Translations under genes and position numbers: made by a program | The notes under the pieces: generated by a model | Database searches by the model: none | Told to the model about the DNA's origin: nothing | What the model saw: the letters and a program-made list of their open reading frames with translations, nothing else | Source of the DNA: a virus | IMG/VR virus record: IMGVR_UViG_3300046804_001439 | Coordinates: 1 to 58,684 of that record | Reading direction: 5' to 3' (one strand) | Length of the DNA stretch: 58,684 bases | Shown here: positions 1-58,684 of the stretch, in pieces | Layout: every line of letters starts with the position of its first letter | Position numbering within the stretch: position 1 is the first letter of the stretch

Positions 1-657
1 CCTTAAAGTATCCAAGCCCTGCTCCAATTCCAAATCCAGCTTCTGCTGCAAATGATCCTTGGAGTGATACAACATCGTCTGAACTAGCATTTATGCCTGC
101 AGCTTTAAGACGAATGTCATCAAACTTAGATCCTCCTTCATTTGTTTCGTACTCTCCTATATCTACACCTTTAAGCGAAGCTTGAAACTTTTTATCTGAA
201 TGTTCCTTCTTCTTTATTGCTTCTAGCGTAGCTATAAGCTCTGGCATTGAAAGATTTTCTTCTAGTTCCTCGTAATTTTTCCAATGACCTAAAAGAAAAA
301 CTTCTCCTTCTAAAGCGGCTAGATCGAGTTCTGACCAGCCAGAACCGCTGCCGCTAGAAGGTTTGGGTCGTCAAGTTTAATTCCTCCGCAAACCTCAAGG
401 ATGCGATTCATCGTTGGAACATCAAGAGCGTCTTCCAAAGCTTCTCTGTCTTTTACCAAATCTGGTAATTGTTTTTCTAGAGCAATAGCACATGCGTCGA
501 TAAGAATTGTTAGAGTCTCATCTTCAGTTGTTACTTCTCCAGTTCTTTGAATTGCCGTCATAAATTTACGGAGTTCTTTAATAGATAGTGGTTTGAGCTT
601 TACTGATTGCCCGTTTTGTAGTTGAATTTCTTCTACATTATATACTGTAGTTGCCAA
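1..657 (-). CDS. tail assembly chaperone, -1 frameshift extended (gpGT-like) form, partial
   Basis: After the slip at 361-367 the -1 frame stays open to the window edge. It reads as a Gly/Ser-rich linker, then a segment with EVFLLGHWKNYEELEENLS and PELIATLEAIKKKE, as expected for the T domain of siphophage tail chaperones. The product is cut by the window edge, so its length is unknown. The stretch near the edge is Gly/Ala-rich. The frame assignment comes directly from translation; the function is inferred from the classic arrangement. Confidence 0.78.
319..657 (-). CDS. tail assembly chaperone, short (gpG-like) form
   Basis: 112-aa acidic protein between the tail tube gene and the expected tape measure gene, the usual place of the tail assembly chaperone that binds the tape measure protein during tail assembly. 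The start is TTG at 655-657, preceded by a strong AAGGAGG ribosome-binding site at about 661-668. No nearer ATG exists. A canonical -1 slippery heptamer near its 3' end (361-367) and an open -1 frame running past the stop support the gpG/gpGT scheme known from lambda and most siphophages. The family call comes from position and frameshift; residue-level similarity was not tested. Confidence 0.85.
   Translation of the reverse strand: MATTVYNVEEIQLQNGQSVKLKPLSIKELRKFMTAIQRTGEVTTEDETLTILIDACAIALEKQLPDLVKDREALEDALDVPTMNRILEVCGGIKLDDPNLLAAAVLAGQNSI
361..367 (-). promoter_or_regulatory. programmed -1 ribosomal frameshift site
   Basis: On the minus strand the sequence is C CCA AAC, a perfect X XXY YYZ heptamer in the zero frame of the chaperone gene (codons CCA AAC = Pro-Asn). 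Slipping one base back gives CCC AAA and opens the long -1 frame. The zero frame stops about 40 nt later at 319-321. Confidence 0.85.
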
Positions 658-683
658 TTTATCCTCCTTGGATAGTCTTAATT

Positions 684-712
684 ATTATAACATAATGATA
701 ATACATATACAA
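684..712 (-). promoter_or_regulatory. sigma-70 type promoter for the tail chaperone operon
   Basis: On the minus strand, TTGTAT, 17 nt, TATAAT, ending about 27 nt before the TTG start of the chaperone gene. It lies just downstream of the terminator of the tail tube gene, so it would restart transcription into the tail genes. Confidence 0.6.
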
Positions 713-717
713 GCAGA

Positions 718-742
718 AAGCCCCCGAAAAATTCGGGGGCTT
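718..742 (-). terminator. hairpin terminator after the tail tube gene
   Basis: Perfect 11-bp inverted repeat AAGCCCCCGAA/TTCGGGGGCTT with a 3-nt A-rich loop, followed on the minus strand by a short T-rich stretch. It lies 20 nt past the stop of the tail tube gene. Confidence 0.75.
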
Positions 743-762
743 CCGACATTTAGTTGGTTATA

Positions 763-1485
763 TTACGCTACCAATACACGGTCAATAATTTTTCCGTATT
801 CTTGCCCCTCATATCCCGACATAGCGGTTGGGAGAAGACGGAAGGTTACTGGAAATGTAGTTGGAGTAGAACGTGCCAACGAGAATTGTGACTGTTGTAC
901 AGAAAGAACACGACGTGCATAATATACACGCTCTGTTTGTGAACCTGATGTTGTTGGAGCTTGTCCGACAGCAATTAGCTGACGCTCTGTTGGTGCAATA
1001 CCGAGAGCACCCGCTGCAATACCAAGTGTATCTTTCTTTGATGTTCCAGTACCTGAACTAATAATAGTGTTGGTCTGAGAAATCGCAGTGTTATTTGTTG
1101 GATCATCTGGCTGTCCGAAAATAACTAGAACGTTTTCTAGTGTACCTTCTGACATTTCAGTGGCGATCATAACTTCCATCGCAGACTTGAACAGCTTAGC
1201 TGTATCAAGCAACTGGTCGACGGTTACTGAATCGTATGTTGGATTATAAGTGATCTGAAGACCATTATTTGTAAAACCTACGTTTCTGTAATAGAAAGTG
1301 CCAGAATCAATTGCGTTAAGTGTATTTGTATAGGATGTTCCTGTTACGAATGCACCAGCGCTTGCTGTTCCTGGCTCTGAATTTTCATATGTAGAGTAAC
1401 CTGCTGTTGTTGAGTCAATATTTGAAACGAACAAAGGAGATGCACCTACGAGAATATTTTTCGCATTACCTGCATTTTGTGCCAT
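763..1485 (-). CDS. major tail (tube) protein
   Basis: 240 aa. Placed between the tail terminator-like gene and the tail chaperone, as in nearly all siphophages. It is Thr/Ser/Gly-rich and beta-rich in character, with mid segments such as NVGFTNNGLQITYNPTYDSV and a C-terminal stretch FPVTFRLLPTAM typical of tube proteins of actinophages. It would polymerise into the tail tube. It has its own promoter (1555-1582), ribosome-binding site GGAGGTGG and terminator (718-742), which suits a highly expressed structural protein. Confidence 0.8.
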   Translation of the reverse strand: MAQNAGNAKNILVGASPLFVSNIDSTTAGYSTYENSEPGTASAGAFVTGTSYTNTLNAIDSGTFYYRNVGFTNNGLQITYNPTYDSVTVDQLLDTAKLFKSAMEVMIATEMSEGTLENVLVIFGQPDDPTNNTAISQTNTIISSGTGTSKKDTLGIAAGALGIAPTERQLIAVGQAPTTSGSQTERVYYARRVLSVQQSQFSLARSTPTTFPVTFRLLPTAMSGYEGQEYGKIIDRVLVA

Positions 1486-1554
1486 ATTTTATTTCCACCT
1501 CCTGGAATTCTGGATGTTTAATTTTAATCAAGCTGGCTAGGCTTCTTTCCTCTT

Positions 1555-1582
1555 AGTATAATTTTAGGCCATAAAGGGTCAA
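1555..1582 (-). promoter_or_regulatory. promoter for the major tail protein
   Basis: Minus strand TTGACC, 16 nt, TATACT, followed by a leader of about 60 nt with a GGAGG ribosome-binding site before the ATG at 1485. Confidence 0.55.
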
Positions 1583-1591
1583 AAGGCAAAC

Positions 1592-2101
1592 CTAGGCAAA
1601 TCGACCTTGACCGTTGGTTATTCTAGAATATTTAATTTCAACTATTACGTCTGCCGCATAAAATCCCTGAAGTTCTTCTGAAGGGGCAGTTGGAGATATA
1701 TCGGCTATATATACAGAATGGAATTTAAAGGTATTGAAGTTAGGCAAAGAGAGGTTAACATCCTTTGCAGACTCGTCCATTCTTCTAAATAGATCTGTCA
1801 TAAAGTTCCTAATTTCATTAATTTCAGATATATCTGTAGAGAAAATAGTAAAAAGAATTTGTTCGCAACATACTAACCAGTTGTCATCATAGGACATTCC
1901 AACCTTATCATAAATAATGTGCTTTTTTCCACTTAAAAATTGATTAAGATCTGGTGTTTGCTGAACTGGTATTATTGGAACAATATATTCGCCAAGTTGG
2001 TCGCTATAATAATCGTTATCGTTAAATATTCCTGAATCTACAAGTTCGTCCCAAAAAAACTTTCTAAGCTCAAACATTGCATCTGTTTTATAATTTGTCA
2101 T
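1592..2101 (-). CDS. tail terminator-like protein
   Basis: 169 aa, directly before the tail tube gene and overlapping the end of the upstream gene by 4 nt (ATGA), so translation is probably coupled. Its position and size match the tail terminator or tail-completion protein of siphophages, which caps the growing tail tube and joins it to the head. No diagnostic motif was seen; the call rests on gene order. Confidence 0.5.
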   Translation of the reverse strand: MTNYKTDAMFELRKFFWDELVDSGIFNDNDYYSDQLGEYIVPIIPVQQTPDLNQFLSGKKHIIYDKVGMSYDDNWLVCCEQILFTIFSTDISEINEIRNFMTDLFRRMDESAKDVNLSLPNFNTFKFHSVYIADISPTAPSEELQGFYAADVIVEIKYSRITNGQGRFA

Positions 2102-2883
2102 AGTGCGCCTCCAAATGCTTGTGATAGTGCTGAGTCAGCTTGATTTCTTATTGAATTTGGAGAAAACTTATACTGAACTTTTTTAATATTTTGAGGTAGC
2201 ATTAATGCTTTAGCCATTTTGGCATTAAAAATTTGTTGAAATCTAGATTTTTTAATAGAATTATTTACAAGATTTCCTGTAAAAAATCTTGAATGAGCTA
2301 GACTAAATTGATTTGTAGCAGATTTTCCTCCAGGTCTTTTTACCATAACAGATTCTCCTTTAGGCATAAATACTGTTTCGCCATCTATTTCAAAAACTAG
2401 CCTCTCCGCATATCTGGGAGATATTTTAAGAGGAATTCCTTTTTCCATAATTTCAGCCTTGTTAATAAACACATGTCTTCTTTTTGATTTATTAGAAGCT
2501 GGTACTAATGATTTAGATGGTAAAAATGAGTATCCTATTTTAAAAGATAGGCCTTCTTGTGATAATATCTTTAAATCAAACAATCTTTTATTCTTATTTC
2601 CTATTCCGCCCCACTCGTAAACATGATGTAAAGACTTTGGCTTTGTCCTAGCAAGTGCATCTATATACTGACCGAAATCCTCATCAATTTGTTTAAATAT
2701 AGTTTGTGTAAATTTAGACTGGAAATTTTTATTTTTAGTAAGGCCAGCTATGACATTTGCTTGATAATATACAAAAGCTGATATCTGAGCAACATTACTA
2801 TCTTTTAAAACTCCTGCCTGACTCCCAGCCATCATTTTTTCCAATCCGCTGGCAGCCTGAACCAACATAATACTATTGTCCAA
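2098..2883 (-). CDS. neck/head-tail connector protein
   Basis: 261-aa basic protein (many Lys/Arg in the last third) lying between the head-closure gene and the tail terminator, with short overlaps on both sides. Position suggests an HK97 gp10-like or minor tail role in joining head and tail. It is longer than typical gp10 proteins. No motif confirms the family. Confidence 0.42.
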   Translation of the reverse strand: MDNSIMLVQAASGLEKMMAGSQAGVLKDSNVAQISAFVYYQANVIAGLTKNKNFQSKFTQTIFKQIDEDFGQYIDALARTKPKSLHHVYEWGGIGNKNKRLFDLKILSQEGLSFKIGYSFLPSKSLVPASNKSKRRHVFINKAEIMEKGIPLKISPRYAERLVFEIDGETVFMPKGESVMVKRPGGKSATNQFSLAHSRFFTGNLVNNSIKKSRFQQIFNAKMAKALMLPQNIKKVQYKFSPNSIRNQADSALSQAFGGAL

Positions 2884-3301
2884 TTTGTTGATTCTCCGAT
2901 CTCTTTAGAGATGAGTTATATCCTAAAATATTACCGAATGGATCTGTGAGTGGAGTTGTACCAACTACTTCAAACACTGTTGGTGTTTCTGTAGGATAAT
3001 TTAATTCTGTCCAAATGCTATTTCCAATAGAATCCACTATGTTTGTTACTTTATCTCTAATAGAAAGTCTTTCTATTGTTCTAACCTGTAAAATTTGATC
3101 ATTAATATAAACATTACTAAAAACCTGCTTGTCTCCAGATCTTCCGCTCACAGAATTACTAACAATTCCCTTTGCATGACATGGAAGGGTTTTAAAATAT
3201 TTCCACTCTCTTTTAATAGCACCAGTAGCAGAATCTTGAGATTGATACTGTCTATATATATCTAACTTCATAGACAATATTGAGTCTATTAAGTCATTCA
3301 T
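2873..3301 (-). CDS. head closure-like protein
   Basis: 142 aa, overlapping the upstream adaptor gene by 1 nt and the downstream gene by 11 nt. Size, order and the beta-rich C-terminal half (VFEVVGTTPLTDPFGN) fit a head closure protein (SPP1 gp16/HK97 gp7-like) that stoppers the portal channel. Assigned mainly from gene order. Confidence 0.45.
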   Translation of the reverse strand: MNDLIDSILSMKLDIYRQYQSQDSATGAIKREWKYFKTLPCHAKGIVSNSVSGRSGDKQVFSNVYINDQILQVRTIERLSIRDKVTNIVDSIGNSIWTELNYPTETPTVFEVVGTTPLTDPFGNILGYNSSLKRSENQQIGQ

Positions 3302-4281
3302 TAGATAATCTCTGCCTTGCTTACCATTACATAATCAATAAGTAATCTGTCGGCATAGGCATTTCCAGTTCCTGAATATGCTTCATCTGTATATTCAAAG
3401 TCCCAATCAAATGTAGATATCTTGCTTATATACTTATTACGCCAAGCTTTGTCTTTAGCAAAATAATCCTTCATCAATTCTATTGCTGCTAATTCTACCT
3501 CATCTGGAACTTTGTCCCAACCAAATCTTCCCTGAACACGATATGGTACATTAGTTTTAAATATTCCTACTCCATCTTCAATTGATGGAGGAATCATCCC
3601 ATTAGCTACATAAACTGTATTATCTAACATTTGTGATCTGTCAACTCTAATTCCATATCCAGTTTCTGTTGTTTTAACAACATAATTCCAGTTATTAACA
3701 TCATTTAGAGTATCAACAAGCAGTATATCATTTGCATATAGCTCATGAAGATTGTGTAGTTTTGCTGGAAGCGGTAAAACATCAGAACCATATCCATAGA
3801 CAACATGAACGTCGTCATATAAATAAAAGTTTTGTCCAGTATAATTTTCTATTTGTTTACGAGCATATCTTTCAGCTGCAACTAATTCACGATATGTTTT
3901 ATAGTTTGGATCAGTCTGATCAGTGCTAAATCCAACATCTTGAATATGATTAAAATCAATATATGGTGTAACTACATAAACCTCATCATACCTAACTACA
4001 GGATATGTTTTAATGCTGTATTCCCACTTTAATTTTAATGTTCTATTTCTATCTGTAAATTGAAATGGGATATTAACAGTATATGTTCCTGGATTTAATT
4101 CATCAGGAACTGCAGTCAAAGTAACTAGTACTGTGTTTGCATTTATTGCTGGATCAATGGCAGGGTCTTCTGTTACATCGTATACCTTAACAACTGGATT
4201 TGAATCGGCGTTTACCGTTTCTCCCTCCCAAAAAATTTTATGGGTTACTGGAGACTGTGAACTGCGTAAAATTTCTGCCAT
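3301..4281 (-). CDS. head-tail adaptor protein with N-terminal beta domain
   Basis: 326 aa. Residues about 1-120 look like a beta-sandwich (alternating Val/Thr/Tyr, NPGTYTVNIPF). Residues about 130-326 contain AAERYARKQIENYTGQNF and ELAAIELMKDYFAKDKAWRNKYI, the helical pattern of gp6/gp15-type head-tail adaptors that bind the portal ring. The fusion to an N-terminal beta domain is larger than the family's usual 100-150 aa. Stop and next start overlap. Confidence 0.55.
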   Translation of the reverse strand: MAEILRSSQSPVTHKIFWEGETVNADSNPVVKVYDVTEDPAIDPAINANTVLVTLTAVPDELNPGTYTVNIPFQFTDRNRTLKLKWEYSIKTYPVVRYDEVYVVTPYIDFNHIQDVGFSTDQTDPNYKTYRELVAAERYARKQIENYTGQNFYLYDDVHVVYGYGSDVLPLPAKLHNLHELYANDILLVDTLNDVNNWNYVVKTTETGYGIRVDRSQMLDNTVYVANGMIPPSIEDGVGIFKTNVPYRVQGRFGWDKVPDEVELAAIELMKDYFAKDKAWRNKYISKISTFDWDFEYTDEAYSGTGNAYADRLLIDYVMVSKAEII

Positions 4282-4293
4282 TTAAAGACAGGC

Positions 4294-4695
4294 TTAGCTA
4301 TAAAACTCCTGGACTTCTTTTGGAGTTGCAAGTCTAAAGCCCTCCTCCTTATCGAAAATTTTTTGAGCGGAATCTTTATGCATTGCTACATAAGGATGCT
4401 CTTTTGTAAAAGTAAATCCCATAATATCATAACGGAAATTTGCTCTTTCCATTCTAACCAAAACGGTGTCTTCTGGGTGTTCCTTTTTAGGGTCAAACTT
4501 TGGAAGAACTTCTTGTGACATGTCTTCCGCCTCTTCTTCAATTTTTTCTATAGTTTTATTATATACTGACCATGTGACTCCCTCTTCTGAGAGTGCTGCA
4601 ATAATGTCTGTTTTATTTTTTAAGCCGTCGATTTCTACACCGAAATCTTCTGCGATCTTTTTTAATTCAGATACTTTTAATGTGTCAAATGACAT
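4294..4695 (-). CDS. hypothetical protein with SAP/Rho-N-like N terminus
   Basis: 133 aa. Residues 1-40 (TLKVSELKKIAEDFGVEIDG, then NKTDIIAAL) have the helix-turn-helix spacing of SAP/Rho-N-like motifs often seen in small proteins between capsid and connector genes of actinophages. The C-terminal half contains RYDIMGFTFTKEHPYVAM. Possibly a head-associated protein. The gene sits just after the capsid terminator with a GGAG ribosome-binding site. Confidence 0.5.
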   Translation of the reverse strand: MSFDTLKVSELKKIAEDFGVEIDGLKNKTDIIAALSEEGVTWSVYNKTIEKIEEEAEDMSQEVLPKFDPKKEHPEDTVLVRMERANFRYDIMGFTFTKEHPYVAMHKDSAQKIFDKEEGFRLATPKEVQEFYS

Positions 4696-4750
4696 ATTAG
4701 CTCCTATTTCTACTTAAAACAATTATAGCATTAGTAAATTAAAATGAAAA

Positions 4751-4776
4751 GCCCCTCAAAAATTAATTTGAGGGGC
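4751..4776 (-). terminator. terminator after the major capsid gene
   Basis: Inverted repeat GCCCCTCAAA/TTTGAGGGGC with a short AT loop and a TTTTC tail on the minus strand, 27 nt past the capsid stop. It probably sets the level of connector and tail mRNA relative to capsid mRNA. Confidence 0.75.
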
Positions 4777-4803
4777 ATTTCTTGCAGATCTAAATCCTAT
4801 ATA

Positions 4804-5856
4804 TTAGGAAGCGACCTTAACGTTCTTGACAACTACCCAAGCGTCAGCTTGCTCAATCTGTACACCAACACGGGTGTATAGAGTGTATTCAATGCTGTCC
4901 TTGCGTGGCCAGAAGAAGCGATAAACTGTAACGTCACGCTTGACACCAATAACTACGTTATTTGGGAATGTCAAGTGGATATCACCGTGATTACCTGTCT
5001 CTCCTGTATAGTCTCCGTCCTGTGCTTCTGGAAGAAGTGGAACTTCAACAATCGGAATACCGAATGCGAATGGAGCTACGTATCCTGCTGGACCACCAAG
5101 TGGTTGTACTTCTTGTCCACGGATAATGCTTGAAGCAATATCTGCAGGGATTGTTTGGTTTGTACCAATGCTGTTGTTGTACAGGAAGTCCTGAATCAAG
5201 TTGGAACCAGCCAAGAAGCGAAGGTCTGAACGACGTTGCTTGTACTTACGTGGAAGTGCCTTAAGTGCTGAATTAAATACAGCACGAGATACTCCTGCAC
5301 CAGCAGCATCGACTACGTGACCGTTAGCCTTTGCCTTCTTTACAACACCATCAAATGCCTTGTATAGGTTATCTGATGTTAGTGATGTGTTACCGTTAAG
5401 GATTACATCTTCAATATCATTACCTGCCTGTGTTGCCATCAGACGTGCAATGTGGTCTTCTAGGTCTGGACCTTCAATATTATCTTCTAGAGATTCTGTT
5501 GAAAGTTCCCAATCTAGACGAAGTTTCTTTGTTGTAAGAGAGATCTTTGAGAAAGTAACAGCAGCGTTTGAACCTGTGTTATCAGCTTCAGTAGCAAGTA
5601 CCATAAGCTTCTCACCTACACCAATGCGATCAATTTCAGTGGTGTCTGCCTTCATACGGACAGTACGAGCCACCTTACCAATTACAGTTGCATCAAACAT
5701 GTAGTCTAGGAATCGTGCAGACTGCTCAGGATTGAGTAGGCCACCTTTACCCTCAGAACCAACATGTACGCCAGTTGTTGAACCAGCAGCACCTGTCATA
5801 TTAGCTGTTACGTTTGTATTTGCTGCAACAGCTTTTTCTAAGTTTTCATTGCTCAT
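4804..5856 (-). CDS. major capsid protein (HK97 fold)
   Basis: 350 aa. Follows the protease-scaffold gene. Sequence features of HK97-type actinophage capsids are clear: N-arm, LLNPEQSARFLDYMFDATVIGKVART, the E-loop/spine segment with LTTKKLRLDWELSTESLEDN, DLEDHIARLMATQAGNDIEDVILNG, and the C-terminal strand FPNNVVIGVKRDVTVYRF. It forms the icosahedral shell. Codon choice is visibly more GC-ending than in neighbours, in keeping with high expression. A strong terminator follows. Confidence 0.93.
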   Translation of the reverse strand: MSNENLEKAVAANTNVTANMTGAAGSTTGVHVGSEGKGGLLNPEQSARFLDYMFDATVIGKVARTVRMKADTTEIDRIGVGEKLMVLATEADNTGSNAAVTFSKISLTTKKLRLDWELSTESLEDNIEGPDLEDHIARLMATQAGNDIEDVILNGNTSLTSDNLYKAFDGVVKKAKANGHVVDAAGAGVSRAVFNSALKALPRKYKQRRSDLRFLAGSNLIQDFLYNNSIGTNQTIPADIASSIIRGQEVQPLGGPAGYVAPFAFGIPIVEVPLLPEAQDGDYTGETGNHGDIHLTFPNNVVIGVKRDVTVYRFFWPRKDSIEYTLYTRVGVQIEQADAWVVVKNVKVAS

Positions 5857-5877
5857 TATATATTTTCACCTACCTTT

Positions 5878-7212
5878 TTAGTTAAAAATTTCATTTACGG
5901 ATCCGAGGAAAGAACCGTCCCATTTTGATTTGGATTTTGTTATTACTTCCTGTGACCCGCCAAGGTCATAGGACTTCTTAATTGCAGTCTCTGATTCGAC
6001 TGCGTCAACACGCTTTTCAACGCCCTCAATCGTGTTCTTGATATCTTCTACAGCCTTTGAAAGGACTGAGTGTTGTTCTGCCAATTCTGAAATACGAGTA
6101 TCTACGCTCTTGCTGAATGTTTCAACAGTGTCTTTAATTGCTGAAACCTGAGCAGCATTTGCTTCAGATGCCTTGTTAAGAGTATCTGAAAAGAATCCCT
6201 TAAGATCACCGAGCATCTTTGCAAAATCAGGTTCATCAACCTCAACTTCTGATACGTCGGCTGCTTTTTCCAGAACTTCGGCAGAAGCGTCAACAGCTGG
6301 TGCTTCTTCGGCAGCAGGTGCTTCAACAGCAGGTGCTTCCTCAGCAGGAACAGCGGCTGGTGTTTCTTCTACAACAGCAGGAGCTTCTTCAACTGCTGCT
6401 AATGTTTCTGTGTTTTCTGACACTTCATTACCTCCTTCTGCGTTTGCCTGTTTTGCAATTTTGTTTGTATCAGGCAACGGTAATCTTGATTTCTTAAATG
6501 AATCAAGAATCTTATCTATTTCTTTTGCTTTCTTAACGTCATTGGATTCTACCCAACCAATTAACTGTGCTTCTTTTCCGCTAACTGGAGAAACGTATGT
6601 CGAATCTGTAGAAATAAAAACAGAGTCGCTATCTTCACAATAAAAAATATTTTCTGTTACTGTTTCTGCAGCAATTCCTTTAAACATTAACTGACCATTC
6701 ATTTTTTGAATTGACAATATGTTGCAAAGCTCGTTAGCTGGAGAATCTACTACAGATAACTCCATAAGAGCATATTCCTTAATGAAGCGAACTGGCTTAC
6801 CAGTTGACTTGTTAACTTCATTTTCTGAATCAATAATCTTTCCGCCAATTGAAAAACCTTGTAGTGTTCCATCCAAAATCTTTTCCCAAGTATCTTGAGC
6901 GCCTTTTGAAATGTATGCGTCTACATAAACACCATTATAAAATTCTTTTGTATTTGGATCATAATATGTTTCTGGTTTAAATGAAACCATTTTGCCAACT
7001 GCTGTTGATCCATGCATTTCACGAATGTTGCCACGGAAAGAATCAAATGCTTTGATTGAAGCTTCTTGAGTTACAACATCTCCAGTTTGATCCAAGTTGT
7101 CCAACGTTGCAAAACCAGAGACGATTCGCTTTTCACGATTTACTTTAGTAAATGGAACTGAAAGGCTGATATCGTCGCCATGAGATGACCACAAAGACTT
7201 ATGAATATTCAT
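5878..7212 (-). CDS. prohead protease fused to scaffold
   Basis: 444 aa. Residues about 15-170 are an HK97-type prohead protease (S78/U35-like): candidate catalytic His67 in REMHGS, Ser121 in LQGFSIGGK, and the conserved ELSVVDSPANE at about 151-161. Residues about 265-325 form an Ala/Pro/Glu-rich linker, and about 340-430 a coiled coil (FFSDTLNKASEANAAQVSAI, then HSVLSKAVEDIKNTIEGVEK) that should act as scaffold. Protease and scaffold in one polypeptide just before the capsid gene is a known arrangement. A TTGCCT-17-TATAAT promoter lies 5 nt before the ATG, so the message may be leaderless. Confidence 0.87.
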   Translation of the reverse strand: MNIHKSLWSSHGDDISLSVPFTKVNREKRIVSGFATLDNLDQTGDVVTQEASIKAFDSFRGNIREMHGSTAVGKMVSFKPETYYDPNTKEFYNGVYVDAYISKGAQDTWEKILDGTLQGFSIGGKIIDSENEVNKSTGKPVRFIKEYALMELSVVDSPANELCNILSIQKMNGQLMFKGIAAETVTENIFYCEDSDSVFISTDSTYVSPVSGKEAQLIGWVESNDVKKAKEIDKILDSFKKSRLPLPDTNKIAKQANAEGGNEVSENTETLAAVEEAPAVVEETPAAVPAEEAPAVEAPAAEEAPAVDASAEVLEKAADVSEVEVDEPDFAKMLGDLKGFFSDTLNKASEANAAQVSAIKDTVETFSKSVDTRISELAEQHSVLSKAVEDIKNTIEGVEKRVDAVESETAIKKSYDLGGSQEVITKSKSKWDGSFLGSVNEIFN

Positions 7213-7216
7213 ATGA

Positions 7217-7245
7217 TTAATTATAATTTTTTATATATAAAAAGG
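7217..7245 (-). promoter_or_regulatory. promoter for the protease-capsid genes, possibly leaderless
   Basis: Minus strand TTGCCT, 17 nt, TATAAT, then only TAATC before the ATG at 7212. No Shine-Dalgarno sequence is present, which fits the leaderless mRNAs common in Actinobacteria. Its placement puts a fresh start in front of the scaffold and capsid. Confidence 0.5.
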
Positions 7246-7266
7246 CAAATAACTAGTCGATCAGGA

Positions 7267-8847
7267 CTACTCGACTTGTCTTCCAGCACCCTGTTCGTTT
7301 CGGGCTTCTCCAGAAATATCTGGGGAATTATTTTGCCTTTCTTGATCCCTGGTTCTTGTATTTCCAGCCTGAGACCTAATCTCTGCCTGTTGCTGAGGCT
7401 TTAAAACTACAACCTCGTCTCCAGAATCAAGCGGAACCATGCCTCTACGAATTCTAATTTCATTAGGCGTAATTACCTGCATTCTTAAATAACGCTCATC
7501 AATCTTAGACTGAGTATCTTCATCGGTAAGAGCTAATTCGTTGAATTTAATTTCTAGAGCATCTGTCATTTCTGCAATTAACTTATTTAGTTTCTTTTCA
7601 AGAATGTCCTGTGCTGGACGACATACCTGCTCTTTAAATGTTTTATCGGCATCTCTTGCTGCAGCTAAATTAATTCCTTCTGGAGTTCCAATCTTATTAA
7701 TTGGAGTTCTGTGAGCCATAAGGATTTCATCACGATTCATCTTTCGATATGTATTAAATGACGAGTCTTGAGTTCCAGCCTCAATTGGCTCCATTTTAAA
7801 TTCAACTTTAGAATCTCCAGTATCTGCTGGAAGAGGAACATATAGAGATCTATGATTTCTTCCCTTTAATCCAACCTGGAAAAATTCAAGTAACTTGCGC
7901 TCTGACTCTGTTGAAAGTTTTGCGCCCTTAACTGTAATAATATAACGAGGGACTGCTTTATTCTCAAAATAATCAAGGTTATACTTGGCTGCAAATTCAT
8001 TTCCAGCCATAGCATTAGAAGCAGCTACAATATCTGGAATTCCATAATAGTTATTTGTTGGAGTATATTTCTTGAGATGAATAATTTCATTTGGACGATC
8101 AGTACCACCAGCAATTGGATTTACTGTTTCTTGATCTCCAAAATTGCGGAAGAATACAGCCTTTCCATAAAGCAATTGAATAAAGCCATCACGAAGACGA
8201 CGCACACGCATAGTCTTAGATGGTATATGTCCTAAATATCCAATTTTTCCAGAAGTTGTTCTTCCAACTTCAAGGTATCCGTTTCCTGTTGCCTCTACGT
8301 CCGTATAAACCTTAATTAATGTTTCTTTAAATGTTTCTTCTTCATTACAATCTTCAAGCCAGCCATGTAGATCTTGTCTCAATCTATTAAGCTTTCTTCT
8401 AGCTCTTTCTAATTGAGTGTCGCTGTCAATTCCATCCATAGCCTCAATTGTTTTTCTAGTTTCAATAAAATCATAACCTAATCCAACAATATTAGCTACC
8501 TTTGCATTAATTGCAGCATAGTTGTATGGTGAAATTTCATAAATAGTAGATAGGTAGTCTAAATTATATTTTGGCTCTATCAAATCAAACATCGAGTAGC
8601 CAGTAATGGCTTGCTGCAATAGATTCTGCTGGGTTTCAGCTCCATCTATTCCAGTAAATCTTTTTTGTAAATCTCTGCTTACTTTTCTTCTAAATGATGG
8701 ACTAAGTCCATTCATTTTTAAAACATCTTCGCCCTCTATTTTAAATGGATCAGTAGTTTTTTCTACAACTGGATTATTAAATCTAACCCAATCTGCAGCA
8801 TTAGAAATTTCAATTTCTTGACTATTTTCTTCGTCTATATGTTCCAT
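7267..8847 (-). CDS. portal protein
   Basis: 526 aa. Forms the 12-subunit ring at one head vertex for DNA entry and tail attachment. Seen features: PYNYAAINAKVANIVGLGYD near residue 80, a central GNGYLEVGRT strand, then DIVAASNAMAGNEFAAKYN and ENKAVPRYIITVKGAKLS, typical of PBSX/HK97-type portals of actinophages, and a helical C-terminal part ending in a Gln/Arg-rich tail. It lies before the protease and overlaps the small upstream gene by 1 nt. Confidence 0.88.
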   Translation of the reverse strand: MEHIDEENSQEIEISNAADWVRFNNPVVEKTTDPFKIEGEDVLKMNGLSPSFRRKVSRDLQKRFTGIDGAETQQNLLQQAITGYSMFDLIEPKYNLDYLSTIYEISPYNYAAINAKVANIVGLGYDFIETRKTIEAMDGIDSDTQLERARRKLNRLRQDLHGWLEDCNEEETFKETLIKVYTDVEATGNGYLEVGRTTSGKIGYLGHIPSKTMRVRRLRDGFIQLLYGKAVFFRNFGDQETVNPIAGGTDRPNEIIHLKKYTPTNNYYGIPDIVAASNAMAGNEFAAKYNLDYFENKAVPRYIITVKGAKLSTESERKLLEFFQVGLKGRNHRSLYVPLPADTGDSKVEFKMEPIEAGTQDSSFNTYRKMNRDEILMAHRTPINKIGTPEGINLAAARDADKTFKEQVCRPAQDILEKKLNKLIAEMTDALEIKFNELALTDEDTQSKIDERYLRMQVITPNEIRIRRGMVPLDSGDEVVVLKPQQQAEIRSQAGNTRTRDQERQNNSPDISGEARNEQGAGRQVE

Positions 8848-9185
8848 TATTTACCACCCATATTTTTCATTTCATCTTTATAGTTTCCAATATCCAGTGG
8901 ATCTGGAACTAGACCCCAGTTAAGTCTTTGTTTTTGATACTCAAATTCTTCATCATCTATTTTGCGTCTTCCAGATAAAAATTTTGGCTGTCCTTCATAA
9001 ATGCCATAAGAACTAACTGCTGATGCTAGCAAGTCTATTCTTTGCTTATTACCCTTCATTGAAGTAATAGAAAGAAAATTACCATCATCGTCGCCGATCC
9101 AACGACCATCTGGCATTTCCCAAACATATATGCCAAGCCTGGTCTCCTCTTCGTTGACCTTAGCTCCAATTTTTTTTAAATCCAT
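8847..9185 (-). CDS. hypothetical protein upstream of portal
   Basis: 112 aa, coupled by a 1-nt overlap to the portal gene. Contains LGIYVWEMPDGRWIGDDDGNFLS and RLNWGLVPDPLDIGN. I do not recognise a defined domain. Proteins of this type often sit between terminase and portal in related actinophages, so it may take part in packaging or portal assembly; that is only an inference from position. Confidence 0.6.
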   Translation of the reverse strand: MDLKKIGAKVNEEETRLGIYVWEMPDGRWIGDDDGNFLSITSMKGNKQRIDLLASAVSSYGIYEGQPKFLSGRRKIDDEEFEYQKQRLNWGLVPDPLDIGNYKDEMKNMGGK

Positions 9186-9247
9186 AGGTTTTTATTTTAC
9201 CACTTTCTAAGACCTAAGTCCAGCTTTTTGTCAGGTAAATGTTCAAC

Positions 9248-10993
9248 TTACCTTGAAGATATAACAATCCAGTCATTATTATAGTATTCAACGCCTGGTT
9301 CTGTCAGGGATATTGCAGGTTCTGCAATACTTGCCAGGGATTTACCAATATAAAGATTATAATGTTCTAGCGCCTTAGTGGGACCTAATATGCTTTCATA
9401 AATTGCTATATTTTTATAAAGATTGCTTGCTCCTCCAGATAATTCATAATTAAATTGAATTTTTCCAGATATTGCTTGTGTAAATTCAAGCACTATGTGG
9501 GTTGGCTCATTTGAAGTCAAATAACTGGCTATATTGGTTATAGAAGACCTATCTTGACCATTGATATAGATAGAGGCTATGTTGGCCTTAGAAAGGGCTC
9601 CAGAGCCGTTCCAGGCCATTCTAGTGACCGTTCCATCACCTGAGTACAACAAAGTATTTGCGGCAGAGGAGTATGGCGTTAAAAATAATTCTACAGATTT
9701 AATTGATTGATCTGTATTTAAATCAAATCCAGTGCCATTTTTTGGCCTAATCCCATTATTATTATGTCTTAGCATAATAGGATAATTTTTAGACCCTAAA
9801 TAATATTCTGAAGAAGATGATATTTCATCCCCATAATTATCTGCATTAAAATATTTTGCTGTATAAAATGTAACACAGAAAAATTCAAGTCTGGGCAGAT
9901 ACTTAGTAGCATCAGTAGTAGACATTGTTATTCTAATATATACTAATGGACTTTCATCAAAATTATCTAAATTATACTGGGGTAACGGTTGCCCATTAAT
10001 GCATTCTGTATAATTAATTCCATCAATACTTGATTCTACTGCTATTCCATAATTATTGCGCCACTCTATTTTAGAGGTTATAAATCCTACTTCTGCTGGA
10101 AATGAAAAAGAATCATTTATAATAAATGTTTTTGATTCCACAGACTCAGTTTGATAAAAAGAAATATATTGTCCAGATAGGTCATAATATGTATTTTCAT
10201 CTATAAAACTAGTAAGACTTTTATCTACTGGGTATGAGTAATCAAATCTACCTCTGATATTTGCGTCAGTACAGCTAAATAAAGTTCCTTTATCTGGATA
10301 CACAACATGAATTGGATAGGTGGAAAGAGATCCATCAATATAATGTTGTTTTATTAAAGTTTGAGATAGGGAATATCTATATACTGCTGGAGCATCAACA
10401 ATAAAATAATCTGACTCAGATTCAGTTGGACCAACTGTTAAATTTAATATAGAGTTAGTAAATTTAAAATCAGATAAGGATTTTGATTTTACCTGAACTC
10501 CATCTAAATACAAAGATATGGATGTTCCAGTATAATTACCGACTATATGTGTTGCTTTTTTTGTATATGTTAGAGCATATCTTACTTGCTCATCAGAAGA
10601 TATTTTAAATACTATATCTCCGTTATCCCAAAATAATCCTATATTATTAGTACTATCTGCAAACAGTGTGGTTTCATTTGAAGAGATTATTGATGGGCTA
10701 ACCCATACTTCTATTGTAAAATCATTATCACTTGTATTTTTTGTTGCTAGTCCGCCATCGGCATCTTTTGAGTAATAGTCATTGCTAGTTGGAATTTCAA
10801 TATATGATGTATTTGTTATTTTTGTTCCAGAAACTCCACCTGGAACAATGGGTAGTAAATTTATAGAATGAGATCCAACATATGTTCCATTATTTCCACA
10901 TCCAGATATATCAGCAGCAATTGTTCCAGAAGATTCATCTAGTGGCCAAAATCCTACTGGATGATCTTTTATTACTTTTAGCTGATATGACAT
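9248..10993 (-). CDS. tail/receptor-binding protein with LamG-like (concanavalin A-like) domain
   Basis: 581 aa from ATG 10993. An in-frame TTG at 11029 lies inside a terminator hairpin and is rejected. Residues about 10-200 show the LamG/ConA-like lectin pattern: HPVGFWPLDESSG, NGTYVG, FTIEVWVSP and GTSISLYLDGVQVKS. A second beta-rich part (about 420-581) again resembles a LamG repeat (QSIKSVELFLTPYSSAANTL). Such domains bind sugars on the host surface. It is the last gene of the fibre cassette before the portal block. Confidence 0.72.
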   Translation of the reverse strand: MSYQLKVIKDHPVGFWPLDESSGTIAADISGCGNNGTYVGSHSINLLPIVPGGVSGTKITNTSYIEIPTSNDYYSKDADGGLATKNTSDNDFTIEVWVSPSIISSNETTLFADSTNNIGLFWDNGDIVFKISSDEQVRYALTYTKKATHIVGNYTGTSISLYLDGVQVKSKSLSDFKFTNSILNLTVGPTESESDYFIVDAPAVYRYSLSQTLIKQHYIDGSLSTYPIHVVYPDKGTLFSCTDANIRGRFDYSYPVDKSLTSFIDENTYYDLSGQYISFYQTESVESKTFIINDSFSFPAEVGFITSKIEWRNNYGIAVESSIDGINYTECINGQPLPQYNLDNFDESPLVYIRITMSTTDATKYLPRLEFFCVTFYTAKYFNADNYGDEISSSSEYYLGSKNYPIMLRHNNNGIRPKNGTGFDLNTDQSIKSVELFLTPYSSAANTLLYSGDGTVTRMAWNGSGALSKANIASIYINGQDRSSITNIASYLTSNEPTHIVLEFTQAISGKIQFNYELSGGASNLYKNIAIYESILGPTKALEHYNLYIGKSLASIAEPAISLTEPGVEYYNNDWIVISSR

Positions 10994-11017
10994 ATTTATA
11001 TTATACCCTAATAGTAT

Positions 11018-11048
11018 AAAGTCCTCCAAGGTTCTCTTGAAGGACTTT
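11018..11048 (-). terminator. hairpin between fibre genes
   Basis: Imperfect inverted repeat AAAGTCCTTCAAG / CCTTGGAGGACTTT on the minus strand, just after the stop of the small acidic gene. The T tail is weak. A TATAAT box about 12 nt before the ATG at 10993 may restart transcription for the LamG-like gene. Confidence 0.5.
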
Positions 11049-11063
11049 ATGCAATTTAAATTA

Positions 11064-11279
11064 TTATTCTTCTGCTGGAACTTCTTCTAGAAGCTCTTCT
11101 AGTGTATGCCCAGAGACGGTTTCTCTAGCACCAGAATTAAGTTCTTCAACTATTACCTCTGCCCATTCTGCTGCGGAATCTTCGCTTTCCCAAGGACCAG
11201 TGGCATCGATAACTTCGCCGTCTTTTGAAATTTCACAGATAAGATCTTCTGTTACTTCAAATGAATATGTTGTTGCCAT
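11064..11279 (-). CDS. small acidic protein
   Basis: 71 aa, strongly acidic with few basic residues. Begins MATTYSFEVTEDLICEISKDG and has an amphipathic end VEELNSGARETVSG then LEELLEEV. It has an AAGGAG ribosome-binding site. It lies between two receptor-binding genes. Function unknown; similar small acidic proteins occur in actinophage tail regions. Confidence 0.65.
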   Translation of the reverse strand: MATTYSFEVTEDLICEISKDGEVIDATGPWESEDSAAEWAEVIVEELNSGARETVSGHTLEELLEEVPAEE

Positions 11280-11290
11280 TATTTATCTCC

Positions 11291-13369
11291 TTAAATTGTT
11301 CCTGCAAGAATTCTTGATACTAGAGGGGTTCTATAGTATCCCAGTGCATAGTTTGTTGCAATTTCTTGTAGAATCCAGTTATTTGCTGTAATTGCTACTG
11401 ATACTGGCAAACCTACTTTTCTTGTATAAGTTAAAAGTGTTGTCATTGATCCAGTAAAGAAGTTATACGCTAGTAGATATACGGTAGTTCCAGACATTGC
11501 AATCATATAAACTGCATTCTTTTCTGCACCAATCCAGTAAATTTGCTGAACAGCAGCTGTTAAACCAGAAGGACCAGTAGTAACGTTAGTCCAGTTTGTA
11601 GCATCAATTGACCAATACCAGGAAAATGTTGTTGCTGCTGCATCTGTTCCAAGAACATACGCAAATCTCTTTACTGGCTCTAGCCAGCGAACTAATGCTG
11701 GACCACCAAGAGTTGTAAAGATGTTAACGTTTGCCCAAGATGCTGCGAGTGAGATATCTGCATCTCTTCCTGAGAATCCAAGTCCAGCTGTTAGCGCTGT
11801 ACCAGTTGATGATGCAATTACCCACTTATTTGCGCCGTATGCAATATTTCTTGGGATAATTGTTGCTGATGCAATTACACCAGTCCAGTTTGTAAGATCA
11901 GAGCTAAATCTAACCATATTAGCATCATTTGTTACGTTAGTAACTACGACATATGTTGGAAGACCAGTTCCATAGTTAATTCCATAGTCAATATCAAGTA
12001 CGTTGTATGTAGTTGATGCTAGGTTAAACGAAAGAACCCATGTAGCTCCACTATCTGTTGAATAGTAAAGTCTTCCTGCACGTGTTCCAATAAACAAGAT
12101 ATTGTTTACTGTCTTAATAAACATATAGTCATCTGAAATATTTGTCATATTTACAGTTAATGGACCTGGAGCAATTTTCCATGTTAGTCCATCATCAAAT
12201 GATCTTGCATATACTGGAGTTCCATTTAGAGCAGATGGGTTCCAAATCTTATGAAGTACGCCTGCTCCATCTACTGCCATTCTGTAGAATGAGTTGGTTC
12301 CCATTACAACTTCAGTAATTGCTGCAAGTGGTTGTAGAAGCGACTGAGTCCATGCTGTAGCTGTTGAATCTGTTGAAAGGTTAATTGCTCCAGCAGTATT
12401 CATTTTTACTAAAGTTCCAGAACCATTTGATGAAATAAATGTCTGTGTATGTGCTGTAACGTTTGGAGTAGTTCCAATTGTTCCAGTTGTAGTTACAAGG
12501 TTAAACTGTGTGGTTCCGTCTGTTGTATAAATTGCAGCTGAGTTAGCAACTGTTGCTACGAAACGTGTACCGTTCCATACCAAGTTATTTGTGTTAACTG
12601 CTGCTACAGTACCATACTGACCCCATGTAATACCGTCTGTGCTGAAGCCCTGCTTTGAAGCACCAACTGCTACCCAGCGGCCATTTGCATACTTAACGTC
12701 ATAAATTGCTGTTGCAGCAAATCCTGAAGTTCTTGCTGTCCAAGTCTGACCATCTGTAGATGTTGAAAGAAGACCATTGTTTGATACCGCTACGAATAAT
12801 CCGTTTCCGAATGAAACTGCGTTAGCGTTTGTTGTAGAAAATCCTAGGTCAACCTTTGTCCATGTAACACCATTATCTGTTGAACGAGCAGCATAGTGAG
12901 CGTTTGCAGATCCAACGTCTGAACCTACTACAACCCATGTGCTGTTTCCATATGTTACTTGAGCAAGGTTTCCTTGGGCTCTTCCTAGGAATGTTCCTAG
13001 CGTTCTTTCTGTCCATGTTACTAGATCTGGTGATGTAAATAGAAGTCCAAATCTTGTAATAGCAACCCAAATACCATTATTGTATCTGATATCTGTAATA
13101 TAGTCTGCTTGAAGTGTTGGTCCTGCCTTATAAAATTGTTTGATCGGAAGATTGTTTTCAACTACAGTCCAGCTTACTCCGTCTGTAGATGTATAAATTC
13201 TTGTTCCAGCACTAGTCATAACGTATAGACCATTGCCGTATGTAGTTGTTGGGTTTAATGCCAATGTTGAAATTGGAACGTTTGTTCCGTTATAGTCTGC
13301 GACATGCTCTGGACGCTTTGCAATGAAAACGTCTTCCAGTCTACTTGGTCTTACTCTTGTTAGTGCCAT
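11291..13369 (-). CDS. tail protein with Asp-box/BNR-type beta-propeller repeats
   Basis: 692 aa. Repeated Asp-box motifs (S-x-D-G-x-x-W-x form) occur along most of the chain: STDGVSWTVV, SPDLVTWTER, STDNGVTWTKV, STDGQTWTAR, FSTDGITWGQ, SFDDGLTWKI, STDSGATWVL, SSDLTNWTGV and SIDATNWTNV, spaced about 45-70 residues apart. Between them lie blocks of the type YGNGLYVMTSAG or YANGRWVAVGAS. This is the signature of a sialidase/photosystem-assembly-like beta-propeller, probably a glycan-binding receptor module of the tail. No sialidase active site was identified. Confidence 0.75.
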   Translation of the reverse strand: MALTRVRPSRLEDVFIAKRPEHVADYNGTNVPISTLALNPTTTYGNGLYVMTSAGTRIYTSTDGVSWTVVENNLPIKQFYKAGPTLQADYITDIRYNNGIWVAITRFGLLFTSPDLVTWTERTLGTFLGRAQGNLAQVTYGNSTWVVVGSDVGSANAHYAARSTDNGVTWTKVDLGFSTTNANAVSFGNGLFVAVSNNGLLSTSTDGQTWTARTSGFAATAIYDVKYANGRWVAVGASKQGFSTDGITWGQYGTVAAVNTNNLVWNGTRFVATVANSAAIYTTDGTTQFNLVTTTGTIGTTPNVTAHTQTFISSNGSGTLVKMNTAGAINLSTDSTATAWTQSLLQPLAAITEVVMGTNSFYRMAVDGAGVLHKIWNPSALNGTPVYARSFDDGLTWKIAPGPLTVNMTNISDDYMFIKTVNNILFIGTRAGRLYYSTDSGATWVLSFNLASTTYNVLDIDYGINYGTGLPTYVVVTNVTNDANMVRFSSDLTNWTGVIASATIIPRNIAYGANKWVIASSTGTALTAGLGFSGRDADISLAASWANVNIFTTLGGPALVRWLEPVKRFAYVLGTDAAATTFSWYWSIDATNWTNVTTGPSGLTAAVQQIYWIGAEKNAVYMIAMSGTTVYLLAYNFFTGSMTTLLTYTRKVGLPVSVAITANNWILQEIATNYALGYYRTPLVSRILAGTI

Positions 13370-13394
13370 TTATTTATCCTCCGCTACCTTAAAA

Positions 13395-13730
13395 TCAAGG
13401 TGTGATTTCTTGACCAAATACGGTCATTGAAAAGTCTGCTGTTGATCCGATAAGAACTATTTTATCGCCAGCTGCAAGTGTGATTCCGTATGTCAAAGCA
13501 ATGGAATCCTGTGCTTGTAAAATTGAATCATAAACTAGATAATGTTTTGCTGCTAGTGTATCTCCAGATGGCAAGACAGCTAGTCTATATGTTAAATCTG
13601 TTGTTGTATTACGATTGCAAATTGATACTGTAGATACAATTGCATTTCCGCCCGTTGGAACAGTATATCCATGAACGGCAGTATTTGCTACAGAAACAGA
13701 TTGCCCTAATACTTTATATGTTGTTGGCAT
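13395..13730 (-). CDS. small tail appendage protein (paralogue of the gene at 21273)
   Basis: 111 aa. Pattern MPTTYKVLGQ, then YTVPTGGNAIVSTVSICNRN, closely matches the layout of the 109-aa product at 21273-21602 (MPTLSKLLART, VLYTVPASTTTVLTNIIVSN). Both look like a small beta-sandwich used as a fibre or tip decoration. Function inferred from its neighbours. Confidence 0.6.
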   Translation of the reverse strand: MPTTYKVLGQSVSVANTAVHGYTVPTGGNAIVSTVSICNRNTTTDLTYRLAVLPSGDTLAAKHYLVYDSILQAQDSIALTYGITLAAGDKIVLIGSTADFSMTVFGQEITP

Positions 13731-13740
13731 TGTTTTCTCC

Positions 13741-14145
13741 TTATGCTCCCATTAACATCAATGGGCTAACAGTAATTCCTGCTGCCGCATTTGTAACTGA
13801 ATTTACTGCTGTTGTTTGTGCAGTACTAATTGCACTCAATGCACTAGTCTGTGCTGTTGAAATCGCTCCAGTCGCAGTTGTCTGTGCTGTTGATACTGCA
13901 GATGTTGCACTATTTTGTGCAGTTGTGATTGCGCCAGTAGCATTTGTTTGTGCTGTAGACAATGCGGTAACACCATCTGCTGTTGCTGCTGCAATATCAT
14001 TAACTCCTAAAAGAGTTCCTATCTCATTCAGTGCTTTTGCAATGTAAATGAGATCCTTTGCTGTTAACTGACCAGAAGAATATAGAGCTGTTAGCTCGGA
14101 CTTAAATCCATCAATCTGTGTCGTTAAACTTGTATAATCTGGCAC
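13741..14145 (-). CDS. short fibre protein with heptad-like AQT repeats
   Basis: 134 aa. The middle (about residues 65-120) is built from repeats of STAQTxAxxAI every 11 residues (ALSTAQTNATGAI, TTAQNSATSAV, STAQTTATGAI and so on), a hendecad coiled-coil/trimeric fibre shaft. The N-terminal part is helical (LTTQIDGFKSELTAL) and the C-terminal end hydrophobic (PLMLMGA). Probably a thin fibre stalk. Confidence 0.65.
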   Translation of the reverse strand: MPDYTSLTTQIDGFKSELTALYSSGQLTAKDLIYIAKALNEIGTLLGVNDIAAATADGVTALSTAQTNATGAITTAQNSATSAVSTAQTTATGAISTAQTSALSAISTAQTTAVNSVTNAAAGITVSPLMLMGA

Positions 14146-14189
14146 TTATATCACCTCTCTCAAAGTATATCATTATTCTATTTTTTATG

Positions 14190-15527
14190 CTATAGCAGAA
14201 GGCTACTTGGGTCAAATGGGGAGTAGTCTTTTCTAAGGACATTTGAGCTTGTCCCTAAAATATCTATGCCCAATTCTAGATCCTCTATTCGCTCTAATGC
14301 TGCTATAAAATCTAAATTTGTATCTAGGTCTAAATTTACATCTTCGACCTGAATTTGTTCCCACGAAATTGTGGTTCCATTGGTTGTTAAATATTTTCCA
14401 GCATTTCCAGTTTTAGATGGAAATACGAAGCCTGAGCCGCCAAGGGCAATTTGCTGTCCCTCAATTGTAACAGAACTATTTACCAAATTCGAATTTGTCA
14501 CAGTCCCAGATGGCAAGGTTACTGTTCCTGTAAATGTTGGGGAAGCCAAAGGAGCTTTCGCATTTAAAGCTGTTTGGGTAGCAGTAGAAACTGGCTTATC
14601 TGCATCTGATGTATTGTCAACATTGGCTAAACCAACCATGCTTTTTGTAATTCCGCCAACAGTACCTGTAAAGGTTGGGTTATTTATATTTGCCTTTAAA
14701 TTTAATGCATTTTGAGTGGCTGTTGAAATTGGCTTAAGTAAATCTGATGTATTATCTACATTTGCAAGACCAACCATTGACTGAGTAATTCCACTTACTG
14801 TTCCAGTAAATGTTGGATTATTTATAGGAGCTTTTGCAGATAAATCAGAAACTAAATTAGATATTTTAGATTGATCAATTGCTGCTGATGCACTAATGTC
14901 AAGATTTACAATTGTTCCATTTGCTATTTTTCCACTTGTGACTGCTGAATCTGCAAGCATTGTTTCTGTTACTGTTCCCGCTGGCAAAGTTACAGTTCCA
15001 GTAAATGTTGGTGATGCTAATGGAGCTTTTGAAGCAATTGAATTTGTAATTGTTGTTGCAAAATTTGGATCATTAGCTAAAGCAGCTGCTAATTCATTTA
15101 GAGTGTCTAATGCTCCTGGTGATGAATTAATTAAATTTGTAACAGCTGTAGACGCAGCAGTGTCGGCATATGTTTTAGTTGCTAATGCTGATGTATCTGC
15201 TATTCCGTGAACATTTGTTGTAGATGAAACGTGTGGTGAAAACTCAGAATCTCTTGCAATATTATCTGGTATTTGATTATCTGGAATTTTAGAATTAGAA
15301 TCTAAAGACGCTAATCCATTTGCAGCACCACGCTTATTTGTAATATATGTATCTAAATAGGATAAAGGGATATTGGCATAATCAGCAATGCTGTTCCAAT
15401 TTGTACCCGTTCCGATTTTAAACTTATTTGTATCTACTTCAATTCCAATTTCACCAGGAAGAAGTATTGGGTTTGCATTAAACCAATTTGATGCTGTATC
15501 TCTACGTATCTGAATTCTAACTGCCAT
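14190..15527 (-). CDS. tail fibre with Mtd-like N-terminal domain
   Basis: 445 aa. Begins VRIQIRRDTASNWFNANPIL then LPGEIGIEVDTNKFKIGTGT, the consensus of the N-terminal beta-prism domain of phage major tropism determinant-like fibres. Repeats follow (ASPTFTGTVTLPAGTV and NNPTFTGTVSGITQSMVGLANVDNTSD occur several times), typical of trimeric shafts. It shares the N-terminal module with the fibre at 21613. Stop and next ATG overlap. Confidence 0.75.
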   Translation of the reverse strand: MAVRIQIRRDTASNWFNANPILLPGEIGIEVDTNKFKIGTGTNWNSIADYANIPLSYLDTYITNKRGAANGLASLDSNSKIPDNQIPDNIARDSEFSPHVSSTTNVHGIADTSALATKTYADTAASTAVTNLINSSPGALDTLNELAAALANDPNFATTITNSIASKAPLASPTFTGTVTLPAGTVTETMLADSAVTSGKIANGTIVNLDISASAAIDQSKISNLVSDLSAKAPINNPTFTGTVSGITQSMVGLANVDNTSDLLKPISTATQNALNLKANINNPTFTGTVGGITKSMVGLANVDNTSDADKPVSTATQTALNAKAPLASPTFTGTVTLPSGTVTNSNLVNSSVTIEGQQIALGGSGFVFPSKTGNAGKYLTTNGTTISWEQIQVEDVNLDLDTNLDFIAALERIEDLELGIDILGTSSNVLRKDYSPFDPSSLLL

Positions 15528-16288
15528 TATGCTGCATACCCTCCATCAATTATGTCACCAGTAAATACTGAAGTTGCAGTTCCGCCATCCATAATAACCA
15601 AATTGTCAACAACACGATTTCCATAATCAATATAGTCAACTTGTCTTGTTAACGGATCGTGAGTGTGAACAAGCATTTCTTTTGGTCCAGCAACATCGTA
15701 CCAGATGTTACCATTATACACCTTTATTGTTCTTTCATTAGTATCAAAGTATACGGCTCCTGCTGATGGGGAAACAGGGGCAGAATTTAATGTTTGAATT
15801 GATGTTATTGGTCCCGAACCACTTCCAGAACCAGAAGATGTTAGGATAATTTTATTATCAGCATCATCATATGTTGCTGTTAAATTTACATGGCTACTAT
15901 GATTTAATAATGTTGCTACTAAATCTTGAACTCTTTCCTGAGATATTGAACTACTTAAAGAATTTGTGGAATCATCGTATGTAAAAGTAATTCCATCATG
16001 GCTCCCGCTTGCTATTAATGATGCAAAAGCGTCCTGTGCTCTTTCAGATGTAAAGTATAGATTAGTTGATCCTTCGGCAAAATAGTCGGAGGTTGCTGTT
16101 TCAATTGATCTTATTCTGTAATCATGAGATGTTTGTACATTTGAATTATTTGTACCGACTTTAGCCTGTAAGGCTTCAATTGCATCATTAGCATCAGAAT
16201 GCTGTTTTGCATGTGAAACAATAGCTACTGAGTCTGTTGATTGTGGATTTACAAAATTATCTAACGTTGTTGGATATGTTATTGCCAT
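15527..16288 (-). CDS. tail fibre-associated protein
   Basis: 253 aa. Contains HAKQHSDANDAIEALQAKVGT (a common start of phage fibre/baseplate proteins), YFAEGSTNLYFTSERAQDAF, then a Gly/Ser linker and PSAGAVYFDTNERTIKVYNG followed by HTHDPLT. The last parts resemble the small fibre protein at 23004. Likely a structural fibre component. Confidence 0.62.
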   Translation of the reverse strand: MAITYPTTLDNFVNPQSTDSVAIVSHAKQHSDANDAIEALQAKVGTNNSNVQTSHDYRIRSIETATSDYFAEGSTNLYFTSERAQDAFASLIASGSHDGITFTYDDSTNSLSSSISQERVQDLVATLLNHSSHVNLTATYDDADNKIILTSSGSGSGSGPITSIQTLNSAPVSPSAGAVYFDTNERTIKVYNGNIWYDVAGPKEMLVHTHDPLTRQVDYIDYGNRVVDNLVIMDGGTATSVFTGDIIDGGYAA

Positions 16289-16294
16289 TTATTA

Positions 16295-19200
16295 TTAAGC
16301 TTGTGCTTCAGTCCAGGATAGTCTGCCAATAACGTCAATAGCTGCAGTACCAATATTTTGTACTACAATTGTCAATGTATCTGGACCATCTGGATATATC
16401 TGAGTATTAGCTGTTGTTCCACCTCCACCCAATATGCTATTTCCTAGATCACGAACGTTATTTAAATCAACGCTTCCAGTAGTTGATACGAAGAATCCAC
16501 CTGTTGTTTCACCACCAGATACTGTTGTAGAGCCACCAGCATAGTCTGCAATTTGTGCAAGGCTTGAGTTCTGAACTGTTGTTACGTCTCTAACAGCATT
16601 TGTCCAGGTTGTAGATGTTGAAGGAACTCCATTCAACACAGCAGTAACGAGCATGTTAGCGCTGGCTGTTCTGGTACTAATATCTAGAGCTCTTAGAATA
16701 AGTTGCATTCTATTAATAAGTTCTCTTGTACCAAAAGCACCAACTATATTTGAGTCTACTGATGGGGCAATTCTAATTGAGAAGAGAGCTCTTGATGCTC
16801 CAGCTGAAATATTTGTTACTGTGCTCTGGCCATATGTAAATAGCAACGATTTATCGTCATCATATCTACCATCCATAATAACAGATGTTCCCCAGTGTGA
16901 CATTGCTGGAGAGAATGTAGGCCATGCTAACTCAACTCCAACTGGAGTTAATGCTGCATATGTATATTGTTGAGGAGTAGATACTCCCATTGGAGCAAAC
17001 GTTACTTGTGGGTTTGCAGTAATTGCAGCACCTGTGAAAGTTAAAGTATTTCCAGAAATATTAGATATATATGTTCCTTCAGCAAAAGCTGTAGTAATTA
17101 CTCTTTGTCCTACCTGTAATCCAGTTGTGCTGGTTACTGTTCCAGTATTTGATCCAACTAATATTGAAAGCTGAACTGCATCTGCGCCTGACTGTGCACG
17201 TGTTAAACCAGTAAAAGATGTAGCGGTCTTACCAGAATAATTCATATATTCAAAGTTATTATTATCTTTGATAACAATTGTTCCAGATGAAGGGAATCCA
17301 TCTGTACTAGCAACACTTAAAGTTGTAGCAGATGTTGATAGGTTAGATGTTATTGTTGTGGTTGGAGGCATGGTCTGAGTCTCATAACGTGCAGGTAAGT
17401 TTCCTGAACGCATATAAGCTTCTGTATTCATATTATTATTTTGTTCTTTATGAACATAAATAATATTACCTTGAGGACCTCTTACTCCCCATCGAATAAA
17501 TCCAGCTCCGTACCAAGAGTAGTCCATATAGAACATCTGCATTTTCGATAGATCGATATTATATCCTGAAGGACCAGCTCCATCGCATTTATCTAAATTC
17601 CATTGAGACTGAGGTACTTTTTTATCAACAGTTTTTGATACTGTAACATATTGTGCTGTTGCTCCTCTATATGCAGGAGAAATTGTTAAAGATGTATCGC
17701 TTGAAATTGAAGCTACTCTATAAGATTGACCACGAAGAACAATATAGTCTCCTGGGGCTAATTGCTTATTAAAATATGTTTGATAAAGATTTGGGTTTGT
17801 TTGAGAAACTGTTGTTGAACCATTTGTAACCGAAACACGACCAGATAGTTGTGATGTTGAGTTTCTTCTTACAACATTAAGAACCTGACCATCATATTCA
17901 AAGAATATGCCGTTCTGTTGATCAAACATTCCAAGTCTTGACTGTGCGCCAAACCAGTTGTTTACAGCAACTGCTGGGAATCCTGATGCAATTGAAGATG
18001 ATGGAGTAGAAAGTGCGGTATATGTAAATGTATTAAATCCAGTAATATTTTGAACAGTAAATGTTCCGTTATATGCAGCTTCATTACATCCACTAATTGT
18101 AATGCTAACTCCAGGAAGGATATTATGCTTTTCTTTTGTTGTAACCGTTACTGTTGTTCCAACTGAAGTTAGACCTTCAATTCCAGCAAATGGTTTTAGG
18201 ATAGTTCCTGAAGAAACCTGAATTCCTTTACCAGACTGATATCTAAAATAACGGCGTGTTTGACGTACTGCTTGCTCATAATTTCCATCAGCATTTGCAG
18301 AAAATAGAACTCCGCCATCAAATGCTCTATGTAGGAACTGACCTTGAGGGCGAACATATATTGTTCCACCAGATACTGATCCAGTAATTGTATTATTTGT
18401 ATAGATAACAAACTGTGTTGGTGAAGGAACAGATACAACATAAAAAGATCCATTTGGTGGGTTCGAGCTTGCTGTAGTTCCAGTAATTGCAACCTCATTT
18501 GATATAGATAGTCCATGAGGAATTGTTGTAGTAATTAAAACTCTGTTTCCAGAATATGAAATTGTTGGAGTTCCGCCGATTGCTGCTCCAGTATAAAGAG
18601 CTCCAGAAAATACTAGGGTCTTTGAAGAATCATAGATCGATGTAATATTTGTATTATTAGCACTTCTTGCTGTATATGTAAATGAGTTTGTTCCGCCACC
18701 CGATTCAATAATAAAGTTTCCATTTGCAACTGAAATATATGTATCTTGAACTGTTATTGGTGTTCCATTTGCAGGAGCAGTTCCAGAAGAAAGGTTAACA
18801 GTAACAATTTTTGAAAGTGCTGGCATTGTAATGCTAGAAATAACAGCAACTGGGTTTGGTGTATTATATGCAAACGGTCTGTTATTGGTCATTGTTAAGC
18901 TTTCCCACTTAGAAGCCTGAACTCCGTACTCAAAATCTGTATCAATCAAAGCTTGTGGCTGAGTTACTCTAAACTTATTAGTTGGGTCAAGCTGTGCATC
19001 AGCTGGGGTAAATGTATCTACTTCTACATCATAAACAATCTGCAATTTATCTGTTGCAGACATTGAAAGAGTATTATACTGAAGAACAATTGTAGTCTTT
19101 TGTGTTCCGTCAGCATTTGTTGAATTAGTATAGGATGTTGTTTTTAATGTGTCGTCAGAAAAATTGAATATTACAATATTCTTTGTAACATTTGTAATAA

Positions 19201-19297
19201 GTACTAGCTTTTCCCTAGGGATAAACTTAGGAATCTCTATAATTCTATTCGCAGGGTCGAATGTATAGGTTGTTTCGCTTAATATGTTTCTAGACAT
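16295..19297 (-). CDS. large structural tail protein with Ig/fibronectin-like repeats
   Basis: 1000 aa, the longest gene in the window. Repeated Thr/Ser/Val-rich blocks of the form VTTKEKHNILPGVSITISGC and ITTTIPHGLSISNEVAITGT with NGSFYVVSV/NGTFTVQNI occur about four times, as do SSTTLSVASTDGFPSSGTIVI-like modules. These are beta-sandwich repeats widespread in large structural proteins of marine and freshwater phages. Position in the fibre cassette suggests a baseplate hub or large fibre. ATG overlaps the stop of the small upstream frame (TAATG) and has an AGGAG site. Confidence 0.65.
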   Translation of the reverse strand: MSRNILSETTYTFDPANRIIEIPKFIPREKLVLITNVTKNIVIFNFSDDTLKTTSYTNSTNADGTQKTTIVLQYNTLSMSATDKLQIVYDVEVDTFTPADAQLDPTNKFRVTQPQALIDTDFEYGVQASKWESLTMTNNRPFAYNTPNPVAVISSITMPALSKIVTVNLSSGTAPANGTPITVQDTYISVANGNFIIESGGGTNSFTYTARSANNTNITSIYDSSKTLVFSGALYTGAAIGGTPTISYSGNRVLITTTIPHGLSISNEVAITGTTASSNPPNGSFYVVSVPSPTQFVIYTNNTITGSVSGGTIYVRPQGQFLHRAFDGGVLFSANADGNYEQAVRQTRRYFRYQSGKGIQVSSGTILKPFAGIEGLTSVGTTVTVTTKEKHNILPGVSITISGCNEAAYNGTFTVQNITGFNTFTYTALSTPSSSIASGFPAVAVNNWFGAQSRLGMFDQQNGIFFEYDGQVLNVVRRNSTSQLSGRVSVTNGSTTVSQTNPNLYQTYFNKQLAPGDYIVLRGQSYRVASISSDTSLTISPAYRGATAQYVTVSKTVDKKVPQSQWNLDKCDGAGPSGYNIDLSKMQMFYMDYSWYGAGFIRWGVRGPQGNIIYVHKEQNNNMNTEAYMRSGNLPARYETQTMPPTTTITSNLSTSATTLSVASTDGFPSSGTIVIKDNNNFEYMNYSGKTATSFTGLTRAQSGADAVQLSILVGSNTGTVTSTTGLQVGQRVITTAFAEGTYISNISGNTLTFTGAAITANPQVTFAPMGVSTPQQYTYAALTPVGVELAWPTFSPAMSHWGTSVIMDGRYDDDKSLLFTYGQSTVTNISAGASRALFSIRIAPSVDSNIVGAFGTRELINRMQLILRALDISTRTASANMLVTAVLNGVPSTSTTWTNAVRDVTTVQNSSLAQIADYAGGSTTVSGGETTGGFFVSTTGSVDLNNVRDLGNSILGGGGTTANTQIYPDGPDTLTIVVQNIGTAAIDVIGRLSWTEAQA

Positions 19298-19410
19298 TAA
19301 AATTCTCCTAATATATAATTATGGCCACCAGCCACTAGGGTTCTAATTGAATTATACCATAGGCCATTAATTAAGTCTACGGTTCTATTATTGAAAAAGA
19401 TGCTCGTCAT
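19297..19410 (-). CDS. possible 37-aa protein between fibre genes
   Basis: Frame MTSIFFNNRTVDLINGLWYN, ending in LVAGGHNYILGEF, overlaps the 3' end of the gene at 19388 by 23 nt and ends in TAATG with the 1000-aa gene. Very short. The tight overlaps on both sides favour translation, but no homology can be claimed. Confidence 0.3.
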   Translation of the reverse strand: MTSIFFNNRTVDLINGLWYNSIRTLVAGGHNYILGEF

Positions 19411-19735
19411 ATATGGTAGCCTCGCCAATATTGGCTGGAGGAATAAACTCACCAGATTCAGTTTTAGTCCACATTGCCTTAACGTCTGGCCCAATAATGT
19501 CACCAGTTACGTCTGAGGCAAATACTGTTGAATTTGTTCTTAAAACTTTATTACCTAGCATTTCTTCTACAAAGTAGATTAGTGGGGCATCTACCCATTC
19601 ACCGTCTTGATATTTTTTTGCCATGATAGATTCTGGATCAATAGAGTCCTCTAGCATAATAGAGTTTTCTACAATCCCGCTTGAATTAACATAGGCAAAT
19701 GCTACTCCGTCTTTTAATTGCACCCAATTTGGCAT
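19388..19735 (-). CDS. hypothetical fibre-region protein
   Basis: 115 aa. Begins MPNWVQLKDGVAFAYVNSSG and has a segment KYQDGEWVDAPLIYFVE, a layout like small phage tail proteins that carry a beta domain. GGAG ribosome-binding site. Sits just downstream of the four-gene paralogue array. Function unknown. Confidence 0.6.
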   Translation of the reverse strand: MPNWVQLKDGVAFAYVNSSGIVENSIMLEDSIDPESIMAKKYQDGEWVDAPLIYFVEEMLGNKVLRTNSTVFASDVTGDIIGPDVKAMWTKTESGEFIPPANIGEATIYDEHLFQ

Positions 19736-19744
19736 TTTTTCTCC

Positions 19745-20119
19745 TTATACATATTCTACAACTTCCCACCGACAAGCACCTGTTGCTGTTAATGTAGTTG
19801 AATTAGTTAATGATACACCATATTCCGCTGAAAATAAAGATGTTGATCCTCCAGAAATAGTCCTTGTTCCAATAAAATTAGGGAAAGATCCAGAGCCCAT
19901 AGATCCATTTGAAGAAGCTGCTACTGAACCACCGCTTGGAGTTAATGTTCCAGATTCATTGCTATTACTTGCAACTGTTCCAGCGGAACCAGTTGAAAAA
20001 GATCTAGCGAATGATTTATCTACATTTACTGATGAAATTGTAATTGTTCCAGCAGACGCAGCAACACCCCTTTGTATTGATTTAATTTTTGAAGTTAAAG
20101 GAGGATAGGTATTAATCAT
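19745..20119 (-). CDS. tandem paralogue 4 of 4, tail surface protein
   Basis: 124 aa. Shares with the three preceding genes the frame IKSIQRG..ASAG.ITISSV..KSF..SFS.GS.GTV, a central Ser/Gly-rich block with TPSGG, a TRTISGG motif, and the end NSTTLTATGACRWEVVEY. Likely a beta-structured tail or capsid decoration or receptor-binding unit. Overlaps the upstream gene by 1 nt. Confidence 0.65.
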   Translation of the reverse strand: MINTYPPLTSKIKSIQRGVAASAGTITISSVNVDKSFARSFSTGSAGTVASNSNESGTLTPSGGSVAASSNGSMGSGSFPNFIGTRTISGGSTSLFSAEYGVSLTNSTTLTATGACRWEVVEYV

Positions 20120-20505
20120 TATAAATACTCCACAACTTCATATCTACAAGCACCTGTTGCAGTAATTGTTGTTGAATTTACTATATAGGCTCCATATTCT
20201 TGCACAGTAATAGCTGTAGTTCCTCCTGAAAATGTTCTTGTTCCAAAATAGTTTGCGAACGTTCCACCACCAGCCACGGCATTTCCACCACCGCTTGGAC
20301 CAGCTATGCTACCTCCTGTTGGATTGAGTTGTCCAGATTCATTACCACTAAGTGAAACTGCTCCTCCAGATCCATTGGAAAAAGATTTAATAAAAGACTT
20401 AGAAGTATCAATTGAAGATATTGTTATGCTTCCAGCAGAAGCAAATGAGCCCCTTTGAATTGATTTAATTGGAGATTGCACAGTTGGAAATATTGATGTA
20501 CCCAT
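20119..20505 (-). CDS. tandem paralogue 3 of 4
   Basis: 128 aa from the ATG that overlaps the previous stop (TAATG at 20503-20507). A longer in-frame start inside the upstream gene is not needed. Same domain as its neighbours: PIKSIQRGSFASAGSITISS, a central PSGGGNAV-type Gly-rich block, NYFGTRTFSGG, and NSTTITATGACRYEVVEY. Hypervariable in the Gly/Ser middle part relative to its paralogues. Confidence 0.65.
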   Translation of the reverse strand: MGTSIFPTVQSPIKSIQRGSFASAGSITISSIDTSKSFIKSFSNGSGGAVSLSGNESGQLNPTGGSIAGPSGGGNAVAGGGTFANYFGTRTFSGGTTAITVQEYGAYIVNSTTITATGACRYEVVEYL

Positions 20506-20891
20506 TATATATGTTCTATAACCTCCCAATTACAAGCACCTGTCACAGTTATAGTTGTTGAATTAATTAAGTAAGCCCCATATTTTGCTGAAACAAAAGA
20601 GTTTGTATTAGGTATTGTTGCTGTTATGCTTCTTGTACCAGAATAGGTTGGAAATGATCCATTTTGATTTAGGCTTCCGCTTGGAGCACCAACTGCACCA
20701 CCAGCTGGTGTATAAACACCTTCAGTAGTTCCAAGTCCCGCTACTGTTCCAGAAGAGCCAGTAGAAAAAGAATTTACAAAAGATTTAGAAATATCCACCG
20801 ATGATATTGTTACGTTGCCAGCAGAAGCTGCAGTACCTCTTTGAATTGATTTTATTGGAGAAGATGTTAATGGATATAAATTAGATGCCAT
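20505..20891 (-). CDS. tandem paralogue 2 of 4
   Basis: 128 aa, same architecture: PIKSIQRGTAASAGNVTISS, a central TPAGGAVGAPSG, TRSITATIPN (different from the TRTFSGG of the others) and NSTTITVTGACNWEVIEH. Overlaps both neighbours by 1 nt, so the four genes form a translationally coupled string. Confidence 0.65.
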   Translation of the reverse strand: MASNLYPLTSSPIKSIQRGTAASAGNVTISSVDISKSFVNSFSTGSSGTVAGLGTTEGVYTPAGGAVGAPSGSLNQNGSFPTYSGTRSITATIPNTNSFVSAKYGAYLINSTTITVTGACNWEVIEHI

Positions 20892-21271
20892 TATGCATAC
20901 TCCACAACTTGCCAGTAACAGGCTCCACTTACAGTTATAGTTGTTGAATTCAAAATATAGGCTCCGAATGACCCTGATGTTAAACTAGTTGTTCCGCCAG
21001 AAAATGTTCTTGTTCCTGTAAGATTTGGATAGGATCCGCTTCCTGGATTAAAGTTTGGTGAAAATATAGCCATGTTGCCACCACTTGGAGTATAAGTTCC
21101 GCTTGTACTACTATTTGTTGCTATTATCCCACTTGATGAATTTGAAAAAGAATTAACAAATGCTTTAGAAACATCTATAGATGATATTGTTATATTTCCA
21201 GAAGAGGCAGCAGAACCTCTTTGCACAGACTTAATTAAAGAAGCTTGCTCTGGAAATACTGATAGTGCCAT
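20891..21271 (-). CDS. tandem paralogue 1 of 4
   Basis: 126 aa, first of the array: LIKSVQRGSAASSGNITISS, TYTPSGGNMA, LTGTRTFSGGTTS, NSTTITVSGACYWQVVEY. Divergence among the four is highest in the centre and lowest at both ends, the pattern expected of a conserved fold with a variable exposed loop. Confidence 0.65.
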   Translation of the reverse strand: MALSVFPEQASLIKSVQRGSAASSGNITISSIDVSKAFVNSFSNSSSGIIATNSSTSGTYTPSGGNMAIFSPNFNPGSGSYPNLTGTRTFSGGTTSLTSGSFGAYILNSTTITVSGACYWQVVEYA

Positions 21272-21272
21272 A

Positions 21273-21602
21273 TTATGACAACTCTACTCCGCTCATATGA
21301 ACTGTAAGTGCTGAGTTAACAGAAGCCCACCCGACTACTGTTTGTGTTCCACTTCCACCTAAAACTTGCTTAAGATCAAATGAGGCAATGCTATTTGCTG
21401 GAACAGATACTGCTGTTGCAAGAGCAACCTGTGTTCCAGATGCATCTGGTAATGTTATATTAAATGTAGCTGCAGTACCAGTTATATTGCTAACAATTAT
21501 ATTTGTTAGTACTGTTGTGGTAGATGCAGGAACGGTATAAAGAACTGTTGTATTCGTAGTAGTAAGAGTAGTTCTTGCTAATAGCTTTGATAGTGTTGGC
21601 AT
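21273..21602 (-). CDS. small tail appendage protein
   Basis: 109 aa, beta-rich (VLYTVPASTTTVLTNIIVSN, then ATFNITLPDASG). Paralogue of the product at 13395-13730. Lies between a fibre gene and the four-gene array. Probably a structural adaptor for fibres. Confidence 0.6.
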   Translation of the reverse strand: MPTLSKLLARTTLTTTNTTVLYTVPASTTTVLTNIIVSNITGTAATFNITLPDASGTQVALATAVSVPANSIASFDLKQVLGGSGTQTVVGWASVNSALTVHMSGVELS

Positions 21603-21612
21603 TTATTCTCCT

Positions 21613-23004
21613 TTAGTATGCTTCCATTATTTGCATAATTTCAATGTTTTTATTTATATCAATTCCAAGTCCTGGAACTCTAAGCCTTCTAATATTTACG
21701 CTTCCTAATGTGATTTCATTTTCAGCTGTTACAGAAGACTTTTCTGCAAATGCTCCTATAATTATATTGTTATCTCCACTTGTTGCTGCATTACCAGCAT
21801 TCATTCCAACAGCAGTATTAAAAGATCCAGTAACATTATATAATGAGTTTGAGCCTATAGCAGTGTTGCTTCCTGCTGTGGCTGAAGCTTGTCTTATTGC
21901 TGAAAATCCAATTGCAGTATTAGAGCTTCCTGTTGTATTCATATATAATGCATCTACGCCCAATGCTGTATTTTGCGATCCAGTAGTATTGCTTCTAAGA
22001 GAATCTGCCCCAATTGCTGTTATAGAAGATGATTCATTAAATGCACCAAGGGCGTTTCTTCCTAGAGCAGTTATATAGCTACTACTAGTTTGTCCATAAA
22101 CAGTTCCTAGAGTATTTCCAGCTGCTTGTGAAGTTACTGGTATTGCTGCCCAAGAAGCAACTGTTCCATTTGTAGTCAAGTACTTACCGTTTTGACTAGA
22201 TTGTGATGGCAAAGCATCTATTGTTGTACTTCCGCCTAATGAAACTGCTGATCCGTTTATTGTAATAGAATTATTTGATAAAGCTGAATTTGGAATATTA
22301 ATTAAATTTGCACCAGAAGTATTTGCTGGGAAAGTTACTGTTCCAGTAAAAGTTGGAGACGCAATCGGTGCATATGTTGACGCAGCATTTGCTTGAGACA
22401 AATACGTACTTACGGCTGTTGCAGAATCTAGCTTGTTTCCAAGGGCTGTAGTTATGGTGGCTGCGTATGAGGCATCATCATTTATTGCAGCGGCTAATTC
22501 ATTTAGAGTATTTAGTGTTGTTGGTGCGGCATCAATAATATTAGAAATTTGTGTATCAACATAAGATTTATTTGCTGCATCATTATTTGAAGATGGAGAA
22601 GCTAGGTTAGTTATTTTAAAGTTGCCCGCAGAAAAATCGGCAGAAAGAGCCGAACCAGATCCAATTGTTTTATTAGTTAATGTTTGTGCTGTTGTCTTAT
22701 CAACTACTTTATCTCTATCAACTGAAATGGCTATTGTATTTAACGTATCATTATATGTTACATTGATTCCATCATGTGTTCCGTTTTGTAAAAATGCTCC
22801 AATATAATCCTGTGTTGCTTCATTAACATCTCCTGGAGATATGTTAATATAAGAAAGAGAATTCCAACCTAAAGATCCATTTCCAACCTTTAGTCTATTA
22901 TTATCAGTATTTAATCCAAGTTCTCCAGCCGCCAATATTGGGTTTGCTGCTAACCATTGTGCGTTTGTTCCACGTCTTATCTTAATTGCAATATCTGATG
23001 GCAT
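21613..23004 (-). CDS. tail fibre with Mtd-like N terminus and YadA-like head repeats
   Basis: 463 aa. N-terminal SDIAIKIRRGTNAQWLAANP, then LAAGELGLNTDNNRLKVGNG, is the Mtd-type beta-prism start. The middle is a shaft with ASPTFTGTVTFPA. Residues about 320-420 carry YadA/trimeric-autotransporter head repeats of 14-20 residues (SSITAIGADSLRSNTTGSQN, TALGVDALYMNTTGSSN, TAIGFSAI, TAIGSNSLYNVTGSFN, TAVGMNAGNA). The head is followed by a short C-terminal end. Such left-handed beta-roll heads bind host surfaces. Confidence 0.78.
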   Translation of the reverse strand: MPSDIAIKIRRGTNAQWLAANPILAAGELGLNTDNNRLKVGNGSLGWNSLSYINISPGDVNEATQDYIGAFLQNGTHDGINVTYNDTLNTIAISVDRDKVVDKTTAQTLTNKTIGSGSALSADFSAGNFKITNLASPSSNNDAANKSYVDTQISNIIDAAPTTLNTLNELAAAINDDASYAATITTALGNKLDSATAVSTYLSQANAASTYAPIASPTFTGTVTFPANTSGANLINIPNSALSNNSITINGSAVSLGGSTTIDALPSQSSQNGKYLTTNGTVASWAAIPVTSQAAGNTLGTVYGQTSSSYITALGRNALGAFNESSSITAIGADSLRSNTTGSQNTALGVDALYMNTTGSSNTAIGFSAIRQASATAGSNTAIGSNSLYNVTGSFNTAVGMNAGNAATSGDNNIIIGAFAEKSSVTAENEITLGSVNIRRLRVPGLGIDINKNIEIMQIMEAY

Positions 23005-23258
23005 TATGGAGTACCTCCATCAATTGATCCTGGATTTGGCAATGTGTTTCCAGATACAGAGAAAATATCTCCGTCATATGTATGTATGTGACTTAAAATT
23101 CCTTGACCAGCATTTGCTACTGGTAGCCAAGCCTCGCCTGTATAAAAATATAATTCATCATCAGTAGTATTATAGTAGATATCTCCAGCTTTACCGTCAG
23201 TTGGATTTGTTGGAAGGGCTACTGCATTTAAGGGAACTAAGCGTCTTACTGATGCCAC
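23004..23258 (-). CDS. short fibre-tip protein
   Basis: 84 aa. PTDGKAGDIYYNTTDDELYF then YTGEAWLPVANAG matches the AGxIYYNTxDxxLYxYxGxxW module found in many phage fibres, followed by HIHTYDG. The 1-nt overlap with the downstream fibre suggests coupled translation. Probably an adaptor or tip. Confidence 0.6.
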   Translation of the reverse strand: MASVRRLVPLNAVALPTNPTDGKAGDIYYNTTDDELYFYTGEAWLPVANAGQGILSHIHTYDGDIFSVSGNTLPNPGSIDGGTP

Positions 23259-23268
23259 TTATTTACTC

Positions 23269-24243
23269 CTAACCAGTTACTACTACTCGATAAGCTCCGC
23301 TAGATGGTGCTGCAGCAAATTTAACTGTTATTGCAGATGTTGATGTATGTTCAATGTCCACTTCAACTTGTGCAAAAGGTGATAGAACCTCATATACCTG
23401 AACAACAAGATCTTTTGTTCCTAAATTATGTGTTACTGTATAAGAAGTTGCAGATGTTGCAAGTGTTTCTGAGTATTTACGAACAATTGAATGATAGTTG
23501 GCTCCATCATTGGTTAATTGCCACTGATCAGCAGACTCGTTCCATTTCAGATCAACATCATTTTCAACACCACGATGTACCTTAATACCAGCATCAACAG
23601 ATGGGGTATTTTCCTCTGGCATGTCGCTATTAAGATTTATATAGTTATCAGATATATTTACTTGTGTTGTATTTACTGCATTAATAGACCCAGTAACATT
23701 TAGGTCTCCGCCAACATTTAAATTATTTGGAATTGTTACATCATTTGGGAATGATGCAATTGTTGTATTAATTGTTGCATTTTCAGAACCATCAAATGAA
23801 ACTGTACCAGTTACTTGACCAGAAAGACTAATAGTTCTAGCTGTTTGTAATTTTGATGCTGTATCAGCATTTCCAGCTAATGAAGCTGTAATTGTTCCAG
23901 CTGAGAAGTTACCACTTGAATTTCTTTGTACAACAAAGTTTGGAGTGTTTGCAGAAGAAGCATCTATTCCGTGAGTGTGATCAGATCTTGCTACTGATGT
24001 TGCTACGCCTTCAGAAGATGTTCCGCCAAGATTAACCTTTGATATGATAATTCCGCCAGTACCAAAGTCTCCACCCATTCTGGCCCAGTATGTACCATTG
24101 AAGAAGAAGAGAGCATTGTCTACGTTATTATAATAAATCTGTCCAGAAACTGGGCTCGATGGTGCTGAGCTTAAGTTTTGGATTCTGGCATTGGCTAATT
24201 CGTTTTTATTTAAGTCAATGCTTACAAGAAATTTTCTTGCCAT
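23269..24243 (-). CDS. tail fibre protein
   Basis: 324 aa. N-terminal LSSAPSSPVSGQIYYNNVDN then ALFFFNGTYWARMGG attachment module, then SVARSDHTHGID, a shaft ending in AGNADTASKLQTARTISLSG (a very widespread fibre motif), DLNVTGSINAV, and a C-terminal beta domain (ATSYTVTHNLGTKDLVVQVY). All are standard for long tail fibres. Confidence 0.75.
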   Translation of the reverse strand: MARKFLVSIDLNKNELANARIQNLSSAPSSPVSGQIYYNNVDNALFFFNGTYWARMGGDFGTGGIIISKVNLGGTSSEGVATSVARSDHTHGIDASSANTPNFVVQRNSSGNFSAGTITASLAGNADTASKLQTARTISLSGQVTGTVSFDGSENATINTTIASFPNDVTIPNNLNVGGDLNVTGSINAVNTTQVNISDNYINLNSDMPEENTPSVDAGIKVHRGVENDVDLKWNESADQWQLTNDGANYHSIVRKYSETLATSATSYTVTHNLGTKDLVVQVYEVLSPFAQVEVDIEHTSTSAITVKFAAAPSSGAYRVVVTG

Positions 24244-24255
24244 TTATTTTCTCCT

Positions 24256-24726
24256 CTAAGACAGGTATGCTGTCCCTGAAAATGGTTGTGCCATTATCAG
24301 TGTTAGTTCGTCAACACTATTATAGTCTATTCCAGTCTCTAATACATCTCCAGAGCTAGCCTTAACAGTAACATTTGGCTTATAGCCAAGATTATGATAA
24401 ATCTTAAGAGCCCATTGACCAGGCTCAAATTCTTCAACCTGTGGCAATTCCCAAGAATACTCCATAGTTTGTGCATTTAATGCAATTCTATCAGATGTTT
24501 CCCAAGATCCGTCGGCAGGCTTTGGACCCCAAAACTTTGAAGTTGTTTTATCATAATAAAAGTCTCCAGTTGTACCAATTTCATCACCTGGATCACCTTC
24601 ACCATTTAAAATTGTTTTTCCAGCAGGGCCCTGTGGGCCTGGAGTATAAACAATTACTTCATTTACTTCTTCTGTAACGGCTAAAGTATTTGTCTCAGAC
24701 GTTACTACAATTGTTTCATCAGCCAT
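24256..24726 (-). CDS. fibre/baseplate protein with collagen-like stub
   Basis: 156 aa. Contains VIVYTPGPQGPAGKTILNG, a short Gly-x-Pro collagen-like piece, DPGDEIGTTGDFYYDKTTSK, and ends with WALKIYHNLGYKPNVTVK. The layout is common in proteins that connect fibres to baseplates. 1-nt overlap with the gene upstream. Confidence 0.65.
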   Translation of the reverse strand: MADETIVVTSETNTLAVTEEVNEVIVYTPGPQGPAGKTILNGEGDPGDEIGTTGDFYYDKTTSKFWGPKPADGSWETSDRIALNAQTMEYSWELPQVEEFEPGQWALKIYHNLGYKPNVTVKASSGDVLETGIDYNSVDELTLIMAQPFSGTAYLS

Positions 24727-25076
24727 TATATTGTCACCGATCTACTTAAAGTTAAGTATCCTTCTAATAATTTTCTTTTAACGCCAACTTCATCTGTAAC
24801 CATTAGATCGTAAGCTGATTTTGGATAAAACAATTTATTTGTTTCTGTTGGAGTCATTGTTATAATAATTTTTCCTAAATTTGGAATTATTTCAATTCCA
24901 CCATCTTCATCAGAAGTTAATGTAACTGCTAATTTACTTCCGCCTTGAGTGTCACGAACCTGCATTTTTGCAGTAGCATCTTGAAGTACAATTGGATTTC
25001 CACTACTATCTTTATATTCGATAGTAAAAGAAAATGTTGTATTTTGGTCAACTTCAAAATTTTTTACAGATGCCAT
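24726..25076 (-). CDS. baseplate upper protein-like N-terminal domain protein
   Basis: 116 aa. FEVDQNTTFSFTIEYKDSSG, then DATAKMQVRDTQGGSKLAVT, is the pattern of the BppU/phage tail N-terminal beta-sandwich domain, here as a stand-alone protein. Probably the base of a fibre complex. Confidence 0.6.
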   Translation of the reverse strand: MASVKNFEVDQNTTFSFTIEYKDSSGNPIVLQDATAKMQVRDTQGGSKLAVTLTSDEDGGIEIIPNLGKIIITMTPTETNKLFYPKSAYDLMVTDEVGVKRKLLEGYLTLSRSVTI

Positions 25077-25097
25077 ATTTCTCCTAATAAAAAAAGA

Positions 25098-25123
25098 CTC
25101 CTATGCTTATTTTAGCATAGGAG
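25098..25123 (-). terminator. rho-independent terminator
   Basis: Perfect 10-bp stem CTCCTATGCT/AGCATAGGAG with a 6-nt loop; on the minus strand it is followed by seven T residues. It closes the EF-hand membrane gene and separates it from the fibre operon. Confidence 0.88.
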
Positions 25124-25147
25124 CCATTTTAAGATGCTATTTAATTA

Positions 25148-25372
25148 TTACTTCTTTGTGAAACCAAAAGCTGGTTCGTTTGTATTTAGCGCTTTTAGAA
25201 TTACTGGCAAAACTGCTGCAATTCCACCCTTAACTAAATCTCCTGGGTCTGTATTACCAGTCATGTAAAGAGCGATGGCTGCACCAAGAAAATGGCGACC
25301 ATAGCTTGCTAACGCTGCTAGAATCTTCTCTTGCATTGTTACCTTTCCATCATTATTTAGATCTTGTTTCAT
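25148..25372 (-). CDS. small membrane protein with EF-hand loop (holin candidate)
   Basis: 74 aa. Residues about 4-16 form a canonical EF-hand calcium loop (D-L-N-N-D-G-K-V-T-x-x-E). Residues about 29-68 form one or two weakly hydrophobic helices (HFLGAAIALYMTGNT, GGIAAVLPVILKAL). Size and topology would suit a holin, but the Ca loop at the N terminus is unusual. It has its own TATAAT box near 25433, a leader with two hairpins and an AGGAGG site, and its own terminator. Confidence 0.55.
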   Translation of the reverse strand: MKQDLNNDGKVTMQEKILAALASYGRHFLGAAIALYMTGNTDPGDLVKGGIAAVLPVILKALNTNEPAFGFTKK

Positions 25373-25387
25373 AAGATCCTCCTATTT

Positions 25388-25438
25388 CTGGGCCTTGTGC
25401 CCAGGAATTTTGGGTGTTACCCCAATTCTTATTATACG
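25388..25438 (-). promoter_or_regulatory. promoter and structured leader of the EF-hand gene
   Basis: A TATAAT box lies immediately past the nrdJ stop on the minus strand, followed by two consecutive hairpins (arms AATTGGGG/CCCAAAATT and CTGGGC/GCCCAG) before the AGGAGG site. The hairpins may be an nrdJ terminator or a leader structure. Confidence 0.4.
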
Positions 25439-25442
25439 CCTA

Positions 25443-27377
25443 TTAGGCGGAAATGTCTACAATCTCACAATTTCCATCTGAGGTGCAGGCAAGAGTCTGT
25501 GTGCCACTAGTCCCATCTTCTGTTTCATAGAAAGATAAATCTTCCCATCGAATGCTTGATGGCATTTTTGCAAGCAATTCTAAGTATTCTGTTTCTGTAA
25601 CCTCTTGATATGGAGCTTGCTTGTAAGAGTGATCAGAATGCGGTAAAAATGAAATTCCAGATACCTCATCAAAATGCTTATATACCCAAGCACCAACTTC
25701 CATCCATTCATCTTCCTTTACAGAAACTGTAATAGATGGCTTATGTTCACACCATGCACGTTGATATACTAGCCAAGTATTTAGGTGTTCAATTGCCGTT
25801 AAGTCATTTCTAAGAATTGCACCTTCTGGTGCTTTTACTGGAAATGAAAATACATAAGTGTCGTTTGGTTTCATAAAATCATCTTCTACTGGAATTCCAA
25901 CTTCCTTCAAAAATGTAGATAGTGGATCTTTCTTATCACCACGAACTGTGCGAATATAATACTGTGAATGCCATGGATGCATTCCTGAAGAAACTCCTAC
26001 AAGCTGTGAGACAGTTCCAGAAGGTTTAACGCATGTGATAGCAGCAGATTCATTTATTCCAATTTTTTCTGCCTCTTCTTTATTGGTTTCACGAGCATAG
26101 TCACGGAGACCCTCTAAAGCCTCTTCAAGTTTTTTAAGATTTTCTTTTCCAGAAAAAAATTTATTTCCAAACTGACCAGTTAAAGAAACTCCAAGTAGGC
26201 GTTCCTCTTCTGTGTTATCTTTCCAAATCTTACGAAGATACTTAAAGTCTGTAAGAGTAGATTGCCATGTGCCAAGAATTGTGGCTAGGCGAACCTTTTC
26301 TGCTACTGTTTTTGTTGTGTCTGATTCTCTAATAACGACTTCGGATAAATTACAGAACTGATAAGGTCTAAGGATAATTTCTGAGCATGGGTTAGTTCCG
26401 TAGTGGATTTCTGGATCTCTACGACCCCACCTTGCTGCTTGCTTCTGAGCTGCTGCAACATTGTATATGCCACGCTCACCTGATTTTGAATCATATAGGT
26501 TCTTCCATTCAGCAATAAACTGTTCCATTTCTGGTTTGCGAGAATATGCTACTGAGTTATTTGATAATGCTCTTTGTGAATTGTTTTCCCACCAGTTTCC
26601 TGATTTTGCTGCAGCCATTTCAATATCATTAATATTAGACAAGGAAATCATTGCAGAGCGACGAACTCCACCAACAACTACAATTTCGCCAATCTTACAC
26701 ATAATATCATGAGCCTCAATAGGCTTCAACTGGCGACCTGCAGCTGATTTAAACTTTGCAATTGTAAAATCAAAAAGATTAACAAGTGGTTGTGGACCAG
26801 ATGAACGACCACCCATTGTCTTAAGACGTGCACCTGCTGGGCGAAGTTTTGAAACATCAATTGACGGAATCTGTCCTGCCCAAAGCATTGCTAGAAGTTC
26901 ACGGTATGCCTTTGCCCAACCAGTTTTTGAATCTTCTACAACAATAATTGTAGATGATTTTTCAAAAGATTCTGGGACGGCAGGAAGTTTATTAACATAC
27001 TTATATTCAACAGAGAATCCTACACCCGTTCCACACATCAAGATATACATAGTTTCATCAAATGAACGTGGGTTATCTACTGGAACAAACGAGCAATTAT
27101 ATCCTGCTACATGGTCTCTATCTAATGCTGCTCCAGCTGTCATAACTGAACGCATTGATGGCATTACGTTTCGATTATAAACAGCGCTCTTAAGTTCTTC
27201 AACAAGTTTACTTGATGGCTCATAGCTATAATTTTGAAATAGATGATCAAGCATAAAAGCAAAATATCTATCTACTGTTTCACCCCATGTCTCACGACGA
27301 TTTTCTTCAGAGATCCATCTTGCATATCTTGATAATGCAATAAAATTCTCATAGGGATTTTCAATAACTTTTGCCAT
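25443..27377 (-). CDS. nrdJ: adenosylcobalamin-dependent (class II) ribonucleoside-triphosphate reductase
   Basis: 644 aa. Reduces ribonucleotides to deoxyribonucleotides using coenzyme B12. Seen residues match the monomeric RTPR family: redox Cys95 (GYNCSF) and Cys342 (QFCNLSE), thiyl-radical Cys331 with Glu333 in NPCSEI (11-residue spacing to Cys342, as in the Lactobacillus enzyme), CGTGVGFSVEY, CVKPSGTVSQLVG, and a C-terminal relay pair Cys631/Cys637. Somewhat shorter than the usual ~740 aa. The phage also encodes a cobalamin adenosyltransferase (47958-48467) and a thioredoxin (52224-52526) that could supply cofactor and electrons. It lies among late-strand genes. Confidence 0.93.
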   Translation of the reverse strand: MAKVIENPYENFIALSRYARWISEENRRETWGETVDRYFAFMLDHLFQNYSYEPSSKLVEELKSAVYNRNVMPSMRSVMTAGAALDRDHVAGYNCSFVPVDNPRSFDETMYILMCGTGVGFSVEYKYVNKLPAVPESFEKSSTIIVVEDSKTGWAKAYRELLAMLWAGQIPSIDVSKLRPAGARLKTMGGRSSGPQPLVNLFDFTIAKFKSAAGRQLKPIEAHDIMCKIGEIVVVGGVRRSAMISLSNINDIEMAAAKSGNWWENNSQRALSNNSVAYSRKPEMEQFIAEWKNLYDSKSGERGIYNVAAAQKQAARWGRRDPEIHYGTNPCSEIILRPYQFCNLSEVVIRESDTTKTVAEKVRLATILGTWQSTLTDFKYLRKIWKDNTEEERLLGVSLTGQFGNKFFSGKENLKKLEEALEGLRDYARETNKEEAEKIGINESAAITCVKPSGTVSQLVGVSSGMHPWHSQYYIRTVRGDKKDPLSTFLKEVGIPVEDDFMKPNDTYVFSFPVKAPEGAILRNDLTAIEHLNTWLVYQRAWCEHKPSITVSVKEDEWMEVGAWVYKHFDEVSGISFLPHSDHSYKQAPYQEVTETEYLELLAKMPSSIRWEDLSFYETEDGTSGTQTLACTSDGNCEIVDISA

Positions 27378-27469
27378 TTTTGTATAAAACTCCTTCTCCG
27401 CCCTGCGGTTAATAAAAAAAATGAATAGGTTCTAATTCTACCAAACTTTATTTAGCGTGTGAAGGGGTT

Positions 27470-28462
27470 TTAAAATTTTTCCTCTAAATGTTTAAAAGCA
27501 TTCTTAGTCAACTTAAGCCAATTATATTTTTCGTGAATTTCAGTCGACTGAGCATAGTAATATCCAGAATATGCTTTAAAGTTTTCAACAACATCAAACA
27601 TTTGTTCTGCTAAATGGCTTTCATCTGGTTTAAACATTTTACCAACATGTGGATCTCCAACAGCTTTTGGTAAAGTCTCAGTTGTTAGTTGAGACTTTAA
27701 CTTTAGTGGGCCAATATATTCTTTATATTCTGCCCATTGATAAGTTGTGATAGTTGGCATTCCAGAAGCAAGTGCTTGTAGTGGAATAAATCCAAAACCT
27801 TCTCCCCAGGTTGGATAAATTAAACAGTGGTGACGATGAAATAGATTAACCAGTTGATCAATATTATATTCGTCTTTAATAATTGTTATGTTGTTGTATA
27901 TATCTGTAGGAAATACTAATTGTCCATATTTATTATAAGACCTTAATGTATGTGTATTATGGGCTTTAACAGTTAAATGATATTTTGGATTATTTCCAAA
28001 AAGCTTTCCAAAAACATCTACTGTCATTTGTCCGCTTTTTCTTGGAGCTGGCTCTCCAACATGTAAAAATCTAAAAACTTCTCCAACCTGTCTTTTATAT
28101 GGTTTCCAAACATCTTCTATTCCATGCGGATAAACCATAATATCTTTTGTTACACCATTATTTTTAAATACTTCTGCATTCCAATTTGATGTTGCCCAAA
28201 CTTCATCACAAATATTCATTGTGTCAGCCCAATCTTTTCTCATTCCAGTTGATTCCCATGGAGTATAACCAATTTGATACTGGCCTCTATGCATTTTATA
28301 AAGATGTGGCTGAGTAAAATTTAATTGAATTTGTGAATTTGGATCTGACCATCTAACCTCATGACCTAATTTATGTAATGAATTAACTATATGTTGTGCT
28401 GCATAACCAAAGCCCACCGCTGGATTTAATCCAGATCTTGGTATGTATAAAGAAATTTTCAT
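27470..28462 (-). CDS. GT4-type glycosyltransferase
   Basis: 330 aa. N-terminal GLNPAVGFGYAAQHIVNSLH is the acceptor-side Gly-rich loop; FRFLHVGEPAPRKSGQMTVD opens the second Rossmann domain; PTWGEGFGFIPLQALASGMP is the nucleotide-sugar motif (E-G-F-G-x3-L-Q-A-x-A-x-G) of GT4 retaining enzymes. Probably modifies phage proteins, phage DNA or the host surface. First gene leftward from the divergent promoter region at 28484. Confidence 0.87.
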   Translation of the reverse strand: MKISLYIPRSGLNPAVGFGYAAQHIVNSLHKLGHEVRWSDPNSQIQLNFTQPHLYKMHRGQYQIGYTPWESTGMRKDWADTMNICDEVWATSNWNAEVFKNNGVTKDIMVYPHGIEDVWKPYKRQVGEVFRFLHVGEPAPRKSGQMTVDVFGKLFGNNPKYHLTVKAHNTHTLRSYNKYGQLVFPTDIYNNITIIKDEYNIDQLVNLFHRHHCLIYPTWGEGFGFIPLQALASGMPTITTYQWAEYKEYIGPLKLKSQLTTETLPKAVGDPHVGKMFKPDESHLAEQMFDVVENFKAYSGYYYAQSTEIHEKYNWLKLTKNAFKHLEEKF

Positions 28463-28483
28463 TTTATTTTCTGGTCAACTAAC

Positions 28484-28513
28484 TTGACAGTAACTTACTG
28501 TCAATGCTATTAT
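28484..28513 (+). promoter_or_regulatory. promoter with a perfect palindromic operator
   Basis: TTGACA at 28484-28489, 18 nt, TATTAT at 28508-28513. The -35 box is the left end of a perfect inverted repeat, 10-nt arms TTGACAGTAA and TTACTGTCAA around one C (28484-28504), so a bound dimer would block the promoter. The same repeat places TTGACA on the opposite strand facing the glycosyltransferase gene. Confidence 0.7.
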
Positions 28514-28546
28514 TATAGTTCGTTATCTCTAAAGGAGGAAATGCCG

Positions 28547-29116
28547 ATGGAGAATATAAAAGAGCGATTCAGCGATGTTGCACATAACTGGACTGCTATA
28601 GCAATGATAACATTATTTTTGTTCACAAACAATAGTGTTGTCAGCGTAATTCCAAAAGCGGAGGCTTTAGTTGTAAAACCAGAGCAGACGCAAATGCAAG
28701 AAGCAAAACTGAAAAAAGAAACGCTGGAAAAATTCAGCAACACTGTATATAAGCCTTCAGAGCTTCTTACAGACGAAGAGTTGGTAAAACTTCTCAAAGC
28801 TGTAGGATTTGAAGGTAGCGCCCTTAAAATGGCGTGGGCTATAGCCAAAGCGGAGTCTAATGGACGCCCTATGGCTTATAATGGCAACAGGAATACTGGA
28901 GACAGTTCCTACGGAATTTTTCAGATCAATATGCTTGGAAACCTAGGTATAGATCGTAAAGAGAAATTCGACCTGAGATCAAATGTACTATTGTTTGATC
29001 CAGTAATAAACGCAGAGATAACGTATTATATGACCAAGGGCGGAGATGATTGGTCATCTTGGCCAAATTCGATTGGCAAAGCTAAGAAATTGGTAATGCA
29101 ATTTCCAAAAGTATAA
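28547..29116 (+). CDS. secreted lytic transglycosylase/lysozyme-like endolysin
   Basis: 189 aa from ATG 28547, which has AAAGGAGG at good distance; an ATG 6 nt earlier is too close. Residues 14-40 are a signal peptide or signal-anchor helix (AIAMITLFLFTNN, then AEA, a possible signal-peptidase site). Residues about 90-185 match transglycosylase SLT/lysozyme folds: catalytic Glu103 in AKAESNG, then SSYGIFQINM and a C-terminal DDWSSWPNSIG. It would cut peptidoglycan outside the membrane. Its own signal would let it work without a holin. Confidence 0.82.
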   Translation: MENIKERFSDVAHNWTAIAMITLFLFTNNSVVSVIPKAEALVVKPEQTQMQEAKLKKETLEKFSNTVYKPSELLTDEELVKLLKAVGFEGSALKMAWAIAKAESNGRPMAYNGNRNTGDSSYGIFQINMLGNLGIDRKEKFDLRSNVLLFDPVINAEITYYMTKGGDDWSSWPNSIGKAKKLVMQFPKV

Positions 29117-29125
29117 GGAGATGAA

Positions 29126-29338
29126 TTGAAGATACAAGTTGTATCTAAATATTTAACTCTGTCAGAAGAGGGCCTTGTTCCTGGGCTTAAGTGTCCAGTA
29201 GATCAAGGCCTTCTTCTACCTAATCAAGATTTTGATGATAATATATATTTATACTGCTTGTCATGCAGCTATAAAAATAATATGGGGTTAGAGGTATATG
29301 ACAGAATTGAAAGAGCCGTCAAACAACATACAAACTGA
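29126..29338 (+). CDS. small Cys-containing protein
   Basis: 70 aa, TTG start with AAGGAG 7 nt before. GLVPGLKCPVDQGLLLPNQD, then NIYLYCLSCSYKNN: a CP and a CxxC pair, probably a zinc knuckle with an unusual ligand. Similar short proteins accompany lysis and tail genes in related actinophages. Function unknown. Confidence 0.7.
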   Translation: MKIQVVSKYLTLSEEGLVPGLKCPVDQGLLLPNQDFDDNIYLYCLSCSYKNNMGLEVYDRIERAVKQHTN

Positions 29339-29414
29339 TGGCGGTAAAATAGTAGAACTCGATGCAATGGGCAGAGAAGTATTTTGGCAGGATATAGGAA
29401 GACCAAATGACTGA
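29298..29414 (+). CDS. 38-aa protein
   Basis: Starts inside the previous gene and overlaps the next by 8 nt. Ends in GREVFWQDIGRPND. Short, but the nested overlaps and conserved-looking end support it. No function can be assigned. Confidence 0.55.
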   Translation: MTELKEPSNNIQTDGGKIVELDAMGREVFWQDIGRPND

Positions 29415-29628
29415 AGAAAATAATCCACAACAATCAGAAAACTTAGAAGATAATCTACCTATGGTAAATTATATTATGCTTCATAGGATTTACGACATAT
29501 TAACACTCATTTCTAATAAATTAGTCGGAGCAGAAGATACTTCAAAAATGGTAAGCTATCATGAACAAGGATATTTGCTAGGACCAACTCCAGCATATAG
29601 TCCTCAAGAAAATCAAAACAACTCTTGA
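29407..29628 (+). CDS. hypothetical acidic protein
   Basis: 73 aa, Asn/Gln/Glu-rich start, one amphipathic helix (MVNYIMLHRIYDILTLISNK), and a disordered end. Last gene of the small lysozyme operon; a promoter for a small RNA overlaps its stop codon. Confidence 0.6.
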   Translation: MTEENNPQQSENLEDNLPMVNYIMLHRIYDILTLISNKLVGAEDTSKMVSYHEQGYLLGPTPAYSPQENQNNS

Positions 29629-29653
29629 CTTTAAATTTATATCATTTTATACT
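29625..29653 (+). promoter_or_regulatory. strong sigma-70 promoter of the small RNA
   Basis: TTGACT, 17 nt, TATACT. The -35 box overlaps the stop codon of the preceding gene. Confidence 0.72.
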
Positions 29654-29659
29654 ATAAAA

Positions 29660-29758
29660 GCACAGGTTGTAGCATCCCACCACTTTTGCTCCCTGTGTTA
29701 CCCGTTAGGGTAGCAAATCCCAATCGGATCCGCCTCTGATTGGGATTTGTTCTTTTTT
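29660..29758 (+). ncRNA. phage small non-coding RNA, about 100 nt
   Basis: Predicted start about 7 nt after the -10 box and an excellent terminator at 29715-29758. No start codon with ribosome-binding site inside. Predicted folds: CACAGG pairs with CCTGTG (outer), then GTTACCC with GGGTAGC around a GTTA loop, then the terminator stem. A discrete promoter, compact structure and terminator define an RNA gene. Its targets are unknown. Confidence 0.65.
29715..29758 (+). terminator. rho-independent terminator of the small RNA
   Basis: Perfect 11-bp stem AAATCCCAATC/GATTGGGATTT followed by a T-rich run. Confidence 0.9.
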
Positions 29759-29777
29759 AGCGGTATAATAGACCCAT

Positions 29778-30050
29778 ATGAGATTAAGACATAAAATACA
29801 ACCTTTAAACTCAACAGCAATTAACCTTGTTGTAAGAGAAGCTACTGATGCAATAAACTCTATGTCTATACAAAATGTTTCTAATAGCGGTTTTGCATAT
29901 TTAGGAGCATCTGGAGTAACATCTTCTGATTATGGTATTAAATTATTTCCTGGACAAATATACACAATTGAACTAGCTCCATCAGATGACATATGGGCAG
30001 TGGGAGATTCAGGAGTCTCCGTAGCAATATTTAATATTGATAGATCATGA
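29778..30050 (+). CDS. small beta-rich structural-type protein
   Basis: 90 aa. TAINLVVREATDAINSMSIQ, GFAYLGASGVTSSDYGIKLF and PGQIYTIELAPSDDIWAV match small decoration or fibre-adaptor proteins of phages. A TATAAT box at about 29764 lies very close upstream. Overlaps the next gene by 4 nt. Confidence 0.6.
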   Translation: MRLRHKIQPLNSTAINLVVREATDAINSMSIQNVSNSGFAYLGASGVTSSDYGIKLFPGQIYTIELAPSDDIWAVGDSGVSVAIFNIDRS

Positions 30051-30534
30051 ACACTTTAAATCCAGGTCCGATTCCACAACAACCTCCAGTTCATTGGAGC
30101 CCAACATTTCAAGCAACAGGGTTAACATTTACTGGTACAAATAGCACATATCCAACATATGGTTCAATATATGCCAAATCAGGATATGTTGTGACATTCT
30201 GGATACAAATAGACTTAAGTACAGTAACAAACTTTGGAACGGGACAACTAAAAGTAGATCTTCCTTATTCTCCACATGCTGGAACAATGCATCACTTCAA
30301 TGGATGGATTTGGTATGACCCAATTAATCAGTCAAACCCAGATTTAGCAAATCATATTATTCTAAACGTAGATCATCTTCCAGGATCTCAGACATTAGAT
30401 TTACATTGGCTTGGTGGAGATACTCCAACACCAAAACCAGTTAGAGAGTTTCCAGTAACTGCAAAAAGTCCGTATACTCTAACAACGGCATCTAAGATAT
30501 ACATTAACGGAACATACCTGACAGACATTCTCTG

Positions 30535-30535
<1 letters not shown>
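30047..30535 (+). CDS. putative receptor-binding/tail protein
   Basis: 162 aa, no Cys; Pro-rich N terminus, then a beta-sandwich-like sequence (LTFTGTNSTYPTYGSIYAKS, GYVVTFWIQIDLSTVTNFGT, GQLKVDLPYSP) resembling C-terminal domains of phage tail proteins. It faces the tRNA cluster; its TGA touches the 3' end of tRNA-Thr. Confidence 0.55.
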
Positions 30536-30606
<71 letters not shown>

Positions 30607-30611
30607 ATTTG

Positions 30612-30684
30612 CTGGACCACCAGGGCTCGAACCTGGGACCTAGAAGTTAACAGCTTCCCGCTCTGCCGACTGAGCTATGGTCCA
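30612..30684 (-). tRNA. tRNA-Asn(GUU)
   Basis: 73 nt. Acceptor stem TGGACCA/TGGTCCA, anticodon loop CTGTTAA (anticodon GTT), T arm CCAGGTTCGAGCCCTGG. Five nt upstream of tRNA-Thr on the same strand. Confidence 0.93.
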
Positions 30685-30760
30685 TGAAATATTAATTATA
30701 CTAAATATAGTGCGATTTGAAAAGTGCGCCCGAAAAAAGTGCGGCGGGACTAGAAGAGAA

Positions 30761-30776
30761 TGTTTCACATGAAACA
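30761..30776. promoter_or_regulatory. parS-like palindrome
   Basis: TGTTTCACATGAAACA differs from the bacterial ParB-binding consensus TGTTTCACGTGAAACA at one central base. It lies in the gap between the tRNA genes and the HNH gene. No ParB or Noc gene is seen in the window. Confidence 0.6.
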
Positions 30777-30796
30777 ATGTGGGCCATATATGATAT

Positions 30797-31099
30797 TTAC
30801 GAAGCTTTACTACGATTCCCAGAAGATCTATTTAATTTACGCATATGCGTTCTAATACGGTGACAATTGCTACATACGATCTCACATTTAGCAATTTCTT
30901 CATCTATCTTTTTCTTGGACAGAGTAGGGATTAGTTCCATTACATTTGCATGCTTTTTACCACGAACGTGGTCAAAGTCCATGACATAATATGGATATTT
31001 AATCCCACAGTCCAAACAAGGAGTCTTCTCCTTAAGCTCTCTAATATACTTAGCCAAAAAAGCCTTCTGCTTGGCTATAGAGACCTTTTCTGTCTTCAT
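30797..31099 (-). CDS. HNH endonuclease
   Basis: 100 aa. Zinc-finger HNH of the C-x2-C ... C-x2-C-H type: CLDCG at about 28-32, core DFDHVRG with the catalytic His, IVCSNCHRIRTH near the end. Free-standing small HNH nuclease next to tRNA genes, probably a homing-type enzyme or a packaging-associated nuclease. GTG/ATG region has a Lys-rich N terminus. Confidence 0.85.
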   Translation of the reverse strand: MKTEKVSIAKQKAFLAKYIRELKEKTPCLDCGIKYPYYVMDFDHVRGKKHANVMELIPTLSKKKIDEEIAKCEIVCSNCHRIRTHMRKLNRSSGNRSKAS

Positions 31100-31156
31100 C
31101 TTATGGTATTACCTACAAGAGGACTCATATGGCTTAATTATAGCAAGAGAGAATTT

Positions 31157-31276
31157 CTAAGCTTCCCGCCTTTTTAATTTTTCAATACAATTTACACAAT
31201 AATTCTCAAGTACACCTTTATTGTTTAATCTTTCTACATACTTGTCATTATCACAGAAATCACATTTATCATTCAT
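31157..31276 (-). CDS. 39-aa zinc-ribbon protein
   Basis: MNDKCDFCDNDKYVERLNNK, then CVNC: two CxxC pairs 23 residues apart form a complete small zinc ribbon. AGGAT ribosome-binding site before ATG 31276. May bind nucleic acid or a host protein. Confidence 0.65.
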   Translation of the reverse strand: MNDKCDFCDNDKYVERLNNKGVLENYCVNCIEKLKRREA

Positions 31277-31335
31277 ATTAATCCTAGTCAACTACAATAT
31301 TAGATTTTATAAAATGTTAATAAAATTTTATTTTT

Positions 31336-31443
31336 TCATTTGCATGCTTTTTGATGATTGTATAGTGTCATATGGGCAAAGCCTGATCTTACTTCGATTT
31401 CCCGCCCACATTTATCACATTTTACAATCCGATTAGCAGCCAT
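31336..31443 (-). CDS. 35-aa zinc-finger protein, probably leaderless
   Basis: MAANRIVKCDKCGREIEVRS, then H..H/C residues (HQKACK): a C-C-H-C or similar zinc finger. No Shine-Dalgarno sequence. A near-perfect promoter puts the transcription start at or next to the ATG. Confidence 0.62.
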   Translation of the reverse strand: MAANRIVKCDKCGREIEVRSGFAHMTLYNHQKACK

Positions 31444-31449
31444 TACCGT

Positions 31450-31478
31450 ATTATATAATTTCCTATTATTCTAGTCAA
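31450..31478 (-). promoter_or_regulatory. near-consensus promoter for the leaderless zinc-finger gene
   Basis: Minus strand TTGACT, 17 nt, TATAAT, then ACGGTA and the ATG at 31443. The 6-nt gap between the -10 box and the ATG implies a leaderless message. Confidence 0.65.
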
Positions 31479-31899
31479 CTGCTTTATATTGATATAGGTA
31501 TCTTTATATATATTATATGTTTTTTTTATTGGATACTTCCAGATTTTTGCAAAGTAAACCCTATACCCTTTTTTCAAAATCAAAAAAGGAACCCCATAAA
31601 TAGCAAGTTATAAGCTCGTATTTCAATGGTTGAACTCGTATAGAGCCACTGCACAAAATCTAGAAGATATGTTACACTTCCGTCATTCCGCCTTGAAGTT
31701 TAAACCCTTGATACTATCTCCGAAAACTGTTCAAGGTCTTTATTGTAACATAGCAAAAATTGCTAGGTCAATAGCTTTGAAAAACTTTTCTGTCAACTGC
31801 AAATCAAGATTTCTAAAATGTTAATATAATTTTAATTTGTATGATCCAGGGTTTGAAAATGTCCGATTTATCCCATTAGTGCGCCCATATGGCGTTATT

Positions 31900-31915
31900 T
31901 GTGGCGTATATCACA
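31900..31915. promoter_or_regulatory. CRP/GlxR-like palindrome (one mismatch)
   Basis: TGTGG-N6-TCACA, 48 nt before the TGTCAGTGG element of the promoter at 31964. Confidence 0.45.
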
Positions 31916-31963
31916 AACTTTTTTTTCAAAATGTCCGACATGTCCGATTTGCGACTTGATAAA

Positions 31964-31985
31964 TGTCAGTGGGTAGGTATATGCT
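31964..31985 (+). promoter_or_regulatory. early promoter, TGTCRGTGG class
   Basis: TGTCAGTGG, 7 nt, TATGCT. Opens the early operon; leader has AAAGAAAGGAAAACT before ATG 32021. Confidence 0.6.
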
Positions 31986-32020
31986 TAAGGTATAGAAAGT
32001 TAAAGAAAGGAAAACTAAAA

Positions 32021-32185
32021 ATGACTAAAGTTTTATCACATCTAGTAAGTAAATGCCAATCCTGTAATTGGACAGGCGAACCGCAGGATATATTCTGCTC
32101 AGTAGATAAATCACACAAAACAGAACAGATGTTCGCATACTATGAAAAAGAAGTAGGATATACCTACAGTAAGGAGATTATCTAA
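32021..32185 (+). CDS. small Cys-rich early protein
   Basis: 54 aa. KCQSCNWTGEPQD then CSVDKSHK: CxxC plus C/H residues, a likely zinc site. Start chosen because AGAAAGGAAAA lies just before it; the frame extends upstream through the promoter and is not coding there. Confidence 0.72.
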   Translation: MTKVLSHLVSKCQSCNWTGEPQDIFCSVDKSHKTEQMFAYYEKEVGYTYSKEII

Positions 32186-32394
32186 TGAATAGTCTAAATG
32201 TAATCGTAGAACCTAACCATGATATGGCTAGTAGTAATACTAAATCTAATGAGGTATTCCGCCTCGCTAATGGAAACTATATAAGCCGTAAGGCTTATGT
32301 ATATATGGTAGCCTCAGAGGGTCTTATCTCTCACCGCTACCTATCACCTAACGAAAGCCGTTGGGTTATGGAATATAGAAAGGAAGTAGCATAA
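32185..32394 (+). CDS. hypothetical early protein
   Basis: 69 aa, 1-nt overlaps with both neighbours. Second half FRLANGNYISRKAYVYMVAS then RYLSPNESRWVMEYRK has the look of a small DNA-binding or adaptor protein, but no family is recognised. Confidence 0.65.
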   Translation: MNSLNVIVEPNHDMASSNTKSNEVFRLANGNYISRKAYVYMVASEGLISHRYLSPNESRWVMEYRKEVA

Positions 32395-32588
32395 TGTCTG
32401 CTAACTTATACAATATAGAAAGCTTACTAGTAGGTAAGCGTTATCGTAGTCGCTCTGTTGAGGGCGAAATCGTATCTGCTGAAAAGCATCCTAAAGCCGT
32501 ATGGTATCAAGATGCTGAGGCGTATCTAGTAGAGATACGCAAGAATAGCGGGGGATATACCTACCGCACAGTAGCCGTTAGCGTGTGA
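32394..32588 (+). CDS. early protein, paralogue of the gene at 34412
   Basis: 64 aa. Shares MSAN-Y-IESLL-GK-YRS-SV-GEI--AEK---AVWY and YLVEIR with the product at 34412-34618. A small beta-barrel-like protein. Its stop overlaps a CRP-like palindrome at 32584. Confidence 0.7.
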   Translation: MSANLYNIESLLVGKRYRSRSVEGEIVSAEKHPKAVWYQDAEAYLVEIRKNSGGYTYRTVAVSV

Positions 32589-32599
32589 GGTATCTCACA
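32584..32599. promoter_or_regulatory. CRP/GlxR-like palindrome (perfect)
   Basis: TGTGA-GGTATC-TCACA overlapping a stop codon; 28 nt before the element of the promoter at 32628. Confidence 0.6.
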
Positions 32600-32627
32600 C
32601 CTAATAGGTAGCGTGTCGGCTTGATAA

Positions 32628-32649
32628 TGTCGGTCAAGTCTGATAGTCT
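32628..32649 (+). promoter_or_regulatory. early promoter, degenerate TGTCRGTGG class
   Basis: TGTCGGTCA, 7 nt, TAGTCT. Weak -10 but correct spacing and a perfect palindrome upstream. Serves the gene at 32690. Confidence 0.42.
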
Positions 32650-32689
32650 AACGACATAACAAAATAAGAACTAAACGAAAAGGAATAAA

Positions 32690-32854
32690 ATGAAAATCAC
32701 TTACTCAGTATGGCAAGGCTCAATTTGTAAGGGCACAGGATTTACCGCTAAGAAAATGTCAGAGGTAATGGATACAATAAAGGAACTAAACAGCACAGAT
32801 GTAAAGCCTAAGTTTGAGGCGTTCATCTCTAAAGTAGAACAGGAAGTAAAGTAA
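32690..32854 (+). CDS. hypothetical early protein
   Basis: 54 aa, MKITYSVWQGSICKGTGFTA, then a helical Lys/Glu-rich second half. Leader AAACGAAAAGGAATAAAATG. Stop overlaps the next ATG (TAATG). Confidence 0.7.
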   Translation: MKITYSVWQGSICKGTGFTAKKMSEVMDTIKELNSTDVKPKFEAFISKVEQEVK

Positions 32855-33042
32855 TGATGACTAAGTGGGATAGTATTCAAGCAGATGTAGCGGATGCCTA
32901 TGTTTGGATGGATGAAGAAGAACAGTATGAAAAACTAATAAAAGAAGAAGAAGATATTTTCGGATTTGCTAAAGCGATTGAAATTGACCACCTAACAGAT
33001 GAAGAAGTAGATGAAGTATTTGATATGTTTGGAGATAAATAA
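32854..33042 (+). CDS. acidic early protein
   Basis: 62 aa, strongly acidic (YVWMDEEEQYEKLIKEEEDI, then LTDEEVDEVFDMF). Could mimic DNA or bind a basic host protein, but this is speculation from charge alone. Coupled to its neighbours. Confidence 0.68.
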   Translation: MMTKWDSIQADVADAYVWMDEEEQYEKLIKEEEDIFGFAKAIEIDHLTDEEVDEVFDMFGDK

Positions 33043-33171
33043 ATGACTATGAATAGACTACTAACTACCGCCGTTCAATTAGTAATGCTAGGCGTTACTA
33101 TTCCGCTAGTATATGCGACATATAAAGACATAAAAGAAAATGGGTTATTTGGTGATATAAATCACAAATAA
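33043..33171 (+). CDS. small membrane protein
   Basis: 42 aa, one transmembrane helix (LLTTAVQLVMLGVTIPLVYA) followed by a short charged tail. Last gene of its operon; the 3' end overlaps a CRP-like half palindrome. Confidence 0.62.
   Translation: MTMNRLLTTAVQLVMLGVTIPLVYATYKDIKENGLFGDINHK
33151..33166. promoter_or_regulatory. CRP/GlxR-like palindrome (one mismatch)
   Basis: GGTGA-TATAAA-TCACA inside the 3' end of the membrane protein gene. No matching promoter element at a standard distance. Confidence 0.35.
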
Positions 33172-33205
33172 TAATCGGCGTGTCGGTTTGACTTTTGTCA
33201 GATCG

Positions 33206-33225
33206 GCCCGCAGTCTTTTGCGGGC
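33206..33225 (+). terminator. hairpin (terminator-like) of intergenic module 1
   Basis: GCCCGCA/TGCGGGC stem, 6-nt T-rich loop, directly before the DnaA-box cluster. The same CCCGCA..TGCGGG arms recur at 37417. Confidence 0.55.
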
Positions 33226-33226
33226 G

Positions 33227-33288
33227 TTATCCACAGGTTTATGCACAGCTGTGGAAAACCCTGAAGTTTTGAGCGCAAGTTATCCACA
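33227..33288. promoter_or_regulatory. DnaA-box cluster 1
   Basis: TTATCCACA (33227-33235), its inverted variant TGTGGAAAA (33250-33258) and a second perfect TTATCCACA (33280-33288). Two exact matches to the DnaA-box consensus plus one near match within 62 nt suggest a DnaA-responsive element or a replication origin. Confidence 0.55.
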
Positions 33289-33302
33289 TGACCTAAATCA
33301 CA
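33287..33302. promoter_or_regulatory. CRP-like half palindrome (two mismatches)
   Basis: CATGA-CCTAAA-TCACA, 38 nt before the element of the promoter at 33341. Confidence 0.35.
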
Positions 33303-33340
33303 AAAATAGTTTTGCGACACGCCCGAAAAACACCCCAAAA

Positions 33341-33362
33341 TGTCAGTGGTCTATGTTAGGAT
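33341..33362 (+). promoter_or_regulatory. early promoter, TGTCRGTGG class
   Basis: TGTCAGTGG, 7 nt, TAGGAT. Serves 33399. Confidence 0.55.
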
Positions 33363-33398
33363 ACTAGGTATCAAGATAAAAAAAGAAAGGTGGTCAAA

Positions 33399-33590
33399 AT
33401 GACTACACTAAAATACGAAATCCGAGAGATTACTCTCGCAAATGTTTCCGATGAGGAAGCAAATCAAATTGTTTGCGTTTTCTGCGATGATTACGCTTCA
33501 GATACTTTCTGCGGAAAGTGTAATGAATACAAAGGTCTTATGACGCTTGGTGAATGGTTATCTTATACAAATGAAAGTTGGTTAGCATAA
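33399..33590 (+). CDS. small zinc-ribbon early protein
   Basis: 63 aa. IVCVFCDDYASDTFCGKCNE: two CxxC pairs, a compact zinc ribbon. Start at ATG 33399 after GAAAGGTGG; an upstream GTG is not needed. 1-nt overlap with the next gene. Confidence 0.72.
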   Translation: MTTLKYEIREITLANVSDEEANQIVCVFCDDYASDTFCGKCNEYKGLMTLGEWLSYTNESWLA

Positions 33591-33697
33591 TGAATTTAGA
33601 TGAATTTAGAAATTATGTTCTCGCTCAGCGAGAGGCTTCTAAAAAAGAAGCAATTGAAATTTTATCCGCTACTATAAAGAAAGAGGTATCTGAATAA
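33590..33697 (+). CDS. 35-aa helical early protein
   Basis: MNLDEFRNYVLAQREASKKE, then EILSATIKKEVSE, fully helical and amphipathic. Overlaps both neighbours by 1 nt. Confidence 0.6.
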   Translation: MNLDEFRNYVLAQREASKKEAIEILSATIKKEVSE

Positions 33698-33819
33698 TGG
33701 GATACATAGAAATTTTTCGCCTTGATGAACAAGGTGCTGGTTGGGTTGATTTATCAGAAGCCACTTCTGATGAATTACTAAATTTAGAAATTGGTTTATT
33801 TCAGGAAGGTGCTATCTAA
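33697..33819 (+). CDS. 40-aa early protein
   Basis: MGYIEIFRLDEQGAGWVDLS then EATSDELLNLEIGLFQEGAI. Unknown; kept for its coupled TAATG junctions on both sides. Confidence 0.6.
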   Translation: MGYIEIFRLDEQGAGWVDLSEATSDELLNLEIGLFQEGAI

Positions 33820-34001
33820 TGACTATAACAATTGGTGGATTAGGAAAACAAATTTCCGTTTATTGTTTTGTATGTTCTGAACAAATGTCTCATTGGTGCG
33901 TTGCTAGCAGCGGTTCAATTCGCTATGAATGGAAATGCGAACCTTGCGAATTATCTTTGAAATCAGATCGATTTGGAAATGCTAAATTAATTTCTAAATA
34001 A
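33819..34001 (+). CDS. zinc-ribbon early protein
   Basis: 60 aa. YCFVCSEQMSHWCVASSG then WKCEPCELSLKSDRFG: CxxC ... C ... CxxC. Probably a zinc-binding protein. Confidence 0.7.
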   Translation: MTITIGGLGKQISVYCFVCSEQMSHWCVASSGSIRYEWKCEPCELSLKSDRFGNAKLISK

Positions 34002-34102
34002 CGGCGTGTCGACTTGACAAAGTCGATTTCGCCCGCAAAAGCTATGGGGGCGATTTGTCTGTTATGTCCGATTTATGAATTTCCCTGAAAATTCCTGGAT
34101 CT

Positions 34103-34118
34103 TGTGATTTTTATCACA
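34103..34118. promoter_or_regulatory. CRP/GlxR-like palindrome (perfect)
   Basis: TGTGA-TTTTTA-TCACA. About 45 nt before a weak -10 box of the promoter at 34149. Confidence 0.58.
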
Positions 34119-34148
34119 CGACACGCCGTCTCATTTCTTGAGACTACC

Positions 34149-34170
34149 CGTCAGTATACTTGATAGTAGC
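34149..34170 (+). promoter_or_regulatory. possible early promoter, degenerate
   Basis: CGTCAGTAT, then TAGTAG after 6 nt (one nt short of the standard gap). Serves 34222. Weakest member of the set. Confidence 0.3.
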
Positions 34171-34221
34171 GATTTTTTTTGTTAAACTAACGATAGTTAA
34201 AAATTAGAAAGGAATTAAATT

Positions 34222-34314
34222 ATGTCAGATTTTTTAGATTATTTAGATGAAATTTACGAGGAACTCGTAGATGAATTTGGTCATGAAATCGAATCGAATT
34301 GTATTCATGATTGA
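34222..34314 (+). CDS. 30-aa acidic peptide
   Basis: MSDFLDYLDEIYEELVDEFG then HEIESNCIHD. AGAAAGGAATTAAAT leader before ATG. Very short but with a proper leader and a separate promoter region. Function unknown. Confidence 0.55.
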   Translation: MSDFLDYLDEIYEELVDEFGHEIESNCIHD

Positions 34315-34319
34315 TCAAA

Positions 34320-34335
34320 TGTGATGTAAATCACA
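34320..34335. promoter_or_regulatory. CRP/GlxR-like palindrome (perfect)
   Basis: TGTGA-TGTAAA-TCACA, 28 nt before the element at 34364. A CCACGC-TTCG-GCGTGG hairpin lies between them. Confidence 0.62.
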
Positions 34336-34363
34336 ACCACGCTTCGGCGTGGCAACCCGAAAA

Positions 34364-34385
34364 TGTCAGACCCGTTTGCTATAAT
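34364..34385 (+). promoter_or_regulatory. early promoter, TGTCRGTGG class
   Basis: TGTCAGACC, 7 nt, TATAAT. Serves 34412. Confidence 0.65.
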
Positions 34386-34411
34386 TGCGAACATAAAGAA
34401 AGGAAAACTAA

Positions 34412-34618
34412 ATGTCAGCAAATGTCTATTCAATTGAAAGCCTATTAGAGGGCAAATACTATCGCTCAAATTCAGTAAGCGGAGAAATTACTCACGCCGA
34501 AAAAGATAATCGTGCCGTATGGTATGGAGAAAATTGCGAGAGTTATCTCGTAGAAATCCGACCTGATTATGGTTTCAAAAAAGTTTGGCGAACTTTGGCG
34601 GTGCGTGTCGCCGACTAA
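34412..34618 (+). CDS. early protein, paralogue of the gene at 32394
   Basis: 68 aa. MSANVYSIESLLEGKYYRSN, AVWYGENCESYLVEIRP. Same fold as the 32394 product; each copy has its own promoter module. Leader AAAGAAAGGAAAACT. Confidence 0.72.
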   Translation: MSANVYSIESLLEGKYYRSNSVSGEITHAEKDNRAVWYGENCESYLVEIRPDYGFKKVWRTLAVRVAD

Positions 34619-34619
34619 A

Positions 34620-34641
34620 TGTCGGTGGCTTCCGCTATAAT
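34620..34641 (+). promoter_or_regulatory. early promoter, TGTCRGTGG class
   Basis: TGTCGGTGG, 7 nt, TATAAT, just after a stop codon. Serves 34671. Leader contains AAAACGAAAGGAA (34651-34663), the full 13-nt complement of the sRNA at 42657. Confidence 0.72.
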
Positions 34642-34670
34642 ACAATTACTAAAACGAAAGGAAAACTAAA

Positions 34671-34820
34671 ATGAGCAAAATGAAAAATGCGATTGAAGAA
34701 ATTCTAAATTGCGAGATTTGTGAGGGCACAGGAATTTCTAGCGGTTGGGTATCACCTGACGGAGATTATGATTTTGAGTGGTGCGATTGTAATCCACACC
34801 ACCTAAGCGTGGCGGAATAA
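34671..34820 (+). CDS. small zinc protein with DnaJ-type CxxCxGxG motif
   Basis: 49 aa. CEICEGTG is one DnaJ-type zinc half-site; WCDCNPHH supplies the second cysteine pair. Probably a zinc-binding adaptor. Confidence 0.7.
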   Translation: MSKMKNAIEEILNCEICEGTGISSGWVSPDGDYDFEWCDCNPHHLSVAE

Positions 34821-34821
34821 A

Positions 34822-34935
34822 ATGGAAATTTTTATCTGCGACAACTGCTCAACACTAGCCACCTTGTCGGTGGTTGGTGATACAATTCAACTAACAAAAT
34901 GTAAATGCGTAAATGAAAGGGAAACTAATGTATAA
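34822..34935 (+). CDS. 37-aa zinc-ribbon protein containing a promoter
   Basis: MEIFICDNCSTLATLSVVGD then LTKCKCVNERETNV: CxxC and CxC pairs. The early promoter for the next gene (34865-34886) lies inside this gene. Overlaps the next gene by 8 nt. Confidence 0.6.
   Translation: MEIFICDNCSTLATLSVVGDTIQLTKCKCVNERETNV
34865..34886 (+). promoter_or_regulatory. early promoter, TGTCRGTGG class, inside a gene
   Basis: TGTCGGTGG, 7 nt, TACAAT within the zinc-ribbon gene. Serves 34928. Confidence 0.6.
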
Positions 34936-35131
34936 AATAACTTGCGCCTATGATGAAAACGCTCCGCATTGGAGTAAAGAATACTCAGATGAACTAAATG
35001 CTCACGAGGAGTTTGCTAAATTTGTTGATTGGGGATTTGCTGAGGAATACGCAACAATAAACCTATTCACACCTAGCGGAAAATGCTACACCAAAATTTT
35101 TCACCGAAACGGAAAGGTAGTAAAGCGATAA
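34928..35131 (+). CDS. hypothetical early protein
   Basis: 67 aa, MYKITCAYDENAPHWSKEYS, aromatic-rich, ending FHRNGKVVKR. Start at ATG 34928 because GAAAGGG lies between it and an earlier in-frame ATG. Stop overlaps next ATG. Confidence 0.7.
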   Translation: MYKITCAYDENAPHWSKEYSDELNAHEEFAKFVDWGFAEEYATINLFTPSGKCYTKIFHRNGKVVKR

Positions 35132-35319
35132 TGATGACGAGAAAAGACTATGTAGCAACTGCGGAAATTCTAAACTATGTTTCCGATAAAACACACCCAG
35201 CCGTTTTTTCTAAAATGGTTGTAGATTTTGCGGAGATGTTTGCGAAAGATAATCCACGATTTGACGCTAATCGTTTTTATTCCGCAAGCAATTACAAGAT
35301 ACCAAGTTTCAAAAACTAA
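35131..35319 (+). CDS. hypothetical early protein
   Basis: 62 aa, MMTRKDYVATAEILNYVSDK then FSKMVVDFAEMFAKDNPRFD and DANRFYSAS. Resembles small actinophage proteins that begin RKDYVxIAxxL and end in FDxxRFxxA, of unknown function. Coupled to the previous gene by TAATG. Confidence 0.68.
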   Translation: MMTRKDYVATAEILNYVSDKTHPAVFSKMVVDFAEMFAKDNPRFDANRFYSASNYKIPSFKN

Positions 35320-35337
35320 AAATGAAAAGGACAGAAA

Positions 35338-35472
35338 ATGAAAAACCTAGAAAGAATAAAACGAGTTTTGGAAATTCGCCGTAGTAATGCGGCGCAACCA
35401 ATTCCAAGCAAAAAACAATATAAAAGAAAACCAAAAAATAAACGAGAGGAAAAAATAGAATGGCAACGCTAA
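35338..35472 (+). CDS. basic 44-aa protein
   Basis: MKNLERIKRVLEIRRSNAAQ then a Lys/Arg-rich tail (KKQYKRKPKNKREEK). Probably nucleic-acid-binding by charge. Overlaps the next gene by 13 nt; AAAAGGAC leader. Confidence 0.58.
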   Translation: MKNLERIKRVLEIRRSNAAQPIPSKKQYKRKPKNKREEKIEWQR

Positions 35473-35693
35473 AACCAGGGAGCAAAGGCTACCAAACTGC
35501 TATGGCTACAATTAGAAATAATGCTATAAGAAAACTAATTGCTAACCATGAAACTGAATATAAGAAATACTATACAGCAGAAGCAAAAAAAGCTGGTGTG
35601 TATAAGTATTCAAAGCAGCGTGTTCTTGTTTTAGAAAAACAACTAAAGCAATTACAAACAGAAATTAGAAAGCAAAAACAAATCGCAAAATAA
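35460..35693 (+). CDS. basic helical early protein
   Basis: 77 aa. LKPGSKGYQTAMATIRNNAI, YKKYYTAEAKKAGVYKYSKQ, and a C-terminal coiled coil KQLKQLQTEIRKQKQ. High pI. A DNA- or RNA-binding role is possible. Confidence 0.65.
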   Translation: MATLKPGSKGYQTAMATIRNNAIRKLIANHETEYKKYYTAEAKKAGVYKYSKQRVLVLEKQLKQLQTEIRKQKQIAK

Positions 35694-35703
35694 TTTCTAT
35701 TTG

Positions 35704-35722
35704 CCCCGTTGACAAAACGGGG
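35704..35722 (+). terminator. terminator-like hairpin
   Basis: CCCCGTT/AACGGGG stem just after the stop of the basic protein gene. No long T run. Confidence 0.5.
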
Positions 35723-35790
35723 TAAATGCCCGCAACTACGTGTGGGGGCCCAAAGCTCGTTACGTCAAGATCCGACACACCCTGAAAATT

Positions 35791-35806
35791 TGTGAAATTT
35801 CTCACA
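35791..35806. promoter_or_regulatory. CRP/GlxR-like palindrome (perfect)
   Basis: TGTGA-AATTTC-TCACA, 18 nt before the element at 35825. Confidence 0.62.
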
Positions 35807-35824
35807 CAAAATAAATTTGAAAAA

Positions 35825-35846
35825 TGTCAGTCCAAACTGCTATAAT
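35825..35846 (+). promoter_or_regulatory. early promoter, TGTCRGTGG class
   Basis: TGTCAGTCC, 7 nt, TATAAT; leader AAACGAAAGGAA (35857-35868). Serves 35873. Confidence 0.68.
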
Positions 35847-35872
35847 GGCGGTTTCAAACGAAAGGAACTTCA

Positions 35873-36370
35873 ATGGGTTTAGATATGTATCTCTCTGCTC
35901 GTAAATATGTAAATAAAATAGATTGGTCTATTCTTGATAAACAAGAAGAAACTGATTATGCTGCTGCCACTTTTTCACAATGGAATGATATTGTAAATGC
36001 TGCTGGCTTAAATCATGTAGCAGATGAAAAAGATATTTATGGCGTAAGTGTTAGCGTAAATGCTGCTTATTGGCGCAAGGCTAATGCTATTCATAAATGG
36101 TTTGTCGATAATGTACAAGACGGGGAAGATAATTGCCAAGAGTTTTATGTATCTCATGCTCAATTAAAAGAGTTACTTACTACTTGCCGTCAAGCGTTAC
36201 TTCATAAAGACCCTAAAGAATTAATGCCCTCTTCAGGTTTCTTCTTTGGCTCATATGATATCGACGAATATTATTGGGGTCAGATAAAGGGAACTATCAA
36301 GCAATTGTCCAAATTGACCGAATTGCCTGATTTTGAAGAATTGTCCTTTTACTATCAGTCGTCGTGGTAA
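35873..36370 (+). CDS. conserved phage protein, MGLDMYL family
   Basis: 165 aa. Begins MGLDMYLSARKYV, a start shared by a large family of phage and prophage proteins with no known biochemical role. AAYWRKANAIHKWFVDNVQD and the C-terminal SYDIDEYYWGQIKGT are typical of the family. Own promoter module. Confidence 0.75.
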   Translation: MGLDMYLSARKYVNKIDWSILDKQEETDYAAATFSQWNDIVNAAGLNHVADEKDIYGVSVSVNAAYWRKANAIHKWFVDNVQDGEDNCQEFYVSHAQLKELLTTCRQALLHKDPKELMPSSGFFFGSYDIDEYYWGQIKGTIKQLSKLTELPDFEELSFYYQSSW

Positions 36371-36372
36371 TC

Positions 36373-36394
36373 TGTCAGTACCCCCTGCTATAAT
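36373..36394 (+). promoter_or_regulatory. early promoter, TGTCRGTGG class
   Basis: TGTCAGTAC, 7 nt, TATAAT; leader AAACGAAAGGAA (36403-36414). Serves 36421. Confidence 0.65.
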
Positions 36395-36420
36395 ATCCGC
36401 ATAAACGAAAGGAAAAACTT

Positions 36421-36570
36421 ATGTGTGCCGTATGCTATGGAAATGCTCATGGGCTAACTGCCTATTCTATCAAGCCTAATAATCTATGTGTAATCCACTA
36501 TCAAGAATGGGCTCATGAAAAAACTTTTGACGAATTGGAAGGTACTCATGACTATTTTGAACTCTGCTAA
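36421..36570 (+). CDS. small Cys/His early protein
   Basis: 49 aa. MCAVCYGNAHGL then NNLCVIHYQEWAH: a C-x2-C...C-x2-H zinc knuckle. Overlaps the next gene by 23 nt. Confidence 0.65.
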   Translation: MCAVCYGNAHGLTAYSIKPNNLCVIHYQEWAHEKTFDELEGTHDYFELC

Positions 36571-37288
36571 ATTAAAACGCTCTAACGATAGAAAGGTCGC
36601 TAATGCCGTCTCTAAAAATGGAAAAACCCCAACAATTGCCAACACCTTTGGATTACCCGCAGGAAAAAATTTCTCATGTCCTGGTGCAACGTCTATCTGT
36701 GAGACTGTTTGCTATGCTGGAAAATTGGAGAAAGTATACAAGGGAGTAAGGGCTAATCTCTTACACAACTGGGAATTGCTACGCAATGCAGATATGGATA
36801 CCATGCTGCTATTGCTAGATGAAATGATTGTTGACTTTGTTAACGATTGTGAAAAAAAGTCTGCAGATAAATTATTCCGTATCCACTGGGACGGAGATTT
36901 CTTTAATGATACCTACGCATATGCGTGGAAGACTGTTATCTCTAATCATCCCGATGTTCAGTTTTGGGTATATACACGAGTAAAGTCTGCAGCGCTTATT
37001 CTTAAGGATATTCCTAACCTATCTCTTTATTTTTCTACCGACGATGAAAATAAAGATACTGGACACGAATTAAAAAAGAATAATAATAATATCCGCCTTG
37101 CCTATTTAGGAAAAACTTTTGCTGTCACCGAAAGTACGATGAAAGAATTAACTGGCAAGCCTGGTGCAAAATGTCCCGAAAATAATAAAAGTATTCCGTT
37201 AATTTCTACTAACGGCTCTGCATGTGTATCATGTGGATTATGTGTTTATGGAAAAGCAGATGTTAGATTTAGCGCAACTAAAAAATGA
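36548..37288 (+). CDS. Gp88-like protein with Cys clusters
   Basis: 246 aa from ATG 36548 (GGAAGG site upstream). NFSCPGATSICETVCYAGK (C-x6-C-x3-C) and C-terminal CVSCGLC resemble the Gene product 88 family of mycobacteriophages, which looks related to iron-sulfur or radical-SAM-type enzymes. RIHWDGDFFNDTYAYAWKTV and a TDDENKDTGHE stretch may form the active centre. The enzymatic activity is unknown. Confidence 0.65.
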   Translation: MTILNSAKLKRSNDRKVANAVSKNGKTPTIANTFGLPAGKNFSCPGATSICETVCYAGKLEKVYKGVRANLLHNWELLRNADMDTMLLLLDEMIVDFVNDCEKKSADKLFRIHWDGDFFNDTYAYAWKTVISNHPDVQFWVYTRVKSAALILKDIPNLSLYFSTDDENKDTGHELKKNNNNIRLAYLGKTFAVTESTMKELTGKPGAKCPENNKSIPLISTNGSACVSCGLCVYGKADVRFSATKK

Positions 37289-37298
37289 GGAGATAAAA

Positions 37299-37412
37299 AT
37301 GAAATACTTTAACGCATTAATGGCCACGGTCCTTGGTGATGAAGATCAGCGTGAAGCTGCGTTACAATATTTAAAAGAAGTAGATCCAGAAATTTGGGGC
37401 CAGGAGGAATAA
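37299..37412 (+). CDS. 37-aa early protein
   Basis: MKYFNALMATVLGDEDQREA then LQYLKEVDPEIWGQEE. Ribosome-binding site GAGGAG. Last gene before intergenic module 2. Confidence 0.58.
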   Translation: MKYFNALMATVLGDEDQREAALQYLKEVDPEIWGQEE

Positions 37413-37416
37413 AGGG

Positions 37417-37439
37417 CCCGCAAGTATGTGCGGGGTTTT
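37417..37439 (+). terminator. terminator hairpin of intergenic module 2
   Basis: CCCGCA/TGCGGG stem, 6-nt loop, then GTTTT; runs into the DnaA-box pair. Confidence 0.62.
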
Positions 37440-37468
37440 CCACAGGCTTACGGGTAAATTGTGGATAA
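37436..37468. promoter_or_regulatory. DnaA-box pair 2 (inverted)
   Basis: TTTTCCACA (37436-37444) and perfect TGTGGATAA (37460-37468), head to head with the same spacing as in modules 1 and 3. Confidence 0.5.
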
Positions 37469-37478
37469 CCCTAGATTT

Positions 37479-37494
37479 TGTGAGAAATCTCACA
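37479..37494. promoter_or_regulatory. CRP/GlxR-like palindrome (perfect)
   Basis: TGTGA-GAAATC-TCACA, 32 nt before the element at 37527 (the one clear exception to the 10-nt phasing). Confidence 0.58.
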
Positions 37495-37526
37495 AAGCTG
37501 CGACACGCCGATAATGGATTAGTAAA

Positions 37527-37548
37527 TGTCGGTGGCTTAGGCTATAAT
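37527..37548 (+). promoter_or_regulatory. early promoter, TGTCRGTGG class
   Basis: TGTCGGTGG, 7 nt, TATAAT; leader AAACGAAAGG (37561-37570). Serves 37576. Confidence 0.7.
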
Positions 37549-37575
37549 TGCGCTATCAACAAACGAAAGGTAAAA

Positions 37576-37827
37576 ATGAAAGATATGACTAGATGGGCAT
37601 TATTCCCATTCACAGTTGACGGAGTAGAATTCGTATCCAAATTAGATATCGAAGGCTCAATGTATCAGCAAGTAAAAAAAGTGCCTGCTCATGTATTTAA
37701 TTCTATGAACGAAAGCGCTATCCGTGAGTTAGTCGGTAAAGTCTCTCTCATGTCTAGAGATGAAATTCAGGTAGAACTAGACCGTGTTAATGAAGGCTAT
37801 CAACAGGCTTATATAGCCCTAGCGTAA
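37576..37827 (+). CDS. hypothetical early protein
   Basis: 83 aa. MKDMTRWALFPFTVDGVEFV, AHVFNSMNESAIRELVGKVS. Start at the ATG after AACGAAAGGTAAAA; the frame extends upstream through the promoter and is not coding there. Function unknown. Confidence 0.7.
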   Translation: MKDMTRWALFPFTVDGVEFVSKLDIEGSMYQQVKKVPAHVFNSMNESAIRELVGKVSLMSRDEIQVELDRVNEGYQQAYIALA

Positions 37828-37830
37828 TAA

Positions 37831-37861
37831 TGTCGGTGGGTAGGTGTATAATCTACCCACC
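37831..37861 (+). promoter_or_regulatory. early promoter with dyad over the -10 box
   Basis: TGTCGGTGG, 7 nt, TATAAT (37847-37852). A perfect 9-bp inverted repeat GGTGGGTAG/CTACCCACC (37835-37843 and 37853-37861) encloses the -10 box. Leader AACGAAAGGAA. Serves 37882. Confidence 0.7.
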
Positions 37862-37881
37862 GCAACAACGAAAGGAAAAAA

Positions 37882-38157
37882 ATGTTATCAACCGCTATTG
37901 AAATCTTAGATGTAACTAGAGATAGTATCTTTGACGACGACATAATGGGATTAGCAGGCGAACTACACACACGCCGAAACGAACTCTCAGATGAAATCTA
38001 TGCTAAGTATTTATTTATGTATTCATCGGCTATTGCTAGTAAAGTAGCAGACGGAGTAACTAAAGTATTACTAACAGAACAACAAATGTCCGACCTTATT
38101 GCTACAATAGAGGAAATGGACAACCTATCCGAAACTATCTTAGAGGAGAACGAATAA
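37882..38157 (+). CDS. hypothetical early protein
   Basis: 91 aa, acidic and helical: MLSTAIEILDVTRDSIFDDD, VLLTEQQMSDLIATIEEMDN. Directly abuts the next gene (1-nt gap). Function unknown. Confidence 0.68.
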   Translation: MLSTAIEILDVTRDSIFDDDIMGLAGELHTRRNELSDEIYAKYLFMYSSAIASKVADGVTKVLLTEQQMSDLIATIEEMDNLSETILEENE

Positions 38158-38433
38158 ATGGGAAGTAATCTCGCTTATGACCTTGCGTCAGATGAACTAG
38201 GCTTAGACTTAGAAACTGCTATTGGCTATCACTTACAGGGTAATCATTACCCACCCGTCCCGCTATCTATGGTCGAACCTTGTATTGAGGCTATTGACGC
38301 TTATTGGGACGAGGACTATAACAAACTGATCGAAATGCCTAAAGGTGTAACTTATCGTGGAGATAGATACGCACCCGCTCACGCTATTGTGGAACAGCAC
38401 CACTTAGATGCGTGGCTACCGAATTGTGACTAA
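38158..38433 (+). CDS. hypothetical early protein
   Basis: 91 aa. LASDELGLDLETAIGYHLQG, YRGDRYAPAHAIVEQHHLDA; acidic. Ends in a palindrome (38425) that overlaps its stop codon. Confidence 0.68.
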   Translation: MGSNLAYDLASDELGLDLETAIGYHLQGNHYPPVPLSMVEPCIEAIDAYWDEDYNKLIEMPKGVTYRGDRYAPAHAIVEQHHLDAWLPNCD

Positions 38434-38440
38434 AATCACA
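38425..38440. promoter_or_regulatory. CRP/GlxR-like palindrome (perfect)
   Basis: TGTGA-CTAAAA-TCACA, 18 nt before the element at 38459. Confidence 0.62.
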
Positions 38441-38458
38441 TAGGCAGAGGATACCGCT

Positions 38459-38480
38459 TGTCGGTGGCTTCTGCTATAAT
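38459..38480 (+). promoter_or_regulatory. early promoter, TGTCRGTGG class
   Basis: TGTCGGTGG, 7 nt, TATAAT; leader AACGAAAGGAA (38489-38499). Serves 38504. Confidence 0.72.
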
Positions 38481-38503
38481 CAACCCCTAACGAAAGGAAA
38501 AAA

Positions 38504-38653
38504 ATGAACACACTAGAAATCGGACAGACAATCACAACCGCAAAAAGCGGTGTTGTCGGAGTAATCAAGGCAGTAGATAACCACCCAAGCGGTGTAAGTC
38601 GTGTATTGCTTGATGTTGATGGAACAGAACGCTGGACAAGCGTATCTAACTAA
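38504..38653 (+). CDS. small beta-barrel-like protein
   Basis: 49 aa. MNTLEIGQTITTAKSGVVGV then HPSGVSRVLLDVDGTERWTS: a short SH3-like or KOW-like beta pattern. Function unknown. Confidence 0.68.
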   Translation: MNTLEIGQTITTAKSGVVGVIKAVDNHPSGVSRVLLDVDGTERWTSVSN

Positions 38654-38697
38654 ATAAAGATAAGACCTGAGTAAGTCTATAAACTACTCCACAACTT

Positions 38698-38719
38698 TGT
38701 CGGTGGTATCCGCTATACT
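38698..38719 (+). promoter_or_regulatory. early promoter, TGTCRGTGG class
   Basis: TGTCGGTGG, 7 nt, TATACT; leader AACGAAAGGAA (38739-38749). Serves 38754. Confidence 0.68.
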
Positions 38720-38753
38720 ATCGGCTCAACAACCAACTAACGAAAGGAAACAA

Positions 38754-39176
38754 ATGAGTAGAGGAAAAGCGATAAATGTAAAAATCGCAACTACTAAGGT
38801 AATCAAGGCACTAGAAACTCGCCTTGCGAAACTAAATAAGGATTGGGAAAGCCAATCTGAAAATGAAGCAAAGCACCAAAAGGCTATTGAGAAGTGGCGT
38901 AAGGAAGTCGGTAAGTTTGCTATTGCTAACATAGCAAAAGCAGAAAACTTCCACACAAACTATCGCTCTTGGAACAAAACCCTAAATGTGGATTTTGACC
39001 TAACTTGTGCTGAGGGAGATTTCCCTGCTGAACCACAGCGAGATTTTGAGCAACTTCATCAGCATACTTACAATGAGATGAAAGAGGAAATGGAAAACGC
39101 AATCCGTATTCTCAAAATGACCGACGAGGAAGTAGTTTCTACTTCTACTTACAACGCTATCGCAAGATACTTGTAA
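38754..39176 (+). CDS. helical early protein
   Basis: 140 aa, long Lys/Glu-rich helices (VIKALETRLAKLNKDWESQS, AKHQKAIEKWRKEVGKFAIA) and a C-terminal YNEMKEEMENAIRILKMTDE. Probably coiled-coil. Start at ATG 38754 by the GAAAGGAAAC leader. Confidence 0.7.
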   Translation: MSRGKAINVKIATTKVIKALETRLAKLNKDWESQSENEAKHQKAIEKWRKEVGKFAIANIAKAENFHTNYRSWNKTLNVDFDLTCAEGDFPAEPQRDFEQLHQHTYNEMKEEMENAIRILKMTDEEVVSTSTYNAIARYL

Positions 39177-39184
39177 TAATGGCA

Positions 39185-39209
39185 GGGGGCTAGACAAAAT
39201 CTAGCCCCC
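39185..39209 (+). terminator. strong hairpin before a -10 box
   Basis: Perfect 10-bp stem GGGGGCTAGA/TCTAGCCCCC with a 5-nt loop. It ends 5 nt before TATAAT (39215-39220). Termination of the upstream gene and initiation of the downstream gene are back to back; the TGTCRGTGG element is absent here. Confidence 0.7.
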
Positions 39210-39244
39210 AATGCTATAATCTTTATCCCTACTAACAGAAAGAA

Positions 39245-39493
39245 ATGAAAATGAAAAATCGTTTTCGTGTAGAAATCTATGATGAGGACAAGAACAATGA
39301 CCTCACAATTTATTCAGAGCAAGGCGTAGATAAAGAGTATCTAACTGAATTAGTTTTTTCTAATCTCCGCCGCTTCTCTGGAAATATTCGTGCTTATGTT
39401 TATGACCAACTAAAGAAAAAGAAAACAACAGCACTTTATTTACCAATGGAAGTTTTGCCAAAGAAAACTGAACTAACTAAACTGCTGGGCTAA
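39245..39493 (+). CDS. hypothetical early protein
   Basis: 82 aa. FRVEIYDEDKNNDLTIYSEQ then RFSGNIRAYVYDQLKKKKTT. Two in-frame ATGs (39245 and 39251) are equally plausible after AGAAAGAA. Function unknown. Confidence 0.68.
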   Translation: MKMKNRFRVEIYDEDKNNDLTIYSEQGVDKEYLTELVFSNLRRFSGNIRAYVYDQLKKKKTTALYLPMEVLPKKTELTKLLG

Positions 39494-39586
39494 TGATCTT
39501 GGGGCGGGTTTGGAAATAGTGTAATCAGAGCTCTTCCCGCCCCATCTTCCCATCTCAAATAATAAGACGCCCCCACAGCTGCGGGG

Positions 39587-39618
39587 TTATCCACAGCCTT
39601 ACGGCAACCTGTGGAAAA
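39587..39618. promoter_or_regulatory. DnaA-box pair 3 (inverted)
   Basis: Perfect TTATCCACA (39587-39595) and TGTGGAAAA (39610-39618), in intergenic module 3 with a preceding CCCC..GGGG hairpin. Confidence 0.5.
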
Positions 39619-39630
39619 CTCCCAAATTTT

Positions 39631-39646
39631 TGTGATATTGATCACC
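39631..39646. promoter_or_regulatory. CRP/GlxR-like palindrome (one mismatch)
   Basis: TGTGA-TATTGA-TCACC, 37 nt before the element at 39684. Confidence 0.48.
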
Positions 39647-39683
39647 TGGACAATTCGGACATAATGAAACTAACTATTTACAA

Positions 39684-39705
39684 TGTCGGTGGGGTCTGCT
39701 ATAAT
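39684..39705 (+). promoter_or_regulatory. early promoter, TGTCRGTGG class
   Basis: TGTCGGTGG, 7 nt, TATAAT. Serves the DUF932 gene at 39737. Confidence 0.7.
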
Positions 39706-39736
39706 TTGGATTCAAATAAACCTAGAAAGGAAAATC

Positions 39737-40744
39737 ATGGCTCATAACCTTGAAACAAATGGCAACGAAGTTGCCTTTGCTTTGCGTGGAACTCCCGCTT
39801 GGCACAATCTCGCTAACCGAATCTTTAATCAAGATGAAACTGTTAGCACACAACTAATGCTCGATGAAGCAAAACTATCTAATTGGAATGTTTCGCTTTC
39901 TCCTGTTGCTGACCATATTCCCGCAGAATGGAATGATTCAAGCGGTGCTCAATATGTAACTAGAACTAATCCGTTTAATGGCGGAACTGATGTTCTCTCT
40001 GTTGTTGGCTCACGCTATAAAGTGGTTCAGAATGAAGAATTATTTTCATTCGCTGATAATATCCTAGACGGAGATTCTCGCTGTGCTTGGGAATCTGCTG
40101 GTTCTCTAAAGAATGGAAAAGTTGTTTTCGGTTCTTTAACTGTTCCCCGTGAAATGGTGTTAGACCCACAAGGTGCTAACGATAAAACCAAATTGTATTT
40201 AATTGTTTGGACTTCTCACGACGGGTCTGTTGCTGTTCAGGCAGCAATTACTCCTGTGCGTGTAGTTTGCCAAAATACTCTTAATCTTGCTATGCGTAAT
40301 GCTAAGCAATCTTTCAAGATTCGCCACACGCAGACCGCTGAGGGTAAGATTCAAATTGCTCGTGAAACTCTTGGGCTTGCTCTTGGATACTTTGATGAAT
40401 TCGAGAAAGAAGCGCAGGAACTCTTCAAGCAGGAAATTACTGATAAGCAATTCTCTGACCTTATCAAAACAATTTATCCTAAGCCTGAAGATAAATCTAA
40501 ATTGGCTCTTACTAAGTGGGAAAATAAAGTTGTTTTAATTGACGACCTTTATTTTAATTCACCTACTAACGCTAATATCAAAGGCACAAAGTGGGGTGCG
40601 TTTAATGCGCTTACTGAACGCCTTGATTATTTCCGTTCAACTCGTAAGAATAATTCAGAATCTAAGTGGGCTTCTGCTTCAGGTTTTGACCCAATTATTA
40701 CCGCCGAGAAAAATAAAATTCTCAAGTTGGTAAAATCATTCTAA
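39737..40744 (+). CDS. DUF932 (TIGR03299-type) phage/plasmid protein
   Basis: 335 aa from the ATG after AGAAAGGAAAATC. AFALRGTPAWHNL, VGSRYKVVQNEELFSFADNI, ITPVRVVCQNTLNLAMRNAK and IKGTKWGAFNALTERLDYF are the family hallmarks. DUF932 proteins are widespread in phages and plasmids and are suspected to act in replication or recombination; the function is not established. Own early promoter. Confidence 0.85.
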   Translation: MAHNLETNGNEVAFALRGTPAWHNLANRIFNQDETVSTQLMLDEAKLSNWNVSLSPVADHIPAEWNDSSGAQYVTRTNPFNGGTDVLSVVGSRYKVVQNEELFSFADNILDGDSRCAWESAGSLKNGKVVFGSLTVPREMVLDPQGANDKTKLYLIVWTSHDGSVAVQAAITPVRVVCQNTLNLAMRNAKQSFKIRHTQTAEGKIQIARETLGLALGYFDEFEKEAQELFKQEITDKQFSDLIKTIYPKPEDKSKLALTKWENKVVLIDDLYFNSPTNANIKGTKWGAFNALTERLDYFRSTRKNNSESKWASASGFDPIITAEKNKILKLVKSF

Positions 40745-40795
40745 GTAAATAACTTAGAAAAAATCCTGAGCAAGATTTAAAACTGCTCACCATTT

Positions 40796-40871
40796 GGTTC
40801 CGTAGAATAGTTTGGTTTAATTCGCTACCCTGTCACGGTAGAGATCACGGGTTCAAATCCCGTCGGAATCG
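40796..40871 (+). tRNA. tRNA-Asp(GUC)
   Basis: 76 nt. Acceptor GGTTCCG/CGGAATC, anticodon stem CTACC/GGTAG with loop CTGTCAC (anticodon GTC), T arm ACGGGTTCAAATCCCGT. CCA not encoded. Lies alone between early genes. Confidence 0.9.
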
Positions 40872-40929
40872 CAAGCTGAGATTTAAATATCAATATGTGA
40901 GACGCCCCCAGACTTAAAGGCCGATTTTT

Positions 40930-40945
40930 TGTGTTACGAATCACA
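40930..40945. promoter_or_regulatory. CRP/GlxR-like palindrome (one mismatch)
   Basis: TGTGT-TACGAA-TCACA, 28 nt before the element at 40974. Confidence 0.48.
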
Positions 40946-40973
40946 AAAATAATCCCTGGAAAAGCTGGACAAA

Positions 40974-40995
40974 TGTCAGTGGGGCCCTGTATAAT
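40974..40995 (+). promoter_or_regulatory. early promoter, TGTCRGTGG class, leaderless
   Basis: TGTCAGTGG, 7 nt, TATAAT, then 7 nt to ATG 41003. Gives a leaderless message for the long form of the following gene. Confidence 0.65.
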
Positions 40996-41002
40996 TCTCG
41001 GC

Positions 41003-41659
41003 ATGACAGAAACCTGGACTAAAAATACATATGCATGCGACCCTGATGAATGTGATACTTTGATCGAAATTACAACATCAGATAAATTTGGATTCCCATC
41101 TGGGAGTGTGAATAATGTCACATGTCCATGTGGACGTAGACCCAATCTTTTGTCAGTGGAGCCTGCTACAATTGCACCAACAATCGAAAGGAATGAAATG
41201 GAAACAACAAGCACAATGCCTGATACGTATAATCCTAATCTTCTTGTTACATACAAGTCGATTAATGATAACTATGAGGCAACATATCCAAGTATAAAGG
41301 TTGTGGACCTAGAGGGAAAACTAGATTCCTTGGTCCGCCTTGAAAAGCAACTAATGAAGAGCAATGGTCAAATTGGTCAGATTATTGATAATCTAACTGT
41401 TGAGGGTTGGTATAATCCAAACACAGATAAAGAAGATATTCTGCGTGACCTTTGCGAAATTCTCGAACACGAGGCTAAGCAAGATATTACAATTACTGCA
41501 ACTGTGCAGGTAGAAGTTACCTATGCATGTCCATTAGACGAGGTCGAAGACTTCGATGCTAAATACTTCTTGCAAGATAACTTAACTGTAGATTCATGGC
41601 ACGGAGACGTTGTTATCGAATCATTCGATGTTGAAGACGCAGATGTGAGTTGGTCCTAA
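41003..41659 (+). CDS. early protein with N-terminal zinc module and second in-frame start
   Basis: 218 aa. Residues 1-65: YACDPDECDTLIEITTSDKF and VTCPCGRRPN form a C-x4-C/C-x-C zinc module. From Met66 (41198) an independent protein begins with its own promoter (41151), palindrome (41107) and ribosome-binding site CGAAAGGAATGAA, giving a 153-aa short form: LVRLEKQLMKSNGQIGQIID, then acidic C terminus. Either two products from one frame, or two genes fused in frame. Function unknown. Confidence 0.65.
   Translation: MTETWTKNTYACDPDECDTLIEITTSDKFGFPSGSVNNVTCPCGRRPNLLSVEPATIAPTIERNEMETTSTMPDTYNPNLLVTYKSINDNYEATYPSIKVVDLEGKLDSLVRLEKQLMKSNGQIGQIIDNLTVEGWYNPNTDKEDILRDLCEILEHEAKQDITITATVQVEVTYACPLDEVEDFDAKYFLQDNLTVDSWHGDVVIESFDVEDADVSWS
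41107..41122. promoter_or_regulatory. CRP/GlxR-like palindrome (perfect), inside a gene
   Basis: TGTGA-ATAATG-TCACA within coding sequence, 28 nt before the element at 41151. Confidence 0.58.
41151..41172 (+). promoter_or_regulatory. early promoter, TGTCRGTGG class, inside a gene
   Basis: TGTCAGTGG, 7 nt, TACAAT; leader CGAAAGGAA (41185-41193). Serves the internal start at 41198. Confidence 0.62.
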
Positions 41660-41871
41660 TGTATTTTGAGTTGACTGCTCCAAACCAGGTGGCCCTGCAA
41701 AGGGCCTACTGGTCTGCAGAAATGATGGGACTAGACCCTCAATTAATTGCACCATTGACATTCAATATTGGAACTGGTAGTATTGAGAAAGTAAGTTCAA
41801 TCAGAGATACATATAATCTAAAAGAAACTTATGTATCAGACTACGAGCCAACAGGATATACAAGGAGATAG
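41659..41871 (+). CDS. hypothetical early protein
   Basis: 70 aa. MYFELTAPNQVALQRAYWSA, VSSIRDTYNLKETYVSDYEP. TAATG junction with the previous gene. Function unknown. Confidence 0.68.
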   Translation: MYFELTAPNQVALQRAYWSAEMMGLDPQLIAPLTFNIGTGSIEKVSSIRDTYNLKETYVSDYEPTGYTRR

Positions 41872-41873
41872 AA

Positions 41874-42029
41874 ATGGATTACCAAGACGGTTTTGAAGAC
41901 GGTGTTAAATTTGCTCGTGAGGTTATTGTTGCCAATATTAGACAGTGGGCGGAATCATCTGACGATGGACAAATTTATGATGATATCGCTGACAGAATTG
42001 AATTTGGTACAGTAGACTATGACCTCTGA
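41874..42029 (+). CDS. acidic early protein
   Basis: 51 aa. MDYQDGFEDGVKFAREVIVA then a D/E-rich end. AAGGAGATAGAA ribosome-binding site. Overlaps the next gene by 11 nt. Confidence 0.65.
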   Translation: MDYQDGFEDGVKFAREVIVANIRQWAESSDDGQIYDDIADRIEFGTVDYDL

Positions 42030-42228
42030 GGATCTAAATAAATGGATTGGGTGTGACCAATGTGGTTCCGCCCAAGCTATGTATCTAATTAAATTAATGG
42101 ACGGGGAATTAGCATTCTGTGGCCATCATTTTAATAAAAACAAAGAGGCCCTTGACAAGGTAGCCTATGAAATTATACAATTGAATAAGACAGAAGAAGT
42201 ACCACAAATAGAAAAGGAAGAGGTATAA
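42019..42228 (+). CDS. zinc-finger early protein (CxxC...CGHH)
   Basis: 69 aa. IGCDQCGSAQAMYLIKLMDG then LAFCGHHFNKN: a four-ligand site of the C-x2-C...C-G-H-H type that recurs in actinophage small proteins. Acidic C-terminal tail. Confidence 0.75.
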   Translation: MTSEDLNKWIGCDQCGSAQAMYLIKLMDGELAFCGHHFNKNKEALDKVAYEIIQLNKTEEVPQIEKEEV

Positions 42229-42231
42229 ACG

Positions 42232-42639
42232 GTGGGAGATAGAGCAAATTTCGGATTCGTACAACCGAACGGTAACACAATAGTACTATATGGGCACTGG
42301 GCAGGATATCAGATGTTAGGCAAACTAGCGGACGCCGTCATCGCTGCTCGTCCTCGTTGGAATGACCCAGCATATGCTACACGTATTGCAATTAGCCAAA
42401 TCATTGGCAACGATTGGAATGCGGAGACTGGCTTCGGACTACATGTCAATGAAATCTCAGACAATGAGCACAAGATTGCTATTATTGATTGGGACCAACA
42501 GATATTTAGTCTTCATGAACAGGATGAATTCCGTAACACGGATAACAAGGTCCGTGGCATGAAGAACGAAGCACTTTTCACAATGGACCTTTCGGCATTC
42601 TGTGAGAAGTATGCACTCGAAGGAATGCTAGTCAACTAA
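42232..42639 (+). CDS. conserved phage protein
   Basis: 135 aa, GTG start preceded by GAGG. RANFGFVQPNGNTIVLYGHW and AGYQMLGKLADAVIAARPRW, then DWNAETGFGLHVNEISDNEH. Looks like a known family of actinophage early proteins without assigned function; a beta-sandwich is likely. Confidence 0.68.
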   Translation: MGDRANFGFVQPNGNTIVLYGHWAGYQMLGKLADAVIAARPRWNDPAYATRIAISQIIGNDWNAETGFGLHVNEISDNEHKIAIIDWDQQIFSLHEQDEFRNTDNKVRGMKNEALFTMDLSAFCEKYALEGMLVN

Positions 42640-42644
42640 TATGC

Positions 42645-42650
42645 TATAAT
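42645..42650 (+). promoter_or_regulatory. extended -10 promoter of the anti-leader sRNA
   Basis: TGCTATAAT (extended -10 TGn form), the same TGC-TATAAT seen in several early promoters; a GTCA match lies near the expected element position but is weak. Confidence 0.5.
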
Positions 42651-42656
42651 AGGACT

Positions 42657-42810
42657 AGGTCTTTGTGGCCTGTTCGTTGAATAGTAAGGTGCGGCTATTA
42701 GGCTTCCGCCAAGTCGCTAAGTAATGCAGCTTTTACTTAAATTCCTTTCGTTTTGCTAGCAGCCTTACTTGTTTTAAATCCCCCAGTAGCTTTCCTGGGG
42801 GATTTTTCTT
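42657..42810 (+). ncRNA. trans-acting small RNA complementary to early-gene ribosome-binding sites
   Basis: About 154-nt transcript with a -10 promoter upstream and a strong terminator, and no open frame with a ribosome-binding site. 42742-42754 reads TTCCTTTCGTTTT, the exact complement of AAAACGAAAGGAA, the leader found before early starts (13 nt at 34651, 12 nt at 35857 and 36403, 11 nt at 37867, 38489 and 38739, 9-10 nt elsewhere). A hairpin TAAGTAA/TTACTTA (42718-42739) and a long-range helix AGTAAGG/CCTTACT (42683-42689 with 42763-42769) leave this seed single-stranded. Classic small-RNA architecture. The regulatory effect is inferred. Confidence 0.7.
42776..42810 (+). terminator. rho-independent terminator of the sRNA
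   Basis: Perfect 11-bp stem AAATCCCCCAG/CTGGGGGATTT, 8-nt loop, then a T-rich tail. Confidence 0.9.
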
Positions 42811-42900
42811 TGCCCTCAGCTGGTGAGGGTAACATATCTCTTTTACGGTTGTCAACTATTTTCCCTGAAAATTTCACAATATGAGATCGAGCTCGATCAA

Positions 42901-42916
42901 TGTGGTGGGCATCACA
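42901..42916. promoter_or_regulatory. CRP/GlxR-like palindrome (one mismatch)
   Basis: TGTGG-TGGGCA-TCACA, 19 nt before the element at 42936. Confidence 0.45.
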
Positions 42917-42935
42917 GGGATATATTATAGACAAA

Positions 42936-42957
42936 TGTCAGTGGTCGGATATATAAT
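42936..42957 (+). promoter_or_regulatory. early promoter, TGTCRGTGG class
   Basis: TGTCAGTGG, 7 nt, TATAAT; leader CGAAAGGAA (42969-42977). Serves the Api92-like operon at 42983. Confidence 0.7.
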
Positions 42958-42982
42958 AGGAACCTAAGCGAAAGGAAACAAT

Positions 42983-43759
42983 ATGCCAAATTGGGTATAT
43001 AACACAGTAACAATTCAAGGTCCAAAAGAGGAAATTGATTATATCAAGGATAGATTGAATCGTCCATTTACTTTAGCACAAGAGACATATGGTATGGGTG
43101 ATATTAGTCTTTCAGGATTCCCCACCAAAATTAAGCAGGTTGAATATAACAATCCTGTATTTGCATTCCATAATATCTATTCCTATAAAGATGCTGGAAT
43201 TACTGATGAAGAGTATGCACGTCAACCTGACCGTGGCAATATAGACATGAAGAATGACCCTGATTGGTTCCGCAAGTCTGTTGAATTTGCTAAGACCCAA
43301 AAGGATTGGTATTCATGGAATAATTCCAACTGGGGAACTAAATGGGATGTTGCTGTTCGTGATGATGATGAATATCCTGAAACAGAACTAATTGAATATA
43401 AGTCAGAGGGTGACGATAATTGGCTAGTATATAAATATAATACTGCTTGGTCTCCTGCTGTAACTATCTTAGAAAAACTATCTCATCTTGTTCCGAACTC
43501 TCTTATTACATTAGAATACGAAGAAGAACAGGGTTGGGGTGGAGAGATAGAAATAGTTAGAGGTAAAGTAACAGAACTCTATGACTATGATTCTAAATGC
43601 TATGCATGTGATTCTCTAGATACATTAGATTATTGCGATAATGACTGTGGTCAATTTTGCTCTAATTGTAATCAAGGTTCTTGGCAGGATGAAGAGGCTA
43701 TGGCAAAATGTCAGACCCACATGGTATTATTGGAAACTACAGAAAAGGCGGAAGCATAA
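42983..43759 (+). CDS. Api92-like phage protein with C-terminal zinc cluster
   Basis: 258 aa. MPNWVYNTVTIQGP at the start, NWGTKWDVAVRD in the middle and NTAWSPAVTILEKLSHLVP are the signature of the Api92-like/DUF1281 family. The last 60 residues add CYACDSLDTLDYCDNDCGQF then CSNCNQ, a Cys-rich zinc cluster not usual for the family. Function of the family is unknown. First gene of a nine-gene coupled operon. Confidence 0.8.
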   Translation: MPNWVYNTVTIQGPKEEIDYIKDRLNRPFTLAQETYGMGDISLSGFPTKIKQVEYNNPVFAFHNIYSYKDAGITDEEYARQPDRGNIDMKNDPDWFRKSVEFAKTQKDWYSWNNSNWGTKWDVAVRDDDEYPETELIEYKSEGDDNWLVYKYNTAWSPAVTILEKLSHLVPNSLITLEYEEEQGWGGEIEIVRGKVTELYDYDSKCYACDSLDTLDYCDNDCGQFCSNCNQGSWQDEEAMAKCQTHMVLLETTEKAEA

Positions 43760-44019
43760 TGGCAGATAGACTAGAACTAAATGACCGTGGTTCATTTTTA
43801 GATGATGAAAATGAAATGGTTATTGGAGCAATTATTCAGGAGATATCTGAACAATTGTTTGAAGATTGGAATAACTCTAATTTAGATGAGGGCACATTCT
43901 ATGCAGATTGGAAGATTGCTGAATTGTCTAATGATAATTATCTAAAAGGTAGATTTAATCAGTTTTATGATTTGACACCTGATGATGATGAATATCTAGA
44001 ATGGGATGAGGAGAAATAA
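43759..44019 (+). CDS. acidic early protein
   Basis: 86 aa, rich in Asp/Glu; MADRLELNDRGSFLDDENEM, EISEQLFEDWNNSNLDEGTF and YADWKIAEL. TAATG coupling on both sides. Confidence 0.7.
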   Translation: MADRLELNDRGSFLDDENEMVIGAIIQEISEQLFEDWNNSNLDEGTFYADWKIAELSNDNYLKGRFNQFYDLTPDDDEYLEWDEEK

Positions 44020-44171
44020 TGTTAGGATATGACTTAGAGGATTTAAATATAATGATGGATACATTAGGGGATACTCTGACTTCCGCCAAATTAACTAAAC
44101 AGCAACAAGGTGGATTATTAACTACTCTAACATTCTTACAAGGTCTATGGGCAGAGGGGTATTTTGAATAA
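44019..44171 (+). CDS. 50-aa helical early protein
   Basis: MLGYDLEDLNIMMDTLGDTL, then TSAKLTKQQQGGLLTTLTFL. Helical. Coupled to its neighbours (1-nt overlaps). Confidence 0.65.
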   Translation: MLGYDLEDLNIMMDTLGDTLTSAKLTKQQQGGLLTTLTFLQGLWAEGYFE

Positions 44172-44494
44172 TGGGACTATATGACGAATCCTGGTGTGTA
44201 GACTGTGGTAAATCACAGCCATATTCACCTGATGATGTAGTATGTGGTTCATGTACATCTGAGGCATATGAATCCCGTTCTAATCATTTAATTGAATATA
44301 TAAAGCTTCATTTAATTAGTCTTGAACAAGACATTGAGAAGTTATCTGATGAAATGGAAAAGGTAGATATGAACTCTAAGGCCTTTAATGATATGGACTT
44401 TGAATATAATAATCTATCAGGGCAGTCTATTGCTACCCGCCATTTATTGTCAGTGGCTAGTGATATACTGGGCATTCAAACAGAGGAGAAATAA
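44171..44494 (+). CDS. zinc-ribbon plus coiled-coil protein
   Basis: 107 aa. WCVDCGKSQPYSPDDVVCGS (CxxC ... CxxC with 16 residues between) at residues 9-28, then a coiled coil ISLEQDIEKLSDEMEKVDMN. Possibly an adaptor. Confidence 0.7.
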   Translation: MGLYDESWCVDCGKSQPYSPDDVVCGSCTSEAYESRSNHLIEYIKLHLISLEQDIEKLSDEMEKVDMNSKAFNDMDFEYNNLSGQSIATRHLLSVASDILGIQTEEK

Positions 44495-44787
44495 TGCAAG
44501 AACCAGGAATGTTTACAGAGAAACTGGACCCACACCTACAACGTTTAGTAGACGCTGGAGTTAACGGGCTCGATATCATGCATGGGCATTTGAAGATTCT
44601 CATGCTGGAGGCTGAGGCACAGTATGAAGAAGCACAGCGTATTGAGGAGGAAGACGACTACTCAGACGCAATGCAGTCCATGGAGCGGAAGTACTGGGAG
44701 GGCCAGTGTGACGCTCTAGCACATCTATACAAGTTAACATATGACTTATCATTTGCAATTGCTGATATGAAACGGGAGGAAGAGTAA
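44494..44787 (+). CDS. helical acidic early protein
   Basis: 97 aa. MFTEKLDPHLQRLVDAGVNG, LKILMLEAEAQYEEAQRIEE and LAHLYKLTYDLSFAIADMKR, helical throughout. Coupled to its neighbours. Function unknown. Confidence 0.68.
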   Translation: MQEPGMFTEKLDPHLQRLVDAGVNGLDIMHGHLKILMLEAEAQYEEAQRIEEEDDYSDAMQSMERKYWEGQCDALAHLYKLTYDLSFAIADMKREEE

Positions 44788-45098
44788 TGAAGCCTGGAGA
44801 TAAAGATAAATTAAACCAATGCCTGGATATTCTGGATACTACGGACCTAGGGCTCTCATTGGTCTGGCTGTGGACATGGTCCACGATCAAAAACTTTATG
44901 GCTGATGAAACATTCATCATGAAGAAGACAGAGGATGAGATGTGGGACTGTCTCTGTGAGGCTGTAGACGCAGGCCACGGGTTCTCTCTGGAATACGGGG
45001 CGGAACAACATCATGAGGACGTAATGGAGTGGATGTTGAATCGTGATTACATGGTCGACTCTATGTTTGAACAAGACGAAGAGGAAGACGATGACTAA
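44787..45098 (+). CDS. acidic early protein
   Basis: 103 aa, acidic, Trp-rich centre (LSLVWLWTWSTIKNFMADET) and a poly-Glu/Asp end. Overlaps the next gene by 8 nt. Confidence 0.65.
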   Translation: MKPGDKDKLNQCLDILDTTDLGLSLVWLWTWSTIKNFMADETFIMKKTEDEMWDCLCEAVDAGHGFSLEYGAEQHHEDVMEWMLNRDYMVDSMFEQDEEEDDD

Positions 45099-45219
45099 TC
45101 AAGACATAATTAATTTTAAATTAGAATTAGCCCGTGCATGGATTAATAACGGGCAGCACGATTTGGCTAAAGAACTAGTTAGATCTATTATCGAGAGGGA
45201 CGGGGGACAAAATGAGTAA
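45091..45219 (+). CDS. 42-aa early protein
   Basis: MTNQDIINFKLELARAWINN, a short helical protein with a TPR-like half repeat (GQHDLAKELVRSII). Overlaps both neighbours by 8 nt. Confidence 0.6.
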   Translation: MTNQDIINFKLELARAWINNGQHDLAKELVRSIIERDGGQNE

Positions 45220-45445
45220 TTACGCACCAAGCTTAGAAATCCTGGAAATTGCATATGAAGTATCACCAGGAGGAGAAAGGACATTTGAAGTCTATGATAA
45301 AGATGAATCTGATCCAGTATCTATCCCAATATATGAGACAACATCCTTGACAGATGCTTGTGAATTCTGTTACAATCTCGGTAAGGATTTTATTGTACGT
45401 ACATATGCAGAGTGGGAAATGAGGGAATTACTTGCAGACATTTAG
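45212..45445 (+). CDS. hypothetical early protein
   Basis: 77 aa, VSPGGERTFEVYDKDESDPV then TDACEFCYNLGKDFIVRTYA. The last part overlaps the next start by 14 nt. Confidence 0.65.
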   Translation: MSNYAPSLEILEIAYEVSPGGERTFEVYDKDESDPVSIPIYETTSLTDACEFCYNLGKDFIVRTYAEWEMRELLADI

Positions 45446-45671
45446 AGTAATTGGAAGAAGAATGTCCGATTATGCTGCCACCGTAGAAGCAGCAAATGCG
45501 GACCAGGCATATGACATTGCTGCAGATTTAGAGACCCACAAGTGGTCTCAATTGGAAACAGATGATGTGATCGAACCAATTGAGGTGGAGCTCATAGACA
45601 TACAACTAAATAAAGATATAGAAGATGAATGGCCATCAATGGAATCTGGGATTGTAATTGAGGGCAAATAA
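45432..45671 (+). CDS. hypothetical early protein
   Basis: 79 aa with a TTG start at 45432 after GAGGGAATTAC; an alternative ATG at 45462 also has a GGAAG site. QTFRVIGRRMSDYAATVEAA and NADQAYDIAADL fit small conserved phage proteins with an FRVxGR start and ADxAxxIA helix, so the longer form is preferred. Confidence 0.62.
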   Translation: MQTFRVIGRRMSDYAATVEAANADQAYDIAADLETHKWSQLETDDVIEPIEVELIDIQLNKDIEDEWPSMESGIVIEGK

Positions 45672-45711
45672 TTTATCTTACGGGGGTATTTACAAATTCG
45701 TGAATATCCGA

Positions 45712-45717
45712 TATAAT
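45712..45717 (+). promoter_or_regulatory. -10 box for the Lsr2-like gene
   Basis: TATAAT, 35 nt before ATG 45752, followed by AGAAAGGA. The TGTCRGTGG element is not present at the standard position. Confidence 0.45.
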
Positions 45718-45751
45718 AAATAAAACACCTATCATAGAAAGGATAGACATA

Positions 45752-45898
45752 ATGACAACAAAGCGAGAATATCTAGCATCAAAGGGAATTACTGTTGGCC
45801 GCCGTGGCCGCTTCTCAGGTGCAGCAAAGCAAGCTTTGGCAGAGGCGGAAAAGAATGGGATCAAGTTCACCGCTGAAGTCAAGACCCCAAAGAAGTAA
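45752..45898 (+). CDS. Lsr2-like RGR-motif DNA-binding protein
   Basis: 48 aa, basic. REYLASKGITVGRRGRFSGA has the RGR motif and helix pattern of the C-terminal AT-tract DNA-binding domain of actinobacterial Lsr2, but the N-terminal oligomerisation domain is missing. It might compete with host Lsr2 for AT-rich phage DNA, or silence genes itself; both ideas are inference. Confidence 0.65.
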   Translation: MTTKREYLASKGITVGRRGRFSGAAKQALAEAEKNGIKFTAEVKTPKK

Positions 45899-45913
45899 AT
45901 AAATAATTCTAAA

Positions 45914-45938
45914 GGGGCTGGCGAAAGTCAGCCCTTTT
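45914..45938 (+). terminator. strong terminator
   Basis: GGGCTGGC-GAAA-GTCAGCCC stem with a GNRA tetraloop, then TTTTT. A TATAAT box (45941-45946) follows at once, so transcription of the next gene starts afresh. Confidence 0.88.
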
Positions 45939-45971
45939 TGATATAATGGCAGGTTCTAAGAAAGGCGGACA

Positions 45972-46256
45972 ATGAACAGTAAAGAAATCAAAGTAGGAGA
46001 ACTCCTAGCAAACTCAGTTGAAGACCATTGGTTCAACCCAGCAACGCTGGGTCATTATCTCAGTCAGCAACCACATTGGACTATCGACAGGGTAATGGAG
46101 GTCGTCTGCTGGATAATTGAGAAGAATGCTCGTATCTATGAGGCAAAGGCGGGGAAACAAGAAATCTCCGAAGGTCTAGCCTTGGCATATAAACTAGACC
46201 AAATCATAGATAAGATAAAAGAAGCAAATAACTTCAACAATATCAAACTGCCCTAA
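45972..46256 (+). CDS. hypothetical protein, last gene of the rightward early region
   Basis: 94 aa. EHW-type start VEDHWFNPATLGHYLSQQPH then MEVVCWIIEKNARIYEAKAG, helical. AGAAAGGCGG leader. Followed by a strong terminator (46270). Confidence 0.65.
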   Translation: MNSKEIKVGELLANSVEDHWFNPATLGHYLSQQPHWTIDRVMEVVCWIIEKNARIYEAKAGKQEISEGLALAYKLDQIIDKIKEANNFNNIKLP

Positions 46257-46269
46257 ATAGAAACAAATT

Positions 46270-46311
46270 AAACCCAAGTTAGTATGCATAGCATTCTGAT
46301 TTGGGTTTTTT
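46270..46311 (+). terminator. terminator of the rightward early operon
   Basis: AAACCCAA/TTGGGTTT stem with a long loop, then TTTTTTCTTTTT. Confidence 0.82.
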
Positions 46312-46319
46312 CTTTTTCA

Positions 46320-46548
46320 AAATGTGGGCAGCTTTTCCCGTTTACGGGACATATATAAAATCCCTGAAAATTTGATCTAAATGAAATAAAAACTAATTAA
46401 ATGTATATAGAATCTCACATAATGAGATCCAAATCTGTCAAAATATGGGCCAAATTTGTCGTTTACGACCACATATAAAATGCCCCTGAAGCCTTGACAA
46501 TATGGGCCAAATATGCTCTTTACGACAATATGAAAAAAATCCCTGAAA
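46320..46548. repeat. three degenerate direct repeats with conserved hairpin
   Basis: Units at about 46320, 46441 and 46499 share TATGGGC-CAAAT-like start, a stem-TTTA-stem core, CATATAAAAT and CCCTGAA. The cores are CCCG-TTTA-CGGG, GTCG-TTTA-CGAC and GCTC-TTTA-CGAC. Two copies conserve the stem with different bases. The region lies between converging operons. Confidence 0.6.
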
Positions 46549-46765
46549 TGTATTGACAAGAATTGGTCAATATGGTAGCAAATTGGGATTACGTCTTATA
46601 TAATGAGATGGCCAATTACATGTATATATCTAAATATAATAATTAGTAATAATTGATAGTAATTTGATAACCATTTTACTCCACAATACTCCACTTTACT
46701 CCATTAAAAAGGGCATATAAAGCCCATACAAGGGAGAAAATGGGAGGGGGTAGGAGAAGTATTAG
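46549..46765. other. AT-rich convergent intergenic region
   Basis: Holds three ACTCCA repeats (46677-46703), a GGGC/GCCC hairpin (46710-46724) and a purine-rich block near 46730-46760. A TTGACA lies near 46553. No gene found. Confidence 0.5.
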
Positions 46766-46900
46766 CTACTCTTCAAATGAAATTTGTGTAGCCCATATAG
46801 CGTCTTGATCCTTATCTTGAGCTATTCTTGGGCAATAATCTGGATTTCTATTACATCTTGGAAATAAAGAAGATTTATCGCATTTACATAGACTGGTCAT
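46766..46900 (-). CDS. 44-aa Cys-rich protein
   Basis: MTSLCKCDKSSLFPRCNRNP then DYCPRIAQDKD: CxC...C...C zinc knuckle. Start overlaps the end of the preceding gene by 17 nt. Confidence 0.58.
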   Translation of the reverse strand: MTSLCKCDKSSLFPRCNRNPDYCPRIAQDKDQDAIWATQISFEE

Positions 46901-47162
46901 TTTTATTACCTAAATATCCACCTATATTGGGATTCATCATCTCTTTGGATACTTTCTTGCCATTGGGATATGTATAATGTAATACTCCAGGTATACTGGT
47001 ATCGAGTATTACTTCTGTCCCCGCCTCAAAATGGTCTGAGCATACGAATTTAATCTCATATCCATATGCATTAATTCCAGTTGACTGCTTTTTACAGATA
47101 TGACATTTAGAGGTTTTGAGTTTATTTAACTCTCTTATTGCATCTAAATATCTTTGGGTCAA
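46884..47162 (-). CDS. zinc-binding small protein
   Basis: 92 aa, TTG start overlapping the previous stop (TTGA), GAGG site. SKCHICKKQSTGINAYGYEI then VCSDHFEAGTEV: C-x2-C...C-x2-H zinc site. Function unknown. Confidence 0.65.
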   Translation of the reverse strand: MTQRYLDAIRELNKLKTSKCHICKKQSTGINAYGYEIKFVCSDHFEAGTEVILDTSIPGVLHYTYPNGKKVSKEMMNPNIGGYLGNKNDQSM

Positions 47163-47533
47163 CTATGAGCCTCTACGACAAATCCATTTTCACGATCAAA
47201 CATGACAAACTCCATAGATTCAACTGTAAAGTATTCCTTTAGGGTGTTTATAGCCTTATCTAGGTCTAAGCTTCCGCAGGTATATAGATCGAATTGTAGC
47301 AATCCTGGATTAGGCTCATCCCAAATATGAAAGGCAATATGGCTAGTTTCGATCATAACTATTGCGGTTAGACCCTTATTCCCTTCTGCATCTACATAGG
47401 ATGCAAATGGGCCTTTTATAATCTTCATATCAATTCGGTTGACTAAATCTTTTAGGAAATTAATTCCCTGTTCTTCTGTATTCATTGGATTGGTTACTTT
47501 AGCATTAACCAATAAGTGCTTATGAAATATCAT
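47159..47533 (-). CDS. speD: S-adenosylmethionine decarboxylase family (SpeD-like) protein
   Basis: 124 aa. SHIAFHIWDEPNPGLLQFDL then YTCG matches the SpeD/AdoMetDC active-site core: the (E)-S-H self-cleavage site (Ser64-His65, forming the pyruvoyl group) and the proton-donor Cys86. ADE-type N-terminal segment GPFASYVDAE present. Makes decarboxylated SAM for polyamine synthesis or, as shown for some phage homologues, decarboxylates arginine or ornithine. Substrate cannot be decided here. Confidence 0.82.
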   Translation of the reverse strand: MIFHKHLLVNAKVTNPMNTEEQGINFLKDLVNRIDMKIIKGPFASYVDAEGNKGLTAIVMIETSHIAFHIWDEPNPGLLQFDLYTCGSLDLDKAINTLKEYFTVESMEFVMFDRENGFVVEAHS

Positions 47534-47938
47534 TTATTTCTCCTTCTTTATTAATCTCCAGGCGTCTCCAGTTACTGGGTCTTCCTGCCATTCTGTATAT
47601 AGCCAATATGGATATCCTAGATTATCGTAGTCATCCCATGCTTCCCCGCTTAAATCCATATTCTCTAAATCCTCTTTTAGCTTAGCCATATCTAATTGAT
47701 ATAGAGTTCCCCAACGCATATATGGTCTACCAAGAATATCATATAATCTCCACCAAAGCTTCAGTCTGAAGTCATTCTGAAATACTCTTTCTTCCGCCCC
47801 CATATTATCTAATAGGTCATGTCTACGTAAACCCAGATAAAAGAACTTCATAGACAATGGCTCAAATAGGTAATTGGCCAGCCATCGCAATGGCAATATG
47901 CGTGTGTTCTGGATTTTAATAGAAATGTCTTCTCTCAT
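47534..47938 (-). CDS. hypothetical protein
   Basis: 134 aa, Trp/Tyr-rich (LPLRWLANYLFEPLSMKFFY, KLWWRLYDILGRPYMRWGTL, DNLGYPYWLYTEWQEDP). No family recognised. Sits between the speD-like and adenosyltransferase genes, so a metabolic role is possible but unproven. Confidence 0.6.
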   Translation of the reverse strand: MREDISIKIQNTRILPLRWLANYLFEPLSMKFFYLGLRRHDLLDNMGAEERVFQNDFRLKLWWRLYDILGRPYMRWGTLYQLDMAKLKEDLENMDLSGEAWDDYDNLGYPYWLYTEWQEDPVTGDAWRLIKKEK

Positions 47939-47957
47939 CGCCGCACTTTTCGCTTCA

Positions 47958-48467
47958 CTAATTGCGTGGTATATTCCATAATATTTCCTTATCTTTATTA
48001 TAATATCTAGCTAATACAAATAGTAGATCGGATAGTCTATTTAAATATATTGGGATTAGATCATTAATATTCTCGTATTCGGTTGCCCACCATACCTTTA
48101 ATTCAGCCCTGCGAACTACTGTCCTAGCAAAGTGTATAGAGCCTGTAGGGAGCACAAACGAATTTAATGGCTTTAGCAGGGCGTTAGTACCATCTATATA
48201 GGTCTCTAGTCTATCTATATATTCTTGTGTAATCTTAATCTTATCTGAACCACATAGGTCTGCTCCAAGATCGAATAGGTCATTTTGAACCTGATTAAAT
48301 ATTTTATAATTGCCATCTTGTGGAATTAATCCAATAGCTGAATTTGCTTCATCTACTGCTCCTAGAGCAATAATTATTGGACTGTCTTTCTTCTCCCGCC
48401 GATTATTTGCTAGAGAAGTGGTTCCATCATCACCAGTCTTAGTATAAATTTTAGTTAGATGAACCAC
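47958..48467 (-). CDS. cob(I)alamin adenosyltransferase, PduO type
   Basis: 169 aa, GTG start after AAGG. Makes adenosylcobalamin from cob(I)alamin and ATP. All motifs of PduO/MMAB are present: N-terminal KIYTKTGDDGTTSL (ATP-binding), LGAVDEANSAIGLI, FVLPTGSIHFARTVVRRAEL and LNRLSDLLFVLARYYN. The usual LPGG is LPTG here. Adenosylcobalamin is the cofactor of the phage nrdJ at 25443, a plausible pair. Follows groES by a 1-nt gap. Confidence 0.9.
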   Translation of the reverse strand: MVHLTKIYTKTGDDGTTSLANNRREKKDSPIIIALGAVDEANSAIGLIPQDGNYKIFNQVQNDLFDLGADLCGSDKIKITQEYIDRLETYIDGTNALLKPLNSFVLPTGSIHFARTVVRRAELKVWWATEYENINDLIPIYLNRLSDLLFVLARYYNKDKEILWNIPRN

Positions 48468-48764
48468 TTACTCAACCTTTGCCATGATATGTTTATGGTT
48501 AATCAATAAATATTTATTTCCTTCTTCATCTTCAATGTCTGTACCTGTGTGGTCTGGGAAATATACTATGTCTCCAATTTTAAGTTCTGGAATAGAAACA
48601 AGGTCCCCTTTGTAATTGACTTCACCAATACCCATATCTACAATTGTTCCAGACTTTGGGCCATAGTCATTAAATGATGCAGAAATAACAAGTCCAGACT
48701 TTGTTGTTTTATCCTCTTCCTGCTTTTTTGTAATTAATAACATCCCGCCTATTGGTTTAATCAT
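48468..48764 (-). CDS. groES: GroES-like co-chaperonin
   Basis: 98 aa from ATG 48764 (overlaps the previous stop as ATGA, with AAGGAA upstream). MIKPIGGMLLITKKQEEDKT, then TKSGLVIS, the mobile loop, VGIGEV-like MGIGEVNYKGDL, ELKIGDIVYFPDHTG and the end LLINHKHIMAKV match Cpn10. The mobile loop (DKTTKSGLVIS) keeps the GLVI end that touches GroEL. It could replace host GroES for folding of capsid protein, as T4 gp31 does. Confidence 0.85.
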   Translation of the reverse strand: MIKPIGGMLLITKKQEEDKTTKSGLVISASFNDYGPKSGTIVDMGIGEVNYKGDLVSIPELKIGDIVYFPDHTGTDIEDEEGNKYLLINHKHIMAKVE

Positions 48765-48859
48765 AGCATTTCCTTCCACTTATCTGTTTGTCTACATATT
48801 GGACAAAATAACATGCCCAATGGCTTTCCGCAATCACATTCTAAAACACTATTAGTCAT
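48761..48859 (-). CDS. 32-aa zinc-ribbon peptide
   Basis: MTNSVLECDCGKPLGMLFCP then ICRQTDKW: CxC and CxxC pairs. Overlaps groES by 4 nt. Confidence 0.55.
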   Translation of the reverse strand: MTNSVLECDCGKPLGMLFCPICRQTDKWKEML

Positions 48860-48860
48860 A

Positions 48861-49004
48861 TTATTCGTCGTCTAATTCCACATCAAATGGATCACTTAAA
48901 TCTAACTGATTTAAACTTTCTAGAGATTTATATCCTAATATAGTAACTGCAATAAAGCTGGCTATTGCAATTAAAGCTAATGCCAATTTCTTGTTATTGC
49001 TCAT
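48861..49004 (-). CDS. 47-aa membrane protein
   Basis: One transmembrane helix (LALALIAIASFIAVTILGY) after a short basic N terminus, then an acidic tail ending in ELDDE. Overlaps the upstream gene by 4 nt. Confidence 0.6.
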   Translation of the reverse strand: MSNNKKLALALIAIASFIAVTILGYKSLESLNQLDLSDPFDVELDDE

Positions 49005-49264
49005 TTTGGATCCTCCATTATCATGTCTATAATTGCATAGCAGTCACATCCGCCATACCTACATTCAACCATTCGTAGGCCATACTTTCTTTCTTCGCCT
49101 TCTGCTGCCAATAAATGTTGTTCTTGAATAAGAGACGCTACTCTTTCTCGTTCTCTTTTTTCAGCTTTTTTACACCCATTACATGGACACTTCCAAATAG
49201 TTTTCTTATAACTAATCTGATCTCTAGGGTCTCGCCAAGCATTTTCTGCTGCTTCAAGATCCAT
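49001..49264 (-). CDS. Cys-containing hypothetical protein
   Basis: 87 aa. AWRDPRDQISYKKTIWKCPC, NGCKKAEKRERERVASLIQE and a Cys group CRYGGCDCYAI: possible zinc site bracketing a charged helix. Overlaps the upstream gene by 11 nt. Confidence 0.62.
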   Translation of the reverse strand: MDLEAAENAWRDPRDQISYKKTIWKCPCNGCKKAEKRERERVASLIQEQHLLAAEGEERKYGLRMVECRYGGCDCYAIIDMIMEDPK

Positions 49265-49496
49265 TTTTATTTTCTTCCAAATCTTCTACTAGGCTTTCGT
49301 ATCTTCGTTTCCAAGTTTCAGCTTTTTCTTCAGCATCTAACCATTGTGATTTCATAAAATCATGTTTTTCATATGCCTCATTTATAAGGTTCTGCATATA
49401 ATTAGTTTTAGATGTTATATCTGAATTAGTTGCTTGAGCTCTTCCTACAGCAATTCCAGAAAATAATATGATTAAATCCCAAAGGATCCCCCACAT
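49254..49496 (-). CDS. membrane-anchored coiled-coil protein
   Basis: 80 aa. N-terminal transmembrane helix (MWGILWDLIILFSGIAVGR) then a coiled coil AYEKHDFMKSQWLDAEEKAE. Function unknown. Confidence 0.65.
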   Translation of the reverse strand: MWGILWDLIILFSGIAVGRAQATNSDITSKTNYMQNLINEAYEKHDFMKSQWLDAEEKAETWKRRYESLVEDLEENKNGS

Positions 49497-49521
49497 ATCC
49501 GCCTCTTTCTCTATGCCTTAA

Positions 49522-49608
49522 TTATATAGGAAAGTCCAGGGTTTTGTCAATAGAATCATCTATTGTTTTGCTATGTTCTTTAACACAATTCCCGCACTCT
49601 TTACACAT
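49522..49608 (-). CDS. possible 28-aa Cys peptide
   Basis: MCKECGNCVKEHSK start with three close Cys and a GGAGC site 8 nt upstream. Lies between a terminator-like hairpin and the coiled-coil gene. Too short to be sure. Confidence 0.35.
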   Translation of the reverse strand: MCKECGNCVKEHSKTIDDSIDKTLDFPI

Positions 49609-49624
49609 ATTGCTCCAATAAAGA

Positions 49625-49659
49625 TCCCCATAGGCCCTAATTTGTAGGGCTTATGGGGA
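49625..49659 (-). terminator. terminator-like hairpin
   Basis: Arms CCCCATA-GGCCCTA / TAGGGCT-TATGGGG with a 5-nt loop; on the minus strand followed by ATCTTTATT. Eight nt past the stop of the gene at 49667. Confidence 0.65.
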
Positions 49660-49666
49660 ATTGTAT

Positions 49667-49885
49667 TTATACCTTTTTAGATCTTCCAGTTCTTTTTTGA
49701 GGAATACTTGTTTCACGTCTGATGCCATGTTTATTGGTATCAATTCTTGTCAAAGCCCTTTTGTCCTGAACGCCTGATCTAAATTTACCTTGGCTTGGAT
49801 TTTTTCTTCCAACTTCTTGCGAAGTTACTGCTCCAGATGGTTGATTATTTGGAGGAGTATCCATACCTGTTCCATTATCACTCAT
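49667..49885 (-). CDS. basic disordered protein
   Basis: 72 aa, Asn/Gln/Ser-rich N terminus and Lys/Arg-rich C terminus (IRRETSIPQKRTGRSKKV). Low complexity. Possibly nucleic-acid-binding or head-associated. Confidence 0.6.
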   Translation of the reverse strand: MSDNGTGMDTPPNNQPSGAVTSQEVGRKNPSQGKFRSGVQDKRALTRIDTNKHGIRRETSIPQKRTGRSKKV

Positions 49886-50039
49886 TAATAAATCTTTCTC
49901 TTTGTTCTGGAGTTGCAGTCATATTTAATGTAAGACCAGATTCTCCATCACGGGTAACATCAAGCATGCCTCCTGGGATTTTTGCATCTCCCATTCCAGT
50001 GCCTACTGTCTCCATCCCACAACCGCATTCAATGCACAT
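49878..50039 (-). CDS. 53-aa Cys/Gly-rich protein
   Basis: MCIECGCGMETVGTGMGDAK then IPGGMLDVTRDGESGLTLNM. CxxCxC at the very N terminus. Overlaps both neighbours (ATGAGTGA; TAATG). Confidence 0.6.
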   Translation of the reverse strand: MCIECGCGMETVGTGMGDAKIPGGMLDVTRDGESGLTLNMTATPEQRERFINE

Positions 50040-50206
50040 TACATGTTCTCTGATTCTGGATATGCATTTGTTTCTGCACGATTACCCATTTCATATGAAC
50101 CTTCTGCATTAAAGCCTGCATTTCCTTGAGCTGAAACGTCCTTTGCAGGGAAAGCTGACTTCAATGGTTCTGTATAATTTACTGATGGTACATTATTTGT
50201 TGTCAT
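50039..50206 (-). CDS. 55-aa disordered protein
   Basis: MTTNNVPSVNYTEPLKSAFP, no Cys, rich in Asn/Glu/Ser. AGGAG site. First gene of a three-gene string after the hairpin at 50226. Confidence 0.6.
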   Translation of the reverse strand: MTTNNVPSVNYTEPLKSAFPAKDVSAQGNAGFNAEGSYEMGNRAETNAYPESENM

Positions 50207-50225
50207 TTTATTCTCCTATAGGTTA

Positions 50226-50246
50226 TTAGGCATTTTAGTTGCCTAA
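50226..50246 (-). terminator. hairpin, possibly terminator
   Basis: TTAGGCA/TGCCTAA, 7-nt loop. No T run, so function uncertain. Confidence 0.4.
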
Positions 50247-50256
50247 ACCAATTATA

Positions 50257-50376
50257 TCATTTTTTATACTTGTCATGCCAATGATCAGAACATATTTCTA
50301 TCATTTTTGACTCTGTAGTAGTAAGATGAGTGGCTGGATTATTACATCCAGCCACCTCACATTTATTTTGCCCCAT
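50257..50376 (-). CDS. 39-aa zinc-finger protein
   Basis: MGQNKCEVAGCNNPATHLTT then EICSDHWHDKYKK: C-x4-C...C-x2-H zinc finger. Overlaps the upstream gene by 14 nt. Confidence 0.6.
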   Translation of the reverse strand: MGQNKCEVAGCNNPATHLTTTESKMIEICSDHWHDKYKK

Positions 50377-50506
50377 TAGCTTTCTGTCCGTTATATCCAG
50401 TTTTTTTCTTATTCATTGATCCTGGTTTTTTAAATCCATTACCTTTAGGCATATTTGCTTGTCTTATTGCCAAAGATTTTTGAATTTTATCTAAATGTTT
50501 TCCCAT
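50363..50506 (-). CDS. 47-aa basic protein
   Basis: MGKHLDKIQKSLAIRQANMP then GNGFKKPGSMNKKKTGYNG. High pI. TAATG coupling with the histone-like gene. Confidence 0.6.
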   Translation of the reverse strand: MGKHLDKIQKSLAIRQANMPKGNGFKKPGSMNKKKTGYNGQKANGAK

Positions 50507-50712
50507 TACTTCTTTTTTGTAGTTTTCTTAGGAGCAGTTTTCTTAGCAGGAGTCTTCTTTGCTGGAGACTTCTTTGCTGGAGCCTTCTTTTTAGCTGCTG
50601 GCTTCTTTGCTGTTTTCTTCACAGTAGTTACCTTTCTTTCTGGCTCATCTAAAATTAGAGGAGTATGCTTTAACTCTTCTGGGAAAAGCCACTTTTTAAA
50701 TTTATTCCACAT
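50506..50712 (-). CDS. Lys/Ala/Pro-rich histone H1-like protein
   Basis: 68 aa. First 25 residues are mixed; the rest is AKK-PAKK-type repeats (KPAAKKKAPAKKSPAKKTPA), as in histone H1 tails and actinobacterial HupB/LSR-type nucleoid tails. Expected to bind DNA without sequence preference. May compact phage DNA or displace host proteins. Confidence 0.7.
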   Translation of the reverse strand: MWNKFKKWLFPEELKHTPLILDEPERKVTTVKKTAKKPAAKKKAPAKKSPAKKTPAKKTAPKKTTKKK

Positions 50713-50843
50713 TATTTTTTATCTATCTTTCTGATTATATAATCAATTACTAGTTGTGGCTTCCAGTCATTTGGAAGCTCAAGATTACGGATTTCTTTTA
50801 CTATGTCCCGTCGAACTTTATCCTGTATGTAATCTTCCACCAT
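50712..50843 (-). CDS. 43-aa helical protein
   Basis: MVEDYIQDKVRRDIVKEIRN, LELPNDWKPQLVIDYIIRKI. Two helices. TAATG junction with the histone-like gene. Confidence 0.6.
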   Translation of the reverse strand: MVEDYIQDKVRRDIVKEIRNLELPNDWKPQLVIDYIIRKIDKK

Positions 50844-50865
50844 ATTATTCTATCATTTATATAAT

Positions 50866-50895
50866 AAGGAGGCAAGACCTTAGTCCTGCCCCCTT
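50866..50895 (-). terminator. terminator of the secreted protein gene
   Basis: Stem AAGGGGGCAGGAC / GTCTTGCCTCCTT (two mismatches) followed on the minus strand by ATTATAT; 12 nt past the stop at 50908. Confidence 0.65.
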
Positions 50896-50907
50896 ATTAA
50901 AATTAGA

Positions 50908-51951
50908 TTACTTTACTAAAGTAACCTTAGCCTTAGGGTTCTTCTTGTTCCACTTAACAGCGAGAGCATTAAACGCCTTCTTAAGGTCAGCGATAGCCTT
51001 TGTGCTTGCAGCGGTTGCTGCTGCTGCATCAGCCTTTAGCTTAGCAATTTCAGCATCCTTAGCTGCTGAAGCCAATTTTGTTGCTTCATGAGCAGCCTTT
51101 TCTGCTGCCAACTGTGCTGCAATTGTTGCAAGTTCTGCTGTAATATCACGAACCTGTACAATCTTTACTGCTGAAGCAGATGGAGTGCTAAATCCAGTAA
51201 CTGCTGTTGCCATGTCTGCAGATGCAGCATATACAACGATTGTAACTGGGCCAGTTGCTGGAGCAACAAACTTAACGTCTGCTGAACCAAAATTTGTTAG
51301 GCCAGATCCAGTAGTTACTGTTGTTGAGTCTAATGTAGCACCATTAGCAATTGCTGAAATTGACTTTCCAGAAATCTTATTTCCAAATACGTCAACTGCT
51401 GAAATTGTTACAGTTACTGATGTACCTGCTGCTGCTGCGTCAACTCCACTTAGAACAAGGTTGTTGATCTTGTCAGTTGTGCCCTGTACAAAATATGTTG
51501 TTGTGGTTCCACCATTTGTAATGGATACTGAACCAATTGCTGTCGTTTTAGTATATACATAAAACGTTGCTGTTGTACCTGTACCAACATTTTGTGACCA
51601 AGTAGCAGCACCTGATGCTGCAGTCTTTGGTGAAGTGCTTGTTGCTACTGCATCAACAATTAAAGCATTTGTTGCAGAAACTGAAACAGATGTTCCAAGA
51701 TCTACTGTTGCGACGAACTTTACAACATCAACATTGTCTACAGAATTATCTGTAGGAACTGGACGTGTAATTGCGCTGGTTGTTGCTGTACCAGCAGTTG
51801 CTGGAGTATCATAATCAGCACCGCCAGCCTTTGCTGCGTTCCAAGTAGTTACTGCTACTGTCATAGGAGCAGCACTTGCAGGTGTTGCCACGAGTGTGCC
51901 CATAGTCATAGCTGCAACTACGGCTAGAGCGATTTTCTTAAATGACTTCAT
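50908..51951 (-). CDS. secreted surface/S-layer-like protein
   Basis: 347 aa, no Cys. Sec signal peptide of Gram-positive type: KSFKKIALAVVAAMTMGTLV, then ATPASA|AP, a clear signal-peptidase I site near residue 28. Residues about 40-265 are Thr/Ser/Val/Ala-rich beta domains with bacterial Ig-like character (VTVTISAVDVFGNKISGKSI). Residues about 270-330 are a long Ala/Lys/Glu coiled coil (AAQLAAEKAAHEATK, AKLKADAAAA), ending with WNKKNPKAKVTLVK. Resembles host cell-envelope proteins, so it is likely acquired. More GC-rich codons than neighbours. Possible role in superinfection exclusion or host-surface remodelling, not proven. Confidence 0.78.
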   Translation of the reverse strand: MKSFKKIALAVVAAMTMGTLVATPASAAPMTVAVTTWNAAKAGGADYDTPATAGTATTSAITRPVPTDNSVDNVDVVKFVATVDLGTSVSVSATNALIVDAVATSTSPKTAASGAATWSQNVGTGTTATFYVYTKTTAIGSVSITNGGTTTTYFVQGTTDKINNLVLSGVDAAAAGTSVTVTISAVDVFGNKISGKSISAIANGATLDSTTVTTGSGLTNFGSADVKFVAPATGPVTIVVYAASADMATAVTGFSTPSASAVKIVQVRDITAELATIAAQLAAEKAAHEATKLASAAKDAEIAKLKADAAAATAASTKAIADLKKAFNALAVKWNKKNPKAKVTLVK

Positions 51952-51999
51952 TTAATTTATTTCTCCTTATCATATCCACCCCTTAATGAGCGTGGAAAC

Positions 52000-52233
52000 T
52001 TAATTTGTGTACGAGTTCCGCCATTGAGACGGTGAGTGATTATCCTCAATTTCATTTTTCATATCAATGTCTTCGTACATTCGAACAACATGCATGCATG
52101 GATCCTGACCATCGTCAAAGCCTTGCATTTCGTGTTCGGACATTGGTAGTCCGTCATGTGTATAGCATACTGGAGGTCCACACCATCCCTTTTCTATCCC
52201 GTATGCAATCCATTCATCAAATGTTAAATCCAT
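52000..52233 (-). CDS. hypothetical conserved phage protein
   Basis: 77 aa, acidic. FDEWIAYGIEKGWCGPPVCY then THDGLPMSEHEM and DDGQDPCMHVVRMYED are a recurrent phage pattern (GWCGPPxCYTHDGxP), perhaps metal-binding. Overlaps thioredoxin by 10 nt. Confidence 0.72.
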   Translation of the reverse strand: MDLTFDEWIAYGIEKGWCGPPVCYTHDGLPMSEHEMQGFDDGQDPCMHVVRMYEDIDMKNEIEDNHSPSQWRNSYTN

Positions 52234-52526
52234 TCTGCCAACTCCTTCATCAGGCGGTGTTTTGGCATTGCTCCCACTAAAGTGTGGACTGGATTTCCAT
52301 CCTTAAATAATACCATAGTAGGTATTGTTTGTATAGAGTATTCAGAAGTTTTTATCTGATTCTCATCAACATTTAATTTTCCAACCAAGAGTCGAGTTTC
52401 GGTTGAGAGTTCTTCTAATATTGGATTCATTTTTTTACATGGACCGCACCAGTCTGCCCAGAAATCCACCAATATTAGCGGGTTATCTTTAATTGTTTGA
52501 TCAAAATTTGAGTCAGTAATTATCAT
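52224..52526 (-). CDS. thioredoxin
   Basis: 100 aa from ATG 52526, which overlaps the previous stop (ATGA). DFWADWCGPCKKMNP carries the redox Cys27-Cys30 pair; TIPTMVLFKDG contains the cis-Pro of the thioredoxin fold. Could reduce the phage ribonucleotide reductase. Located next to a DNA-repair gene. Confidence 0.92.
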   Translation of the reverse strand: MIITDSNFDQTIKDNPLILVDFWADWCGPCKKMNPILEELSTETRLLVGKLNVDENQIKTSEYSIQTIPTMVLFKDGNPVHTLVGAMPKHRLMKELAEWI

Positions 52527-53017
52527 GCTGCCATCACCTTCAACATATGGGTAGGCCAATAATATTGGCATCTGTCACAGCAAGGCCTGTTGTTTTTATC
52601 TGTAACTGATGATGCAAACTCTGCATAAAAAATAGGATCTTTGCGATATAAATTTGCTTTATGTGTAGCATTTACACGCTTAATAGTTGTAGGATTAATA
52701 GCCCACAAAGGAGTCTCATCTCCCCAATTTAAAGATGCACGAGAGCGGGAAAGTTTTTCTAGGTTATCTTTATTTTTATCTGTTTTGATACCACGCATAT
52801 CTGCCAAAACAACAGCAGTCATAGCATAGCGATATAGCTCAGACTCCGCACCTTCCCACATTAAAACCGCTGGGTGATTCCGCCAGGCATTAGATTTAGA
52901 GTTTCCAGTTAATATATTAAGTATTTGATAGCACTCAAGTATTTGTTTATTTAGACGTTTATTGTCTAGAGCATCTAGGCTATCACGCTTAGATGCATAT
53001 GGTAGAAATGTTTGCAT
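52523..53017 (-). CDS. pyrimidine dimer DNA glycosylase family protein
   Basis: 164 aa. MQTFLPYASKRDSLDALDNK then RLNKQILECYQIL, and AWRNHPAVLMWEG are the conserved blocks of the Pyr_excise (PF03013-like) family, bacterial and phage relatives of T4 endonuclease V that start repair of UV dimers. C-terminal extension with CCDRCQYYW, a probable zinc knuckle, is unusual. Confidence 0.82.
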   Translation of the reverse strand: MQTFLPYASKRDSLDALDNKRLNKQILECYQILNILTGNSKSNAWRNHPAVLMWEGAESELYRYAMTAVVLADMRGIKTDKNKDNLEKLSRSRASLNWGDETPLWAINPTTIKRVNATHKANLYRKDPIFYAEFASSVTDKNNRPCCDRCQYYWPTHMLKVMAA

Positions 53018-53058
53018 ATTCCTATTCTACTAAATAGACATAGGAAAAGTCAATACCC

Positions 53059-53271
53059 TTATGGCTTATCTTTTAATTCTTCTGCTGCTGCGTTAAATTT
53101 ATCCATGAAGCTTTGAATGACAAACAAAGTAGTTTCTTGTGCATTTTTACCAACGGCTTCTGAACTTAATTCATTCTTTTCTTCTTCTGGCATAGCGTTA
53201 TACCAACGCTGATATAGCTCTTTAGCAATATCAATAATTATTGATTCTAATACAGTGGTTTGATTTGACAT
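53059..53271 (-). CDS. helical hypothetical protein
   Basis: 70 aa, fully helical: ESIIIDIAKELYQRWYNAMP, FVIQSFMDKFNAAAEELK. TAATG coupling with the gene upstream. Function unknown. Confidence 0.65.
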   Translation of the reverse strand: MSNQTTVLESIIIDIAKELYQRWYNAMPEEEKNELSSEAVGKNAQETTLFVIQSFMDKFNAAAEELKDKP

Positions 53272-53393
53272 TACTCTTTTGGCTTTCTATCGTACCACTT
53301 GCCAGCGTCAAGTCCTGGAAGCTTAATGCCCTTTGAATCAAGCAATGCTTGTAGGGTAATTTTTAAATATTCTGTTTCAAAATGTAGACGCAT
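53271..53393 (-). CDS. small hypothetical protein
   Basis: 40 aa from ATG 53393 (GAGG site). Ends GLDAGKWYDRKPKE. The frame stays open upstream to 53435 (ATT, giving NKRDRLRLLELEV before Met), so a longer form with a rare start is possible. Function unknown. Confidence 0.55.
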   Translation of the reverse strand: MRLHFETEYLKITLQALLDSKGIKLPGLDAGKWYDRKPKE

Positions 53394-53430
53394 GACCTCT
53401 AATTCAAGCAATCTAAGTCTATCTCTTTTA

Positions 53431-53760
53431 TTAATTTTCTGACTCTTCTCTATCTAATGGTGTAGGTGCTGTTGCTAAATTTCCGCATTCAGCACAATAC
53501 ATATCTAAAAAGTATGTGGCAATCTCATATTCTTGAAAAACTACTTTAACAAGCCAAACTTGAGATCCACAAACACATACATGCGTGGGCCTTCCACGCA
53601 AATCCAAAGCAGTTACTTCTTCATCTTCTTGCTCTAGATCTTCTTCTTTATCTAAAATAACTATTTCATATTTTCTGATAAAGTTTTGAAATGAAACATA
53701 TCCTTTTACCATTATGGCTAATACAATAAAAACCATAGACAAAGGAATGATAGTTTCCAT
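53431..53760 (-). CDS. membrane-anchored zinc-ribbon protein
   Basis: 109 aa. N-terminal transmembrane helix (IIPLSMVFIVLAIMVKGYV), then acidic linker, then VCVCGSQVWLV and CAECGNLAT, a CxC/CxxC zinc ribbon. The soluble part lies in the cytoplasm or outside depending on topology. Confidence 0.7.
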   Translation of the reverse strand: METIIPLSMVFIVLAIMVKGYVSFQNFIRKYEIVILDKEEDLEQEDEEVTALDLRGRPTHVCVCGSQVWLVKVVFQEYEIATYFLDMYCAECGNLATAPTPLDREESEN

Positions 53761-53774
53761 ATGTCTATTATACT

Positions 53775-54341
53775 CTAGACCTCAATAATTGTAAAGGGTG
53801 GTCTTACTGACATGTTAAACTTAGCTGCCGCCTCTAAGGCCATACGTACACGCTTACGTGGAGTCTTGACTTGAGCTGTAGAAAACAAGGATCCAAGTGC
53901 TAGTTCTTGTCCAGCGCCCTCTGACATATATTGCACATCAGCTTCTCCAATATGAAAGTCTGAATCCATTGTAAATATTCGTCCAGCACCTTGAACTGCT
54001 ATTAAAAATATTCCGCCTTCATCGCCATCTTCAGTTCCAGATGTAAAATTGCCATAACCATGTTCTTTAAAAGCATCTTTAACCGATTCAACAAATTTTG
54101 TTCTAATAAATTTATCTAAGTTTCTATATCCAGCAGTTGGAGTGTATTTTGGTGGAGTCCAATTGTATTGAAGAATTTGTCCCATTCTAAAACTATCAAC
54201 AAAACCAATTCCGTATTGACCTACTTTAAAAACTTTAGGATCTGTGCGCTGAAAGATTAAACCAGACTTATCGTCTGATGCGGCAGCGTCTCCGCCCATA
54301 AAGACTTTATTTTCATGAATTAGGGCTACTATGCAGGTCAT
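53775..54341 (-). CDS. proteasome/HslV-like Ntn hydrolase
   Basis: 188 aa. After Met removal Thr1 (TCIVAL) becomes the N-terminal nucleophile. Asp17 (GGD) and a Lys in DPKVFKV sit at the places of proteasome Asp17 and Lys33. The rest (GIGFVDSFRMGQILQY, GGIFLIAVQGAGRIFTMDSD) matches the family's beta-strand pattern. Phage proteins of this type are recurrent but of unknown function; actinobacteria use proteasomes, so interference with host proteolysis is conceivable. Confidence 0.82.
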   Translation of the reverse strand: MTCIVALIHENKVFMGGDAAASDDKSGLIFQRTDPKVFKVGQYGIGFVDSFRMGQILQYNWTPPKYTPTAGYRNLDKFIRTKFVESVKDAFKEHGYGNFTSGTEDGDEGGIFLIAVQGAGRIFTMDSDFHIGEADVQYMSEGAGQELALGSLFSTAQVKTPRKRVRMALEAAAKFNMSVRPPFTIIEV

Positions 54342-54369
54342 ATAGCCTAGTATACTATTTTTATTATTA

Positions 54370-54678
54370 CTAGTCCAGATTCTCGCTTATTTCAAGTATA
54401 TTAAGCTGGGACAAGGCATTTTCTAATTCAGATTTAACCTCAATTAATTCCTGAATGGCATTATAGTATTTATCTTTCCACTCAGTTAATTCTTTTTCCA
54501 ATTTATATAATTCTATTTTTAAATCTTTTAAATCTAATTTAAGGTGGTCCTGCTCACGCTCACGCTGACGAACTACTTCCTTTTTATGTTCTCTAACTGA
54601 GGCAATAATCGCTGTACCCATACCGCTAGCCATGGCGGCTAATATGGCTAAAGCAATTGCTGAATAATTATTGTTCAT
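54370..54678 (-). CDS. membrane protein with long coiled coil
   Basis: 102 aa. One transmembrane helix (AIALAILAAMASGMGTAIIA) then coiled coil DLKDLKIELYKLEKELTEWK. Size and layout fit an i-spanin-like or anchoring protein. No lysis gene is adjacent, so the role is open. Confidence 0.6.
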   Translation of the reverse strand: MNNNYSAIALAILAAMASGMGTAIIASVREHKKEVVRQREREQDHLKLDLKDLKIELYKLEKELTEWKDKYYNAIQELIEVKSELENALSQLNILEISENLD

Positions 54679-54712
54679 TATATTAATAATTATACAGTAG
54701 TTTTAGATATAA

Positions 54713-54949
54713 TTAGACCAAAAGCTCCGATGCAGAAATTTCATTTCCAGCGTATCTTCTCTTTAAAATAAATTCTTTTACAGAATCTGGGCCGTTTGAT
54801 CTACCAGCCAAAATAATAACCCAGCGTGGCTCAAATTTTGAATTCACACATGTTTCACAGATTAAAAGATTAATTGGAAGTAATGAAGATTTTTTAACAT
54901 CTAGTTTATTTTTAGACTTATTGCATGAATAGCATAAAATTTTATCCAC
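54713..54949 (-). CDS. zinc-ribbon protein
   Basis: 78 aa. LCYSCNKSKNKLDVKKSSLL then LICETCVNSKFEPRWVIILA: CxxC...CxxC with 24 residues between. Of a kind seen often in actinophages. 1-nt overlap with the gene upstream. Confidence 0.72.
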   Translation of the reverse strand: MDKILCYSCNKSKNKLDVKKSSLLPINLLICETCVNSKFEPRWVIILAGRSNGPDSVKEFILKRRYAGNEISASELLV

Positions 54950-55146
54950 TATTCTTGCTCCTCTACATGCTGATGAACAATTTCATCTACAATTGTGAAA
55001 TCCTCATTTGCAAGTAGCTCCTGATTATCGTGTCCGTGTTTTGTATAATTAACCAATGATGCGTATGCTCCCATTTTTTCTACAGTTCCGTAACAATTTT
55101 CTGAATGAATGTATACAATATGTACAACATCATAGTACTCTTTCAC
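54949..55146 (-). CDS. hypothetical protein
   Basis: 65 aa, aromatic and His-rich (EYYDVVHIVYIHSENCYGTV, HGHDNQELLANEDF, then HQHVEEQE). Overlaps the upstream gene by 17 nt. Function unknown. Confidence 0.62.
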   Translation of the reverse strand: MKEYYDVVHIVYIHSENCYGTVEKMGAYASLVNYTKHGHDNQELLANEDFTIVDEIVHQHVEEQE

Positions 55147-55450
55147 TTGGCTTACCCTCCAACTCGCATCTTACGCCATATGACTCTATTAATTTCTTTA
55201 CCTTTGTAACGTAATCTATAACCATTTCTTTTTTAATTCCGTCAAACTGTATAAAATTATCTTCATATAATCTCAATGCAAGAAAGTCTGGGTATTTAAC
55301 TATATCCATAAGCAGCATTGCTGGCTTAGGTATTTCGTGAACTCTCTTTTTCATCTCATCAGTATAGAATACAGGCTTATTGGGCTCTCCAGTCCACTGA
55401 TTAATTCCATATTTAAAATGTTCTGCTGGATCTTTTTTATTAATGAACAC
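55130..55450 (-). CDS. hypothetical protein
   Basis: 106 aa with GTG start after AGGGG. HFKYGINQWTGEPNKPVFYT, then LRLYEDNFIQFDGIKKEMVI. Overlaps the end of the WhiB gene by 11 nt. Function unknown. Confidence 0.65.
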   Translation of the reverse strand: MFINKKDPAEHFKYGINQWTGEPNKPVFYTDEMKKRVHEIPKPAMLLMDIVKYPDFLALRLYEDNFIQFDGIKKEMVIDYVTKVKKLIESYGVRCELEGKPSERVL

Positions 55451-55751
55451 CGCTGCCCCTTAGCTTTTTCCATATTTCAGAAGTTTTATGTAAATTTTTT
55501 GATTTATCTATAGTTCCAGATGATAAATATACTCCGCCCCAAACACCGTATTCATTATTATCAATACCACTTTGATAACACATTGATATTACTGGACAAG
55601 ATAAACACATTTCATCTATATTTTTAGCAATATTTGGATCTGCTTCATATTTATCAAAAAACATATTTGTGTCCATCCCTCTACAAAGAGAAAGATCAAA
55701 CCAATTAAAATGTTCTTCGTCTATTCCTAGATCACGTAAAATTTTTGACAT
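55440..55751 (-). CDS. WhiB-family iron-sulfur transcription regulator
   Basis: 103 aa from ATG 55751. An upstream TTG (55793) is inside the preceding gene and has no clear site. Cys23, then Cys49-x2-Cys52-x5-Cys58 (EMCLSCPVISMC) form the 4Fe-4S ligands; EYGVWGGVYLSS is the WhiB turn. WhiB proteins are found only in Actinobacteria and their phages and can reprogram the host's sigma factor. Confidence 0.92.
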   Translation of the reverse strand: MSKILRDLGIDEEHFNWFDLSLCRGMDTNMFFDKYEADPNIAKNIDEMCLSCPVISMCYQSGIDNNEYGVWGGVYLSSGTIDKSKNLHKTSEIWKKLRGSGVH

Positions 55752-55959
55752 ATTTTTTTGGAAGTTTCCATACTCCGTTTTGATCAACGACAAAACGTTC
55801 TGCCGTTCCCCACATATCCTGCTTAAATATGCCCTTTATATTTGTAAAACCATTAATATCTTTTTTCCAAATAACTAGATCGTAATTATCCCAATACGGG
55901 ACTATATTTTTTGCCTTCTTGATGAAGACTTCTACACCTAATTCTGTTAGATTTAACAT
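55732..55959 (-). CDS. hypothetical protein preceding WhiB
   Basis: 75 aa. FIKKAKNIVPYWDNYDLVIW then MWGTAERFVVDQNGVWKLPK. First gene of the WhiB operon with AGGA site; overlaps WhiB start by 20 nt. Strongly aromatic. A 'ConKN'-like function cannot be assigned. Confidence 0.65.
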   Translation of the reverse strand: MLNLTELGVEVFIKKAKNIVPYWDNYDLVIWKKDINGFTNIKGIFKQDMWGTAERFVVDQNGVWKLPKKYVKNFT

Positions 55960-55998
55960 GCTGTCCTAAACATAAACCGCAGCATCCCACTGATATAT

Positions 55999-56028
55999 AT
56001 TATACAGTAAATGTTGCGGCTGTGTCAA
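55999..56028 (-). promoter_or_regulatory. consensus promoter of the WhiB operon with dyad
   Basis: Minus strand TTGACA, 18 nt, TATAAT: an almost perfect sigma-70 promoter. The -10 region sits inside dyad ACTG...CAGT, flanked by CCGCA...TGCGG, which may be an operator. Confidence 0.72.
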
Positions 56029-56031
56029 TAC

Positions 56032-57141
56032 TTATTTCCAGTTTTCTGGAATCATGTCGCTAAGACCCAATGCCCTAGCACGACGCTTAATATGCTCCTT
56101 AACTTTTGGATCTGCTCCACCACGACCCCATGAACGAATTGCGTTCATTAAATCGGTTTTATTTCCAATTGGATATGATCCATCTGGCATTGCATGTCCC
56201 TGCTCTGCCATTTGTCTACGCTGTTCTGTTGAAAATTTACGCTTTACTAATTCATATGGATCTAAATCACCAAATAGAGATTTCTTTATTTTAGGCTCTT
56301 CTTTGTCTTCTACATCATAAGCTTTCTCTACTGGGATACAATTTGGAACCATGCGGCCATTTTTTTCCTTCATACCACGTTGAGTATATCCAGTCCAGCA
56401 TTTTTGTAAACTATTATCCCACTTATCTTCATCTTCATTATCAGACTCATAAGTTTCATTTTGATTTTCTGCCTCTAAATCTGTCTGTCCATCCATTTTA
56501 GATACTGGCCAATTTACATCATTTTTTTCTGGATCTCCAACTGGGGCTGGATTTCCATCAGATCCATTTTCGGTTTCCATGTTTGTTCCATCTTCTGATT
56601 CTGAATTATCTTCTTCTGGAACTTCAATCATGCCTTCAATAGCTTCCATTAAATGTTCAATTACCATTCCAAGTTGCTCTTTTGTAACTTCAGGTCTCAA
56701 AGCCTTTTTAATTTCTTCATCGTCATCAATTTCAATTACTGTATCTACTGGATTTATAGCATCGTCTAGCATATCTTTAATTTCTTCAACCAATTCTTCT
56801 TGAGTGTATGATTTTTTCATATTCTTTTCTCTTTCCACAATTTTTCTAGACCAAGAGAAACCAGCATCGCCACCCCAGGCATCCCACATAATTCGACCAT
56901 TAGAGGGATTAGAAGTATTATAAAAGTCCTTGCCCTTTTTGTCTACTTCATGTCTGGAAAAGAAAGAATACATTCTTTTAACAGTAGACAAACTTAATGT
57001 CTCACCACGAGCAAGCTGCCCTGCACGAGTCCAACCTACAGCTGTTCCAGCTCCAGTTGCTTTTCCTTGTTCTTTCCAACGAATAGCTCTTTTAGCAGCT
57101 GATTTCATTCCAGCGGTTGGCTTGTATCCTTCTTTTGCCAT
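56032..57141 (-). CDS. conserved phage structural/assembly protein (DUF6582-like C terminus)
   Basis: 369 aa. N-terminal AKEGYKPTAGMKSAAKRAIR, AVGWTRAGQLARGETLSLST, VKRMYSFFSRHEVDKKGKDF and GRIMWDAWGGDAGFSWSRKI form a widely spread phage domain. A very acidic middle (residues 120-260, Asp/Glu-rich). The end KRKFSTEQRRQMAEQGHAMP then DGSYPIGNKTDLMNAIRSWG and HIKRRARALG is the DUF6582-type domain. Function unknown; often near head and lysis genes. Confidence 0.75.
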   Translation of the reverse strand: MAKEGYKPTAGMKSAAKRAIRWKEQGKATGAGTAVGWTRAGQLARGETLSLSTVKRMYSFFSRHEVDKKGKDFYNTSNPSNGRIMWDAWGGDAGFSWSRKIVEREKNMKKSYTQEELVEEIKDMLDDAINPVDTVIEIDDDEEIKKALRPEVTKEQLGMVIEHLMEAIEGMIEVPEEDNSESEDGTNMETENGSDGNPAPVGDPEKNDVNWPVSKMDGQTDLEAENQNETYESDNEDEDKWDNSLQKCWTGYTQRGMKEKNGRMVPNCIPVEKAYDVEDKEEPKIKKSLFGDLDPYELVKRKFSTEQRRQMAEQGHAMPDGSYPIGNKTDLMNAIRSWGRGGADPKVKEHIKRRARALGLSDMIPENWK

Positions 57142-57284
57142 TATTTCTCCTTTACATTAATAACTTTTACAGACTTAACTTCTTCATCTACACCAAATAT
57201 ATCGTTTACATAGTCTGCAGCATCTTCTTCGCTAAATGCCTGAACTTCTACATTTACTTCAAGCTTGATGCTATAATTTTTCAT
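57141..57284 (-). CDS. 47-aa small acidic protein
   Basis: MKNYSIKLEVNVEVQAFSEE then AADYVNDIFGVDEEVKSVKV. AAGGAGAAATAATG junction with the next gene. A recurrent small phage protein. Confidence 0.62.
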   Translation of the reverse strand: MKNYSIKLEVNVEVQAFSEEDAADYVNDIFGVDEEVKSVKVINVKEK

Positions 57285-57859
57285 TATTTAATTTCTTGAT
57301 GACAGGTTGGACAAACTTTTTTTTCTACAGATGAAGCTGCTGTCTTTGCAGATCCTGCACCTTTAAACTTAGGGCGTCCAAATCCAACAATAGAAATCAT
57401 CTCTCCTTGTTTATTTTTTCTAAATGCACGAAGCTTCTTAGAAACCTGTCCGCCATTTCTTTGTGAGCCTTTTTTATCTGGGCTTGTATTGCCTTCAATA
57501 CACCAAACTGTGCCGTCTTCATTATCTTTAATAACAATTCCTACGTGAGAAATTCTATCGACACCATCTGATGGGAAATCAAAATACGCAATATCTCCTG
57601 GTTCTGGATCTGCCAGATCTCCATCAATCCATGCGCCAGCTTTCTTAAATGCTTGTGCTCCACCTGGAGTATAAACAGTATTTGGAACCTTTACACCAGC
57701 TTCATTAGCACACCACATTACGAAAGAGCCACACCATGGCTGGAAGTTAGCCTTTGTAAATGCACCATATTTTGTTTCGTTATCTTTAGGACCTTCAATG
57801 GTTCCTAGTTCTGCTGTAGCAACTTCAATTAAACGTGCTGCTGTACCTTGCTCTGCCAT
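57284..57859 (-). CDS. CHAP-domain endolysin
   Basis: 191 aa. CHAP amidase/endopeptidase: active-site Cys43 (QPWCGSFVMWC), His105 (RISHVGIV) and a third polar residue in the CIEGN segment. C terminus has a short VCPTCHQEIK zinc knuckle. Cleaves peptidoglycan cross-links; together with membrane proteins at 57862 and 58500 and the lipoprotein at 58265 it forms a lysis group. No signal peptide, so a holin is needed. Confidence 0.88.
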   Translation of the reverse strand: MAEQGTAARLIEVATAELGTIEGPKDNETKYGAFTKANFQPWCGSFVMWCANEAGVKVPNTVYTPGGAQAFKKAGAWIDGDLADPEPGDIAYFDFPSDGVDRISHVGIVIKDNEDGTVWCIEGNTSPDKKGSQRNGGQVSKKLRAFRKNKQGEMISIVGFGRPKFKGAGSAKTAASSVEKKVCPTCHQEIK

Positions 57860-57861
57860 TA

Positions 57862-58272
57862 TTAGTCCTTATCCCAATCAGTATCAACTGGCTGTTGTTC
57901 TGGCATTTGTCCATCTGGCTTTGCTGCAAGACGTGCCATTGTTGCATCAATTTCTGCTTCAAGCTTCTTATCCGCCTGAGTATTCTTGGCATCCATCTCT
58001 TTATTATCGAGCTGTGCCTTCATAATATCTTTTGCACCACTTTGTCCAATTAATAAACCAGCAAGTGTTCCTGTAATAAATGTTGCTACGCTTCCAAGAA
58101 CATTGAAGAACATCTTATCGTTCTCTGACTGTGCTCCAATTGGTTGCGTTACAAACAAAAGTCCATATAAAATTCCTACCGCTGTAAGGAATAGAATGGA
58201 ACCTAATGTGATTCCTAAAATAAATTTTAATCTAGCGTCCAGATCTTGTGGACTTAGTCTCTCTTTAGCCAT
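57862..58272 (-). CDS. membrane protein, holin candidate
   Basis: 136 aa from ATG 58272, whose codons overlap the stop of the lipoprotein gene. Two transmembrane helices (about 20-42, FILGITLGSILFLTAVGILY, and about 60-80, VLGSVATFITGTLAGLLIGQ) and a charged coiled coil end. Adjacent to the endolysin gene: a class II holin-like layout. Confidence 0.65.
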   Translation of the reverse strand: MAKERLSPQDLDARLKFILGITLGSILFLTAVGILYGLLFVTQPIGAQSENDKMFFNVLGSVATFITGTLAGLLIGQSGAKDIMKAQLDNKEMDAKNTQADKKLEAEIDATMARLAAKPDGQMPEQQPVDTDWDKD

Positions 58273-58483
58273 TTGTAGTACCTGTTTCAGTAGTAGTAGT
58301 TGATGCTTTACCAATTACATCTTTAGTGCATGTGCCGCTTGCTTCACAAATTGGAGGATTGCATTCCGCCTTCTCCCAATTCGCAGGGTCTTGGCATGGG
58401 TATCTATATGAACCCTGAAAGCCGCAGCTAGTTAATGATAGCATTAATAGACCTGATAAAGCAATAGCAGTTATTCTTTTCAT
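58265..58483 (-). CDS. small lipoprotein
   Basis: 72 aa. Signal with lipobox LTSC, modified Cys20, then YRYPCQDPANWEKAECNPPI and CEASGTC, a conserved phage pattern with two further Cys pairs. Exposed at the cell surface; possible lysis or superinfection function. Confidence 0.8.
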   Translation of the reverse strand: MKRITAIALSGLLMLSLTSCGFQGSYRYPCQDPANWEKAECNPPICEASGTCTKDVIGKASTTTTETGTTNG

Positions 58484-58499
58484 ACTACTATTATATCAT

Positions 58500-58684
58500 T
58501 TATTCGTCTTTATCTTTAGAGCCCTTAGCCCCAAAATAACCGCCAATAATACCTATAAGACCTCCAAGGGCTGTCTGAACAAGGGTCATAACCTCTGCAG
58601 ATACCTCTACAGGCTCTCCTGTTTTTTGAGTTTCTAAAGCTGCAGTTACATAATCTCCTACAATAGCTGTAATAATTGCAATTC
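58500..58684 (-). CDS. small membrane protein, partial
   Basis: At least 61 codons, cut at the right edge. VEVSAEVMTLVQTALGGLIG then IIGGYFGAKGSKDKDE: a C-terminal transmembrane helix with basic/acidic tail. With the next gene it may belong to the holin system. Confidence 0.55.
   Translation of the reverse strand, partial: IAIITAIVGDYVTAALETQKTGEPVEVSAEVMTLVQTALGGLIGIIGGYFGAKGSKDKDE

Follow-up and report, generated by a model that had tools for sequence, protein, structure and literature searches.

A predicted small RNA in the early region of freshwater actinophages, with a covarying fold and a loop complementary to early-gene ribosome-binding sites

In an IMG/VR viral record of 58,684 bases, taken over its whole length and called the window here, a small transcription unit is predicted between the genes for a phrog_31860 and a DUF1281_C protein. 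A preliminary description, made from the sequence of the window, had recognized a promoter, about 154 nt without a translated frame and an excellent terminator at this locus, and all three were seen again when the sequence was checked, the ~154 nt between promoter and strong terminator being without a conserved frame (Table 1). This terminator is among the two best on the plus strand between 28 and 46.9 kb of the window, and the window RNA folds better than all of its shuffled versions (z = -3.6). Among 61 distinct homologues, a TATAAT-like box is found upstream in 48, and promoter and terminator signals, which as sequence signals are predictions only, are both visible in 41; a visible promoter is missing in about a fifth and a visible terminator in a quarter. 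Core lengths are spread across all three reading frames and the RNA is therefore not coding. Own promoter and terminator signals together with the absence of a conserved frame are typical of a trans-acting base-pairing sRNA. The sequence thus supports a discrete small RNA with a predicted single-stranded site that is complementary to many early ribosome-binding sites.

Table 1. Features of the small RNA locus and of the complementary early leaders in the window
Feature	Position	Strand	Basis and remarks
Extended -10 promoter element TGCTATAAT	42642..42650	+	Directly 3' of upstream ORF stop; -35 consensus absent at the usual distance
5' hairpin of the RNA	42656..42672	+	Fold; outside conserved core
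Predicted small RNA	42657..42810	+	Start placed from -10 box, end from terminator; covariance-model homologues
P1 5' strand GUAAGGU	42684..42690	+	Covariation; pairs with 42762-42768
P2 hairpin, GCGGCU (42691-42696) with AGUCGC (42712-42717)	42691..42717	+	99.2% of cells paired, double changes
Conserved junction UAAGUAAU (relatives: UAARUAAA)	42718..42725	+	Two alignments
P3 hairpin, seed in loop	42726..42760	+	Alignment, covariation; stem covaries in Streptomyces phage homologues
Seed UUCCUUUCGUUUU	42742..42754	+	Invariant core CUUUCGUU at 42745-42752
P1 3' strand GCCUUAC	42762..42768	+	Covariation
Intrinsic terminator stem, then U-rich tail	42776..42805	+	Sequence; 46/61 distinct homologues
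Target leader AAAACGAAAGGAA, ORF at 34671	34651..34663	+	13-nt match
Target leader, ORF at 35873	35856..35867	+	12-nt match
Target leader, ORF at 36421	36403..36414	+	12-nt match
Target leader, ORF starting ~37576	37561..37570	+	10-nt match
Target leader, ORF at 37882	37867..37877	+	11-nt match
Target leader, ORF at 38504	38489..38499	+	11-nt match
Target leader, ORF starting ~38754	38739..38749	+	11-nt match
Target leader CGAAAGGAAU, ORF starting ~41198	41185..41194	+	10-nt match
Target leader, ORF at 42983	42969..42977	+	9-nt match

The site in question, TTCCTTTCGTTTT, which we call the seed, is the exact complement of AAAACGAAAGGAA, and the matches to nine early leaders (9-13 nt) all fall on this one site of the RNA. 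The match lengths listed beforehand were recomputed as 13, 12, 12, 11, 11, 11, 10, 10 and 9 and agreed except for the leader at 41185, which matches over 10 nt where 9 had been given. Their sum of 99, compared to a mean of 60 and a maximum of 83 for dinucleotide shuffles of the RNA, is reached by 0/1000 shuffles, which bears out the claimed complementarity to a shared early leader; within the window, higher scores than that of the seed RNA are reached only by the opposite strands of the leaders. Copies of AAAACGAAAGGAA with up to 3 mismatches number 52 in the window compared to 31.7 expected, a count that 0/100 shuffles reach. A TATAAT-like box lies directly upstream of each of the nine leaders, which are therefore short and promoter-proximal. 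Late-gene leaders (n=30), mostly with GGAG-type sites, carry no seed match, their longest match being 4.7 nt on average and 8 nt at most.

The seed had also been described as single-stranded, and in the window its mean unpaired probability is indeed 0.83, compared to 0.42 over the whole RNA; in some relatives it folds into a small stem, with unpaired probabilities of 0.19-0.3 in a few. When the complete RNA is cofolded with four leaders, the predicted gain is ~7 to 16 kcal/mol. An accessible and conserved seed complementary to several targets is a further trait of trans-acting base-pairing sRNAs. Within the seed match, UUCCUUUC is complementary to Shine-Dalgarno sites of the GAAAGGAA type in general, and only the AACG extension is specific. 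Since AACGAAAG on the minus strand looks like a leader, the complement might be a mere shared DNA element, either a minus-strand promoter-leader cassette or a protein-binding site, with no RNA regulator involved. We consider this very improbable, as no start codon lies in range after the minus-strand AACGAAAG in the genomes read in detail, a start-like triplet is nearby in 9/61 homologues only, and the surrounding sequence covaries as RNA, which strongly disfavours a shared DNA element. A minus-strand leader for an ORF was rejected on the same start codon evidence. Kissing of a leader hairpin AUAUC-AACGAAAG-GAUAU with the loop was dropped as a general mechanism because this hairpin is largely confined to the leader of one gene.

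To place the RNA among its relatives, freshwater phage loci were gathered by a search with the downstream protein (80 loci) and by a pattern search (40 more). A seed-bearing homologous RNA is present in 69 of the 80 neighbour loci, nearly all at the same location, and a covariance model finds a single strong copy per genome. The core common to 41 aligned sequences consists of a P1 closing structure, a P2 hairpin, a UAARUAAAGC segment joining to P3, and P3 with its loop; the P2 pairs occur as GCGGCU/AGUCGC, GCCCCU/AGGGGU, GCAUCU/AGAUGC and other variants. Across these 41 sequences 93.8% of cells are paired, compared to 79% when shuffled and at most 49% when slid, and 95 cells show double changes compared to 38 when shuffled. 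CUUUCGUU in the P3 loop, to which the commonest leader, AACGAAAG, is complementary, is identical in 41/41 aligned copies, and the P3 stem and the rest of the loop vary in sequence and length around these invariant 8 nt. The RNA family itself is strongly supported by these data. No match was obtained in an exact DNA search of viral contigs with the 26-nt seed region of the window, nor against GenBank phages by megablast of window 34-44 kb or tblastn of the downstream protein; a pattern scan of genome contigs was too unspecific, and its actinobacterial hits that were checked had no covariance-model match.

The core is also found without the seed. It carries a minimal P3 of the GCGC-UUAG-GCGC or GCGC-ACA-GCGC type in three loci (L053, L302, L306) and a P3 loop CUGGGGGUGUU in two others (L034, L308), and in L012 the core is kept and the seed missing, the leaders still being of the seed type. 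The covariance model furthermore matches Streptomyces phage Yaboi (E = 1.4e-4) in both terminal repeats, and BLAST detected a homologue in 86 GenBank Streptomyces phage records, nearly all without annotation under the match; the records looked up that name a family give Stanwilliamsviridae. The window phage is related to these phages, with up to 67% identity in the ribonucleotide reductase and ~50% in a DUF932 protein. Most of the homologues in Streptomyces phages show a promoter of the TTGACA type, P1 is merged into the terminator stem, and the P3 loop is an invariant A(U/A)GGUCGG without the freshwater seed. All 22 proposed pairs form in 14/14 sequences (100% paired), with 36 double-change cells compared to 11.7 when shuffled. 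Pairing of the Streptomyces loop GGUCGG or of the L034 loop with the phages' own leaders was also considered, and no enrichment was found. In L034 (6826-6924) and L308 (~7201-7287) the seedless core has no terminator and is soon followed by an ORF, MELNEYITKVKQDFPNGF..., so that it may act in cis there; as noted by eye, pairing of its loop GGGGGUG with the 16S anti-Shine-Dalgarno sequence would be possible with one wobble.

Conservation of the core without the seed means that the RNA is more than an antisense RNA and that leader pairing is not its sole role; the core has a broader distribution than the seed and must serve a further, seed-independent function. The main job of the RNA might even lie in this core, through binding of a host or phage protein, polymerase or ribosome, with leader pairing minor or incidental and the P3 loop resembling an anti-Shine-Dalgarno sequence for a different reason. 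Such an explanation, which we judge rather unlikely, would fit a core that is kept with minimal, CUGGGGGUGUU and A(U/A)GGUCGG loops, the lack of matches between the alternative loops tested and the leaders of their own phages, and the generic match of the UUCCUUUC loop to GAAAGGAA sites; it sits less well with the 8 nt that are invariant amid a varying P3 stem and loop wherever the longer loop is present, with a seed match that takes in the non-Shine-Dalgarno AACG, and with leaders that track both the presence of the seed and its flanking base.

Independent divergence of leaders and seed in related phages had been named beforehand as an outcome that would speak against the RNA regulator. We found instead that the loop core never diverges where it is present and that the complementary leader is about twice as frequent in seed-bearing as in seedless genomes. 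Among unique GAAAGG leaders, AACGAAAGG makes up 228/419 (54%) with the seed compared to 16/62 (26%) without it (odds ratio 3.4, descent being ignored), and the per-genome medians of its share are 0.60 in seed-bearing and 0.225 in seedless genomes. The leader of the MARGKAI gene is AACGAAAGG in 45 of 55 seed genomes compared to 1 of 10 seedless ones, the single case being L012. Over 60 RNA types, the leader base before AACG agrees with the base flanking the seed at a rate of 0.435 compared to 0.346 when permuted, and 0/5000 permutations are as high, the permutation and count tests both ignoring descent. A tree built from the downstream protein implies ~7 changes of the seed, at least four of these on well-supported branches. 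It yields ~4 independent pairs, and on average ~2.3 of them show leader and seed going together and at most 0.1 the opposite; this is consistent with an association, but the pairs are too few for significance.

AACGAAAGG or CGAAAGG leaders are present also in phages whose RNA has no seed, and in Streptomyces phages CGAAAGG is found close to the 5' end of early leaders, many of which have their ribosome-binding site separately, further downstream; the leaders therefore cannot exist solely for the RNA. Matches to the window loop likewise exceed chance in seedless genomes (8 compared to 1.8 expected in G010). Probably the leader element is the older one and the freshwater RNA later acquired a loop reading it. 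The initial interpretation, in which one RNA shuts down at least nine early messages at once as a possible early-to-late switch, is weakened by these seed-independent leaders and holds as far as a discrete RNA with a single-stranded site against many early ribosome-binding sites is concerned, which the covariation of the fold and the constancy of the loop support. In the first 11 kb of the Streptomyces phages L309, L310 and L311, several early leaders start with ACAUCGAAAGGGAG...CUCCC directly after TAGACT-like boxes; this hairpin element of the leader is distinct from the ribosome-binding site.

The leaders, short, numerous and exactly complemented by the RNA, and belonging to an element that exists independently of the seed, could also serve as a sponge or sensor titrating an RNA that acts elsewhere, for example on a host message, and that is freed when early transcription ends. 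Since it is the ribosome-binding site that would be paired, the leader messages should be affected anyway, and we regard a sponge as improbable. In our opinion there is a reasonable probability that the RNA is an early-region antisense sRNA which occludes the ribosome-binding sites of about nine early genes and spares the late genes. As an antisense regulator, the locus would make a terminated early-region small RNA whose conserved three-helix core (P1, P2, P3) is confined to one group of large actinobacterial phages; in the freshwater branch, the P3 loop of this core would present CUUUCGUU (13 nt in the window phage). This loop would nucleate in trans on AACGAAAGG in short 5' leaders and extend to 9-13 bp, the targets being ~nine promoter-proximal early genes. 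Because the leader element includes the Shine-Dalgarno site, pairing would keep the ribosome (30S) off, the translation of many early messages would be lowered together, and late genes with GGAG-type sites would escape.

Judged from the sequences, control of early messages by the seed loop is likely, and regulation by the RNA is a prediction: we infer that the RNA is made and in what amounts, that it pairs with leaders in vivo, that its effect is repressive rather than activating, and when it acts, including any early-to-late role. The RNA sits within the early region, and feedback damping of early genes would therefore be as likely as a late switch. More tentatively, P3 might be an exchangeable targeting module, its antisense loop silencing an early set in freshwater phages through occlusion of ribosome sites, as an RNA counterpart of RegA, and other lineages having other loops and targets on the same core, an idea that we find somewhat doubtful.

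In phage T4, the RegA protein competes with the ribosome at the initiation regions of ~30 messages, and the RegB nuclease likewise acts on early messages (PMC3014915). The likeness to RegA is that a single phage factor addresses many early messages where their translation starts; here the complementarity, and with it the predicted action, concerns the initiation regions of many early, not late, messages. RegA and RegB are proteins, whereas the factor predicted here is a base-pairing RNA, so that the comparison is one of function only and implies no homology. The c4 antisense RNA of phages P1 and P7 (RF01695) has loops complementary to a phage ribosome-binding site and blocks translation (PMC12197685, PMC2864571). 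It resembles the present RNA in this phage-encoded loop and differs in targeting the ant message, compared to nine or more messages in trans for one loop here, and in its hosts. RNAIII of Staphylococcus has a C-rich hairpin loop complementary to the Shine-Dalgarno sites of several messages. A loop-presented complement to several such sites is common to both, but RNAIII is bacterial, of another family and fold, and not involved in phage early control. Other phage-encoded regulatory RNAs, namely OOP, sar, 24B_1, VpdS and PreS, act on phage or host messages and are mostly single-target antisense or host-directed RNAs, studied chiefly in Gram-negative hosts and in several cases Hfq-dependent (PMC12197685), in contrast to the many phage targets proposed here.

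Rfam (4227 models), run on the window, four freshwater relatives and Yaboi, gave nothing above gathering at the locus, the best score being NsiR1 with 26.1 bits compared to a gathering score of 39, driven by the terminator. In these scans c4 (RF01695) had no match at E up to 5 and none at gathering, and our literature search returned nothing relevant on this RNA or on RNA of Stanwilliamsviridae. A new phage RNA family with an anti-leader loop in one branch is well supported; the type of regulator, antisense at ribosome-binding sites, is already known, and the RNA family is new. It is a candidate case of a phage RNA, and not a protein, controlling many early messages via a shared ribosome-binding leader, in the setting of abundant and poorly cultivated freshwater actinophages, and since seedless homologues occur in cultured Streptomyces phages, the core is open to direct laboratory tests. 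Post-transcriptional control in actinophages is little known. Hfq is generally not known from actinobacteria, and how such an RNA would find its targets there is of general interest.

Some further features were observed around the locus. Early promoters between 34.3 and 43 kb of the window carry TGTCRGTGG ~10-11 nt upstream of GCTATAAT, replacing the ordinary -35 box, and the promoter of the small RNA is without the GTGG part. Genes for tRNA-Thr, tRNA-Asn and tRNA-Asp lie at 30534-30684 and 40796-40872 of the window. The covariance model also matches L027 (5658-5765) and L028 (7321-7428) a second time, weakly (23 bits), at a long hairpin, GGGGAGGGTCGATTG-CTTTCGTT-ATTGACCTTCCCC, in which the same CTTTCGTT is presented by another stem-loop and which immediately precedes a further promoter-like box. 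Finally, a second conserved element follows the terminator in the window (~42811-42880) and in its relatives, where it reads GCCCNCAAAAGANTGAGGGTANCATATCTCTTTTACG..GTCAA..TTCCCTGAAAATT, and a similar TTTACGATAGG..GTCAAAATTTCCGG element is repeated near the genome ends of Streptomyces phages.
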